Shown: piece by piece, positions 1 to 40,187 of the stretch
Layout of the letters: the number at the start of each line of letters is the position of its first letter
Numbering within the stretch: the stretch's first letter is position 1
Assembly: GCA_944322855.1 (NCBI GenBank)
Contig: CALUQG010000018.1
Span: 1-40,187, forward strand
Origin: Candidatus Gastranaerophilales bacterium
GTDB taxonomy: Bacteria; Cyanobacteriota; Vampirovibrionia; Gastranaerophilales; Gastranaerophilaceae
DNA length: 40,187 nucleotides
Direction of reading: 5' to 3'
The notes under the pieces: model-generated
What the model saw: the letters and a program-made list of their open reading frames with translations, nothing else
Database searches by the model: none
What the model was told of the DNA's origin: nothing
Program-made: the position numbers and the translations under genes

Positions 1-334
1 ATGACATTTAGTCATTTCTCGTCGGCAGAGTGCCACTCACCCAAATTGTTATTTAATTGTCAAGTTTTTTTGTGCCGTTAATTTTTATACAGTTCACAGA
101 TACTTTTTATCTTGTTTTGTCTGACTTTATTTAAAACTTGCCGCCTGCAATTTTAAACTGAGCTCTTCTTTCTCCCGAAAAACTATACTTAATCGTTTTC
201 CTGAGAGTACTGTCATTCAAACAAAAATCCTGATTATCAATGCTAAAGGCAGATATTTGTTTTCAATTTGCCTCAGCAAAATTATTATACAACCAAAATT
301 TGTTTTAAACAAAATTTTTTGGCATAATTGAAGA
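1..334. other. Intergenic region upstream of gatD
   Basis: I see no coding sequence in this AT-rich stretch in either strand. Its only interpretable part is the right end, which carries a promoter for the following gene. The gene expected next to gatD in many bacteria, murT, is not here. Confidence 0.5.
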
Positions 335-335
335 A
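300..335 (+). promoter_or_regulatory. Promoter of gatD, probably giving a leaderless mRNA
   Basis: A -35-like TTGTTT (300-305) and a -10-like CATAAT (323-328) are separated by 17 bases. The ATG starts seven bases after the -10 box, about where transcription should begin, and no Shine-Dalgarno sequence fits in between. The boxes are seen; leaderless initiation is inferred. Confidence 0.5.
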
Positions 336-1075
336 TGAATAACAAAAATTTTACTTTAAATATTGCACATCTTTATCCCAAATTATTAAATATATACGGA
401 GATTGGGGCAATGTTTTAACCATAAAAAAACGCTGCGAATGGAGAAATATTGACATAAATATAACATCTATCGGTATAGGTGATGTTATTGATATAAAAA
501 AATATGACTTATATTTTCTTGGCGGCGGACAGGATCAGCAGCAAATAGCTGTTTCCAAAGAACTGCAAAAACACAAAAGTTCTCTTCAAGATGCCAGAGA
601 TGAGCATGCTGTTTTTCTGGCGATTTGCGGCGGATACCAGCTTTTAGGACATTTTTATCAGCCCCACAATGCTGAAAAACTCAAAGGTATTAGTTTACTT
701 GATGCCTACACAATTGCAGGTAACAAAAGGTTTATAGGAAATGTTACAGCAAAATGTTCATACACAATTCCTGACACTCTTGTAGGATTTGAAAATCACA
801 GCGGATTGACATATATTCAAGGTGAAACAGAAGCAATGGCAACCGTTACCACAGGTTACGGAAACAACGGCAAAGACAAAACAGAAGGTGCAAAATACAA
901 AAACGTTTTCGGCACATATTTGCACGGTTCTTTTTTACCCAAAAATCCTCAGTTTGCCGATTATTTGATTAAGCTTGCGCTCAAAAAAAGATACAAAGAT
1001 GATATAGCCCTTCAACCTCTGGAAGATTTCTTTGAAAATCAGGCCCATCAGGCTCTTATTAATAAGAAATACTGA
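335..1075 (+). CDS. gatD: Type 1 glutamine amidotransferase, lipid II isoglutaminyl synthase subunit GatD-like
   Basis: The protein (246 aa) is a class I glutamine amidotransferase of the CobB/CobQ-like type. GatD supplies ammonia from glutamine to MurT, and the pair amidates the D-glutamate of the lipid II stem peptide at the cytoplasmic face of the membrane. The nucleophile elbow AICGGYQLLG places the catalytic Cys at residue 98, and the His lies in GTYLHG at 197, close to the positions known for GatD. The early LYPKLLNIYGDWGN block and the GGGQDQQQ segment are also typical of GatD rather than of cobyric acid synthase. The length is normal. The usual partner gene murT is not adjacent, so the partner must lie outside the window. 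The start is probably read from a leaderless message. Confidence 0.85.
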   Translation: MNNKNFTLNIAHLYPKLLNIYGDWGNVLTIKKRCEWRNIDINITSIGIGDVIDIKKYDLYFLGGGQDQQQIAVSKELQKHKSSLQDARDEHAVFLAICGGYQLLGHFYQPHNAEKLKGISLLDAYTIAGNKRFIGNVTAKCSYTIPDTLVGFENHSGLTYIQGETEAMATVTTGYGNNGKDKTEGAKYKNVFGTYLHGSFLPKNPQFADYLIKLALKKRYKDDIALQPLEDFFENQAHQALINKKY

Positions 1076-1160
1076 TATTTATTAAGTATTGTATCAAATT
1101 TATATAAGTTTTATAACTTTTGATGCACTATCTAATACAAAAGTATAAAATAAGAGTAGT

Positions 1161-1403
1161 ATGGATATCGTCAGAAATTTAAGGGATTTATCTCTAAACG
1201 AGGATGAAAAGTTTTTTGCCGAAATCATAAAAGATGAATTCGGTCATGACAGTTGTGTGGAAAAAATCCGCAACAAGGATTTTTTGCGTATATATGCACG
1301 TCCTCTTCACGATTTTAATATTTACACGACAGCAATGCCTTCTGCAGAAGGGGTAAGACTTCTTGCATGGCGGCAGCCGGCAAGAAAATATATGCACCAA
1401 TAA
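1161..1403 (+). CDS. Small hypothetical protein
   Basis: An 80-residue ORF of unknown function with mixed charge, no signal peptide and no membrane segment. It contains two Cys-poor halves with no motif I recognise. A TATAAA box lies 11 bases before the ATG and a weak AGAG precedes the start, so expression from its own promoter is possible. It ends exactly at a strong hairpin terminator, which supports a real transcription unit. An ORF of similar size on the opposite strand overlaps it but has no ribosome binding site. Moderate confidence that it is coding; no function can be assigned. Confidence 0.5.
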   Translation: MDIVRNLRDLSLNEDEKFFAEIIKDEFGHDSCVEKIRNKDFLRIYARPLHDFNIYTTAMPSAEGVRLLAWRQPARKYMHQ

Positions 1404-1437
1404 AAAAACGCTTGTCTGTAAAAGATAAGCGTTTTTT
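1403..1437. terminator. Bidirectional rho-independent terminator
   Basis: An 11-bp perfect stem (AAAAAACGCTT with AAGCGTTTTTT) encloses a 13-base loop and ends in a T-run on either strand. It sits between the small + strand ORF and the convergent minus strand LysM gene and can serve both. Confidence 0.85.
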
Positions 1438-1456
1438 ATATCTATCTGTTTTGTAA

Positions 1457-2023
1457 TTAATCAAGTGGAATAACCAAAGATTGACCTATTGAAAGCTGGT
1501 TAGGATTTTTCATTCCATTAGCCTGCATAATTCTGGAAACCTTTGATGTATCATATTTTCCATAAAATCTGATAATGATACCTTCCAGAGTATCACCTGA
1601 TTTTACTGTATAATTTTCTGCTGCCGGAGCTTTAGCCTCTTCTACCGCTTGATCAGCAGGAATTATAGATAATTTTGCTTTAGCAGGTTTTACTCTTTTT
1701 ACCAGTTTTGGTGAATCAGGATTTGCATTACTGCTGACTAAATTAGAGGTAAAGCTCAACAAAGCTGTCATCAAAAACATACACAAAGCACCTGCAATAA
1801 ATCCTGTAACAAGATATACCCCGGGTGATTTTTCTTCTCTTTGATTTACTTTAAAATTCTGCCACAATACATCAAGTTCTTTTTCTTTTGCCGGTCTGAT
1901 ATAAACATCAGGAGTATTTTCATCACGTTTGAATGAAGTATGACCTGATTTGGCTTTCAATTCTTCCAACAGAACCATTTTTTCTTTTGACAAATTAGAT
2001 CTGTATAATGTTGAACTTTTCAT
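1457..2023 (-). CDS. Single-pass membrane protein with C-terminal LysM domain
   Basis: The 188-aa protein has a charged cytoplasmic N-terminal part of about 68 residues, one transmembrane helix (about 69-91), an Ala/Lys/Pro-rich linker and a C-terminal LysM domain (about 138-188) that begins YTVKSGDTLEGI and ends in SIGQSLVIPLD. LysM domains bind N-acetylglucosamine-containing glycans, so the protein probably anchors to peptidoglycan outside the cytoplasmic membrane. A GAGG ribosome binding site lies five bases before the ATG. It is a single-gene unit between a terminator and an AT-rich gap. No catalytic domain is attached, so a structural or scaffolding role is inferred. The LysM call is firm; the precise role is unknown. 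Confidence 0.85.
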   Translation of the reverse strand: MKSSTLYRSNLSKEKMVLLEELKAKSGHTSFKRDENTPDVYIRPAKEKELDVLWQNFKVNQREEKSPGVYLVTGFIAGALCMFLMTALLSFTSNLVSSNANPDSPKLVKRVKPAKAKLSIIPADQAVEEAKAPAAENYTVKSGDTLEGIIIRFYGKYDTSKVSRIMQANGMKNPNQLSIGQSLVIPLD

Positions 2024-2228
2024 GTTACCTCACTAATTCCTTTATACATTAATATTAATCAGCTAATGATTTGAAAGTCAAGAAATATAGCATAATGTAT
2101 TACATTCCTCAATATTTTTTATATTCAATTTCAGAACTTAATGATAAAAAACTCATGAAAAAAAATTTTGCTAGTATCATAGGCTAAAATTTTATCAATA
2201 ATGGCTTAAACCAAAAGAATATATTTTT

Positions 2229-2708
2229 CTAAAGGTATTTTTGCTGCAACAGTTTTTTAAAAGCTCGCGCATTGATTGCTTCAGGTTCTATTTCAAGCAG
2301 TTTGTTTAAGTAATCCAGTGCAATTTGATAATTTCCAAGTTTTTTATGAGCAGCAGCCATGGCAAAAAGTGTATCTATAAATTTTTCATCCAACTCCAGA
2401 GCTTTTTCCAAATCTTTGACCGCCTGATTTATATCAGGATTTTTTATATCTTTTCTCGATAAAATAATTTTGGCTCTGTTGTAATAAGCATCGGTCATTT
2501 TTTCATTAAGCTGAATTGCTTTTGTATAATCAAGCATAGCTTCATCAAAATGTTCAAGTGCGTGATGAGCAACTGCTCTGTAGAAAAAAGGGATTTCCCA
2601 ATCATTTTTGAGTTCCACAGCTTTGTTTAATTTTGCAAGTGCGTCACGGAACTTTCCTTGATGTATATCGGCGATTGCATTATCTAAAAACTCTTTACAT
2701 TCAGTCAT
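2229..2708 (-). CDS. TPR repeat protein
   Basis: A soluble protein of about 159 residues made almost entirely of tetratricopeptide repeats, with the typical pattern of a Trp/Tyr-rich first helix and Ala-rich second helix repeated about four times (for example YRAVAHHALEHFDEAMLDYT). TPRs are protein-protein interaction scaffolds; no enzymatic domain is present. An in-frame ATG lies 15 bases further upstream, but I choose the internal Met because AGG sits seven bases before it and because the start then overlaps the acpS stop codon by translational coupling. It is the last gene of an ABC ATPase - acpS - TPR operon. The partner is unknown. Confidence 0.8.
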   Translation of the reverse strand: MTECKEFLDNAIADIHQGKFRDALAKLNKAVELKNDWEIPFFYRAVAHHALEHFDEAMLDYTKAIQLNEKMTDAYYNRAKIILSRKDIKNPDINQAVKDLEKALELDEKFIDTLFAMAAAHKKLGNYQIALDYLNKLLEIEPEAINARAFKKLLQQKYL

Positions 2709-3066
2709 TTTCAGCCTCATCATTTAGTACAACAAAAGCAATGGCTTTTTCTCTGTCGTGTGAAAGTGAAACAGAGATATCAAAGTTTTTTTCGCAGTTA
2801 TGTAATTTTATATAAGGCGAGCCATTCTCATTTTTCAAAACTTCTATTTCATTCAAAGACAGCGTTTTGGGATATACATTACTCATTGCTTTTATAACTG
2901 CTTCTTTTGCACAAAATCTCGCAGCCAGATGTTTTGCAGGGAATTTTTTTGCAAGGCAGTATTCCAGTTCTTTTTCTGTATAAACTCTTTTTAAAAAACC
3001 TTCATTTATATCAGGAGTTTTGTCAGTAAACCTTGAAATGCTTTCTATATCAACACCTATTTGCAA
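2701..3066 (-). CDS. acpS: Holo-[acyl-carrier-protein] synthase
   Basis: AcpS transfers 4'-phosphopantetheine from CoA to a serine of the acyl carrier protein, which activates fatty acid synthesis in the cytoplasm. The motif IGVDIESISRF near the N-terminus carries the Mg-binding Asp, and FCAKEAVIKA carries the second metal-binding Glu and the substrate-binding Lys. The length (about 121 aa) is normal for the family. No ATG fits the N-terminus. A TTG preceded by GAGAGGGA at a spacing of six bases gives a protein starting (M)QIGVDIE, as in other AcpS proteins, so I use it rather than a TTG 15 bases upstream. It lies 28 bases downstream of the ABC ATPase gene and overlaps the TPR gene. Confidence 0.92.
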   Translation of the reverse strand: MQIGVDIESISRFTDKTPDINEGFLKRVYTEKELEYCLAKKFPAKHLAARFCAKEAVIKAMSNVYPKTLSLNEIEVLKNENGSPYIKLHNCEKNFDISVSLSHDREKAIAFVVLNDEAEND

Positions 3067-3093
3067 AATGTTCCCTCTCAAACGTTTTTCATA

Positions 3094-3900
3094 TCATATT
3101 TTAATAATATATCGTTCTGCTTGTTTTTGTAAATCAAGTTTTATTTCAAAGATTTCGGACAGGTTTTTAGAATTCAGGATATCTTCTTTTCTTCCCTGTT
3201 TATAAATCGTCTGGTTGTACATTAATGCGACATGGGTGATTTCGGGGAAAATTTCTTCTATATTATGAGTTACAAGAATAACAGGAACATGTTTTGCGAG
3301 TTTTCTCAAGATTTTCATAAAGCCATACTGTGCTTTTATATCCAAACCTGTTGTCGGTTCATCGAGAATAAAGGCTTCAGGATTGTGAACAAGTGAACGT
3401 CCGATGACACATCTTCTGAGCTGTCCTGTACTCATTTCACAAACTTTTTTGTTTGAAATATCAGTTATTCCCAAAAACTCCAGAACATTTTGTGCTTCTT
3501 TATATTGTGCATCAGTGTATTTTTGGAACTTGTATACACCAAGAGAACTGTGATATCCGCTCAAAACGACTTCTAGTGCCGTTTCTTGTCCTGCATTGCC
3601 AGAAAATTGATTGTGCAGGTTATTTGTAATTATTCCCAATTTTTTTTTGAGTTCAAAAATATCCCATCTGTCTTTTGAAAACAGTTCTTTTTTGAACGGA
3701 TAAGCTGTATTTGGATATAAATCATTTGAGAAAAGTTTCATCAATGTAGATTTTCCGCTGCCGTTTGCTCCGAGTATAACCCAGTTTTCATTCGCATGTA
3801 CTTTTAGATTTATATTTTTTAAGACTGTAGTCATGCCGTAATTTACATACACATTCTCAAAATCTATAATACAATCACGATTGCGCTGTTGTTCAAACAT
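3094..3900 (-). CDS. ABC transporter ATP-binding protein, ModF/YlmA-like
   Basis: A single ATP-binding cassette of 268 aa. Walker A GANGSGKST is at 44-52, the signature is MSTGQLRR, Walker B is AFILDEPTTGLD, and the switch His lies in VTHNIEEI. The overall pattern, with VILGANGSGKSTLMK followed by the long pre-signature region, resembles the YlmA/ModF group, whose members are often found without a permease. None is encoded nearby, so the transported substrate, if any, cannot be told. It heads the operon that continues into acpS and the TPR gene. A weak GGAA precedes the ATG. The ATPase call is certain; a transport role is only assumed from the family. Confidence 0.85.
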   Translation of the reverse strand: MFEQQRNRDCIIDFENVYVNYGMTTVLKNINLKVHANENWVILGANGSGKSTLMKLFSNDLYPNTAYPFKKELFSKDRWDIFELKKKLGIITNNLHNQFSGNAGQETALEVVLSGYHSSLGVYKFQKYTDAQYKEAQNVLEFLGITDISNKKVCEMSTGQLRRCVIGRSLVHNPEAFILDEPTTGLDIKAQYGFMKILRKLAKHVPVILVTHNIEEIFPEITHVALMYNQTIYKQGRKEDILNSKNLSEIFEIKLDLQKQAERYIIKI

Positions 3901-4146
3901 ATATTGTTCCGCTGTTTATATTAAAAATAGTTCATTTGTAATATTACAATAAAAATATATAGTAATTTCATCTTTAAATGAAAAATTTCATATAATATAT
4001 AAGCATCCTGTTATCCTTAAAGCGCAATTTGAGAGTGATTACTTTAGTCCGGTGTGTTTAGTATCTTAGATTTTAGGGTGAAGATAATGATTTTTATTTC
4101 TTTGATACTTTTCTTTCTTTGTTTTGCGTGTGCAAATATAAGTTCA

Positions 4147-4240
4147 CTATTTACTAATCAAAATGAAGAATATAAATAAAAGAAATATCGTGAAGCCATT
4201 TTGCACGTTTCATCTCAGCTCAACGGCAAAAGAAGGCAAA
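4147..4240 (+). repeat. Dispersed intergenic repeat, copy 1
   Basis: This 94-base segment recurs in inverted orientation at 12450-12543. The copies share CTATTTACTAATCAAAAT, then ATAAATAAAAGAAAT, CCATTTTGCACGTTT and AGCTCAACGGCAAAA in the same order; overall identity is about 80% by eye. Weaker similarity continues for about 50 bases on the left side. Neither copy lies in a gene. Confidence 0.75.
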
Positions 4241-4284
4241 GTATTCCAAAAGAAAGAAATATACGCTACCAAAAAACACTGTCA

Positions 4285-4351
4285 ATTTTCAGTATATAAT
4301 TTTGCACCCACTTCACTAACGTTTTTGTCTGTCAAAATTTATACTGAAAAT
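4285..4351. repeat. Long imperfect inverted repeat (hairpin)
   Basis: The arm 4285-4304 (starts ATTTTCAGTATA) pairs with 4333-4351 (ends TATACTGAAAAT) over 19 bp with a single bulged T, around a 28-base loop. It has no terminal T-run typical of a terminator. It could be a folded RNA or the remnant of a mobile element. Confidence 0.6.
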
Positions 4352-4411
4352 AAAAACTGTTTAATAAAGGTAACACGGCTTTGCTGTTGTACAAAAATTA
4401 GTGATTCTTAC

Positions 4412-4686
4412 AAAATAAAAAGGCTCAGCTAAGCTGAGCCGTCGGAATGAAAATTTCTTTTGCATTCCTCGCCATAGTGAAGTGTGTGAAGTGTGTGAAG
4501 TAAATAAGTAAATGAAGTAAGTAGTAAGTTTTTGTTAAGTCTTTTCTGTATCTTTCTGATACTTTGTTTTCTCTTTTTCTCTAATATCAATTTATGTGGT
4601 GGTTTAACCGTTTTCATTTAACCTGTACAGTTAACTGAAACGTGTCTTTGTTTTATCTTTTCTCTGCTCTGTTTTATATCTCTCGT
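4412..4686 (-). ncRNA. Candidate small RNA, copy A of a two-member family
   Basis: The minus strand reads, in order: 5' box ACGAGAGATA (4686-4677), an A/G-rich stretch, a low-structure tract with TTACTTATTTACTT and CACACTT repeats, CGAG, a hairpin GGAATG...CATTCC, GACGG, and a terminator stem GGCTCAGC/GCTGAGCC (4422-4440) followed by TTTTTATTTT. The same order is found at 32309-32481. The length is about 275 bases. The 62-codon ORF inside it is not conserved in the other copy, so I treat it as non-coding. Its function is unknown. Confidence 0.65.
4422..4440. terminator. Terminator of candidate small RNA A
   Basis: An 8-bp perfect stem with a 3-base loop (GGCTCAGC TTA GCTGAGCC on the minus strand) is followed on the minus strand by a T-rich run. 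It is a classic rho-independent terminator for transcription on the minus strand. Confidence 0.9.
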
Positions 4687-4721
4687 ACTTATATAAAAAA
4701 TTTTCTTTCAAGAAAATTGCC
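4687..4721 (-). promoter_or_regulatory. Promoter region of candidate small RNA A
   Basis: On the minus strand GGCAATT begins exactly 35 bases before the ACGAGAGATA box, with a TATATA-type -10 in between. The copy at 32274-32308 has the same GGCAATT at the same distance and the same kind of -10. The -35 element does not resemble TTGACA. Confidence 0.55.
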
Positions 4722-4790
4722 ATATTTAAGTCATAAAAAGTATATATCTGTAACATAACTTAACATAAGCACTGCAGCATTTTTATTAAT

Positions 4791-5456
4791 CTATTTTTTT
4801 AAAAGTCTCAAAACCTTGTCAAACAAGGCATTAAATACAGTTTTATATCTGGCGCATTCGGGGTCTAAAAGATATAATCGGCCGTTTTTAGATATACCGA
4901 TTTGATGAGTATCGTAATCAAAAAAATCATATGCTTTGTATCCGGCAGATTTTATCATATCTTTTACGGTATCAACCCAGTACACAGGCATATCATGCTG
5001 AAATAGTTTTTCTTCAACATAAAAATGTGTTTTGCGGCTTTTGCCATGCAAATAGACAGGTACATCAAAAATTTCAATCGGTCTGTTCAGCGGAAAATGG
5101 TTTCCGTTGGTGAGTTTTATCACTTTACCGTCTGCGGTATCAAAGACCATCGCACTTGTGCCATAGCCGCTGAGTTTTGTAACTTTGCGTTTTAGTATTT
5201 TATTTGTGTCTTTTTTTCGTGACAAATCTTTGATAAACCTCGAGACTATGTCCTTTTCACCTGCCAGCCCACATTTGAGTTCTTTTGTTTCTATTGTATC
5301 CAAAAGGGCTTGTTTTAGAGTAACAGGTCTGGAATAAGTAATCAGAAGCACACCTGTATTTGTTTTATCAAGAACAGGTGCGCATTTTCTATTATATTTT
5401 TTGTTTTTTTCTATAATTTTTTGAGGATTGAGATTTGTTATATTTTGAATTTTCAT
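4791..5456 (-). CDS. Protein kinase-like (APH/Hop fold) protein, lineage-specific
   Basis: A 221-aa protein that looks like a minimal protein-kinase fold. A Gly-rich turn (SGYGTSAMVF, 96-105) is followed by KVIKLT (Lys 114) at the place of the ATP-binding lysine. A hinge-like HFYVEEKLF is at 144-152, then DTHQIGISKNGRLYLLDPE (182-200), in which His 184 and Asp 198 sit where the catalytic-loop and metal-binding residues of kinases fall. The helix between them is short and the usual catalytic-loop Asp is not obvious, so it may be a pseudokinase or a small-molecule kinase relative. No Shine-Dalgarno sequence is seen; a TATAAA box lies about 13 bases before the ATG. It stands alone. The fold assignment is by eye and tentative. 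Confidence 0.55.
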   Translation of the reverse strand: MKIQNITNLNPQKIIEKNKKYNRKCAPVLDKTNTGVLLITYSRPVTLKQALLDTIETKELKCGLAGEKDIVSRFIKDLSRKKDTNKILKRKVTKLSGYGTSAMVFDTADGKVIKLTNGNHFPLNRPIEIFDVPVYLHGKSRKTHFYVEEKLFQHDMPVYWVDTVKDMIKSAGYKAYDFFDYDTHQIGISKNGRLYLLDPECARYKTVFNALFDKVLRLLKK

Positions 5457-5585
5457 ATTACAAAAAATTTATATATATTTTCTACAACAAATTATAAACA
5501 CCTGAAAACAAAAAATTGCTATTTTTATATCCAAAACAGAATATTTCATATAAAATTATAGAGTACAAAACAAATAGAGGGAAAA

Positions 5586-6185
5586 ATGTTACAGGTAATT
5601 TTAGCAATAGTATTAGGTTATATTATAGGTTCAATTCCGACAGGATATCTTATAGTGAAAGCCAAAACCGGACAGGATATAAGAAAAGTGGGTTCAGGTT
5701 CAACCGGAGCTACAAACGTAAAAAGAGTTTTGGGCAAAAAATGGTTTTTTATTGTAATGATACTTGATGCAATTAAAGGTGCATTGCCTGTTGTTGCTGC
5801 TATTTTATTTCTTCATGCTTATTCAAAATACGGCATAACACCTGTTGCTGCGGCTGTTGCTGTTTTGTTAGGTCACAGCAAATCAATATTTTTAGGGTTT
5901 ACGGGTGGAAAGTCCGTTGCCTCAGGAGTAGGAACAATTCTGGCTCTCAACCCTCTTGTCGGATTATGTGTTGCCGTAATCTGGGGAATAATCACCTGGA
6001 TATCAAAATATGTTTCTCTTGGCTCCATAATTGCTCTTGCAGTTTCTCCTTTTATTATGTGGGCATTTAAACAGCCTGCCGGATACATTGCATATTGTGC
6101 TTTAGGTGCTGTTTACATAATATGGCTGCACAGAGAAAACATAAAACGTCTTATCAAAGGCGAAGAAAACAAAGTCAGACAGTAG
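5586..6185 (+). CDS. plsY: Acyl-phosphate:glycerol-3-phosphate acyltransferase
   Basis: PlsY transfers an acyl group from acyl-phosphate to glycerol-3-phosphate, the first step of phospholipid synthesis, in the cytoplasmic membrane. The 199-aa protein is highly hydrophobic with about five membrane segments. It carries the family's three conserved loops: IGSIPTGYLI followed by GSGSTGATNVKR, then GHSKSIFLGFTGGKSVASG, and the C-terminal loop near WLHRENIKRL. The start has a GAGGG ribosome binding site six bases upstream. The malic enzyme gene follows after 11 bases, so the two are probably co-transcribed. The alternative frame overlapping the 5' end is a shadow. Confidence 0.95.
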   Translation: MLQVILAIVLGYIIGSIPTGYLIVKAKTGQDIRKVGSGSTGATNVKRVLGKKWFFIVMILDAIKGALPVVAAILFLHAYSKYGITPVAAAVAVLLGHSKSIFLGFTGGKSVASGVGTILALNPLVGLCVAVIWGIITWISKYVSLGSIIALAVSPFIMWAFKQPAGYIAYCALGAVYIIWLHRENIKRLIKGEENKVRQ

Positions 6186-6196
6186 GGTAAAAAGCT

Positions 6197-7717
6197 ATGC
6201 CGCAATATAAATATCTCAAAGTCGTTCCCAAAATATCAATAGATGACAAGGATACACTCGCCCTTGTTTATACACCGGGGGTCGGTGCATCTTGTTTAAA
6301 AATAAAAGAAACTCCCGAAGCTTCAATGGTTTACACAAACAGAATTAATTCTGTCGGGGTAATTGCTTTTGATTATGAAAAAGCTTTAAACAGAGCAATT
6401 TTTCTAAAAAGTACTCTGCTGATTGATGCTTATCCTCTTGTTGTTAAAGAAAATATTTCAAAAGAAGACCTGAAATTTGCAGTCGAAAATATAGATATAA
6501 ATTTTTGTGCAATAGATATGTCTTTGATGGAAGAATTTGTGTGTGATATTGAATTTAATACGGAAATACCTGTTTTGAAAGGCGCTGTTGCTGATTTGAA
6601 AGGGTTTTTTGGTGCAATATCAAGAAATGTCTTTATGATAGACATAACAAAACTTTCCGGTGATGTTTCAGAAAGGTCTTTGCAGCTGCATGAACTTGCA
6701 GGAGGAGTGGTAGAAACAGAACTTACGGAAGAAAAAAGGAATAAACCCGTTGCAATTATATCAGACGGCACTGCGGTTTTGGGCTTCGGGAATATCGGCG
6801 CACTTGCTTCACTTCCTGTAATGGAAGGCAAAGCTGCACTTTATGCGGAGCTTGCTGATGTTGATGCAATGTGTTTTTGTATAAAAACTCAAAAAACTGA
6901 CGAAATTATAAAAATAGCCGAAATGTTTTCGGAGTCTTTCTCGGGAGTACATCTAGAAGATATTTCCGCTCCGCAGTGTTTTGAGATTGAACAGACTCTG
7001 GCAGAAAGGTTGGATATTCCTGTTTTTCATGATGACCAGCATGGAACTGCTATCATAGTTTTGGCCGGTCTGTTAAATGCACTTGTACTTGAAGAAAAAG
7101 AACTGTCAAAAGTAAAAATTGTGATTACCGGTGCCGGGGCAGCAGGAACTGCTGTTGCAAAATTGCTTTTGTATGCCGGTGCAAAAAATATAATACTCGA
7201 TGATATTTTTGGAATTTTGTACAAGGGCAGAGAACAAAACGACAGATATCTTGAAGAGCTTGCACAAATGACAAACCCGAATGATGAAAGAGGGGAACTC
7301 AAAGATGTAATAAAAAATGCCGATGTTTTTATCGGTGTGTCAAAGGGCGGTATACTTACAGAAGAAATGGTTGAAACAATGGAGTATCGTCCTATTATTT
7401 TTGCTCTTGCAAATCCTGTTCCGGAAATCATGCCGGACGAAGCAAAACATGCCGGAGGATATATTATCTCAACAGGCAGAAGTGATTTTGAAAACCAGAT
7501 AAACAATGCTATTGCATTTCCCGGCTTATTCAAAGGGCTAATAGACGGGCACATTAAAAAAGTTACCGATGAAATAAAATTGGAAAGCGCTATTTTGATA
7601 GCATCTATGGTATCAAAAGACGAATTGACACCTGACAATATTATACCTGAGGCTTTAAACAGAATGGTGCCGCTAAATATAGCAAACACCATTTCTGCCA
7701 AGTTTGGGAAAGAGTAG
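6197..7717 (+). CDS. NAD(P)-dependent malic enzyme with an internal insertion
   Basis: Malic enzyme oxidatively decarboxylates malate to pyruvate and CO2 while reducing NAD(P). Core motifs are all present: LVYTPGVG with the catalytic Tyr 25, SDGTAVLGFGNIGALASLP, MEGKA with the general-base Lys 212, the metal site LEDISAPQCFEIE, FHDDQHGTA, and the nucleotide fold VITGAGAAGTAVAKLL. Between MVYTN (residue 49) and VAIISDGTAV (185) there are about 135 extra residues that bacterial malic enzymes normally lack; in them the first motif runs almost directly into the second. Part of the insert (about 76-143) follows the same pattern as residues 222-296 of the core and looks like a degenerate internal duplication. 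At 506 aa it is longer than the usual ~400-aa short form. It follows plsY closely. Confidence 0.88.
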   Translation: MPQYKYLKVVPKISIDDKDTLALVYTPGVGASCLKIKETPEASMVYTNRINSVGVIAFDYEKALNRAIFLKSTLLIDAYPLVVKENISKEDLKFAVENIDINFCAIDMSLMEEFVCDIEFNTEIPVLKGAVADLKGFFGAISRNVFMIDITKLSGDVSERSLQLHELAGGVVETELTEEKRNKPVAIISDGTAVLGFGNIGALASLPVMEGKAALYAELADVDAMCFCIKTQKTDEIIKIAEMFSESFSGVHLEDISAPQCFEIEQTLAERLDIPVFHDDQHGTAIIVLAGLLNALVLEEKELSKVKIVITGAGAAGTAVAKLLLYAGAKNIILDDIFGILYKGREQNDRYLEELAQMTNPNDERGELKDVIKNADVFIGVSKGGILTEEMVETMEYRPIIFALANPVPEIMPDEAKHAGGYIISTGRSDFENQINNAIAFPGLFKGLIDGHIKKVTDEIKLESAILIASMVSKDELTPDNIIPEALNRMVPLNIANTISAKFGKE

Positions 7718-7740
7718 TTATAACGTAAGGTAGATAGGAA

Positions 7741-8322
7741 TTAGGGGGTTGCCCCTCTATGGAAAATTTTGTTCCAGAGATTTTTTGCTCCGTTAACTAT
7801 GCCCTGATACCATGGGGTTCCTGTTGTGGGAGCAGGGTTTCCTCTTAACTTGTTAATAAGATTTCTTCCTTTGACAACACCAAGAACGGTCAATGCTGTT
7901 AATAGAACTCCAAGTGCTACTTTTTTTGCTGTTTCATATTTGTTCTTTTTTACGACAAGAGTATTTTGATCCGGATGCTGCGGATAAACTGACGGATATA
8001 TATTTCCTTTTGGCAGCGGTGTCGGATTTGGGAGTGTCGGCAGCGGATCCGGCAGAATCTGTCCCGGCATTGTCGGCGGCCATCCTCTCTGGGCAACATA
8101 GTTTTGCAGATATGGTGAGGGGACATCTGTTATATAGCCTACGACATCTTCTGCTATAATTCCGTTTGTTGTCAGGTTATCAAAACAATTCGGGTAAATT
8201 GGATAACTTTGAGGTGGATAACTTTGAGGTGGATAACTTTGAGGTGGATAACTTTGAGGCGAAACACCTGCTGTATTATAAGAATAACTCTGGTGGCTTA
8301 CTCCGTAATTAACTGGCTGCAT
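7741..8322 (-). CDS. Lineage-specific membrane protein with PPQSY repeats
   Basis: A 193-aa protein I do not recognise. The N-terminal 45 residues are Ser/Tyr/Gln/Pro-rich and contain four near-identical PPQSY units encoded by a 15-bp tandem repeat. A Pro-rich middle part (PDPLPTLPNPTPLPKGN) follows. A hydrophobic helix (VALGVLLTALTVLGVVKG) near residues 133-150 predicts one membrane pass, and a short basic C-terminal tail ends in HRGATP. There is no signal peptide. AGGAATAAAAGT precedes the ATG, a good ribosome binding site. The next minus strand gene upstream also encodes a low-complexity protein. Confidence 0.65.
   Translation of the reverse strand: MQPVNYGVSHQSYSYNTAGVSPQSYPPQSYPPQSYPPQSYPIYPNCFDNLTTNGIIAEDVVGYITDVPSPYLQNYVAQRGWPPTMPGQILPDPLPTLPNPTPLPKGNIYPSVYPQHPDQNTLVVKKNKYETAKKVALGVLLTALTVLGVVKGRNLINKLRGNPAPTTGTPWYQGIVNGAKNLWNKIFHRGATP
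8201..8260. repeat. 15-bp tandem repeat, four units, in coding sequence
   Basis: Four copies of GGATAACTTTGAGGT lie head to tail; the first three are identical and the last differs by one base. The unit is in frame and encodes PPQSY on the minus strand. Near-identity of the units suggests recent slippage. Confidence 0.95.
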
Positions 8323-8510
8323 ACTTTTATTCCTACACTATAACTTTCACACAGTTTTATAAAAACAATTCACAGGTAATAATTGACTATTTGATTAAAA
8401 AGTGATTAACATGTCGTAATATTTGCTGAAAAATTATTTGTACTACACAAAAGACAGCAAATTAATCAAAATGAGACTGCTGTTTCTTTTTAGATACTGA
8501 AAATATATTA

Positions 8511-8909
8511 CTAAATATGATGAAACGCTCTGTTATACAAAGCCTGCTGGTCAAAATAAGCATCCTGTGATGTTTTCTTTTGTTCAGAATCATTGTTTTC
8601 ATTCGGGTTTTCATTTGTTGATGCATCTGTGTTATTGACCTGCTGCACATTTTGATTAAAATTAACGTCTCCTGCAGATACAACAGCCTCACCTTTTGTA
8701 TCGTTTTGAAATCCTGATTCAAGCTTCTCAAGTTTAGCTTCGAGCATTGCGATTTGCATTTGAGCTTCTTCTTTAGAAATTACACCTGTTTGTTCCTGCT
8801 GTTTTACTTTTGCAATTTCCATTTTTATTTCAGCAATTTGAGCCCCTTTTGTTGTTCGTGGACTTTGAGGAGTGTAATACGAATAGCGTTTTATTCCGAC
8901 TTGTGACAC
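8511..8909 (-). CDS. Hypothetical coiled-coil protein
   Basis: A 132-aa protein of unknown function. Residues about 22-66 (KGAQIAEIKMEIAKVKQQEQ and onward) form a clear heptad-rich coiled coil. The remainder is Asn/Gln/Ser/Thr-rich and probably disordered. There is no signal peptide or membrane helix. The start codon is GTG, chosen because AAGGAATAATT lies immediately upstream and no ATG fits. It ends in YNRAFHHI. A weak ACAGCA/TGCTGT hairpin lies about 50 bases past the stop. The location upstream of the PPQSY-repeat gene suggests, but does not prove, a common theme of lineage-specific surface or cytoskeletal proteins. Confidence 0.65.
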   Translation of the reverse strand: MSQVGIKRYSYYTPQSPRTTKGAQIAEIKMEIAKVKQQEQTGVISKEEAQMQIAMLEAKLEKLESGFQNDTKGEAVVSAGDVNFNQNVQQVNNTDASTNENPNENNDSEQKKTSQDAYFDQQALYNRAFHHI

Positions 8910-9012
8910 AATTATTCCTTAAAGTTTTTACTTCACATTTATATAAAAACTTTTTTGAAACGGCTTTTTCAACGTCTGAAAAAAGTGTTACAAATCTTAA
9001 ATACATAATTTT

Positions 9013-9669
9013 TTAGTTTAGATTAAATTCCGTGCAGCTTGTAACAAAAATCGTCAAATCGTTAACTTTTGCATTTTGGAATGTTTTTATTATTTCTTCC
9101 ATGGTGCTCCCTGTTGTCAGGATATCATCTATTATCAAAAGTTTTTCACCGTTATAATGATGCGGATTATATTCAAAAGCATTGTGCAAATTTTCTTTTC
9201 GTTCCTTTTTTGAAAGCTTGTATTGCGGTTTTGTATTTTTTACTCTTTTAACAAGTTCATTGTTTACCTTATATCCTGTCAATTTTGAAAACTCTTGTGC
9301 AACAAGCATCATTTGATTGTACTTGCGTTTCTTTTCCCTTGAAACAAACAGCGGTACCGGAACAATAACAAAATCATTCTTGCTGACCTCCAGTTTTTGC
9401 CAGTAATCATACATTAATTTTGCCTGAAAGACTGCCAGTTCTTTTTGATTGTGATATTTTAGCCCCCTTATAAGCTTCTGGATGTTGTCTTTATATATCA
9501 TAGCGCTGTAAACCGGTACATTGTCGATATATTTAAGTACTTTTTCTTGTAAAAACTCCTGTTCATCATAACAGGATGAACACATCAAAGAATTTTCTTT
9601 TGAAGATGAACAAAAATAACAACGCTTTTTGTATATAAAATCGAGTAATTGCGATAAAAATTTAATCAT
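9013..9669 (-). CDS. comF: ComF family phosphoribosyltransferase-like protein
   Basis: ComF-type proteins combine a zinc-binding four-cysteine N-terminus with a type I phosphoribosyltransferase domain and are linked to DNA uptake in competent bacteria. Here Cys 17, 20, 30 and 33 (CYFC, CSSC) form the zinc site, and LLIIDDILTTGSTMEEI is the PRPP-binding loop near the C-terminus. At 218 aa the length is typical. The ATG lies seven bases after a perfect TATAAT on the minus strand, with no ribosome binding site, so translation is probably leaderless. It is divergent from the rseP gene and shares a 57-base promoter region with it. The family call is firm; a competence role is inferred and fits the pilus genes elsewhere in the window. 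Confidence 0.88.
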   Translation of the reverse strand: MIKFLSQLLDFIYKKRCYFCSSSKENSLMCSSCYDEQEFLQEKVLKYIDNVPVYSAMIYKDNIQKLIRGLKYHNQKELAVFQAKLMYDYWQKLEVSKNDFVIVPVPLFVSREKKRKYNQMMLVAQEFSKLTGYKVNNELVKRVKNTKPQYKLSKKERKENLHNAFEYNPHHYNGEKLLIIDDILTTGSTMEEIIKTFQNAKVNDLTIFVTSCTEFNLN

Positions 9670-9726
9670 ATAATATATTATAATATGATAAAATATTCCT
9701 ATACATAATTTGAAGAGAGAGATTTT
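9670..9726. promoter_or_regulatory. Divergent promoter region comF / rseP
   Basis: The 57-base gap is almost entirely A and T. On the minus strand TATAAT ends seven bases before the comF ATG. On the plus strand several TATAAT-like boxes precede a GAAGAGAGAG ribosome binding site for rseP. The two promoters must overlap. Confidence 0.55.
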
Positions 9727-11097
9727 ATGAACATAATTATAATGCTTTTATTGATAAGCTTTTTGATTCTTATACACGAACTCGGACATTTTATGTCAGC
9801 CAGAGCACTGGGTATCAAAGTTGATAAATTTGGATTCGGTCTTCCATTCGGCCCGACCCTTTTTAAAGGAAAAATAGGAGATACAGAAATTCTCGTACAT
9901 GCTCTTTTGCTGGGCGGTTATGTTGCTTTTCCCGATGACGATACGGATTCTGAAAAGCCCAAAAAACCGGAAGAACTTTTCAAAAACAAACCTGTCTGGA
10001 AACGTACAATAGTTGTGTCAGCAGGAGTAATTGCAAATGTGATATGTGCCTTTTTGATTGTGGTTTTTACGGCCTCTGTCTGGCATAAACTTCCTGCCGG
10101 TAAATATAATATCACTGTAGAAAAAATTACAGCACCCAAAACTGCGTCAGTTCATTATTCAGGTCTTCAAAAAGGAGATAGGATATACAAAATCAACGGT
10201 TCTGAGATTTTTCAACCGTTTCAAATCAACAAGTTTGCAGCAGAAAGCAAATACCATGACGGCTACATTTCTTACGGAATATACAATGACAGAATAAAAG
10301 CCCTTCAAGAGAAAAACTTAAACATAAAAGATGTTTATAAACCTGTTGAAAAAGGTACAAAAATTACGCTTGTGCCAACAATAGATGAAAAAGAAGTCAA
10401 ATTGTCAAAAGCAGCTTTGATGGGGATGGAAAAAGTTAAACCTGATGCAATTAAACTTGACAAAAAACAAGAAAAACTAAGAGACGAAATACAGGGTAAA
10501 AAACAATTTATCTCAAACGGTGAATACTCGCTTTGTGATATTGCAAAAGCACTTTCCGATACCCAAAAGCCTATGTATTTTACGGTTTTGAGAAACGGAA
10601 AAGAAGTTAATCTAAAACCTATTTATTCTGATGCAAAAGGTGTTATAGGTATTCAGCAGACTCTTGATGAAGTACTTTTGAAAGCAGATACACCTTTGGA
10701 AATACTTAAATCGTCTTATGCTTACACTTACAGAGTAACAGATTTTACAATACTTGGATTGATAAAACTTTTCAGTGGGCAAATTCCTATGCAAGAACTC
10801 CATGGTATTGTTGCAATCACAAAAGTCGGCGGCGATATGATACAGCAGACCGGACTGTTCAACGGTCTTTTACTGACTGCAATAATCAGCATAAACCTCG
10901 CAATAATGAACTTATTGCCGATACCTGCACTGGACGGAGGGCATTTGTTGTTCTTATTGATTGAAAAAATCAAAGGCAAACCAATTGATGAAGAAGTCCT
11001 TGCAAAAATAAGCAATTTCTTCTTCCTGCTTTTGATTGTTCTTATGGTGCTAATCATTTTTAATGATATTTTTGCATTAATTACGAAAAAAATATAA
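9727..11097 (+). CDS. rseP: RseP-like site-2 intramembrane zinc protease (M50)
   Basis: A polytopic membrane protease that cuts membrane-anchored regulators, such as anti-sigma factors, within the bilayer. HELGH at 17-21 in the first membrane helix is the zinc site. The third ligand lies in NLLPIPALDGGHLLF near the C-terminus, followed by a last hydrophobic helix. A PDZ domain starts at about 138 (YSGLQKGDRIYKINGSEI) and resumes at PMYFTVLRNGKEVNL, so it is interrupted by about 115 mostly charged residues, an unusual insertion; this explains the length of 456 aa. GAAGAGAGAG precedes the ATG. The matrixin-like gene begins 12 bases downstream, which suggests a two-protease unit. Confidence 0.9.
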   Translation: MNIIIMLLLISFLILIHELGHFMSARALGIKVDKFGFGLPFGPTLFKGKIGDTEILVHALLLGGYVAFPDDDTDSEKPKKPEELFKNKPVWKRTIVVSAGVIANVICAFLIVVFTASVWHKLPAGKYNITVEKITAPKTASVHYSGLQKGDRIYKINGSEIFQPFQINKFAAESKYHDGYISYGIYNDRIKALQEKNLNIKDVYKPVEKGTKITLVPTIDEKEVKLSKAALMGMEKVKPDAIKLDKKQEKLRDEIQGKKQFISNGEYSLCDIAKALSDTQKPMYFTVLRNGKEVNLKPIYSDAKGVIGIQQTLDEVLLKADTPLEILKSSYAYTYRVTDFTILGLIKLFSGQIPMQELHGIVAITKVGGDMIQQTGLFNGLLLTAIISINLAIMNLLPIPALDGGHLLFLLIEKIKGKPIDEEVLAKISNFFFLLLIVLMVLIIFNDIFALITKKI

Positions 11098-11109
11098 AAT
11101 TTTATTCAA

Positions 11110-11916
11110 ATGGAACACATCACATATCTACAAGACAATTTAAAAGACAGTCGTATTGTCAGGTGGCCGGATAACTGTTTTCCTCTGACCTTTTATATTG
11201 CTCCTTTTCGCTGGTACGCAAAAAGAGGTAATGACAGCTATAAGTATCAGGCACTCGTAAAAAGAGCGCTGCAGGAATGGGAAAAAGTCGGCGGCGGAAA
11301 AATCCGCTTCAGAGTCGTAAACACATTAAATGAATCGCAGATTAATCTGGATTGGAAAAGAGTTGACAGAAAAGCACTCGGACACTGCTATTTTCATTTT
11401 GACAATAATTCAAGATTATACAGCGCTGAGGTTCAAATAGGGCTTTCTGACGGAATTTTGCACCAGCAATATCAAGATGAAAATGAAGTTTATCACACAA
11501 TTCTTCATGAGATAGGCCATGCACTGGGTCTCGGACACAGTCCCTACCAGTCAGATATAATGTACACTCCCCACAGGTACGGTGTTGTCAGCCTTTCTAA
11601 CAGAGATGCAATGTCATTACAGTGGCTCTACAAGCTTCCATACGGCATTAGCGTAAAAGAACTTGCACAAAAACATGGAGTTTCTTCAAATAATATCGAT
11701 GATATTATCCTGAAAATATCGTCTGCTCCTAAATCTCATGAGTTTGAGGATGTGAAAAATTCTATAAAACTACCTGAAAAAGATTTAATGACAGAGCAGG
11801 ATAAACTGGCAGAAATGAAAAAATACAATCTCGGATTGCAGAATATTCAAATTTCAAGCAATGTTCAAGATTACATTAAAAAAAATATAATTATGCCAAA
11901 AGATAAAAAGAAATAG
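11110..11916 (+). CDS. Matrixin-like zinc metalloprotease (M10 family)
   Basis: A 268-aa metzincin. The zinc motif HEIGHALGLGH is at 133-143 (HExxHxxGxxH) and the Met-turn is DIMY at 149-152, the layout of peptidase family M10A. The preceding domain (LTFYIAPF..., ALQEWEKVGGGKIRFR) matches the N-terminal half of a matrixin catalytic domain. There is no signal peptide, no pro-peptide Cys switch and no membrane helix, so secretion by the general pathway is not supported and the protein may be cytoplasmic or exported otherwise. The C-terminal 80 residues are Lys/Glu-rich. It lies 12 bases after rseP. No ribosome binding site is visible, but TATAAA lies 11 bases before the ATG, so a leaderless message of its own is possible. 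Confidence 0.85.
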   Translation: MEHITYLQDNLKDSRIVRWPDNCFPLTFYIAPFRWYAKRGNDSYKYQALVKRALQEWEKVGGGKIRFRVVNTLNESQINLDWKRVDRKALGHCYFHFDNNSRLYSAEVQIGLSDGILHQQYQDENEVYHTILHEIGHALGLGHSPYQSDIMYTPHRYGVVSLSNRDAMSLQWLYKLPYGISVKELAQKHGVSSNNIDDIILKISSAPKSHEFEDVKNSIKLPEKDLMTEQDKLAEMKKYNLGLQNIQISSNVQDYIKKNIIMPKDKKK

Positions 11917-11959
11917 AGTTATTCCAACAGTGTTTAATCAATGTCACAATGGCAGAGCC

Positions 11960-12260
11960 GTATTACATCTTCGAGGTTTAGTGCTGTTGTGTATAGCGGA
12001 TTTTCGGATGGGTGGAACCCGGGGAGCGAGAACATTGATCCGGTTTATGCAAAGCATAAAAGTTGAAATTGTCTGAGAGTGAAGAAAATCCAAGATGCGG
12101 ATTTTGGCTAGTGCGGAGTCTCACATAGGGAACGAGCACGTCCTGTGAGGGCGGACGTTACTCCGCACGAACTGCCAATAATCCAAGACACTCACCCGAC
12201 GGCATTGATAAATGCAAACTTGTTATTTCCCTTACGGGTCAACCCTCACCCCACCCACAC
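11960..12260. ncRNA. Candidate structured RNA with pseudoknot, strand uncertain
   Basis: The helices I can draw are TTTATGC/GCATAAA (12044-12060, AAA loop), GGATT-TTGGC with GCCAA-AATCC (12099-12108/12174-12184), a perfect 9-bp GTGCGGAGT/ACTCCGCAC (12111-12119/12160-12168), and GCATT/AATGC (12202-12215). Inside the 9-bp helix, CTCACA/TGTGAG (12120-12125/12144-12149) interleaves with ACGTCC/GGACGT (12138-12143/12153-12158), a pseudoknot or a pair of alternative helices. The segment is richer in GC than its surroundings. It does not match RNase P RNA, tmRNA, SRP RNA or 6S RNA as I know them. Confidence 0.5.
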
Positions 12261-12449
12261 ACCTACGTTTCACATTTGAGAGGGAAAGATAATTATCTGA
12301 CAATATTAATAGCAAAGGGTTTGAGGACTGCATGTCCTTGGCTGTGTAGTCTATGGATTAGAGCTTTTTAGCATTTGAAGAAAATTTACTCAGTCCTGTG
12401 TTGAGAAATTTTTGTACAAAGACTCTAAAAGCTTTTTTGATAAAGCGTG

Positions 12450-12543
12450 TTTCGCCTTTTTTTGCCGTTGAGCTTTGGCAAAACGTGCAAAATGGATTCA
12501 CGGAATTTCTTTTATTTATTTTTTTATTTTGATTAGTAAATAG
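12450..12543 (-). repeat. Dispersed intergenic repeat, copy 2
   Basis: Reverse-complement match of about 80% to 4147-4240, with the same conserved blocks in the same order (CTATTTACTAATCAAAAT, ATAAATAAAAGAAAT, CCATTTTGCACGTTT, AGCTCAACGGCAAAA). On its far side a shorter interrupted inverted repeat (AGCTTTTTAG near 12363 with CTAAAAGCT near 12425) parallels the hairpin next to copy 1. Confidence 0.75.
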
Positions 12544-12692
12544 TAAACTTTCTTTGGTTTGTTTCTTTTTCTTTTAATCGCAAAAAAAAGAGAAAGAAAT
12601 GAACATAATATAAATTGACACCAAGTTTGAGAAAAAGTGACAAGGGAGTTTGATAAAATTATTTAAATGGTTTTAAAATTTTGGGGGCATCA

Positions 12693-12740
12693 GTTGGGCA
12701 TACCTGCCCAACAGCATCAACTTGCCCAACATCATCACTT
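12693..12740. repeat. Hairpin with tandem 18-bp repeats downstream of ribD
   Basis: GTTGGGCA (12693-12700) pairs perfectly with TGCCCAAC (12705-12712). The 18 bases from 12705 recur at 12723-12740 with 15 of 18 identical, giving a second TGCCCAAC that could pair with the same arm. There is no T-run, so it is not a standard terminator. Confidence 0.6.
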
Positions 12741-12817
12741 CGGGATTACATTAAGAAAGCTGCTTGAGTTTGCTTAGTGATCTTTTTCTTCAGGTGGTCA
12801 TTGTGATTTTTAAAAGC

Positions 12818-13918
12818 TTAGTTAAGACTTTTGTATTCAATTAAAATATCCGGTTCAAAATTTTTAACTGAAATAATTTCTAAATTTAAGCATTCTTGTA
12901 TACTTTCTATATCAAACCCTTCTACAAATGCTTTAGCGCTGTTGTCTCCTAGAATTTTTGGTGCAACAAATTGATAAACTTTGTCGACAAGATTTTCTTT
13001 AAAAAATGCACTGTTTAGTATTCCGCCTGCTTCTATCAAAATACTTTTTATGCCTGTTTTGTAAAGCTCGTTTAGCAAATATTGCAAATCAACTTTTTCA
13101 TTTTTAGAAGGACATTTTATTATTTGAACATTATCAGGATAATTATGTAATGCACTTTCATTCAGGCAGGCAACATAAACTTTTGTTCCGTCATTTTGAA
13201 AAATATTCATATTGGGTTGTGTTTTTAGATTGCTGTCAACAATAATTCTTACAGGATTTCTGCATAAACTATTCTTTAATCGGCAGGTCATAGAAGGATT
13301 GTCAGCCAGAACAGTGGATGATGATGTAAGGATGGCATCGTATTTGTTTCGGAGGCAATGAGCTTGTTCTCTGGCTTTTTGTGATGTAATCCATTTTGAC
13401 GAGCCGGTTTTTGTTGCGATTTTTCCGTCCAGAGTTGTGGCAGTTTTTATTGCAATGAATGGTTTATTTTCCAATTGATTTTTGAAGAAGATTTCATTAA
13501 GCTCTTTGCATTCTTTCTCAAGTATTCCTTGAACAACTTCTATACCGGCATCTTTTAGCTTTTTTATTCCTCCTCCGTCTACTTTAGGATTTGGGTCAAC
13601 ACAGCCTATAACAACTTTTTTTATTCCTTTTTTTATTATCAAATCTGCGCAGGGAGGAGTTTTCCCATAGTGAGAGCAGGGTTCAAGACTTACAAAAATT
13701 GTGCCTTGAGAGACATCTATATTATTTTTTTCTGCATCTTTAAATGCATTAACCTCTGCGTGTGGTTCTCCGTATTTTTTGTGCCAGCCTTTGCCGGCGA
13801 GTTTGCCTTCTTTGGTTAAAACAATTGCCCCGACAAGAGGATTTGGGGATACAAAACCTTCTCCTCTGTGTGCAAGTTCAATGCATTCTTTCATGTATTT
13901 TCCATATTCTGAAATCAT
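12818..13918 (-). CDS. ribD: Bifunctional riboflavin biosynthesis protein RibD (deaminase/reductase)
   Basis: RibD carries out two successive cytoplasmic steps of riboflavin synthesis: deamination of the pyrimidine intermediate made from GTP, then NADPH-dependent reduction of its ribose side chain. The N-terminal deaminase domain has the zinc site HAEVNAF and EPCSHYGKTPPCAD. The C-terminal reductase domain has TTLDGKIATKTGSSKWIT near 160-180 and the glycine-rich LIEAGGILNSAFF. At 366 aa it is full length. The start lies two bases after the stop of the upstream membrane-protein gene, so translational coupling is likely. No other rib genes are adjacent and no FMN riboswitch is visible. Confidence 0.95.
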   Translation of the reverse strand: MISEYGKYMKECIELAHRGEGFVSPNPLVGAIVLTKEGKLAGKGWHKKYGEPHAEVNAFKDAEKNNIDVSQGTIFVSLEPCSHYGKTPPCADLIIKKGIKKVVIGCVDPNPKVDGGGIKKLKDAGIEVVQGILEKECKELNEIFFKNQLENKPFIAIKTATTLDGKIATKTGSSKWITSQKAREQAHCLRNKYDAILTSSSTVLADNPSMTCRLKNSLCRNPVRIIVDSNLKTQPNMNIFQNDGTKVYVACLNESALHNYPDNVQIIKCPSKNEKVDLQYLLNELYKTGIKSILIEAGGILNSAFFKENLVDKVYQFVAPKILGDNSAKAFVEGFDIESIQECLNLEIISVKNFEPDILIEYKSLN

Positions 13919-13920
13919 GA

Positions 13921-14541
13921 TTATTTTTCACTTTTTTCTGTAAAATGTACATTTTTGAAAAATTGTTCTGAGATAATCTGGGAATATTTATTACCTTGAT
14001 TTACGGAGACTATAATTTTGTTTTCACCATCTTTGTCCTGAGCAACAGAGATTAATCCTTTGATTTCTTTAACGGGGAGATTGGTAACTTCAGCTTCAAA
14101 CCTTGCATAAGGAACGGTTTGACCCATTGCTTTCATTGTTCCATGTTTGGTAATTTTGAAATTTTCTATATGTATGTACTGGTATTCAAGCTTTTTGTTA
14201 ATATCGCTGATTTTTTTTTCGAGCTTTCCGTTTTTGAAATCATCTTTGGAAAGCTTTAGAGTTTTGTTTTCATTAACTACGGCCATTTTTTGTCCTGTTG
14301 CATTGTGTTCCGCTAAAACAGCCCTGAAGCCCAGAACATTCGTAGATTTTGCGATTTCATATTCATCAGGAATTTTTGAAAAATCTGCAACATCTTTGCT
14401 TTTTTCGATAAGACTTTCCTGTGATGGTTTTTCAAACGGGTGCCAGTTTTTTACAATCCAATCCCATCCGCCGAGAGACTTAAATCCTATTATGGCAAGT
14501 ACAATTATAGCTATTTTTATTATAAGTTTTAAACATCCCAT
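13921..14541 (-). CDS. Hypothetical protein with N-terminal membrane anchor
   Basis: A protein of about 206 aa that I do not recognise. It starts MGCLKLIIKIAIIVLAIIGF, a signal anchor or uncleaved signal peptide; Cys 3 is too close to the start for a lipobox. The rest is a soluble, Lys/Glu-rich domain ending in KNVHFTEKSEK and is probably outside the membrane. A frame start 48 bases upstream exists but would overlap the end of purB and has no ribosome binding site; GAGAGG seven bases before the chosen ATG decides the start. It lies between purB and ribD in the same direction with tiny gaps, so it is probably in their operon. Confidence 0.7.
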   Translation of the reverse strand: MGCLKLIIKIAIIVLAIIGFKSLGGWDWIVKNWHPFEKPSQESLIEKSKDVADFSKIPDEYEIAKSTNVLGFRAVLAEHNATGQKMAVVNENKTLKLSKDDFKNGKLEKKISDINKKLEYQYIHIENFKITKHGTMKAMGQTVPYARFEAEVTNLPVKEIKGLISVAQDKDGENKIIVSVNQGNKYSQIISEQFFKNVHFTEKSEK

Positions 14542-14557
14542 TTTTGACCTCTCATTT

Positions 14558-15853
14558 TTAAATACCAAATCTTTTATAAATGGTATCAATATTTCTCAAA
14601 TAGTACTCTGAATCAAAACAATTTTCAATTTCATCTTTGCTTAAAATTTCTGTGACCTCAGCATCATTTTCAAGATTTTTTCTGAAATTTCCCTCCGGAT
14701 TGTTAAATGCGGCAAGGGCATTTCTTTGAGTAAGAGTATAGGCTTTTTCTCTGGATAGACCTTTTGAGGTTAATTCAAGAAGCACACGCTGAGAAAAAAC
14801 TATACCGCCGAAAAGATGAGTATTTTTCAGCATATTATTACTGTGAACCACAAGTCCGTCGACGAGCTTGTTAAAGCGGTTGAGCATATAATCGATAAGT
14901 ATTGTTGAATCAGGGAAAATTATACGTTCAACCGAGCTGTGTGAAATATCTCTTTCGTGCCACAGAGGGATATTATCCATTGCCGCAATAGCATTGCTTT
15001 TTACAACTCTAGCGAGACCTGAAAGATTTTCGGATGAAATCGGATTTTTTTTGTGCGGCATTGCAGAAGAGCCTTTCTGCCCTTTTTTGAAGGCTTCTTC
15101 AACCTCAAGCACTTCTGTTTTTTGAAGGTGTCTGATTTCAATAGCAAACTGTTCAATTGCAGCAGCAATCATTGCCAGAGAGTGCAGGTAATTTGCGTGA
15201 TAATCTCTTGCAATAACTTGTGTCGAAATTCTGGCAGGTTTCAATCCGAGACTTTTGCAGGTAAGCTGTTCAATTTCAGGAGGAATATTACTGTATGTTC
15301 CGACAGGGCCTGAAATTTGCCCTACGGCTATATCTTCTTTTGCAAGAAGAAAATGCTTTTTTGCTCTTTCAAAAACGTCAAGCCAGCTGCATAATTTGAC
15401 ACCAAAAGTCATTGGTTCGGCATGAACACCGTGAGAGCGGCCGATACAAATTGTTTTTTTATGCTCTATTGCTTTATTTTTTATTGTTTCAATCACCTCA
15501 TCAAGGTCTTTTTCAATAATTTCAGATGCTTTTTGGATTTGCAATGCAAATGCTGTATCAATTACATCGGAACTTGTCATCCCCATATGGATATATCTTG
15601 ATGCTTCACCGACATTTTCATTGACGTTTGTCAAAAAAGCAATTACATCGTGCCCGACTTCTTTTTCTATTTCATCTATTCTTGATACTGAAAATGAAGC
15701 TTTTTCTTTTATTTGTTTCAATGCTTCGTCAGGAATTTGTCCGAGTTTGTTGTAGGCTTCACAAACTGCGATTTCTACATTCAGATAAAAACCGAATTTG
15801 GATTCAAGTTCCCAAATATCTTTCATTTCTTTCAGACTGTATCTTTCAATCAT
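14558..15853 (-). CDS. purB: Adenylosuccinate lyase
   Basis: PurB cleaves adenylosuccinate to AMP and SAICAR to AICAR, releasing fumarate, in purine synthesis. The fumarase/aspartase superfamily signature is GSSAMPHKKNPISSENL, which holds the mobile catalytic-Ser loop. The catalytic His lies in MGMTSSDVIDTAFALQ and GRSHGVHAEPMTFG. The length (431 aa) is typical of the bacterial short form. AAGGAT lies eight bases before the ATG. The downstream neighbour in the same direction is the membrane-anchored hypothetical protein, and a phosphoesterase gene lies 18 bases upstream, so the four genes from the phosphoesterase to ribD form a likely operon. Confidence 0.96.
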   Translation of the reverse strand: MIERYSLKEMKDIWELESKFGFYLNVEIAVCEAYNKLGQIPDEALKQIKEKASFSVSRIDEIEKEVGHDVIAFLTNVNENVGEASRYIHMGMTSSDVIDTAFALQIQKASEIIEKDLDEVIETIKNKAIEHKKTICIGRSHGVHAEPMTFGVKLCSWLDVFERAKKHFLLAKEDIAVGQISGPVGTYSNIPPEIEQLTCKSLGLKPARISTQVIARDYHANYLHSLAMIAAAIEQFAIEIRHLQKTEVLEVEEAFKKGQKGSSAMPHKKNPISSENLSGLARVVKSNAIAAMDNIPLWHERDISHSSVERIIFPDSTILIDYMLNRFNKLVDGLVVHSNNMLKNTHLFGGIVFSQRVLLELTSKGLSREKAYTLTQRNALAAFNNPEGNFRKNLENDAEVTEILSKDEIENCFDSEYYLRNIDTIYKRFGI

Positions 15854-15871
15854 ATTAAAATCCTTTTATTT

Positions 15872-16627
15872 TTATTGTGGGTAGCGAGATGTTGCATGGA
15901 TTAGCATTTGAGCCAGTTTGTCAGCTCCTTCAAATCCACGATTTTGGAGTATTGATGCTGCTTTTTTGAAGTCGTAGTCTACCAGATTATGTTTTATTGT
16001 AAATTCGCCATTTTTTTCATTTGTGATTTCCAAAACAGCATAGCAGGCTTTTGGCTCTTCGCTGAAAGGTCGCCCCACACTGCCGACATTAACTACAGTT
16101 TGTTTTGTTGTTGTCTGGTAGCCGCAAGGTACATGAGTGTGTCCGCAAAAAATTATGTTGGCATCAGTACCTGCTATCATTTCTTCCACCTCTTCTATTT
16201 TTAGGTTGGCAAAGATATTTTCGTTGTTTTTCCTCGGGCTTCCATGGACAAGAAGAATTTTTAAATTGCCGATAGTTATTTCTTTTTGTTTCGGAAGATT
16301 TCTCAGGAATTGTTTTTGTTCTTCAGAAACTACTGTTACATCGCATTCAAGAGCATGTGCCATTACAGGGTTGTTTTCTTCAAGCATGTGAATCATTTGA
16401 TTATCACAATTAGCAATCATTTCATCTGTGTTGCCTTGAATTAAAGTAAAGTCATATTCTTGCATCAATTCTTTAATTTTTTCAATTGTTTCAAACGGCT
16501 GAGGGCCTGCCATAGCAAGATCGCCGAGACAATAAATTTTTTCGCAATTTTCTTTTTTTATATTTTCAAGCACTGCTTCAAGCGCCTGTATGTTTCCATG
16601 TATGTCTGATATTACTGCTATTTTCAT
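15872..16627 (-). CDS. Metallophosphoesterase, YfcE/MJ0936-like
   Basis: A 251-aa calcineurin-like phosphoesterase. The dinuclear metal site motifs appear in order: SDIHGNIQALEAVL at the N-terminus, GDLAMAGPQP, GNTDEMI, LVHGSPR and GHTHVPCGY. The compact size and VNVGSVGRPFSEEP resemble the YfcE/MJ0936 group, which act as phosphodiesterases on small substrates in vitro. The physiological substrate is unknown. AAGGAAAAAAGT precedes the ATG. It follows the diguanylate cyclase gene by 18 bases and precedes purB by 18 bases. Confidence 0.88.
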   Translation of the reverse strand: MKIAVISDIHGNIQALEAVLENIKKENCEKIYCLGDLAMAGPQPFETIEKIKELMQEYDFTLIQGNTDEMIANCDNQMIHMLEENNPVMAHALECDVTVVSEEQKQFLRNLPKQKEITIGNLKILLVHGSPRKNNENIFANLKIEEVEEMIAGTDANIIFCGHTHVPCGYQTTTKQTVVNVGSVGRPFSEEPKACYAVLEITNEKNGEFTIKHNLVDYDFKKAASILQNRGFEGADKLAQMLIHATSRYPQ

Positions 16628-16645
16628 ACTTTTTTCCTTATAAAA

Positions 16646-18154
16646 TTACTCAAAACTTTCATCATAAACAACAACTCTGTTTCGGCCTCGTTTTTTTGCT
16701 TCATAAAGTGCGGCATCTGCATTTTGATACAACTTTTCAGGTGTTGAAAATTTCTTTTCAAACTCACTTACTCCGACACTAATGGTTACTTTCAGACTAT
16801 CAACTCCGAGTACTTTGTCTTCTGATATGTTTATATCAGCTTTTTCTACGGCAGAGCGAAGTCTCTGGGCAACAAAAGCGGCTTCTCTGATTTTTGTATC
16901 GGGCAGAAGAATACAAAACTCCTCGCCTCCGTATCTTGAGGCTATATCATATTCACGGAGTTCGTGAGCAACAATCTTTGCAACATTTTTTAATACACAG
17001 TCTCCGGCAGCGTGCCCCCATGTATCATTCACCTTTTTAAAATAATCAATATCCAGCATTATACAGCAAAGAGGTTTTTTGTTTCTTTTTGCGTTAGCAA
17101 ATTCCTGTTTAAGTCGTATTTCAAATTGTCTTCGGTTATTTAGCCCTGTTAATGCATCAAGTGTAGCATATTTAAGCACCTGTGCGTAGGCATTGGCTCT
17201 TTGGGTTGTGATTGAAGCCTGGGCACTCAGCTGGCAGAGGTAATCAATATCAGCTTTTGATAATTTGTCAATGTTGCTGCTTGCTGCAATCACTCCGACT
17301 GTTCTTTCTTCATTTCTGATAGCAAAGAGTCCTGTCTTGCCATCTTTTGATACAATATGAGATTTTGAGTTTGTCATTTTTGAAAGAAGTCTCAGTACAT
17401 TTTCATCCTGGCAGTCTAACGGCCAAAAAAGTTTATATTTTCCGTTTTCTTGTTTTGTAAAAATATAAATTAAATGTTCACTGACAAATCTGTCTATTAG
17501 TTCTCCGATTATAGGCAGGATATATTCAAGTTCATACTGTGTTTCTATAAGTTTTGCTATGCTTTTCATGACCTGCTGAAACTTTATATTCGCACACAGG
17601 TGTCTATTGAGAATTTTATTTACAACAACAGTGCTGATTTGTGATATTGCTATTCTTAAGGCATTCAAAAATAATGAATTTTGTACATCTTTACTAACAG
17701 TATCAAAATTTATTTCAATGACTCCGATAAGCTTTTTTTCGTTAAAAACAGGGAAATATAAAAGATTTTTTTCTTTGTTGAGACTTTCAAAAAACTGTTT
17801 TTTCAAATCAAGTTTTGTATTATACTTAAGCAATTTATTATTAATAATAAAACCTTTGTCAAAAACTGATTTTAGTTTTTCAAAAATATTTTCAACAAGC
17901 TCTTGCTGTTGATTTTTTTCTATAATAATCCAGCTTTTGACAAAATCTCTCAATGTTGAAGTCATTTCATCCCTAATGAAAATCTGGAAATTGTTAATTG
18001 AAAGATATTTTTGAAAAATTTCTTTTAATTTTAAAACAAGAGCCTGAGATTCTTCATCATACGAGTGTAAAGGAGCAAGAGCATTGGATATTTCCCAAAG
18101 AAAAGTCATCTCTTTAGTGCAGTTTGTTTTAGAAACTTGTGTCATATCTTCCAT
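16646..18154 (-). CDS. GGDEF-domain diguanylate cyclase with GAF-type sensor region
   Basis: The C-terminal domain makes the second messenger c-di-GMP from two GTP. Its active-site motif is GGEEF at about residue 419-423 of the longest frame, preceded at the right distance by REYD, an inhibitory I-site (RxxD), so product feedback is expected. The start of the domain is marked by ATLDALTGLNNRRQFE. The N-terminal ~330 residues contain one or two GAF-like sensory segments with no membrane helix, so it is a cytoplasmic sensor. The longest frame overlaps the upstream TPR gene by 56 bases; I use the internal ATG (MEDMTQ) closest to a usable AGAGG, though another ATG nine bases later is possible. 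Its start overlaps the TPR stop codon region, so the two are coupled. Confidence 0.9.
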   Translation of the reverse strand: MEDMTQVSKTNCTKEMTFLWEISNALAPLHSYDEESQALVLKLKEIFQKYLSINNFQIFIRDEMTSTLRDFVKSWIIIEKNQQQELVENIFEKLKSVFDKGFIINNKLLKYNTKLDLKKQFFESLNKEKNLLYFPVFNEKKLIGVIEINFDTVSKDVQNSLFLNALRIAISQISTVVVNKILNRHLCANIKFQQVMKSIAKLIETQYELEYILPIIGELIDRFVSEHLIYIFTKQENGKYKLFWPLDCQDENVLRLLSKMTNSKSHIVSKDGKTGLFAIRNEERTVGVIAASSNIDKLSKADIDYLCQLSAQASITTQRANAYAQVLKYATLDALTGLNNRRQFEIRLKQEFANAKRNKKPLCCIMLDIDYFKKVNDTWGHAAGDCVLKNVAKIVAHELREYDIASRYGGEEFCILLPDTKIREAAFVAQRLRSAVEKADINISEDKVLGVDSLKVTISVGVSEFEKKFSTPEKLYQNADAALYEAKKRGRNRVVVYDESFE

Positions 18155-19301
18155 TGTACATTGTGTCCTCTTCAAATTCTTCAAATATTTTTTTCGAAGT
18201 ACATTTTGAAAAACTCTTTTTCATGAATTTATCAGCTTCTTCTGAATTGACAACGACTTTTCCGTTTACATAAGTTATATGGTTAACACCCAGAGGGTCA
18301 TTTTCATTTTGGATTTCTTCAGATTCAATATGAGGGGTTTTCATTCCTTCTTTGACCTGTGATTCAGGCGCTATACCTCTTCTTGTTGTTTTATATTCTT
18401 CATTGATTGTGGATTTTTCAACAACCTGTGAATAAATATCAAAGATATATTTGGCAATATATGGATCTTGCTGTGAGTTTACAATGAGCATTGATTTTTC
18501 AAGTTCTTCTTGAGATTCTCTCAGCTTGCCGAGTTTTCTAAGTAAAATAGCAAGGTTGTAATGAGCATCAAAAGCAAATGGTTCAAGTTCAATGGCTCTG
18601 CAATAACTCAAGCCGGCTTCTTTATAATTGCCTAAGATATGATTAGCCAATGCGTAATTATAGTTTATATTGTAGCTTTTTTTCTTGCGTTTTAATGCTT
18701 TTCTGTAACATTCAATTGCTTTTTCTATGTAATCATTTGCTGCATGGGTTTTTTCACCTATTAACATTGCTTTTCCTCTGTAGGCTATACCCATGTTGTA
18801 GAGCGCAATAGTTTTATTTTCTCTTGTGCTTTTTACACTATCAAATACAAGAGGAATATGAACTGTAACCCTCTTTGTCTCAAGTATTGTTTGATATTCT
18901 CTTATTGCTTTATCAAAATCAGACATTTTTTCAGCCGAAACAATACCGAGATTCATTCTGCATACAATAAATTTCGGATCATATTTCAGGGCTTCTTCAT
19001 ACTGTTCTACAGCAGAAAAATAATCTTCGTATTTTACATATATATTTCCCAGATTACATCTTGCAAGTGAGTGTTCCGGATATCTTTCGAGGCCTGTTTT
19101 ATAAAATTTTATTGCTTTATCAAGTTTGTGTGCTTTGTACGCTTTGTCTCCTTTGTAGACGTAGTACATCCCAAAGACTTTATTAACCTGTTTTACATAC
19201 CATCCCCAGAAAACAAACAGTGAGAGCAAAAACAGGAGTATAAAAATACCGGCTATAACTTTCGGTACAGTTTTTTCAAAAAGCTTTTTCAAAAATCTCA
19301 T
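18129..19301 (-). CDS. Membrane-anchored TPR protein
   Basis: A 390-aa protein with an N-terminal signal anchor (about residues 15-37, VIAGIFILLFLLSLFVFWGW), followed by about six tetratricopeptide repeats up to residue 290. The repeats include LARCNLGNIYVKYEDYFSAV and AHYNLAILLRKLGKLRESQE. A variable C-terminal tail is acidic and Asn/Glu-rich. TPRs act as binding scaffolds, so it is probably a membrane-tethered adaptor. The gene runs into the diguanylate cyclase gene with an overlap, which suggests a shared signalling function; that link is inferred from position only. It is the first gene of the minus strand unit. Confidence 0.85.
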   Translation of the reverse strand: MRFLKKLFEKTVPKVIAGIFILLFLLSLFVFWGWYVKQVNKVFGMYYVYKGDKAYKAHKLDKAIKFYKTGLERYPEHSLARCNLGNIYVKYEDYFSAVEQYEEALKYDPKFIVCRMNLGIVSAEKMSDFDKAIREYQTILETKRVTVHIPLVFDSVKSTRENKTIALYNMGIAYRGKAMLIGEKTHAANDYIEKAIECYRKALKRKKKSYNINYNYALANHILGNYKEAGLSYCRAIELEPFAFDAHYNLAILLRKLGKLRESQEELEKSMLIVNSQQDPYIAKYIFDIYSQVVEKSTINEEYKTTRRGIAPESQVKEGMKTPHIESEEIQNENDPLGVNHITYVNGKVVVNSEEADKFMKKSFSKCTSKKIFEEFEEDTMYNGRYDTSF

Positions 19302-19495
19302 ACGTTTATTTTATACTTCTCAATACCGAATAGGCAAGTTATAAATCAAATTCAATTCATACATTTGTAGTAGAAGACACTGGATTTTTACCTTTTCCAG
19401 TTGATGAAAAATGCAGTGAAAAATATACAATCAACATGTAGGCTATTAATTTATATTGTTAAGAAAGAAGTATATTAAGAAAGAGCGTATTTATT

Positions 19496-19642
19496 ATGAA
19501 AACAAATTCAGTAGATTTTAACGAAAGAAAATTCACAATAACAGATATATTTGCAAACCAGCATCCTGTAATTAACAGCTGGATAATGCTGAGTGCAATA
19601 GCTATTGTTGCTCTTTATGCTATTACTTTTACAACCGTGTAG
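19496..19642 (+). CDS. Small single-pass membrane protein (48 aa)
   Basis: A 48-codon ORF starting MKTNSVDFNERKF and ending ALYAITFTTV. The first 27 residues are polar and the last ~20 (WIMLSAIAIVALYAITF) form one transmembrane helix, so it is a tail-anchored or type II small membrane protein. AAGAAAGAG lies about nine bases upstream as a plausible ribosome binding site. The ORF fills most of the gap between the TPR gene and the convergent sigma factor gene and has clean codons. I do not recognise it. Confidence 0.55.
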   Translation: MKTNSVDFNERKFTITDIFANQHPVINSWIMLSAIAIVALYAITFTTV

Positions 19643-19645
19643 AAA

Positions 19646-20650
19646 TTAACTGAAGTAATTTTTTAGACTTTTAGTCAAATTGTTATTTTTGCACAATTTT
19701 TTGAGCTTGCTTATGGCACGGTTTTCTATCTGTCTGATACGTTCACGAGAAACCCCGTATCTTGAGCCTATTTCTTCAAGCGTTTTTCTGTTTCCGTCAT
19801 CGTTTAGTCCGTATCTCATTATTAAAACATCACGTTCTTTCGGACTGAGCTGATTGAGCATTTTTTGAATATCTTCAAAAAGATTTTCCTGTGAAACTCT
19901 GCTGTCGGGAGACATTGTTGATTCGTCAACTATAAAATCCCCCAGTTTTGAAGATTCATCTTTTGCTGTGGCAGGAGTTTCTATACTTATTGTAGATTGA
20001 GCGGCTTTTATTAAAGATGTAAGTTTTGAAACAGGTATACCGACTCTGTATGCAATTTCTTCTTTTGAAGGAACTTTGCCGGATTCTGTTGTTAAATCAA
20101 CCGTGACTTTTTTAATTTTGCTCAATGTTTCAATCATATGAACAGGAAGTCGGATTATTCTGGATTTGTCAGCTATGGCTCTGGTTATAGACTGTTGAAT
20201 CCACCATGTAGCGTATGTAGAAAATTTGTACCCCTTTGCATAATCAAATTTTTCCGCTGCTTTCATAAGCCCCATGTTGCCTTCCTGAATTAAATCAAGA
20301 AAAGAAAGACCTCTTCCTATATATTTTTTTGCAATGCTTACAACAAGACGCAAATTAGCATTAACAAGAGTTTCTTTTGCTTCATCATCATTTTTTTCTT
20401 TGATTTTTTTTGCGACTTCAAGTTCTTGTTCTGCACTTAGAAGGGGGATTTTTCCTATTTGCTGCAGGTAAATTTTCACAGAATCATCTGCACTGACAGA
20501 AGAAGCATTTTCTGCAGTTTTGGGTTCCTCAACTGAAAGAAGCAAATCTTCGTCTTCCGGTTCTTCATTAATTTTTTCTATAGATAACTCAGCATCAGTT
20601 TCATTATTTTCAATATCTTCTTCGCTGAATTTTTCTGTTTTCCGTGCCAT
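19646..20650 (-). CDS. RNA polymerase sigma factor, sigma-70 group 2 (RpoD-like)
   Basis: A 334-aa sigma-70 factor. Region 1.2 is at [26 protein letters not shown]. Region 2 has [21 protein letters not shown] and the -10-recognising stretch [20 protein letters not shown]. Region 3 starts at [12 protein letters not shown] and region 4 ends with the helix-turn-helix [18 protein letters not shown]. Region 1.1 is replaced by a short acidic tail. A second, more typical primary sigma factor lies behind dnaG at 27.1 kb, so this one is probably a group 2 alternative factor of the kind common in cyanobacteria, used in stress or nutrient responses. rlmB lies 27 bases upstream in the same direction. Confidence 0.9.
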
Positions 20651-20677
20651 TTATGCTCCTATTATTAGATAACAATA

Positions 20678-21439
20678 TTATACACTATGTTTTTTTGTTT
20701 GTATCATTTGTCTTACCGATTCATAAATAATGACTGATGCTGCATTTGAAACATTAAGTGAGTTAAAATCTCTTAACATGGGTATTTTAACTATAAAATC
20801 TGATTTTTTTAAATTGTTTTTAGATACCCCTGTTTGTTCTCCGCCCATAATCAGTGCAAAATTCATATCGGTATAGTTGATATCGTAATAATTATCCTTC
20901 CCGTGTGCATCTGCTGCAATTATCCAGTAGTTGTTATCTTTTAATTTGTCTATGGCATTCGAAAGACTATTAACCTGAATTAATGGTATATGGTTAATAG
21001 CACCGGCAGAAGTTTTTTCAACGGTAGCACTAACCTGTGCATTGCGTCTGCTTGGGATTATAATTGCGTTATACCCTGCGCATGCCGCAGTTCTTATAAT
21101 GGCACCCAGGTTATGTGGGTCTTCAATCCCGTCTAATATTACAACTTTTGAAAATGTTGTTTTGCTGCTTTTAGTTAAAAACTCATAAAAATCTAAATAT
21201 TCAACGGGAGAAACCATTGCAATCACTCCCTGATGAGCTAAACCTTCGAAGTCACGAAATTTTTCTTTTGGTACAAATTGAAAAACTATACCATTTGATT
21301 TAGCTTTTTGAATTATTTCGTTAATTTTTACATCATTTGATGCATTTTTAGAAATTAATATTTTGTTAACTTTTCTATAGTTTGTGTTAAGAACCTCTGA
21401 AACAGCGTTTCTGCCGTATATATAATTTTTTACATCCAT
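20678..21439 (-). CDS. rlmB: 23S rRNA (guanosine-2'-O-)-methyltransferase RlmB (TrmH/SpoU family)
   Basis: A SPOUT-class RNA ribose methyltransferase of 253 aa that uses S-adenosylmethionine. The N-terminal YIYGRNAVSEVL is the substrate-binding domain typical of RlmB. The three family motifs follow: LDGIEDPHNLGAIIRTA, ALIMGGEQTGVSK and IPMLRDFNSLNVSNAASVI, which form the trefoil-knot cofactor site. The expected target is G2251 in the peptidyl-transferase loop of 23S rRNA, from the family; the exact base is not shown by the sequence. It is followed by the group 2 sigma factor gene in the same direction. Confidence 0.92.
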   Translation of the reverse strand: MDVKNYIYGRNAVSEVLNTNYRKVNKILISKNASNDVKINEIIQKAKSNGIVFQFVPKEKFRDFEGLAHQGVIAMVSPVEYLDFYEFLTKSSKTTFSKVVILDGIEDPHNLGAIIRTAACAGYNAIIIPSRRNAQVSATVEKTSAGAINHIPLIQVNSLSNAIDKLKDNNYWIIAADAHGKDNYYDINYTDMNFALIMGGEQTGVSKNNLKKSDFIVKIPMLRDFNSLNVSNAASVIIYESVRQMIQTKKHSV

Positions 21440-21545
21440 AATTTCTTTCTTAATTTTATCAATTTTAATAATCTTGCCATAATAATTATACTATAATATA
21501 ATTAACTAGGTTTTATGTAATAATTTTAAAATTTGGAATTAGTAA

Positions 21546-23222
21546 ATGGATAATTTTTTAGCAAAGTTAAGACCTGATACAAAGGTAAATGTCGGAGTTT
21601 CAGTATCTCCTAATGTAGGCTTGGAAATGATTATGGTTGATCCTGCGCAGCATAAAATTGTGAAATATGCGCATAGACCCCTTGCTTATAATACTTCTAC
21701 CAGAGAGATAGAAGACTATGGTGAATTTAAGACGGCTCTTAGTGATTTGTTTAATGAGTTGAAGATAGATCCTAAAAATTCAAATGTTGTTTTGAATATG
21801 CCGAGTGTAGCTTTCGGTCATGCATTTTTGCCTACTGTTCTTGATGATGAAGGTGTTACTGGTGCGTTGACTTCAAAAGTTGAAGAAAGCTATTTGTTCA
21901 AAAAGAATGTCCCTGTTGTCAGCTGGGTCGAAGTTAAAGAGAATAATTCGACAGAAAAAAGATATATATTATATTCTGCAATGCAAGAAGGTGTTGTGGA
22001 TGTTATAAAACAAATATTTTCTGAATTGGGCGCTACACTTGCTGCTATTGAAAATACTTATTCATCTTTAATAAAAACACTTGAATATACTGAATTGACA
22101 AGAGATTTTGCAAAAACTCCGGGTTCCTGGAATATACTTCTTGTGTCATCAAATAGTTATGCGGTATTCTCTTTGGTTGACTATAATGTTATTGAGTACT
22201 ATGAAGATCCGCTTGCTATTAAATCATTTAGCAATGATGAGGTTTATGTTGCAATTTCTCAGGCGGCATCTGCGGTTTTGGAAAAATTCCCTTCTGACAA
22301 GCTTTTGATTATGAGTGAATCAAATGATGTCAGTGCGGAAATTCTTGCCATACAGATGAAACAGCCGGGTGATGTTATATTCCTTGAATGCAACCAGTAT
22401 GCAAAAGCTCCAATTATGGATGTTGATTTGAATGTATTGCCTCATTACATTAAGGCAATTACTCCCGAAGCAATTGGTGCTGCTATATATAGATCAAGAG
22501 AATTCAGTCTTAAATTGAATTTCTTGTCTACAAACGATATTAAAGCACCTGATACTATTGATGTAATGGGCTTTGCTCTTACTCAGGAACAGTTGATGAT
22601 TTATACTGCTTTGATTGGAGTTGCAATTGTTGCTGTATGTTTCTTCTGTTCAATGGCTCTTGGTACATACATTTCAAGTCTTGAGGCTAAAAAAGCTTCT
22701 CTGGATCAGGAAAATACGACATTGCAGGCTGAACTTACTGATTTACAGAAGGACAGCGGCAAGATAGATATTTATACAGCTGCAAAAGATATAGATAAAA
22801 GTATGCTGGATAAAATATTGTATTACAATGCAATAGGAGCTGATATACCGGCTCATGTCTGGTTGACAGCTTTTTATGCTGATACAAAAGGAACTTACGG
22901 AATTGAAGGTGAAACATCATCTGTAGATGAGGTTTATTTGTTCTTTAGAAATATAAAATCTCAAGTACCGACATCAAATATTCTTCTTTCAAAATTGAGT
23001 GTTGATGACAATGACGGTGCTATAGATATAGAGCAGACAACAAATGCTAATTATTCGTTCGAATTGTCGAATTCGGGTTATAGCGCAGTTGCTGCTAAAA
23101 GAGAAGCAGCTGCGAAAAAAGCTGCAAAAGCTGTTGCGGACGGTGCTGCCGGTGCGGCTCAACAAGCTGTCGACGGTGCAAATATGGAAGTTCCTAATTT
23201 GCCGTCTTTGCCTTCAGAATAG
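21546..23222 (+). CDS. PilM-PilN fusion, type IV pilus inner-membrane platform
   Basis: PilM is a cytoplasmic actin-like ATP-binding protein that binds the N-terminal peptide of the membrane protein PilN; with PilO they form the inner-membrane platform of type IV pili. Here both are in one 558-aa chain. Residues 1 to about 315 are PilM-like (KVNVGVSVSPNVGLEMIMVD, ending EAIGAAIYRS). LKLNFLS at 322-328 matches the PilN peptide that normally docks on PilM. A transmembrane helix (about 350-374) is followed by a coiled coil and a PilN-like periplasmic domain, then an Ala-rich tail. The classical phosphate motifs of PilM are weak, so nucleotide binding is uncertain. The pilO gene follows 47 bases later. 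PilM in a fused form would fix its stoichiometry with PilN. Confidence 0.8.
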   Translation: MDNFLAKLRPDTKVNVGVSVSPNVGLEMIMVDPAQHKIVKYAHRPLAYNTSTREIEDYGEFKTALSDLFNELKIDPKNSNVVLNMPSVAFGHAFLPTVLDDEGVTGALTSKVEESYLFKKNVPVVSWVEVKENNSTEKRYILYSAMQEGVVDVIKQIFSELGATLAAIENTYSSLIKTLEYTELTRDFAKTPGSWNILLVSSNSYAVFSLVDYNVIEYYEDPLAIKSFSNDEVYVAISQAASAVLEKFPSDKLLIMSESNDVSAEILAIQMKQPGDVIFLECNQYAKAPIMDVDLNVLPHYIKAITPEAIGAAIYRSREFSLKLNFLSTNDIKAPDTIDVMGFALTQEQLMIYTALIGVAIVAVCFFCSMALGTYISSLEAKKASLDQENTTLQAELTDLQKDSGKIDIYTAAKDIDKSMLDKILYYNAIGADIPAHVWLTAFYADTKGTYGIEGETSSVDEVYLFFRNIKSQVPTSNILLSKLSVDDNDGAIDIEQTTNANYSFELSNSGYSAVAAKREAAAKKAAKAVADGAAGAAQQAVDGANMEVPNLPSLPSE

Positions 23223-23269
23223 TAGGATTTTAGTTTAATAATTGAATTTAACCATCGAAAGGGTATAAA

Positions 23270-23962
23270 GTGAATAACCAACAACAAATGATGTGTACAG
23301 CGATATTGGTATTATGCGTTGCGCTAGGCTTGTATTTTGTAATACCAAAAGTACAAAATGCTTATAATATATATAATGAAGTTTCTGCAAAGACTACTAC
23401 TGTAGAAAATGCTAAAAAGCAAATTGAAGATTTAAAAAATAAAAAAGCTGCATATGAAAAAGAAGAAAGGGTTTCTACAAAACCTGTTTACAAAAATGAA
23501 CTGGCTACACCAGATCAGATGTCTTCTTTTGGTGTTATGTTTGAAGATGTTATTCAATCTGCAAAATATAACGGTTTGAAACTCAGATCTATTTCTTATA
23601 ATACTGCACCAGCAGGTGATGTTGTACAAACAAATATGTCAATGGATTACAATGTTTGTGCAATTTCTATGCAGTTAATAGGAAATTATATGCAGTTTAG
23701 ATCATATTTCCAGGATATTTATAACTATCCATATCTTATCAACCTTGATAAAATCAGCATTGTTCCATATGAAAAAAACAAAAAGATTCTTATTGCTGAT
23801 ATTACTGTTATCTTATATTCTACAAAAAATGCTGCTCAAAAGCTTATTGCTCAACAAGCTGCAGCAGCTGAAAACCAGGGCGATGAAGCTGTAGAAGGTA
23901 CAGGTGCGGTTGCATCTCCTGATGCAACATCAGATGGAGCATCACCTGCACCGGCTATGTAG
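23270..23962 (+). CDS. pilO: PilO-like type IV pilus assembly protein
   Basis: A 230-aa bitopic membrane protein with one N-terminal helix (MCTAILVLCVALGLYFVI), a coiled coil (about 35-65) and a periplasmic PilO-type ferredoxin-like domain recognisable by the pattern MQLIGNYMQFRSYFQDIYNY followed by beta strands. PilO pairs with PilN through the coiled coil and shapes the pilus platform. The C-terminal ~45 residues are Ala/Gly/Ser/Asp-rich and probably disordered. The start is a GTG with GAAAGGG upstream. It directly follows the PilM-PilN fusion gene. The agmatinase-family gene comes next, one or a few bases away, so the three may be co-transcribed although the functions differ. Confidence 0.78.
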   Translation: MNNQQQMMCTAILVLCVALGLYFVIPKVQNAYNIYNEVSAKTTTVENAKKQIEDLKNKKAAYEKEERVSTKPVYKNELATPDQMSSFGVMFEDVIQSAKYNGLKLRSISYNTAPAGDVVQTNMSMDYNVCAISMQLIGNYMQFRSYFQDIYNYPYLINLDKISIVPYEKNKKILIADITVILYSTKNAAQKLIAQQAAAAENQGDEAVEGTGAVASPDATSDGASPAPAM

Positions 23963-23971
23963 GTGAAAGAT

Positions 23972-24805
23972 ATGTTGGGACCTTTTTTGAGCCGTAATTG
24001 GATAGGTTCTGTCGACTGTTATGATGATGCCAATGTAGTTATGATTGGCCTTCCTTTTGACGGGACTTGTTCGTATAGACCTGGGAGCAGATTTGCTCCT
24101 GAAAGGCTCAGACTTGCAAGCTGGGGGTTAGAAGATTATTCGCCTGTGTATGACAAGCATTTAGATGATGTCAAATTTTTTGATGCCGGTGAGCTGGAAT
24201 TTCCGCTCGGAAATACTGAAAAGTCTCTTAAGGTTATTGAGAATAATGCAAGACAGGTCTTTTCTGACAATAAGAAATTTCTCGGAATAGGCGGTGAACA
24301 TCTCGTTACACTGCCGGCTGTTAAAGCTTGTAAAGAAAAGTATGACAATCTTGCTATAATTCATTTCGATGCTCATACGGATTTAAGAGAAGATTATCTT
24401 GGAGAAAAACTTTCACATGCTTCTGTAATGAGAAGAATCGGTGAAATTGTCGGCTTTGAAAATATAAAACAAATTGGAATTCGTTCCGGCTTGAAAGAAG
24501 AATTCGACTTAATGAAGAAATATAATACACTTTGCAAAAATTATTCAGATTTGGATATATTAAAAAATAAGAAAGTATTTTTGACAATAGATGTTGACGT
24601 GCTGGATCCTTCAGTAATGCCGGGAACAGGCACCCCTGAACCTGACGGTTTGTTGTATAGAGAACTTTCCGGATGGATAAAGTATCTTTCCGGCTTTGAT
24701 ATTGTTGGTGCGGATGTGGTTGAACTGGCACCGGATTATGATAATAGTGAAGTTTCGACGGCTGTTGTTACGAAAATTATCAGAGATGTATTAATGATAT
24801 TGTAA
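23972..24805 (+). CDS. speB: Agmatinase/arginase family ureohydrolase
   Basis: The family hydrolyses guanidino compounds such as agmatine to putrescine plus urea with a dinuclear manganese site. The metal-binding motifs are GGEHLVTLP, HFDAHTDLRED and LTIDVDVLDPS, and the His-containing DYLGEKLSHASVMRR loop resembles agmatinase. Length is about 277 aa, normal for the family. A GTG nine bases upstream could start a longer form, but AGGTGA lies five bases before this ATG, so I prefer it. Agmatinase is the best guess, but arginase, guanidinobutyrase and formimidoylglutamase are not excluded, because substrate specificity is not visible. It follows pilO. Confidence 0.85.
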   Translation: MLGPFLSRNWIGSVDCYDDANVVMIGLPFDGTCSYRPGSRFAPERLRLASWGLEDYSPVYDKHLDDVKFFDAGELEFPLGNTEKSLKVIENNARQVFSDNKKFLGIGGEHLVTLPAVKACKEKYDNLAIIHFDAHTDLREDYLGEKLSHASVMRRIGEIVGFENIKQIGIRSGLKEEFDLMKKYNTLCKNYSDLDILKNKKVFLTIDVDVLDPSVMPGTGTPEPDGLLYRELSGWIKYLSGFDIVGADVVELAPDYDNSEVSTAVVTKIIRDVLMIL

Positions 24806-24845
24806 AAAAAATCTTCTCTCACATATGTGGAGAAGATTTTTTTTA
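24804..24845. terminator. Bidirectional rho-independent terminator
   Basis: A long stem, AAAAATCTTCTC with GAGAAGATTTTT, with an inner CACATATGTG palindrome and T-runs on both strands. It separates the agmatinase-family gene from the convergent small minus strand gene. Confidence 0.85.
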
Positions 24846-24860
24846 TCAGATTTTAAATAT

Positions 24861-25037
24861 TTATGGCATGTCCATGCCGCAGTAGTTTGTTCTTGCCAGT
24901 TGTGCTGTATTTTCAAGCGCCATTTTTAGAATTTTTTCTACTGTATTTCTGACTTTTTTTACGTCTTTTTGCAGTTCTTCATATTTTTCTTCTTCAACTT
25001 TTTTCAATGCATTTTTAAATTTTTCAATGTTTGCCAT
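24861..25037 (-). CDS. Small coiled-coil protein (58 aa)
   Basis: A 58-codon ORF starting MANIEKFKNALKKVEEEKYE and ending TNYCGMDMP. Its highly charged first half and heptad pattern predict a coiled coil, and there is one Cys near the C-terminus. GGGAG lies about eight bases before the ATG, and the gene ends just before a strong terminator, which supports it being real. It lies between the agmatinase-family gene and dnaG. I do not recognise the family. Confidence 0.65.
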   Translation of the reverse strand: MANIEKFKNALKKVEEEKYEELQKDVKKVRNTVEKILKMALENTAQLARTNYCGMDMP

Positions 25038-25146
25038 TTCTAATACTCCCTATTTAACTTCATTCACATTAAGTTAATCGGGATTATTTTTACTAAACTT
25101 TAGCTTTTTGGATAAAATGTTAACAATGAGTTACAATTTCTTTTAA

Positions 25147-25187
25147 GAGACATTAAGTAATTTGTCGTGATATAATATTTAGCGAAA
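25147..25187 (+). promoter_or_regulatory. Promoter of dnaG-rpoD, probably leaderless
   Basis: A perfect TATAAT with TG two bases upstream (extended -10, CGTGATATAAT) lies at 25171-25176; the -35 is weak (GAGACA). The dnaG ATG is only 10 bases after the -10 box, with no ribosome binding site, so the message probably begins at or a few bases before the start codon. Confidence 0.65.
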
Positions 25188-27091
25188 TGAATGGAACTAC
25201 TTATCAAGACGTCGTCTTGCAAATAAAAGACAGATTAGACATTGTTGATGTCATATCGAAATATGTTATCCTGAAAAAATCAGGGGGAAACTACTGGGGG
25301 TGCTGCCCTTTTCATAATGAAAAAACTCCATCTTTCAGTGTGAGTCCTGCAAAACAGATTTATAAATGTTTTGGCTGCGGTGAAGGCGGAGATGTTTTAA
25401 GCTTTTTGATGAAAATAAACAACCAGAGTTTTCATGAAGTGGTGAAAGAGCAGGCAGAACTTTTAGGTATAGAGCTTCCTTCATCATTTGATAAATCTCA
25501 GGGTAACAAAGATACCAAGGCATTGATTTATTCTTGTATGTCAGATACAGCAGAGTTCTTTAAAAATAATCTTCTGAAGGACAAAAATTCTGCTGCATAT
25601 ATGTATCTTAAATCCAGAGGCATCACCGATGAAAATATAGAAACATACCAACTCGGGTTTGCTTTGAATTCATACGATGAGCTGCAGAAGCATCTAAAAG
25701 AAAAATATTCTCAAGAAATTTTGGATAAAGCCGGTCTTGTAATCAAGAGAGAGAATAATGCCGGATACGTAGACAGATTTAGAAACAGGATAACAATTCC
25801 GATTTTTGATGACAAAGGCAATATCGTAGCATTTGGCGCAAGAGCTATTGAACAGGGGCAGAATCCAAAGTATCTTAACTCCCCTGATACTATAGTTTAC
25901 AACAAGAGTCATATATTATACGGACTGTATCAAGCCAAAGAAGCAATTAAAGAAAAAGATGCAATAGTAATAATGGAAGGGTATTTTGATGTAATATCCG
26001 CTCAGGTTAATGGTGTGAAAAATGCTGTAGGAGCATGCGGTACTGCTCTTACGGAAAGTCATGTAAAGCTTATATCTAGATATACACAGTCCAGAAGAAT
26101 TTATCTTGCATTTGATACTGATAAGGCCGGACAAAATGCAACAAAAAGAGGTGCGGATGTCATTAAAGAGGCTTTTTCCGGATTGGGAAACATAAAACAG
26201 TTTGACGAAAATTTTACATCAATATCAGGTAATCAAAACCGCTATTCTTGTGAATTGCGAGTTGTTGTTCCTCCTGAGGGGAAAGATCCCGATGAATTTA
26301 TCAGAGAAAACGGAGCTGAGGCTTACCAGAGAATTCTGGATGATGCGCCGCTTTTAGTAGATTTTCAAATTAACAGCATCTTAAAACAAAAAAGGAATGA
26401 CATGTCTCCGCTTGAGAAGAACAATCTTGTTAAAGAGCTTATTCCGTATCTCAGGGAGATAAATAACAGCATTATACGTGATGAATACATCAAAATTGTA
26501 TCTTCAACACTTAATATCAATGAGAACTCATTGAAGACAGAATTGAAAAAGAGTCTTTCTGACAGCTTTTATGAAGTGTCAAAACCCATAGAAAAAAAAC
26601 AGCTTGTTCCGATTGTAAAGAAATCTTTAAATATTTCTGAAAAAGCGCAAAAAAATTTATTGTCGATGTATTTAATAGACGAAAGCTCCTACAACATCCA
26701 AACATTAAACAGTATTTTAAAGGATGTGGAATATACAAACGATACGTTAATAATTGTAAAAAATACAATTGACAAATTGTCCCAACGGGTAAATAATGTT
26801 AAAGAATTAATCGAAACCCTGTACACAGAATTTGCCGAGGACTATGAAGTCAAAGATTTAATTACAGATTTGATATATTTATCCGACAGTTTTAAAAATT
26901 TATCGGACAGAGACTTTAAAAATGCTATTAATGAGAATATAGCCAAGATAGAAGCTTTTAAGGAAAAGGAACGGCAAAGTCATCTGAGGTCTCAATATAA
27001 ACAGCTAAATGATGACGAAATTGAAGCAATTCAAATACAAATGCAACTAAGAGAAAATATAAAAAACAAGCTAAGAACTGGAGACAATTAA
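25187..27091 (+). CDS. dnaG: DNA primase
   Basis: DnaG makes the RNA primers for lagging-strand replication. The N-terminal zinc-binding domain has the Cys/His cluster of the CHC2 type ([31 protein letters not shown]). The RNA polymerase core with TOPRIM fold has [14 protein letters not shown] and [16 protein letters not shown]. The C-terminal ~130 residues are the helicase-interacting domain and are poorly conserved. A short extra loop of about 20 residues sits before the [14 protein letters not shown] motif. At 634 aa the length is normal. Its stop codon overlaps the start of rpoD (TAATG), the widely conserved dnaG-rpoD pair. Initiation is probably leaderless. Confidence 0.96.
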
Positions 27092-28173
27092 TGAGCAGAA
27101 AAAGAATGTCAGACAAATCACTCGTTAGCATAATCGATGAAGATGAACTTCAAGATGATGATACAACCGGTGATGATTTATTTAGCGAACCTGAAACTAT
27201 TACAACTGACAGCATTGATGTAATCATCGGTAAATCAGGCTCAGTTGCTGCAGATGAAATTTATATGCAATCATCGGATTCTGACGATCTCGATTCTGAA
27301 GATGAATCACAGATAGCAGTTCCAAGAGGTGTATCTTTGGATGACCCTGTCAGAATGTATTTAAGAGAAATCGGTCGTATAAAACTTTTGACAGCAGATG
27401 AAGAAATTGATCTTGCAAGAAAAATTATCCAAGGCGGAAATGTCGGTGCAATAGCTAAAAGAAAACTTGTTCAAGCAAATTTAAGACTGGTTGTTTCTAT
27501 TGCAAAAAAATATGTTGGAAGAGGAATGTTGTTTCTTGATTTAATTCAAGAAGGCAATCTGGGTTTGATACGTGCTGCTGAAAAATTTGACCACGAAAGA
27601 GGTTATAAGTTTTCAACTTATGCTACATGGTGGATTAGACAAGCAATAACAAGAGCAATTGCTGATCAGGCACGAACTATCCGTATTCCTGTTCACATGG
27701 TTGAAACTATTAATAAACTTAAAAAAGTTACAAGAAAACTGGCTCAGGAGCTTTCAAGAAAGCCAACCGAGGATGAACTTGCTCAGGAAATGAATATTTC
27801 TATCTCTAAACTCAGAGAAATTATCAAAGTGGCTCAAGAACCTTTGTCATTGGAAACACCTATCGGAAAAGAAGAAGATTCAAGACTCGGTGATTTTATC
27901 GAAGACAAAGATGCGGATGCTCCTGTTAAAACTGTTGCTCATGAGCTTTTGAGAGAAGATCTTGCGGAAGTGTTGAGCGGTCTTTCTCCGAGAGAAAGAG
28001 ATGTTTTGAGACTTCGTTTCGGTATGGATGACGGACGTCAGAGAACTCTCGAGGAAGTTGGTCAATTGTTTGGTGTTACAAGAGAGCGTATCAGACAAAT
28101 CGAAGCAAAGGCGCTCAGAAAACTCAGACATCCAAACAGAAGCAAACGCTTGAGAGAATATGTCGAAGTTTAA
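27091..28173 (+). CDS. rpoD: Primary RNA polymerase sigma factor RpoD (SigA)
   Basis: The principal sigma factor, 360 aa. An acidic N-terminal tail of about 80 residues stands in place of region 1.1. Region 1.2 is [22 protein letters not shown]. Region 2 has [22 protein letters not shown] and [20 protein letters not shown], which opens and reads the -10 box. Region 3 starts [15 protein letters not shown]-like ([15 protein letters not shown]), and region 4 ends in [20 protein letters not shown]. The C-terminal [18 protein letters not shown] is the typical ending of primary factors. It overlaps dnaG and is followed by a strong terminator. Confidence 0.95.
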
Positions 28174-28185
28174 TATATAGTTATC

Positions 28186-28221
28186 AAAAAGAGTTAATGT
28201 TTTATCATTAACTCTTTTTTT
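28186..28221 (+). terminator. Rho-independent terminator of dnaG-rpoD
   Basis: A perfect 14-bp stem (AAAAAGAGTTAATG with CATTAACTCTTTTT) around TTTTAT and a T-run of eight follows the rpoD stop codon by 13 bases. Confidence 0.92.
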
Positions 28222-28353
28222 GTTTTGTTTGCCGTTAAAAATAAAATCGTATATTAAAATAATTGATTATCGATTTTTTTAGAGTTAAGCTAAGACAAGT
28301 TAATTTTTCCTGACGGTACCAATTTTTTTAGCTAATGTATTATATAAATTTTT

Positions 28354-29172
28354 ATGCAAAAACACAAAGAACGTTTAGATAAAATACTTGTAGATAAAGG
28401 CTTTTTTGAAACAAAAAGCAAAGCTCAAGGCGCTATTATGGCAGGAGATGTCAAAGTTAATGATGAAGTTATAACAAAGGCCGGATATCAGCTTGAGTAT
28501 AAAGAAAATACAAAAATAGAAATAAAATCACTGCCTTTTGTGTCAAGGGGCGGTCTAAAACTAGCAAAAGCGATAAAATATTTTGATATTGATATCGAAG
28601 GTCGGGTATGTCTTGACGCAGGTGCTTCAACCGGCGGTTTTACTGATTGCATGCTTCAAAACGGGGCAAAATATGTCTATGCGGTCGATGTCGGATATGG
28701 GCAAATTGCCTGGAAATTGAGAAATGATGACAGGGTAAAAGTTGTTGAGCGTACTAATATCAAAAACTGTGCAACTTCTGAAATTTACGGTGAAAATGAT
28801 GAGTTGCCCGATTTTTGTGCAATGGATTTGTCTTTTATTTCTATTACAAAAGTTTTGTCGAATATAAAGCTTCTTATGTCAAAAGAAAAGCAGGAAATAG
28901 TTTCTCTTATAAAACCACAGTTTGAAGCAGGAAAAGAACTTGTCGGGAAAAACGGTGTGGTCAGAGAAGAATCTACACACCTCAAAGTTATTAATGAGGT
29001 TATAGATTATGCTAGAACAATAGGGTTGTACCCTGCTCAGTTTACTTTTTCACCTATAAAAGGTCCTGCCGGAAATATTGAATATCTTGTCCAATTTTTA
29101 AATCTGGAAACGGATTTTGATAGAGAAATAATTAACAAAATTGTGAAAGAAGCTAATGAAAATAATTTTTGA
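28354..29172 (+). CDS. tlyA: TlyA family rRNA (cytidine-2'-O) methyltransferase
   Basis: TlyA modifies cytidines in 16S and 23S rRNA with S-adenosylmethionine; older annotations call it hemolysin A. Residues 1-65 are an S4 RNA-binding domain (RLDKILVDKGFFETKSKAQ). The rest is an FtsJ/RrmJ-type Rossmann methyltransferase with the cofactor motif CLDAGASTGGFTDCML and AVDVGYGQIAWKLR. The conserved Lys at FVSRGGLKL and Asp-Lys-Glu set needed for 2'-O-methylation can be placed by eye. Length 272 aa is typical. TATATA ends seven bases before the ATG with no ribosome binding site, so initiation may be leaderless. An exported phosphoesterase gene follows. Confidence 0.93.
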   Translation: MQKHKERLDKILVDKGFFETKSKAQGAIMAGDVKVNDEVITKAGYQLEYKENTKIEIKSLPFVSRGGLKLAKAIKYFDIDIEGRVCLDAGASTGGFTDCMLQNGAKYVYAVDVGYGQIAWKLRNDDRVKVVERTNIKNCATSEIYGENDELPDFCAMDLSFISITKVLSNIKLLMSKEKQEIVSLIKPQFEAGKELVGKNGVVREESTHLKVINEVIDYARTIGLYPAQFTFSPIKGPAGNIEYLVQFLNLETDFDREIINKIVKEANENNF

Positions 29173-29201
29173 AGTGTTGTTATGTAGAGGAACTTATAAT
29201 T

Positions 29202-30155
29202 ATGAAAAAAAATTTTTTTAATAGGGTTTTACTGCCTGTTATTCTTGCAGCTGCGGTTTATTTCGGAGTAAGCACTTTGTCATATGCAAATACATTGAAG
29301 TTTGCTCATATTTCAGATGTTCATTTGTCTGACAAAAAGGTTGATACAACTTATAAAGTTTTGTCTCATTCAAAAGAACTTTTTGATGATGAAATAAAAC
29401 AGATAAACAGCGTGCCTGATTTGGATTTTGTTATAGTTACCGGAGATCTTGCGGATAAACCGAGAAAAGAATTGCTGGATGAAGCTTGTAGTAAAATGAA
29501 CAAACTCAAGTATCCATGGTATTTTGCTTTCGGAAATCATGATGCAGCAATAGGTTCTGATTTTAGGAAAGACAAATATTTCACTTACATAAAAAAGAAA
29601 AATAAGAATATAAAATTTGAAAAACAGTATTATTCATTTGTTCCCAAAAAAGATTTCAGGGTAATTGTGCTAGATGCAACGATTGATACAAGAATTACTG
29701 CAAACGGAGAATTACCGGAAGAACAGCTAAAATGGCTGGATAATCAGCTTGCTGCATCAAAAAAGTCGGGTCAGCTTCCGCTGATATTTATGCATCATCC
29801 TCTTCAGGAGCCTTTTCCGAGTTTTCATCACAGGATGATTAATGCTCAAAAAGTAAAAGACTTGCTGAAAAAATATGATATGCCTGTAGCTGTATTTACC
29901 GGCCATTACCATGCAACAAAAATTTATCAAGACGGCAAAATACTCCATGTCAGCACACCATCTCTTGTTACATATCCGTGTGCTTTTAGAATTGTTACCG
30001 TTACAAATTCAAAAAATCAGGTTGTTTTCAAATTTGATTATAGAGAAACAAACCTTAAAGATATTCAAAAAAAGGCAAAAATGCTGACTTTTTCCGCTGA
30101 AACATACAGAGGAGAAGAATCAGACAGAAACGGGATTGTTATTATTAAAAAATAA
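29202..30155 (+). CDS. Exported metallophosphoesterase (calcineurin-like)
   Basis: A calcineurin-like phosphoesterase of about 317 aa carrying a Sec signal peptide (MKKNFFNRVLLPVILAAAVY, cleavage likely after TLSYA). Metal-site motifs are FAHISDVHLSDKK, VTGDLADKP, FGNHDAAIGS, FMHHPLQEPFPSF and TGHYHATKI. The pattern is close to the Icc/CpdA cyclic-nucleotide phosphodiesterase group, but here the enzyme is exported. The substrate is unknown. A TTG 33 bases upstream overlaps the tlyA stop and is a poor start; AGAGGAA nine bases before this ATG decides it. It lies between tlyA and the MBL-fold gene. Confidence 0.85.
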   Translation: MKKNFFNRVLLPVILAAAVYFGVSTLSYANTLKFAHISDVHLSDKKVDTTYKVLSHSKELFDDEIKQINSVPDLDFVIVTGDLADKPRKELLDEACSKMNKLKYPWYFAFGNHDAAIGSDFRKDKYFTYIKKKNKNIKFEKQYYSFVPKKDFRVIVLDATIDTRITANGELPEEQLKWLDNQLAASKKSGQLPLIFMHHPLQEPFPSFHHRMINAQKVKDLLKKYDMPVAVFTGHYHATKIYQDGKILHVSTPSLVTYPCAFRIVTVTNSKNQVVFKFDYRETNLKDIQKKAKMLTFSAETYRGEESDRNGIVIIKK

Positions 30156-30201
30156 GTTAAAATAACATAAAGCGCATTTATGCAAAAATTTGGAGTGTTT
30201 T

Positions 30202-31134
30202 ATGAAAGAATCAAAAGGAAAGTTCATAGTAAAATTCAGAGGAGTTAGAGGCAGTCATCCTGTATCGGATTTCAATTTTTTGGAATACGGGGGAAATACC
30301 TCTTGTGTTGAAATAAATGTGAACGGGCATTTGATTATTCTTGATGCCGGCACCGGTATTATAAAATGCGGAAACGAACTTATAAAAGATTATGTTGCTC
30401 AGTTCCACAAAGAACCAATCAGTGCGACAATTCTTTTGAGTCATATTCACAATGACCATATTCAGGGACTTCCTTTTTTTAAGCCTGTGCATATAAATAC
30501 CTCAAAAATTAATATAGTGGGCTTTTCAGATTATGCCGAAGGACTTGATGAAATTGTTTCACAACTCGTTTTTGAAAAGTCTTTTCCGCTAGGTTTAAAT
30601 GATTTGAATGCAAAATTGAGTTTTTATGAAATCAATGATAATTATGCCTTGATTTTTAACGATGATGATACTATTGATATGATAAAAATAGAGAGCGACG
30701 ATGACTATATCCCTCAGGGTGAAGAAGTTATTGTAAGCTGTTTAAAATCAAATTCTCATCCAAAAGACGGGGTTATGATATACAAAATAGCTTATAAAGA
30801 CAAATCAGTTGTCTATGCAACAGATACAGAAGGCTTTGTCGGTGCTAATAAAAAACTCGTTATGTTTGCAAGAGATTGTGATCTTTTAATCCATGATGCA
30901 CAGTATACATCAGAAGAATATTTGAACTCGTATTTCTCAAAACAGGGATACGGACATTCAACATTTGATATGGCACTTGAAACATTCTCGCAGGCAAAGG
31001 CAAAATCATTGGCATTTTTCCATTATGACCCGAATTACAATGATGAGTTTTTACAAAATATTGAAAATCATTATACTAAAAACTGTAAAAACTGTTTCCT
31101 GCCTAAAGAAGGTCAAGAGATTGTGATTTTATGA
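30202..31134 (+). CDS. MBL-fold metallohydrolase
   Basis: A metallo-beta-lactamase fold protein of about 310 aa. The N-terminal KFRGVRGSHPVSD...YGGNTSCVEI pattern and the metal motif SHIHNDHIQGLPFF resemble the RNase Z/PhnP-like subgroup that acts on phosphodiesters. A further metal ligand set is likely at YATDTEGFVGANK and LIHDAQYTSEEY, with the final His in YGHSTFDMALE. No signal peptide, so it is cytoplasmic. The start is the ATG preceded by TTGGAGTG; a TTG 12 bases upstream is less likely. Its stop overlaps the next start as ATGA, so the two are translationally coupled. The substrate is unknown. Confidence 0.82.
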   Translation: MKESKGKFIVKFRGVRGSHPVSDFNFLEYGGNTSCVEINVNGHLIILDAGTGIIKCGNELIKDYVAQFHKEPISATILLSHIHNDHIQGLPFFKPVHINTSKINIVGFSDYAEGLDEIVSQLVFEKSFPLGLNDLNAKLSFYEINDNYALIFNDDDTIDMIKIESDDDYIPQGEEVIVSCLKSNSHPKDGVMIYKIAYKDKSVVYATDTEGFVGANKKLVMFARDCDLLIHDAQYTSEEYLNSYFSKQGYGHSTFDMALETFSQAKAKSLAFFHYDPNYNDEFLQNIENHYTKNCKNCFLPKEGQEIVIL

Positions 31135-31703
31135 AAAAATTTGTACAAAAATTTATCCTGATAGTTTTTGTCATGCTTGTGTTCCCGTTAAGCAGCAATG
31201 CAAAAATGGAACAATTCCATGTCAATGCTCAGCGAAATGCCGTTGATCACAACAACAGAGGTGTTATTTATATGCAGGATAGGTACTATGCTGCAGCGAT
31301 AAAAGAGTTTCAGCTAGCAGTTCTTCTGGATCCTGACACTCAGGCAAGCTCTGTTTATTATGCCAATCTGGCTAACTGCTATATGAAAATAGGATATCCT
31401 GCTCTTGCACAGGACACTCTTCAAAGAGCTATTAAACTAAACCCTATGAATCTTTCTTACTATGAAGATTTGACTATAGCTTTTAAAAAGCAAAAAATAC
31501 TCGGGCAAAAACTTAAATATTACAGAAAAGACAGCGCCAAAAATCCTCTTTCTCAGATTATGGTCGGATTTATTCTTATAGAAATGGGCCGGGACGAAGA
31601 AGGAATTTCAAAACTTCAGGAATTTGTTTACACTGAACCTGATTTGATAATCAGTACGGGTGTCCAAAAGTATATTGACTCAAGGACTAATATAAAATTT
31701 TGA
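31131..31703 (+). CDS. Exported TPR protein
   Basis: A 190-aa protein with a Sec signal peptide (KKFVQKFILIVFVMLVFPL, cleavage probably after SSNA) and about three tetratricopeptide repeats (VDHNNRGVIYMQDRYYAAAI, VYYANLANCYMKIGYPALAQ). A periplasmic or extracellular interaction scaffold is inferred. It overlaps the MBL-fold gene by four bases (ATGA). No lipobox is seen, so it is likely soluble in the periplasm. Partner unknown. Confidence 0.82.
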   Translation: MKKFVQKFILIVFVMLVFPLSSNAKMEQFHVNAQRNAVDHNNRGVIYMQDRYYAAAIKEFQLAVLLDPDTQASSVYYANLANCYMKIGYPALAQDTLQRAIKLNPMNLSYYEDLTIAFKKQKILGQKLKYYRKDSAKNPLSQIMVGFILIEMGRDEEGISKLQEFVYTEPDLIISTGVQKYIDSRTNIKF

Positions 31704-31777
31704 AATTAAACGCTTCGGGAATGAAAAATTGTGCATAATCCCTTATTTTTTATATGAATAGGAATAAGGAGATTATT

Positions 31778-32197
31778 ATGCATAAAAATTGTGAAAAAAT
31801 TCATAAACTGACAAAAGATACTGACCTCGCAAAAAAAGTTTTTGAAAGACAGCTTGCTTTTTCAATCAGTCCTGACGGGCTTAATCACATGATGGAAAAA
31901 GAACTTGAAGAGTATACGCTTGTTGACCTGCGTGATTACGATGATTATATAAAAGGTCATATCCCGTATGCGGTTCATGTTCCGTTTAATCAGCTGGAAG
32001 ATCAAATAGAGCAGTTTTCAAAAGACAAAATCAATATTTTGTACAGTTATTCGTTTTTGTGCCAGAAAAGCAAAAAAGCAGCGTATTTTCTGGCAAGTGA
32101 AGGATATCCTGTAAAAGAGCTCATAGGCGGATTTAAGGGATGGAAAAAAAGAGATTTTGACATAATAGAAAACGAAGCACCTGATTATATGGAATAA
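31778..32197 (+). CDS. Rhodanese-like domain protein
   Basis: A single rhodanese domain of about 139 aa recognisable by LVDLRDYDDYIKGHIPYAVHVP and by the closing LIGGFKGWKKRDF. Rhodanese enzymes carry sulfur on a loop Cys. Here the loop reads YSYSFLCQKSKKAAYFL; when the KSKKAA part is aligned with the family's RSAKAA, the Cys position is taken by Ser and a Cys lies three residues later. So the domain may be inactive or use a shifted Cys. An ATG 24 bases upstream is possible, but AAGGAG before this ATG decides the start. A stem-loop of 10 bp (32209-32240) follows the stop. Confidence 0.78.
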   Translation: MHKNCEKIHKLTKDTDLAKKVFERQLAFSISPDGLNHMMEKELEEYTLVDLRDYDDYIKGHIPYAVHVPFNQLEDQIEQFSKDKINILYSYSFLCQKSKKAAYFLASEGYPVKELIGGFKGWKKRDFDIIENEAPDYME

Positions 32198-32208
32198 GTA
32201 ATTTCTGA

Positions 32209-32240
32209 AAATTAGCGAGGACAATGGTCTTCGCTAATTT
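32209..32240 (+). terminator. Hairpin after the rhodanese gene, possible terminator
   Basis: AAATTAGCGA pairs perfectly with TCGCTAATTT around a 12-base loop. There is no T-run longer than three afterwards, so it may be a weak terminator or an mRNA-end stabilising hairpin. Confidence 0.45.
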
Positions 32241-32273
32241 GTTAAGAGATGTTAAACAAACTTTATCCAAAAA

Positions 32274-32308
32274 GGCAATTATTTAAAAGATAAATACTTT
32301 ATATATAT
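32274..32308 (+). promoter_or_regulatory. Promoter region of candidate small RNA B
   Basis: GGCAATT begins 35 bases before the 5' box ACGAGAGATA, and a run of TATATA occupies the -10 position. The same two elements with identical spacing precede copy A on the other strand. A GTTAAG...ATGTTA block further upstream is also similar in both. Confidence 0.55.
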
Positions 32309-32481
32309 ACGAGAGATACAAAGAGAGAGAAAAAAGATTTAATAAATTAAAAAATAAATTTTTTAACTAATACATACACACTGACCTACCACACTAACCT
32401 ACACTTACACTTACTTATTTACTTACACACGAGGAATCAAACAAGATTCGACGGGAATTCATTACGAATTCCCTTTTTTTT
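32309..32481 (+). ncRNA. Candidate small RNA, copy B of a two-member family
   Basis: In order: ACGAGAGATA (32309-32318), an A-rich stretch, ACTTATTTACTTACACAC (ending at 32430), then GAGGAATC, a hairpin GAATC/GATTC (32434-32438/32445-32449), GACGGG, and a terminator with 8-bp stem GGGAATTC/GAATTCCC (32453-32473) and eight Ts. The order and several exact blocks match copy A. The hairpin stem differs by a compensatory change (C-G here, G-C there), which argues for a selected RNA structure. No start codon with a ribosome binding site and conserved reading frame is seen. Confidence 0.7.
32453..32481 (+). terminator. Terminator of candidate small RNA B
   Basis: An 8-bp perfect stem with a 5-base loop, GGGAATTC ATTAC GAATTCCC, is followed by eight Ts: a strong rho-independent terminator for the + strand. 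Confidence 0.93.
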
Positions 32482-32613
32482 GACTTTTTATATAAATGGG
32501 AATTTTCTAAAATGTATATTTTTTTTAAATACATTGAATTTTTAAGCAATTTTTGTTAATTCTTCGTTTTAAAATAAAAAAGATTTAGCAGGTGTGTATT
32601 CAGGAAGTAATAA

Positions 32614-33603
32614 TTGATTTTTCCAATAACAAATAATATAAATACTCAAAAAAACTCGTTTCGTGGCAGTCTTGTGAATAATTCTTTGAAGACAAAAGCT
32701 GACACATATATGAATGACGGGGTTTTTGACAAGGCAATTGAACTTTATGAAAAAGCACTGCAAATAAATCCCAATGATGCTGATGTTCATCTGAATCTTG
32801 CAAAAACATACAGCTACAGCAGCCGTTACAGGGAAGCTATACCTCACCTTGAGGCATATATAAAAGTCCGTCCTGATGATATAGAAAACATGACGCTTCT
32901 TGGCGAATGTTACAAAAAAAGCGGCATGTTTTCAAAGTCAATGGAGTATTTTAACAGGGCATTGAGCATAGAGCCAAATTACGACTATGCAAAAAGAAAT
33001 TTGCTGGATGCACAAAATTTGTACTTGCAATGCATAGACCCTGTAAGAGGGAGAAAAGAGAGATACAACACTGCGATAAATAATTTAACGGAAGCCGTAA
33101 AAATCGCAAAAAACTTTTTCCCGAAAGGCTATACAGATGATATGAAAGACATAACAGTGTCTTTTGACAAGACTTCCAAAATGGGCGGAAGGTCAAATAT
33201 TGCGCAATATGAACACACAAAAAGAAAAATTTCGGTAACGGACGAATACACTTATGCAAATCCAAAATTAACCGGTGCATATATAATCCATGAATTTGTT
33301 CATGGTAAAGACAACGATGCTTATACTTCAGTGAGAGAAGAACAAGATGCATACAGAACACAGGCAAAATACTGGACACAAAATGTATTTGATGTGTATG
33401 ACCCTGAAATGGATTATGTGAGCAATCTTTATAAACAAAGTGCAGAAGCGCTGGATGAAAGGGTTGCAGAAATTTACCGTTTAAGAGATCCGGGTATTGC
33501 CGAAACTTCTTATAACCATCCGCCCGGAACAAAAAAGACAAACGCTCGTAAAGCTTCAAAGGTAAAAAGTGAGCCGCTTAAGGCCTATGACATAATTGTG
33601 TAA
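32614..33603 (+). CDS. TPR protein with a zinc-protease-like C-terminal domain
   Basis: A 329-aa protein. The first 20 residues include the FRG-type segment NSFRGSL common in this lineage's proteins. Tetratricopeptide repeats fill about 25-130. The C-terminal part has GAYIIHEFVHGKDN, an HExxH zinc motif at 226-230, with Glu 242 or 243 (VREEQDAYR) as a possible third ligand, typical of gluzincin-like peptidases. Other features of known metallopeptidase families are not obvious, so activity is uncertain. The start is a TTG, chosen because AGGAAG lies about six bases before it and no ATG fits. No signal peptide is seen. It follows the small RNA by about 130 bases. Confidence 0.7.
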   Translation: MIFPITNNINTQKNSFRGSLVNNSLKTKADTYMNDGVFDKAIELYEKALQINPNDADVHLNLAKTYSYSSRYREAIPHLEAYIKVRPDDIENMTLLGECYKKSGMFSKSMEYFNRALSIEPNYDYAKRNLLDAQNLYLQCIDPVRGRKERYNTAINNLTEAVKIAKNFFPKGYTDDMKDITVSFDKTSKMGGRSNIAQYEHTKRKISVTDEYTYANPKLTGAYIIHEFVHGKDNDAYTSVREEQDAYRTQAKYWTQNVFDVYDPEMDYVSNLYKQSAEALDERVAEIYRLRDPGIAETSYNHPPGTKKTNARKASKVKSEPLKAYDIIV

Positions 33604-33709
33604 AAATGTAAATAAGTGTAACAATGTCACTCAATTTTATATTATGTTCGTGCAAAAATAATTTTGAGAAAACTTATAATACCGAAACAAATTTGTGAAA
33701 TAGAATAGT

Positions 33710-35512
33710 ATGAAACTGGACCCCTCGACATACAGTAAATATTTAATAAAGAGAACATCACCTGCACGTGCATTTGTTACAAGTTTGAATAAAAACGGAG
33801 CAATATTGCCTGTTTTGCTGCTAGAGGCTACAGTTACCGGCGGAAGAACATATCAGGCATATAAAAGAGACGGTTTTGTTGAAGCAAGAGAAAGAGTCAC
33901 AGAAGAGTCTCTGGGGGCTATATTCTGGCTTTTTGGCGCTACAATATTTGCCGCATTGTTTGACAAAATCGGTCAAAAATTCATGAAAATACCGAAAAAC
34001 ATGCCGGATGTAGGGCGAGATGAATTGCGTGGGCCTTTTAATAATTTTGTCAATAAAATTGCTGCTGTTTTGAAACTTTCGGCATCTCAAAAGGAAGCTG
34101 TGAAAACAAATCTTGCAAGATTTTCTGTAGGAAAAACCGCAGCAAGCTTGATTACGGCATGCCTGTTTATCGGCTATGTTGTACCGAAACTTAACCAGGC
34201 GATTACAAAACATCTTTTTGGCAAAATGAACCAAAAAGATCCGAACCATGAAAAAGCACCGGATCCATATACAAACAGACTCACATTGAAGGATGCCAGA
34301 GCTATATTCTCAGCTAAAGGTATTTCTATCAATGCGGTTGAAAACTTTAAAGCCAGTATGGGAAAAGGACTTCACCTGTTGGATTATTCAAAAAAATCGG
34401 CAGCAGCAAAAAATGATACATCATCAAAATCCAATCCGTCGTTCAAAAGCAGTGCTGATTCTCTGCTTCGTATAGTACAAAATTTCCAGACAAACGATGT
34501 TTGGAAGCTTATGGGAACTGATGTAGGAACAGTTACCGGAAGAACTGCTAATGCGAGAAACAAAGATGAACGTATCGAGATTATGTTTAGAGATATATCT
34601 TCTATCTATTTCTATTGTTTCTCAATGCCGGCGATAGTTGCCTTTATGAATAAAAAAGATTCTTTTAAAGGTATGAATACAAAACTTAATTCAATGACGG
34701 CTATGGAAGTTCACAATTATATGGTCAACAGTATGGCTGATGCAGGTCTTGACAAAATGTCACCTCAGAACTTTAAGAGCATGATGCTGGGTAAAAAGCT
34801 GGACAGCACTGAAGCAGAATTGTTGAATAAAGCATTCCCGAACAGAAAACCTGCTTCGGAAAAACGAGTATTCTTCGGCTTGTTCAAAAAGAAAGTTCCG
34901 CCGGTATATGACTCTACTACACTTGAAAACTTCTTCAAAATAGTTGATGAAAATATAACAGATAAATCAAAAGCTGAAAGAATAAAATTACTTGCTGAAA
35001 AGATGTCTAAATCACAGCCTCTGAAAGAAGGATTGGCAATGATTACCGGCTCTCAGGCAGAAGACATGCTAAAAGGCGGATTGATAAGAGAACAAAGCTT
35101 CTTGCAGAAAATGATTAACCATACGTTTGAAAACTTTATTGTCAAACCGGAAAACTACGATGAAGCAGGTAATCCGATTAAGAAACGTGCAAAAAAACTT
35201 ACAAATCCATTGACGGACAGCTATAGATATATTTCTCAAAATGAAATTGAAGACAGAAGAAAAGAAATAATTAATTACGTAAAAGCAATAATAAATGAAG
35301 CTGAAAACAAAAAACAGGATGTCGATTTTGAATTGTTGAAAAAGATGAACAGAAGAAATATGACAAGAGGCGGCTTGTTCATGCTCCTGGCAATGGGTGT
35401 TTCTTCATTGTTCCTTTCTACAATTATTCCGAAAGTTCAGTATTATATTACATATAAAAGAACAGGAAAACACTCCTTCCCCGGTACGGAAAATATCGGA
35501 CAGGATAAATAA
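33710..35512 (+). CDS. Large lineage-specific membrane protein
   Basis: A 600-aa protein that I do not recognise. Hydrophobic segments near residues 26-45, 66-85 and 145-165 (SLITACLFIGYVVPKL) and a C-terminal one (GGLFMLLAMGVSSLFLSTII, about 555-575) predict a few membrane passes around a large Lys-rich soluble middle part (about 175-530). There is no signal peptide and no recognised domain. The ATG lies three bases after a TAGAAT that might be a -10 or the end of a leader; no ribosome binding site is clear. A strong terminator follows. The convergent neighbour is also a large lineage-specific protein. Confidence 0.7.
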   Translation: MKLDPSTYSKYLIKRTSPARAFVTSLNKNGAILPVLLLEATVTGGRTYQAYKRDGFVEARERVTEESLGAIFWLFGATIFAALFDKIGQKFMKIPKNMPDVGRDELRGPFNNFVNKIAAVLKLSASQKEAVKTNLARFSVGKTAASLITACLFIGYVVPKLNQAITKHLFGKMNQKDPNHEKAPDPYTNRLTLKDARAIFSAKGISINAVENFKASMGKGLHLLDYSKKSAAAKNDTSSKSNPSFKSSADSLLRIVQNFQTNDVWKLMGTDVGTVTGRTANARNKDERIEIMFRDISSIYFYCFSMPAIVAFMNKKDSFKGMNTKLNSMTAMEVHNYMVNSMADAGLDKMSPQNFKSMMLGKKLDSTEAELLNKAFPNRKPASEKRVFFGLFKKKVPPVYDSTTLENFFKIVDENITDKSKAERIKLLAEKMSKSQPLKEGLAMITGSQAEDMLKGGLIREQSFLQKMINHTFENFIVKPENYDEAGNPIKKRAKKLTNPLTDSYRYISQNEIEDRRKEIINYVKAIINEAENKKQDVDFELLKKMNRRNMTRGGLFMLLAMGVSSLFLSTIIPKVQYYITYKRTGKHSFPGTENIGQDK

Positions 35513-35526
35513 TAATAATAAAATAA

Positions 35527-35554
35527 AAATCCCTTACAGTAATGTAAGGGATTT
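35527..35554. terminator. Bidirectional rho-independent terminator
   Basis: An 11-bp perfect stem, AAATCCCTTAC with GTAAGGGATTT, around AGTAAT separates two convergent large genes. Both flanks are A/T-rich, so it can end transcripts from either side. Confidence 0.85.
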
Positions 35555-35559
35555 ATTTA

Positions 35560-37242
35560 TTAGAAATTGTATCCTTTGTTGTTGATGATTTGTTTTACAT
35601 TGTCTTGAAAGAGTTCTATTACTTTATTTGTATTAATTATGTAATAGTTACCCTGCATTGAGCCCCATGCTTCTGTGTCTGAGAGAACGGCAGTTGCTGC
35701 ATTTTCAAACTCAGTCTGGAGCTGTGATGCATCGACACCGTTTCCTGCATACTGAGTAACAAGTTTGTTAATCAAAGGTGTCAGAATTTCTGATTTGACT
35801 TTTTCTTGAATATCCGAAGCAGAGTTGTAAGCGCTTACATTGAGTTCAAGATTGCTGTCAACTTTGACTCCTTCGTCTTTTGCCGTTGTTTTCATATCAA
35901 GCCCGAAGATAGTCTGGTATGTGCTTTTTTCTTTTGCGGCCTTTTCTTCTGCAGCTTTTCTTTCAGCTTCAACTTCTGCTGTTGTCTTACCGTTGTTGGC
36001 ACACATTGTATTGAATTCTTCAAAGAACCTGTCGGCTACATCTTTGATATTGTATTCAGCCAGCGTTTTCTTGTGCATGTTTAAGAAACCATGCTTTTCA
36101 GACCATGTTCTTATCAGAGATTCATCTGCTGCAGTTGCAGCAATGGCTTTATTAATATAAGTCTGCATTTCATCGGTCATTTGATCACCGAGTTCTGAAA
36201 TCAGAGCATTTGCAATGGTGTTCAAATCCTGATCCATCTGTGCTTCAAGTTCTTTTCTTCTGTTTCCTTCTGAGTTGTCAGTGCTTTCTGCATGTCTTAC
36301 ATCGCCTCTCGAATAAGCTGTAGAAAGACCGGCTGCGGCAAGAACATCTGTTTTGTCATAATCCGGTACTGTGCCTGTTTCAGATTCGGCACCTTCTCCT
36401 GTGCCTGTCGTACCTTCAGCACCTGTTGTACCGTCAGCATTTTCTGTACCTATAGTACCTGTAGGCTTTTTGACGTGCGTATGTTCTTCAACCCACTCAT
36501 TTGCCTGGTCAAGGTTTTTCAATATAATTTCTTGAAGTTTTGCACGATATTCACCTGAATTGTTTCCGTATTCAAGAGCAATCTGATCAAGTTCTGCCTG
36601 GTCGGATGCCGGCATCCATTGGTCAAGATTTTCACACAATTCATCAAATATATTTTTTGCAATTTCATATTGCGGATCTGACGGGTCTGCAAGCAGTGCA
36701 TTGATGATATAGTGTACGTCAAATTCTTTTTGTGTATATACGCTGTTTCCGTAGTTTCCGTACAATGTCTTTGTTGTGCTGTCCTGTCCGTCATCAAGAT
36801 TTCCGAATGTGTAGTCAATGACTTCTGCACTCATGTATCCGAGTTTTATTACATCGTAATTCGCATCTTCAGGCATGCCGAGAGCATTTGCCACCTGCTG
36901 TTTGTCGGTCATTTTTGTGTAGGTGCCATCTTCCCAGTTGAATTCGTAATAACAGTCATCATCAACAGATTGATAAAGTGCACCTGTTGAATTCGAAACA
37001 TGTGTATTGAAATTCATTGAGTCTTTACTATCATCACCTCTTTGCGCATCACCTGTTTCCAGATAATTTTCTACCTGCTGGTTGAAATTGGCAATGTAGC
37101 CTTTCATAATAAGCCATGCTTCAAAATCAATATTGCTGTTGTTATTCTGACAATACTGCTGATACATAGGATAATATGTTTGATATGCCGAAATATTGGA
37201 TATTGAACCTGATGAACCTGTTCCGCCTACACCTTGTACCAT
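35560..37242 (-). CDS. Large acidic lineage-specific protein
   Basis: A 560-aa acidic protein of unknown function. The N-terminal region is Gly/Ser/Asn/Tyr-rich (SAYQTYYPMYQQYCQ). A Thr/Gly/Glu-rich low-complexity linker (about 263-295) separates it from an alpha-helical C-terminal half with a Glu/Lys/Ala-rich coiled-coil stretch (EVEAERKAAEEKAAKEK) near 425. There is no signal peptide or transmembrane segment. It has the composition of an extracellular or surface protein, but export cannot be shown. It is convergent with the 600-aa membrane protein across a shared terminator. Confidence 0.7.
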   Translation of the reverse strand: MVQGVGGTGSSGSISNISAYQTYYPMYQQYCQNNNSNIDFEAWLIMKGYIANFNQQVENYLETGDAQRGDDSKDSMNFNTHVSNSTGALYQSVDDDCYYEFNWEDGTYTKMTDKQQVANALGMPEDANYDVIKLGYMSAEVIDYTFGNLDDGQDSTTKTLYGNYGNSVYTQKEFDVHYIINALLADPSDPQYEIAKNIFDELCENLDQWMPASDQAELDQIALEYGNNSGEYRAKLQEIILKNLDQANEWVEEHTHVKKPTGTIGTENADGTTGAEGTTGTGEGAESETGTVPDYDKTDVLAAAGLSTAYSRGDVRHAESTDNSEGNRRKELEAQMDQDLNTIANALISELGDQMTDEMQTYINKAIAATAADESLIRTWSEKHGFLNMHKKTLAEYNIKDVADRFFEEFNTMCANNGKTTAEVEAERKAAEEKAAKEKSTYQTIFGLDMKTTAKDEGVKVDSNLELNVSAYNSASDIQEKVKSEILTPLINKLVTQYAGNGVDASQLQTEFENAATAVLSDTEAWGSMQGNYYIINTNKVIELFQDNVKQIINNKGYNF

Positions 37243-37528
37243 TTTGACTCCTGTCTTACTTAGTAGTTACTATATAAATAAAACCCAGTTTTATATACAA
37301 AAAGTATAAAAATTATATATTGTTACAATTCTTAACTTTCCCTGTCCTATATAAATACTGTTTCTATTTTGCATGTCGATATTTTTGGGTAAAAACTTTA
37401 ATATTTGGGCATGATTTTGTAATATAAGTTTACAATTTACTTTTGTTTGAAAAAGTTACACCTTTTGTATAGTTATAATCAAAAATTACAATGATATAAT
37501 ATCAATGTGAGTATAAGAAGGAAAAGAA
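37243..37528. other. Intergenic promoter region
   Basis: The 286-base AT-rich gap lies between two divergent genes. A TATAAT (37495-37500) sits 28 bases before the + strand start with an AAGGAA ribosome binding site in between. I see no further structured element or ORF. Confidence 0.5.
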
Positions 37529-37720
37529 ATGAGTAACGCAATTAGTTCTGTAAATTCAGCAATGGCAAGTCAAACTTTGAGCCTTCAAATGGCATGCAAG
37601 ACTCTTTCAATGCAAAAACAGCAGGGCGCAATTGCTCTTCAGTTATTACAGGGTGTAATTCAAGATCCTTCTACAATTACTCCGGCACAATTACAGTCTC
37701 CGATAGATATCAGGGTTTAA
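37529..37720 (+). CDS. YjfB-like small protein with LQSPIDI C-terminus
   Basis: A 63-aa protein. Its first ~45 residues (SSVNSAMASQTLSLQMACKT, MQKQQGAIALQLLQGV) have the amphipathic, Gln/Ala-rich pattern of YjfB-family proteins, small proteins of unknown role sometimes annotated as motility-related. It ends ITPAQLQSPIDIRV, a tail shared with the next protein. AAGGAA precedes the ATG and a TATAAT lies 28 bases upstream. Likely a monocistronic or two-gene unit with the following gene, 83 bases away. Family assignment is tentative. Confidence 0.6.
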   Translation: MSNAISSVNSAMASQTLSLQMACKTLSMQKQQGAIALQLLQGVIQDPSTITPAQLQSPIDIRV

Positions 37721-37803
37721 GAGTTACAATTTACAACTGAATAAAATCTTAAATATAACGGATTATATTACATGGCTACAAGTAAAGGATAGGAAGTGGT
37801 TTT

Positions 37804-38100
37804 ATGAATAATATGACTTATACATCAGCCATAAATTCCCAGCAAAATACGGATATAATGCAGAGATGGAAGCAGATTTTACAGAAAAATTCGAAGTCTG
37901 AAGCTGTTATTCAATCAGAACTTTTGAAAAGCGTATCAGAAACTGTTAAAGAAATTAGAAAAGAGACACAAGAAGCTCTTACAACTGGAAAAACAAAAGA
38001 TGATGATGCTATGCAATTGGTTTCATCTTCCGAAGAAATCCAATCTCCATCGGAAATTACTACCGCAGATTTGCAGTCTCCAATTGATATCAAATTGTAA
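37804..38100 (+). CDS. Small protein with LQSPIDI C-terminus
   Basis: A 98-aa protein I do not recognise. It has a central basic coiled-coil-like helix (KSVSETVKEIRKETQEALTT) and ends EITTADLQSPIDIKL. The last 15 residues match those of the 63-aa protein upstream (pattern PS-IT-A-LQSPIDI plus two variable residues), while the rest differs. AGGAAG lies about 10 bases before the ATG. A shared C-terminal tail on otherwise different small proteins suggests a sorting, secretion or binding signal. A terminator follows directly. Confidence 0.6.
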   Translation: MNNMTYTSAINSQQNTDIMQRWKQILQKNSKSEAVIQSELLKSVSETVKEIRKETQEALTTGKTKDDDAMQLVSSSEEIQSPSEITTADLQSPIDIKL

Positions 38101-38118
38101 TAAATTTTTTCAATAAAT

Positions 38119-38153
38119 AAAAACAGAAGAAATATAAATTTTCTTCTGTTTTT
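38119..38153 (+). terminator. Rho-independent terminator
   Basis: AAACAGAAGAAA pairs with TTTCTTCTGTTT around a short AT loop and continues into a T-run. It ends the two-gene unit and lies before the uracil-DNA glycosylase promoter. Confidence 0.85.
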
Positions 38154-38190
38154 GTTTATAATTATGAAATAGACTTGGAGAAATACTGAT

Positions 38191-38799
38191 ATGTCAGTTA
38201 CTGCAGAAGAAAATATTGTTGACCTTCTTGAAAAAACCAGACAAAAATGTGCGAGCTGTCAGAAATGTTCTTTGTGTAATTCCAGAACAAAATCAGTTTT
38301 TTCCGGAGGCATTCCAAACCATAAATTGATGCTGATAGGCGAAGCTCCCGGATACTGGGAAGATATGAAAGGCGAACCATTTGTCGGCAAGGCCGGACAG
38401 CTTTTGGATAAAATTTTTGCATCAGTCGGTTTGTCCAGACAAAAAGATGTTTATATTTGTAATACGCTAAAATGCAGACCCCCTGATAACAGAGACCCTC
38501 TGCCTCAGGAAAAAGCAGCATGCCGAGAATACCTCGATATTCAAGTCGGAGCTTTGAAACCTAAAATAATATTGCTGTGCGGCAATATCGCTGTCCAATC
38601 ATTTATAGAAGGTGCAAAAGGTATTACAAAAATCAGAGGCCAATGGTTTGACGGCCCTTACGGCTCAAAAATGATGCCTATTTTCCATCCGTCTTATCTT
38701 TTGAGAAATGATACAAGAGAAAAAGGCGGCCCCAAATGGCTAATGTGGCAGGATATTCAAGAAATTAAGAGAGTCTATGACGAAATTAAGGAATTTTAG
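38191..38799 (+). CDS. Family 4 uracil-DNA glycosylase (iron-sulfur)
   Basis: The enzyme removes uracil from DNA in base-excision repair. The 202-aa protein has motif A as GEAPGYWEDMKGEPFVGKAG, the family 4 layout, and motif B as HPSYLLRN near the C-terminus. The iron-sulfur cluster ligands are probably among Cys 20, 23, 26 and 29 in the N-terminal cluster (CASCQKCSLC) and two Cys further on (CNTLKCRPP, ACREY). The length is normal. GGAG lies nine bases before the ATG and a TATAAT lies further upstream, so it has its own promoter. Cytoplasmic. Confidence 0.92.
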   Translation: MSVTAEENIVDLLEKTRQKCASCQKCSLCNSRTKSVFSGGIPNHKLMLIGEAPGYWEDMKGEPFVGKAGQLLDKIFASVGLSRQKDVYICNTLKCRPPDNRDPLPQEKAACREYLDIQVGALKPKIILLCGNIAVQSFIEGAKGITKIRGQWFDGPYGSKMMPIFHPSYLLRNDTREKGGPKWLMWQDIQEIKRVYDEIKEF

Positions 38800-38915
38800 T
38801 TATCCCAAAGATTTTTAGCAAAAAAAGTAATCAATAATTTAGTCATGACTGTTTAAATTATTACTTGATAAATCGTTAAAAACATTGCCTAAAAAGAAAT
38901 GTAAGTTTAATAAAC

Positions 38916-38947
38916 AAAAACCGCATTTTAAATCAAATGCGGTTTTT
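38916..38947. terminator. Bidirectional rho-independent terminator
   Basis: A 13-bp perfect stem, AAAAACCGCATTT with AAATGCGGTTTTT, around TAAATC. It lies between the glycosylase gene and the convergent coiled-coil gene. Confidence 0.92.
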
Positions 38948-38974
38948 ATATTTTGATATATATATATAAAGCTG

Positions 38975-39448
38975 TTAATTTAAATTTTTTCTGATTTTTT
39001 CTTTAGTTGCATCAAGATTTTTAATTTTCTTTTCAGTTTCTTTAATTTGTTTTGCTTTTTGAGCTCTTTGCTCCTTAATTACTCTATATTGATTATCAAT
39101 GTTGGAATATTCGCTTTTGTATTGTAAAAGCTGATTTCTGATTTCAACCTGCGCACCGTCCAGCTGCATTAGTGCATTTTGTAAGTTGTTAGCTTCAACA
39201 GAATTTACAGTGTTTGCCGGAGTTGAAACAGATGATTGAGCTGCTGGAGCAATTTTAGTTACAGCAGGAGTTGTTGATGCTGTTTTAACCGGCTCAACAG
39301 TTGAATTTGGTGTAAGTGCTTCTGTAATTGGAGCAGCTTCAAATACAGGTTCATAAGGCATTGCATCGGCATGCGCAGTTATTGCAAATTGCGCAGAGCA
39401 TGCCAGAACAGCGCTCAAAAATCCTGCAGTTATAATGTTTTTTTTCAT
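38975..39448 (-). CDS. Exported protein with C-terminal coiled coil
   Basis: A protein of about 157 aa with a Sec signal peptide (MKKNIITAGFLSAVLACSAQ, cleavage probably after ITAHA). A Pro/Ala/Thr/Val-rich linker is followed by a long coiled coil to the C-terminus (NLQNALMQLDGAQ, YKSEYSNIDNQYRVIKEQRA, KQIKETEKKIKNLDAT). Cys 16 is inside the signal peptide but not in a clear lipobox. The start is decided by AGGAGA six bases before this ATG; an upstream Met 54 bases earlier lacks a ribosome binding site. Function unknown; an envelope scaffold or surface-linked role is inferred from export and coiled coil. Confidence 0.78.
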   Translation of the reverse strand: MKKNIITAGFLSAVLACSAQFAITAHADAMPYEPVFEAAPITEALTPNSTVEPVKTASTTPAVTKIAPAAQSSVSTPANTVNSVEANNLQNALMQLDGAQVEIRNQLLQYKSEYSNIDNQYRVIKEQRAQKAKQIKETEKKIKNLDATKEKIRKNLN

Positions 39449-39655
39449 GGGAGTCTCCTTTTGTATATCGATACATGTATATTTTATAAAAATATTAGTC
39501 ATGCCGCCTCATCTAACATGCGTATAATAAGAATAAAAATGCAAAAAAAATGACAAAAAATATTATTTATAAAGAAATGTGAAGCTGAAAAAGCAGTAAT
39601 AGTAAGATTTTTGTAAAAAACTATAAAATCATGAAAAATATTTAAAAAAAAATGC

Positions 39656-39690
39656 TTGAAATAAAAATTTCTTTAGTATACATTAATAGA
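39656..39690 (+). promoter_or_regulatory. Promoter of the rRNA operon
   Basis: TTGAAA (39656-39661) followed by TACATT at 17-base spacing (or TATACA at 15) forms a -35/-10 pair about 440 bases before the 16S gene. A run of As directly upstream (AAATATTTAAAAAAAAATGC) could act as an UP element. This is the only good sigma-70 promoter seen before the leader. Confidence 0.6.
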
Positions 39691-40131
39691 GTGGTCAGCG
39701 GATCACAGGTGAGGTTCTCCTCACTGGGGCAAAGCTTAAACGGTGAGTTAAATCCCTGAAATTTGTAGCAGCCCGGAAAAAGATTTAAAACTAGTTCTTG
39801 TTTGGAATGGTTTAAATTTAAGAAGCCGAAATTTGATTAATAACAAATTTTAATAAACTACTTGACAACAAAATATGAAGTGTTACGATGAAGTAACGTC
39901 TTGAAGGATGAGTTGGAAACCTTTTAATGGTTGACTAAAATCTAAAAGAAAGTTTCCGCTGGATAATCCGCAATTTTATTTGTAATGATTATTCAGCAGC
40001 TTTGAACCTTGAAAATAGAATAGCTAAAAACGATAATACCTGTTGATTCATTAACAAATAAAATTAACGGACACGAATTAAAGCAAAGTCGAGCAGGCGA
40101 ACTTAGTTCGCCGATGGACATAAACTTTCTG
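39690..40131 (+). other. Long structured rRNA leader
   Basis: About 440 bases between the promoter and 16S, with no ORF. Helices by eye: GTGAGG/CCTCAC (hairpin near 39710), GGAAAC/GTTTCC, GCTGGATAAT with ATTATTCAGC (39958-39967/39988-39997), and GGCGAAC/GTTCGCC (40096-40112). A boxA-like GCTTTGAACC (about 39999-40008) is followed by CTTGAAAATAGAA, the kind of sequence found in leaders and spacers of rRNA operons. The part near 39700-39780 is unusually rich in conserved-looking purine tracts but matches no riboswitch I recognise. Confidence 0.6.
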
Positions 40132-40187
40132 ACAATGGAGAGTTTGATCCTGGCTCAGGACGAACGCTGGCGGCGTGCTTCATACAT
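40132..40187 (+). rRNA. rrs: 16S ribosomal RNA, 5' end (partial)
   Basis: Starts ACAATGGAGAGTTTGATCC and continues TGGCTCAGGACGAACGCTGG, the universal 5' end of bacterial 16S rRNA with the 27F primer site. By alignment to E. coli numbering the mature 5' end falls near here. Only about 56 bases are in the window, so it cannot be used for taxonomic placement. Confidence 0.97.

Follow-up and report, generated by a model that had tools for sequence, protein, structure and literature searches.

The window, i.e. the whole stretch of 40,187 nucleotides analyzed here, belongs to a Candidatus Gastranaerophilales genome of 2.0 Mb in 33 contigs (G000), from which some 0.8 Mb of sequence was drawn in stretches, and carries two similarly built loci, copies A and B, whose coordinates are collected in Table 1. 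Copy A is flanked by the genes for a 221-aa protein (4791-5456) and an ABC ATPase (3094-3900), and copy B by a rhodanese-like gene and a TPR gene. Every element described in a first-pass annotation of this DNA is present in the window at both copies. The common order is GGCAATT, TTTATATA, ACGAGAGATA, a purine-rich 5' part, a nearly G-free tract, a hairpin and a terminator, and the distance from GGCAATT to ACGAGAG is 35 in both, in agreement with the annotation. The hairpin given there as GGAATG/CATTCC has this form in A, with 6 bp and an inner helix, but B has only 5 bp (GAATC/GATTC). Each copy possesses its own predicted promoter and its own intrinsic terminator in an intergenic place, as looked for in trans-acting small RNAs (sRNAs), and, as read from these signals, is an independent transcription unit.

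Table 1. Coordinates of the two sRNA loci and of their elements in the window
Feature	Position	Strand	Basis or remark
sRNA copy A (A-type), ~275 nt	4686-4412	-	presumed start ACGAGAG to terminator end
GGCAATT, presumed -35 of A	4721-4715	-	GCAATT-N17-TTTATATA genome sites
TTTATATA, presumed -10 of A	4697-4690	-	GCAATT-N17 spacing; N18 at background
ACGAGAGATA, predicted 5' end of A	4686-4677	-	sequence
Upstream direct repeat GTTAAGTTATGTTAC of A, 10-bp period, HLR1-like, presumed OmpR-family regulator site	4764-4750	-	
G-free unstructured tract of A, repeated ACUU/CACUUCAC	4540-4474	-	longest G-free run, minus strand of window
3' hairpin GGAATG...CATTCC of A	4468-4444	-	outer pairs kept in all relatives, inner covary
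Intrinsic terminator of A, GGCTCAGC-TTA-GCTGAGCC + T run	4440-4412	-	sequence
sRNA copy B (B-type), ~173 nt	32309-32481	+	near-identical copy C elsewhere in genome
B-locus elements including GGCAATT	32274-32481	+	same order as copy A
Upstream direct repeat GTTAAGAGATGTTAA of B	32241-32255	+	sequence
Promoter GGCAATT-N17-TTTATATA of B	32274-32305	+	presumed promoter by sequence
Nearly G-free unstructured tract of B	32366-32430	+	sequence
CTAACCT, presumed base-pairing seed of B	32394-32400	+	present in 26/27 B-type RNAs
3' hairpin GAATC-AAACAA-GATTC of B	32434-32449	+	inner pair C-G
Intrinsic terminator of B	32453-32481	+	sequence

The annotation had counted two copies, but the genome contains three, as well as further kinds of sRNA on the same promoter. 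Copy C (C3:2996-2791, minus strand) is 99% identical to B over the unit, and the flanks of B and C show 51-56% identity, the level of unrelated DNA in that alignment. Within a genome, B-type copies share 99-100% identity (L003 and window 32274-32481; L065 and L066), and copies from most other species differ; G019 is an exception, its B-type copies being only 72% identical. Near-identity within a genome together with unrelated flanks points to either concerted evolution or recent copying. The same pattern, and the observation that several assemblies end at B-type copies, would fit a mobile repeat, and the unit might otherwise be an attenuator-type leader of the downstream gene rather than an independent RNA. 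We consider both very improbable, because the unit ends in its own terminator, the flanking genes vary between copies and genomes, neither a transposase nor a target-site repeat was noticed, and the promoter, the upstream box and the covarying pairs are kept over ~29 genera.

Distribution of the RNA family

The annotation had proposed a covariance-model search among Gastranaerophilales. Such a search, with two models that exclude the promoter (R1, made from the 3' parts of B-type RNAs, and R2, from those of the A-type), did uncover further homologues: R1 matches 143/192 genomes of the order (window match 32371-32481), and R2, which was built partly from copy A, 118/192 (window match 4413-4513). 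Nearly all matches lie within one bacterial family, spread over about 29 genera. In a sample of 292 genomes of the phylum, R1 matched 109, all of them members of this same family, and two weak matches come from other families within the order (G038, G029).

Beyond the genus, the matches have lower scores (E about 1e-12 to 1e-4). Because of these lower scores, and because the models exclude the promoter, the promoter can serve as an independent check on them: with 1 mismatch, it lies upstream on the same strand in 36/36 of the best out-of-genus matches, whereas the opposite strand gives 4 and the downstream side 6. Most RNAs from other genera measure 122-185 nt, and the family as a whole ranges from about 120 to 275 nt.

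No window match reaches the gathering score in Rfam 15, consistent with the earlier claim that the family is unnamed; permissive searches gave only chance matches (snoRNA, miRNA etc., E 0.4-10), far below the gathering scores. The titles and abstracts listed for Gastranaerophilales, Melainabacteria and Vampirovibrionia contain nothing relevant on small RNAs or transcriptomes. By homology this is apparently a new, undescribed family, and by kind it is apparently a small regulatory RNA.

Structure and coding potential

Among the 31 A-type matches, covariation amounts to 0.389 compared with 0.152 in shuffles, a value that 0/500 shuffles reach and that also exceeds all slid versions; this alignment was fitted to the model and thus leans toward structure, and the freely aligned A4 gives the same sign. 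Pairing is retained in 96% of its cells, and 12 pairs change on both sides. Most of the structural change lies in the terminator, where both partners differ among relatives in 9/12 pairs; the hairpin is less variable. The inner hairpin pair is C-G in B, G-C in A-type RNAs and U-A in other genera; an anchor-based count over 72 rows, of which about 7 had picked up the terminator rather than the hairpin, gives G-C 31, C-G 19, U-A 18 and U-G 4.

As the annotation had stated, there is no shared reading frame: none is kept across relatives. Conserved structure is found without a conserved reading frame, another property looked for in trans-acting sRNAs. Copy A does contain open frames, by which the RNA could be a small messenger for a short peptide, either MARNAKEIFIPTA... 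or a frame of 62 codons whose start lies 72 nt past the -10 box. This reading was rejected as highly unlikely, since the ATG is missing in several relatives (L012, L026, L028, L031, L044, L052), hairpin loops differing by 1-2 bases break the frame, and B has no comparable frame. The homologues in ~29 genera, the covarying pairs and the absence of a conserved reading frame uphold the non-coding RNA family that had been proposed, and by these sequence criteria A and B are almost certainly genes of a small regulatory RNA family.

Promoter class and regulon

The GGCAATT/-10/ACGAGAG arrangement had been taken for part of the RNA-family architecture; it is rather a regulon-wide promoter/start module, standing mostly before protein genes. 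GCAATT-N17-TTTATATA occurs at 34 exact sites in this genome, most of them ahead of protein genes. At <=1 mismatch the genome has 58 sites compared with 4 for the reversed control, and the N18 spacing, which served as the spacing control, stays at background (11 vs 5). The longer module GGCAATT-N28-ACGAGAGATA (<=2 mismatches) has 6 occurrences in this genome, where its reversed form has 0, and is present in 33/40 relatives, with few matches of the reversed form. A slightly wider form, GCAATT-N17-TTTATWWA, yields 18-29 sites vs 0-2 in four genomes of other genera of the family. A first search with CGAGAGATA had also hit the same start ahead of a ribbon-helix-helix (RHH) gene, and the module likewise precedes RHH genes, genes of the coiled-coil MGF/MGY type and those for short peptides that end in GNNFIA, among others. 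Promoters of this class precede >20 protein genes, as well as additional small predicted transcripts that end in a terminator. The 17 bp that separate GCAATT from TTTATA fit a sigma70-type promoter, from which we infer a start at about ACGAGAG. The promoter is common to the sRNAs and some 30 other genes, which the sRNAs may in turn regulate by base pairing. A-type bodies are located behind a B-type promoter spacer in L012 and L027, and promoter and RNA body seem to recombine.

A GTTAAG-N5-GTTAAG direct repeat (1 mismatch, <=90 bases upstream) accompanies 21/30 promoters of the class, compared with 11% of random AT-rich 90-mers and 4.0 +- 1.8 of 30 in shuffles. For many of the boxes the distance to the following GCAATT is 32-35 or 43-44 bases, two positions that differ by one helical turn. 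The cyanobacterial sRNA PsrR1 is under the response regulator RpaB in a feed-forward loop (PMC13421787), and the HLR1 site of RpaB is KTTACAWW-N2-KTTACAWW (PMC13421787; PMC9241938). The RNAs described here resemble PsrR1 as trans sRNAs of the same phylum with an upstream 10-bp-period direct repeat similar to HLR1 and a possible feed-forward logic. However, the half-site is GTTAAG instead of KTTACA, and sequence, structure and presumed targets differ. GTTAAG-N5-GTTAAG resembles but is not HLR1, and a relation to the RpaB/HLR1 regulon is possible.

This genome encodes 8 sigma70-family proteins and 3 OmpR-type DNA-binding domains; two RpoD-like sigma factors are located in the window (27091-28173 and 19646-20650). 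Pfam analysis of nine regulon proteins returned only RHH_1, for a 62-aa regulator, the others being without a match above the curated cut-off. The regulon (L150-L179, L311-L370) contains many short proteins without such a match where tested; the short proteins comprise coiled-coil MGF/MGY, ...FGGLMA, ...GNNFIA and YAIFTMRKLQLTQRINQ types, in addition to three RHH paralogs, and all of these possibly share one function.

Further putative small RNA kinds were noticed on the promoter. RNA D (L152, G000 C2:151287; L170, G000 C9:61625; L356 and L357 in G181) is present as two nearly identical copies per genome, and two genera retain its CACTAACCTACCTAACTTCCTAACCTTCCCTTCC or sequences close to it. 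The short RNA E carries CCACACACGAGGAATAA or ACCACGAGGAAA (L055, L354). RNA F is a short terminator-ended predicted transcript, GAAAGCTCTCTCTTCTTATTT (L169, G000 C8:12582; L341; L353), complementary to the AAGAGAG motif of regulon leaders. RNA G, also short, has a recurrent ACTAGACTAA motif (L054, L060, L071) that is found as well in untranslated parts of other regulon genes (leaders L078 and L173, 3' part of L004).

Proposed base pairing with regulon leaders

The most conserved unpaired element, a presumed seed, is CTAACCT, the single conserved core of the B-type tract, which is present in 26/27 B-type RNAs. As CUAACCU it is the exact complement of AGGUUAG, and AGGTTAG occurs in 10/70 co-regulated leaders of four genomes vs 6/662 other genes; the corresponding p of 1.7e-7, for 144 7-mers tested, is optimistic because the 662 background leaders are from this genome only and the 70 regulon leaders come from four genomes and are related. 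In this genome alone the numbers are 4/24 vs 6/662 (p 2e-4), and AGGTTAG is the commonest among its 210 letter permutations. Most occurrences are near the 5' end or precede the start codon by 3-5 bases, where pairing could act; the enriched motif could instead be a start-site or ribosome-site feature.

Copy B surpasses its shuffled versions in pairing with regulon leaders (1/100 and 1/200 shuffles reach its level), in a background where some complementarity to a G-free tract is expected from the purine-rich leaders. In whole-tract RNAduplex tests only B beat its shuffles, and A, D and most relatives did not; a test of the longest complementary run gave a mixed outcome. For A-type RNAs, no target with supporting evidence was found by the pairing tests or by comparison of the MGF leader. 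The 12-nt match of A to the leader of the MGF gene corresponds to 10-12 nt in three genomes and 4-7 nt in three others, and was rejected as a conserved pairing.

Alternatively, the RNAs could be sponges for, or targets of, other sRNAs of the regulon, with their GA-rich 5' part (AAGAGAG) pairing with the CU-rich short RNA F (GCUCUCUCUUCUUAUU). Among the leader 7-mers, AAGAGAG shows the strongest enrichment (14/70 vs 6/662), and it complements an RNA F segment seen in three genera. We regard this reading as quite improbable, since a purine-rich leader is to be expected around ribosome sites, F pairs with leaders better than its shuffled versions in only 2/3 genomes, and RNA F is itself only predicted.

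Hfq and CsrA

Hfq was not found in four genomes, by a model that responds in only 5/14 control genomes, E. coli and B. subtilis among them, so that a very divergent Hfq could escape it. CsrA was not found in two of the four (G043 and G087), both of which keep the RNAs. With Hfq not found in four genomes and CsrA not found in two, the family presumably cannot depend on these proteins throughout. A dependence on Hfq was rejected on the former ground.

CsrB gathers several copies of CsrA, and the present RNAs share with CsrB/RsmZ the repeated single-stranded motifs and the several RNAs per genome. They differ in that each has about one GGA (tract and hairpin counted) and in their retention where CsrA was not found; for these two reasons titration of CsrA was rejected. 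In a more general form, the repeats ACUUCAC and ACUAACCU could gather several copies of an RNA-binding protein, the hairpin being a stability cap. The tract is repetitive and unstructured, its length drifts while its composition stays, and A-type RNAs lack a convincing target, all of which would suit such a role. Yet no candidate protein is known, the CsrA and GGA data apply here too, and the B-type core is kept base by base in 26/27 RNAs, which is more than composition needs. We consider protein titration unlikely.

RsaE/RoxS and FsrA are Gram-positive C/U-rich base-pairing sRNAs that are mostly not Hfq-dependent. The family shares with them a presumed independence of Hfq, an unpaired pyrimidine-rich motif facing purine-rich leaders, and a 3' terminator. 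It differs in having the motif within a long G-free tract, in its several near-identical copies per genome, and in the absence of an Rfam match.

Discussion

We tentatively conclude that the RNAs act as Hfq-independent base-pairing sRNAs, a leading mechanism to which we assign a probability of about one half and which the seed and pairing analyses support for the B-type. Transcription would start near ACGAGAG, presumably by an alternative sigma factor that is often aided by a response regulator of the OmpR family at the GTTAAG-N5-GTTAAG box, and the sRNAs and mRNAs of the regulon would be switched on together. The exposed tract would base-pair without Hfq to the leaders of part of the regulon, with CUAACCU on AGGUUAG at the leader 5' end or at the ribosome site. 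Co-activation and pairing would then constitute a feed-forward loop, and the hairpin and the terminator may shield the 3' end.

A more far-reaching and rather doubtful extension of this mechanism is a large regulon without Hfq, where a single alternative promoter class would drive the sRNA families (A, B, D, E, F, G) plus their own mRNA targets, and in which matching seeds and leader motifs (CUAACCU/AGGUUAG, CUCUCUU/AAGAGAG) would have evolved as a code.

We found no description of a regulatory RNA or promoter class for these gut relatives of cyanobacteria, which are common and uncultured. The present analysis yields a family-wide RNA family for them and a sharply delimited promoter class, GCAATT-N17-TTTATATA, of which each genome has about 20-35 members. 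The seed/target pair CUAACCU/AGGUUAG is concrete and testable in metatranscriptomes without culturing. If true, the base-pairing mechanism would indicate how a lineage without detected Hfq organizes its sRNA control.
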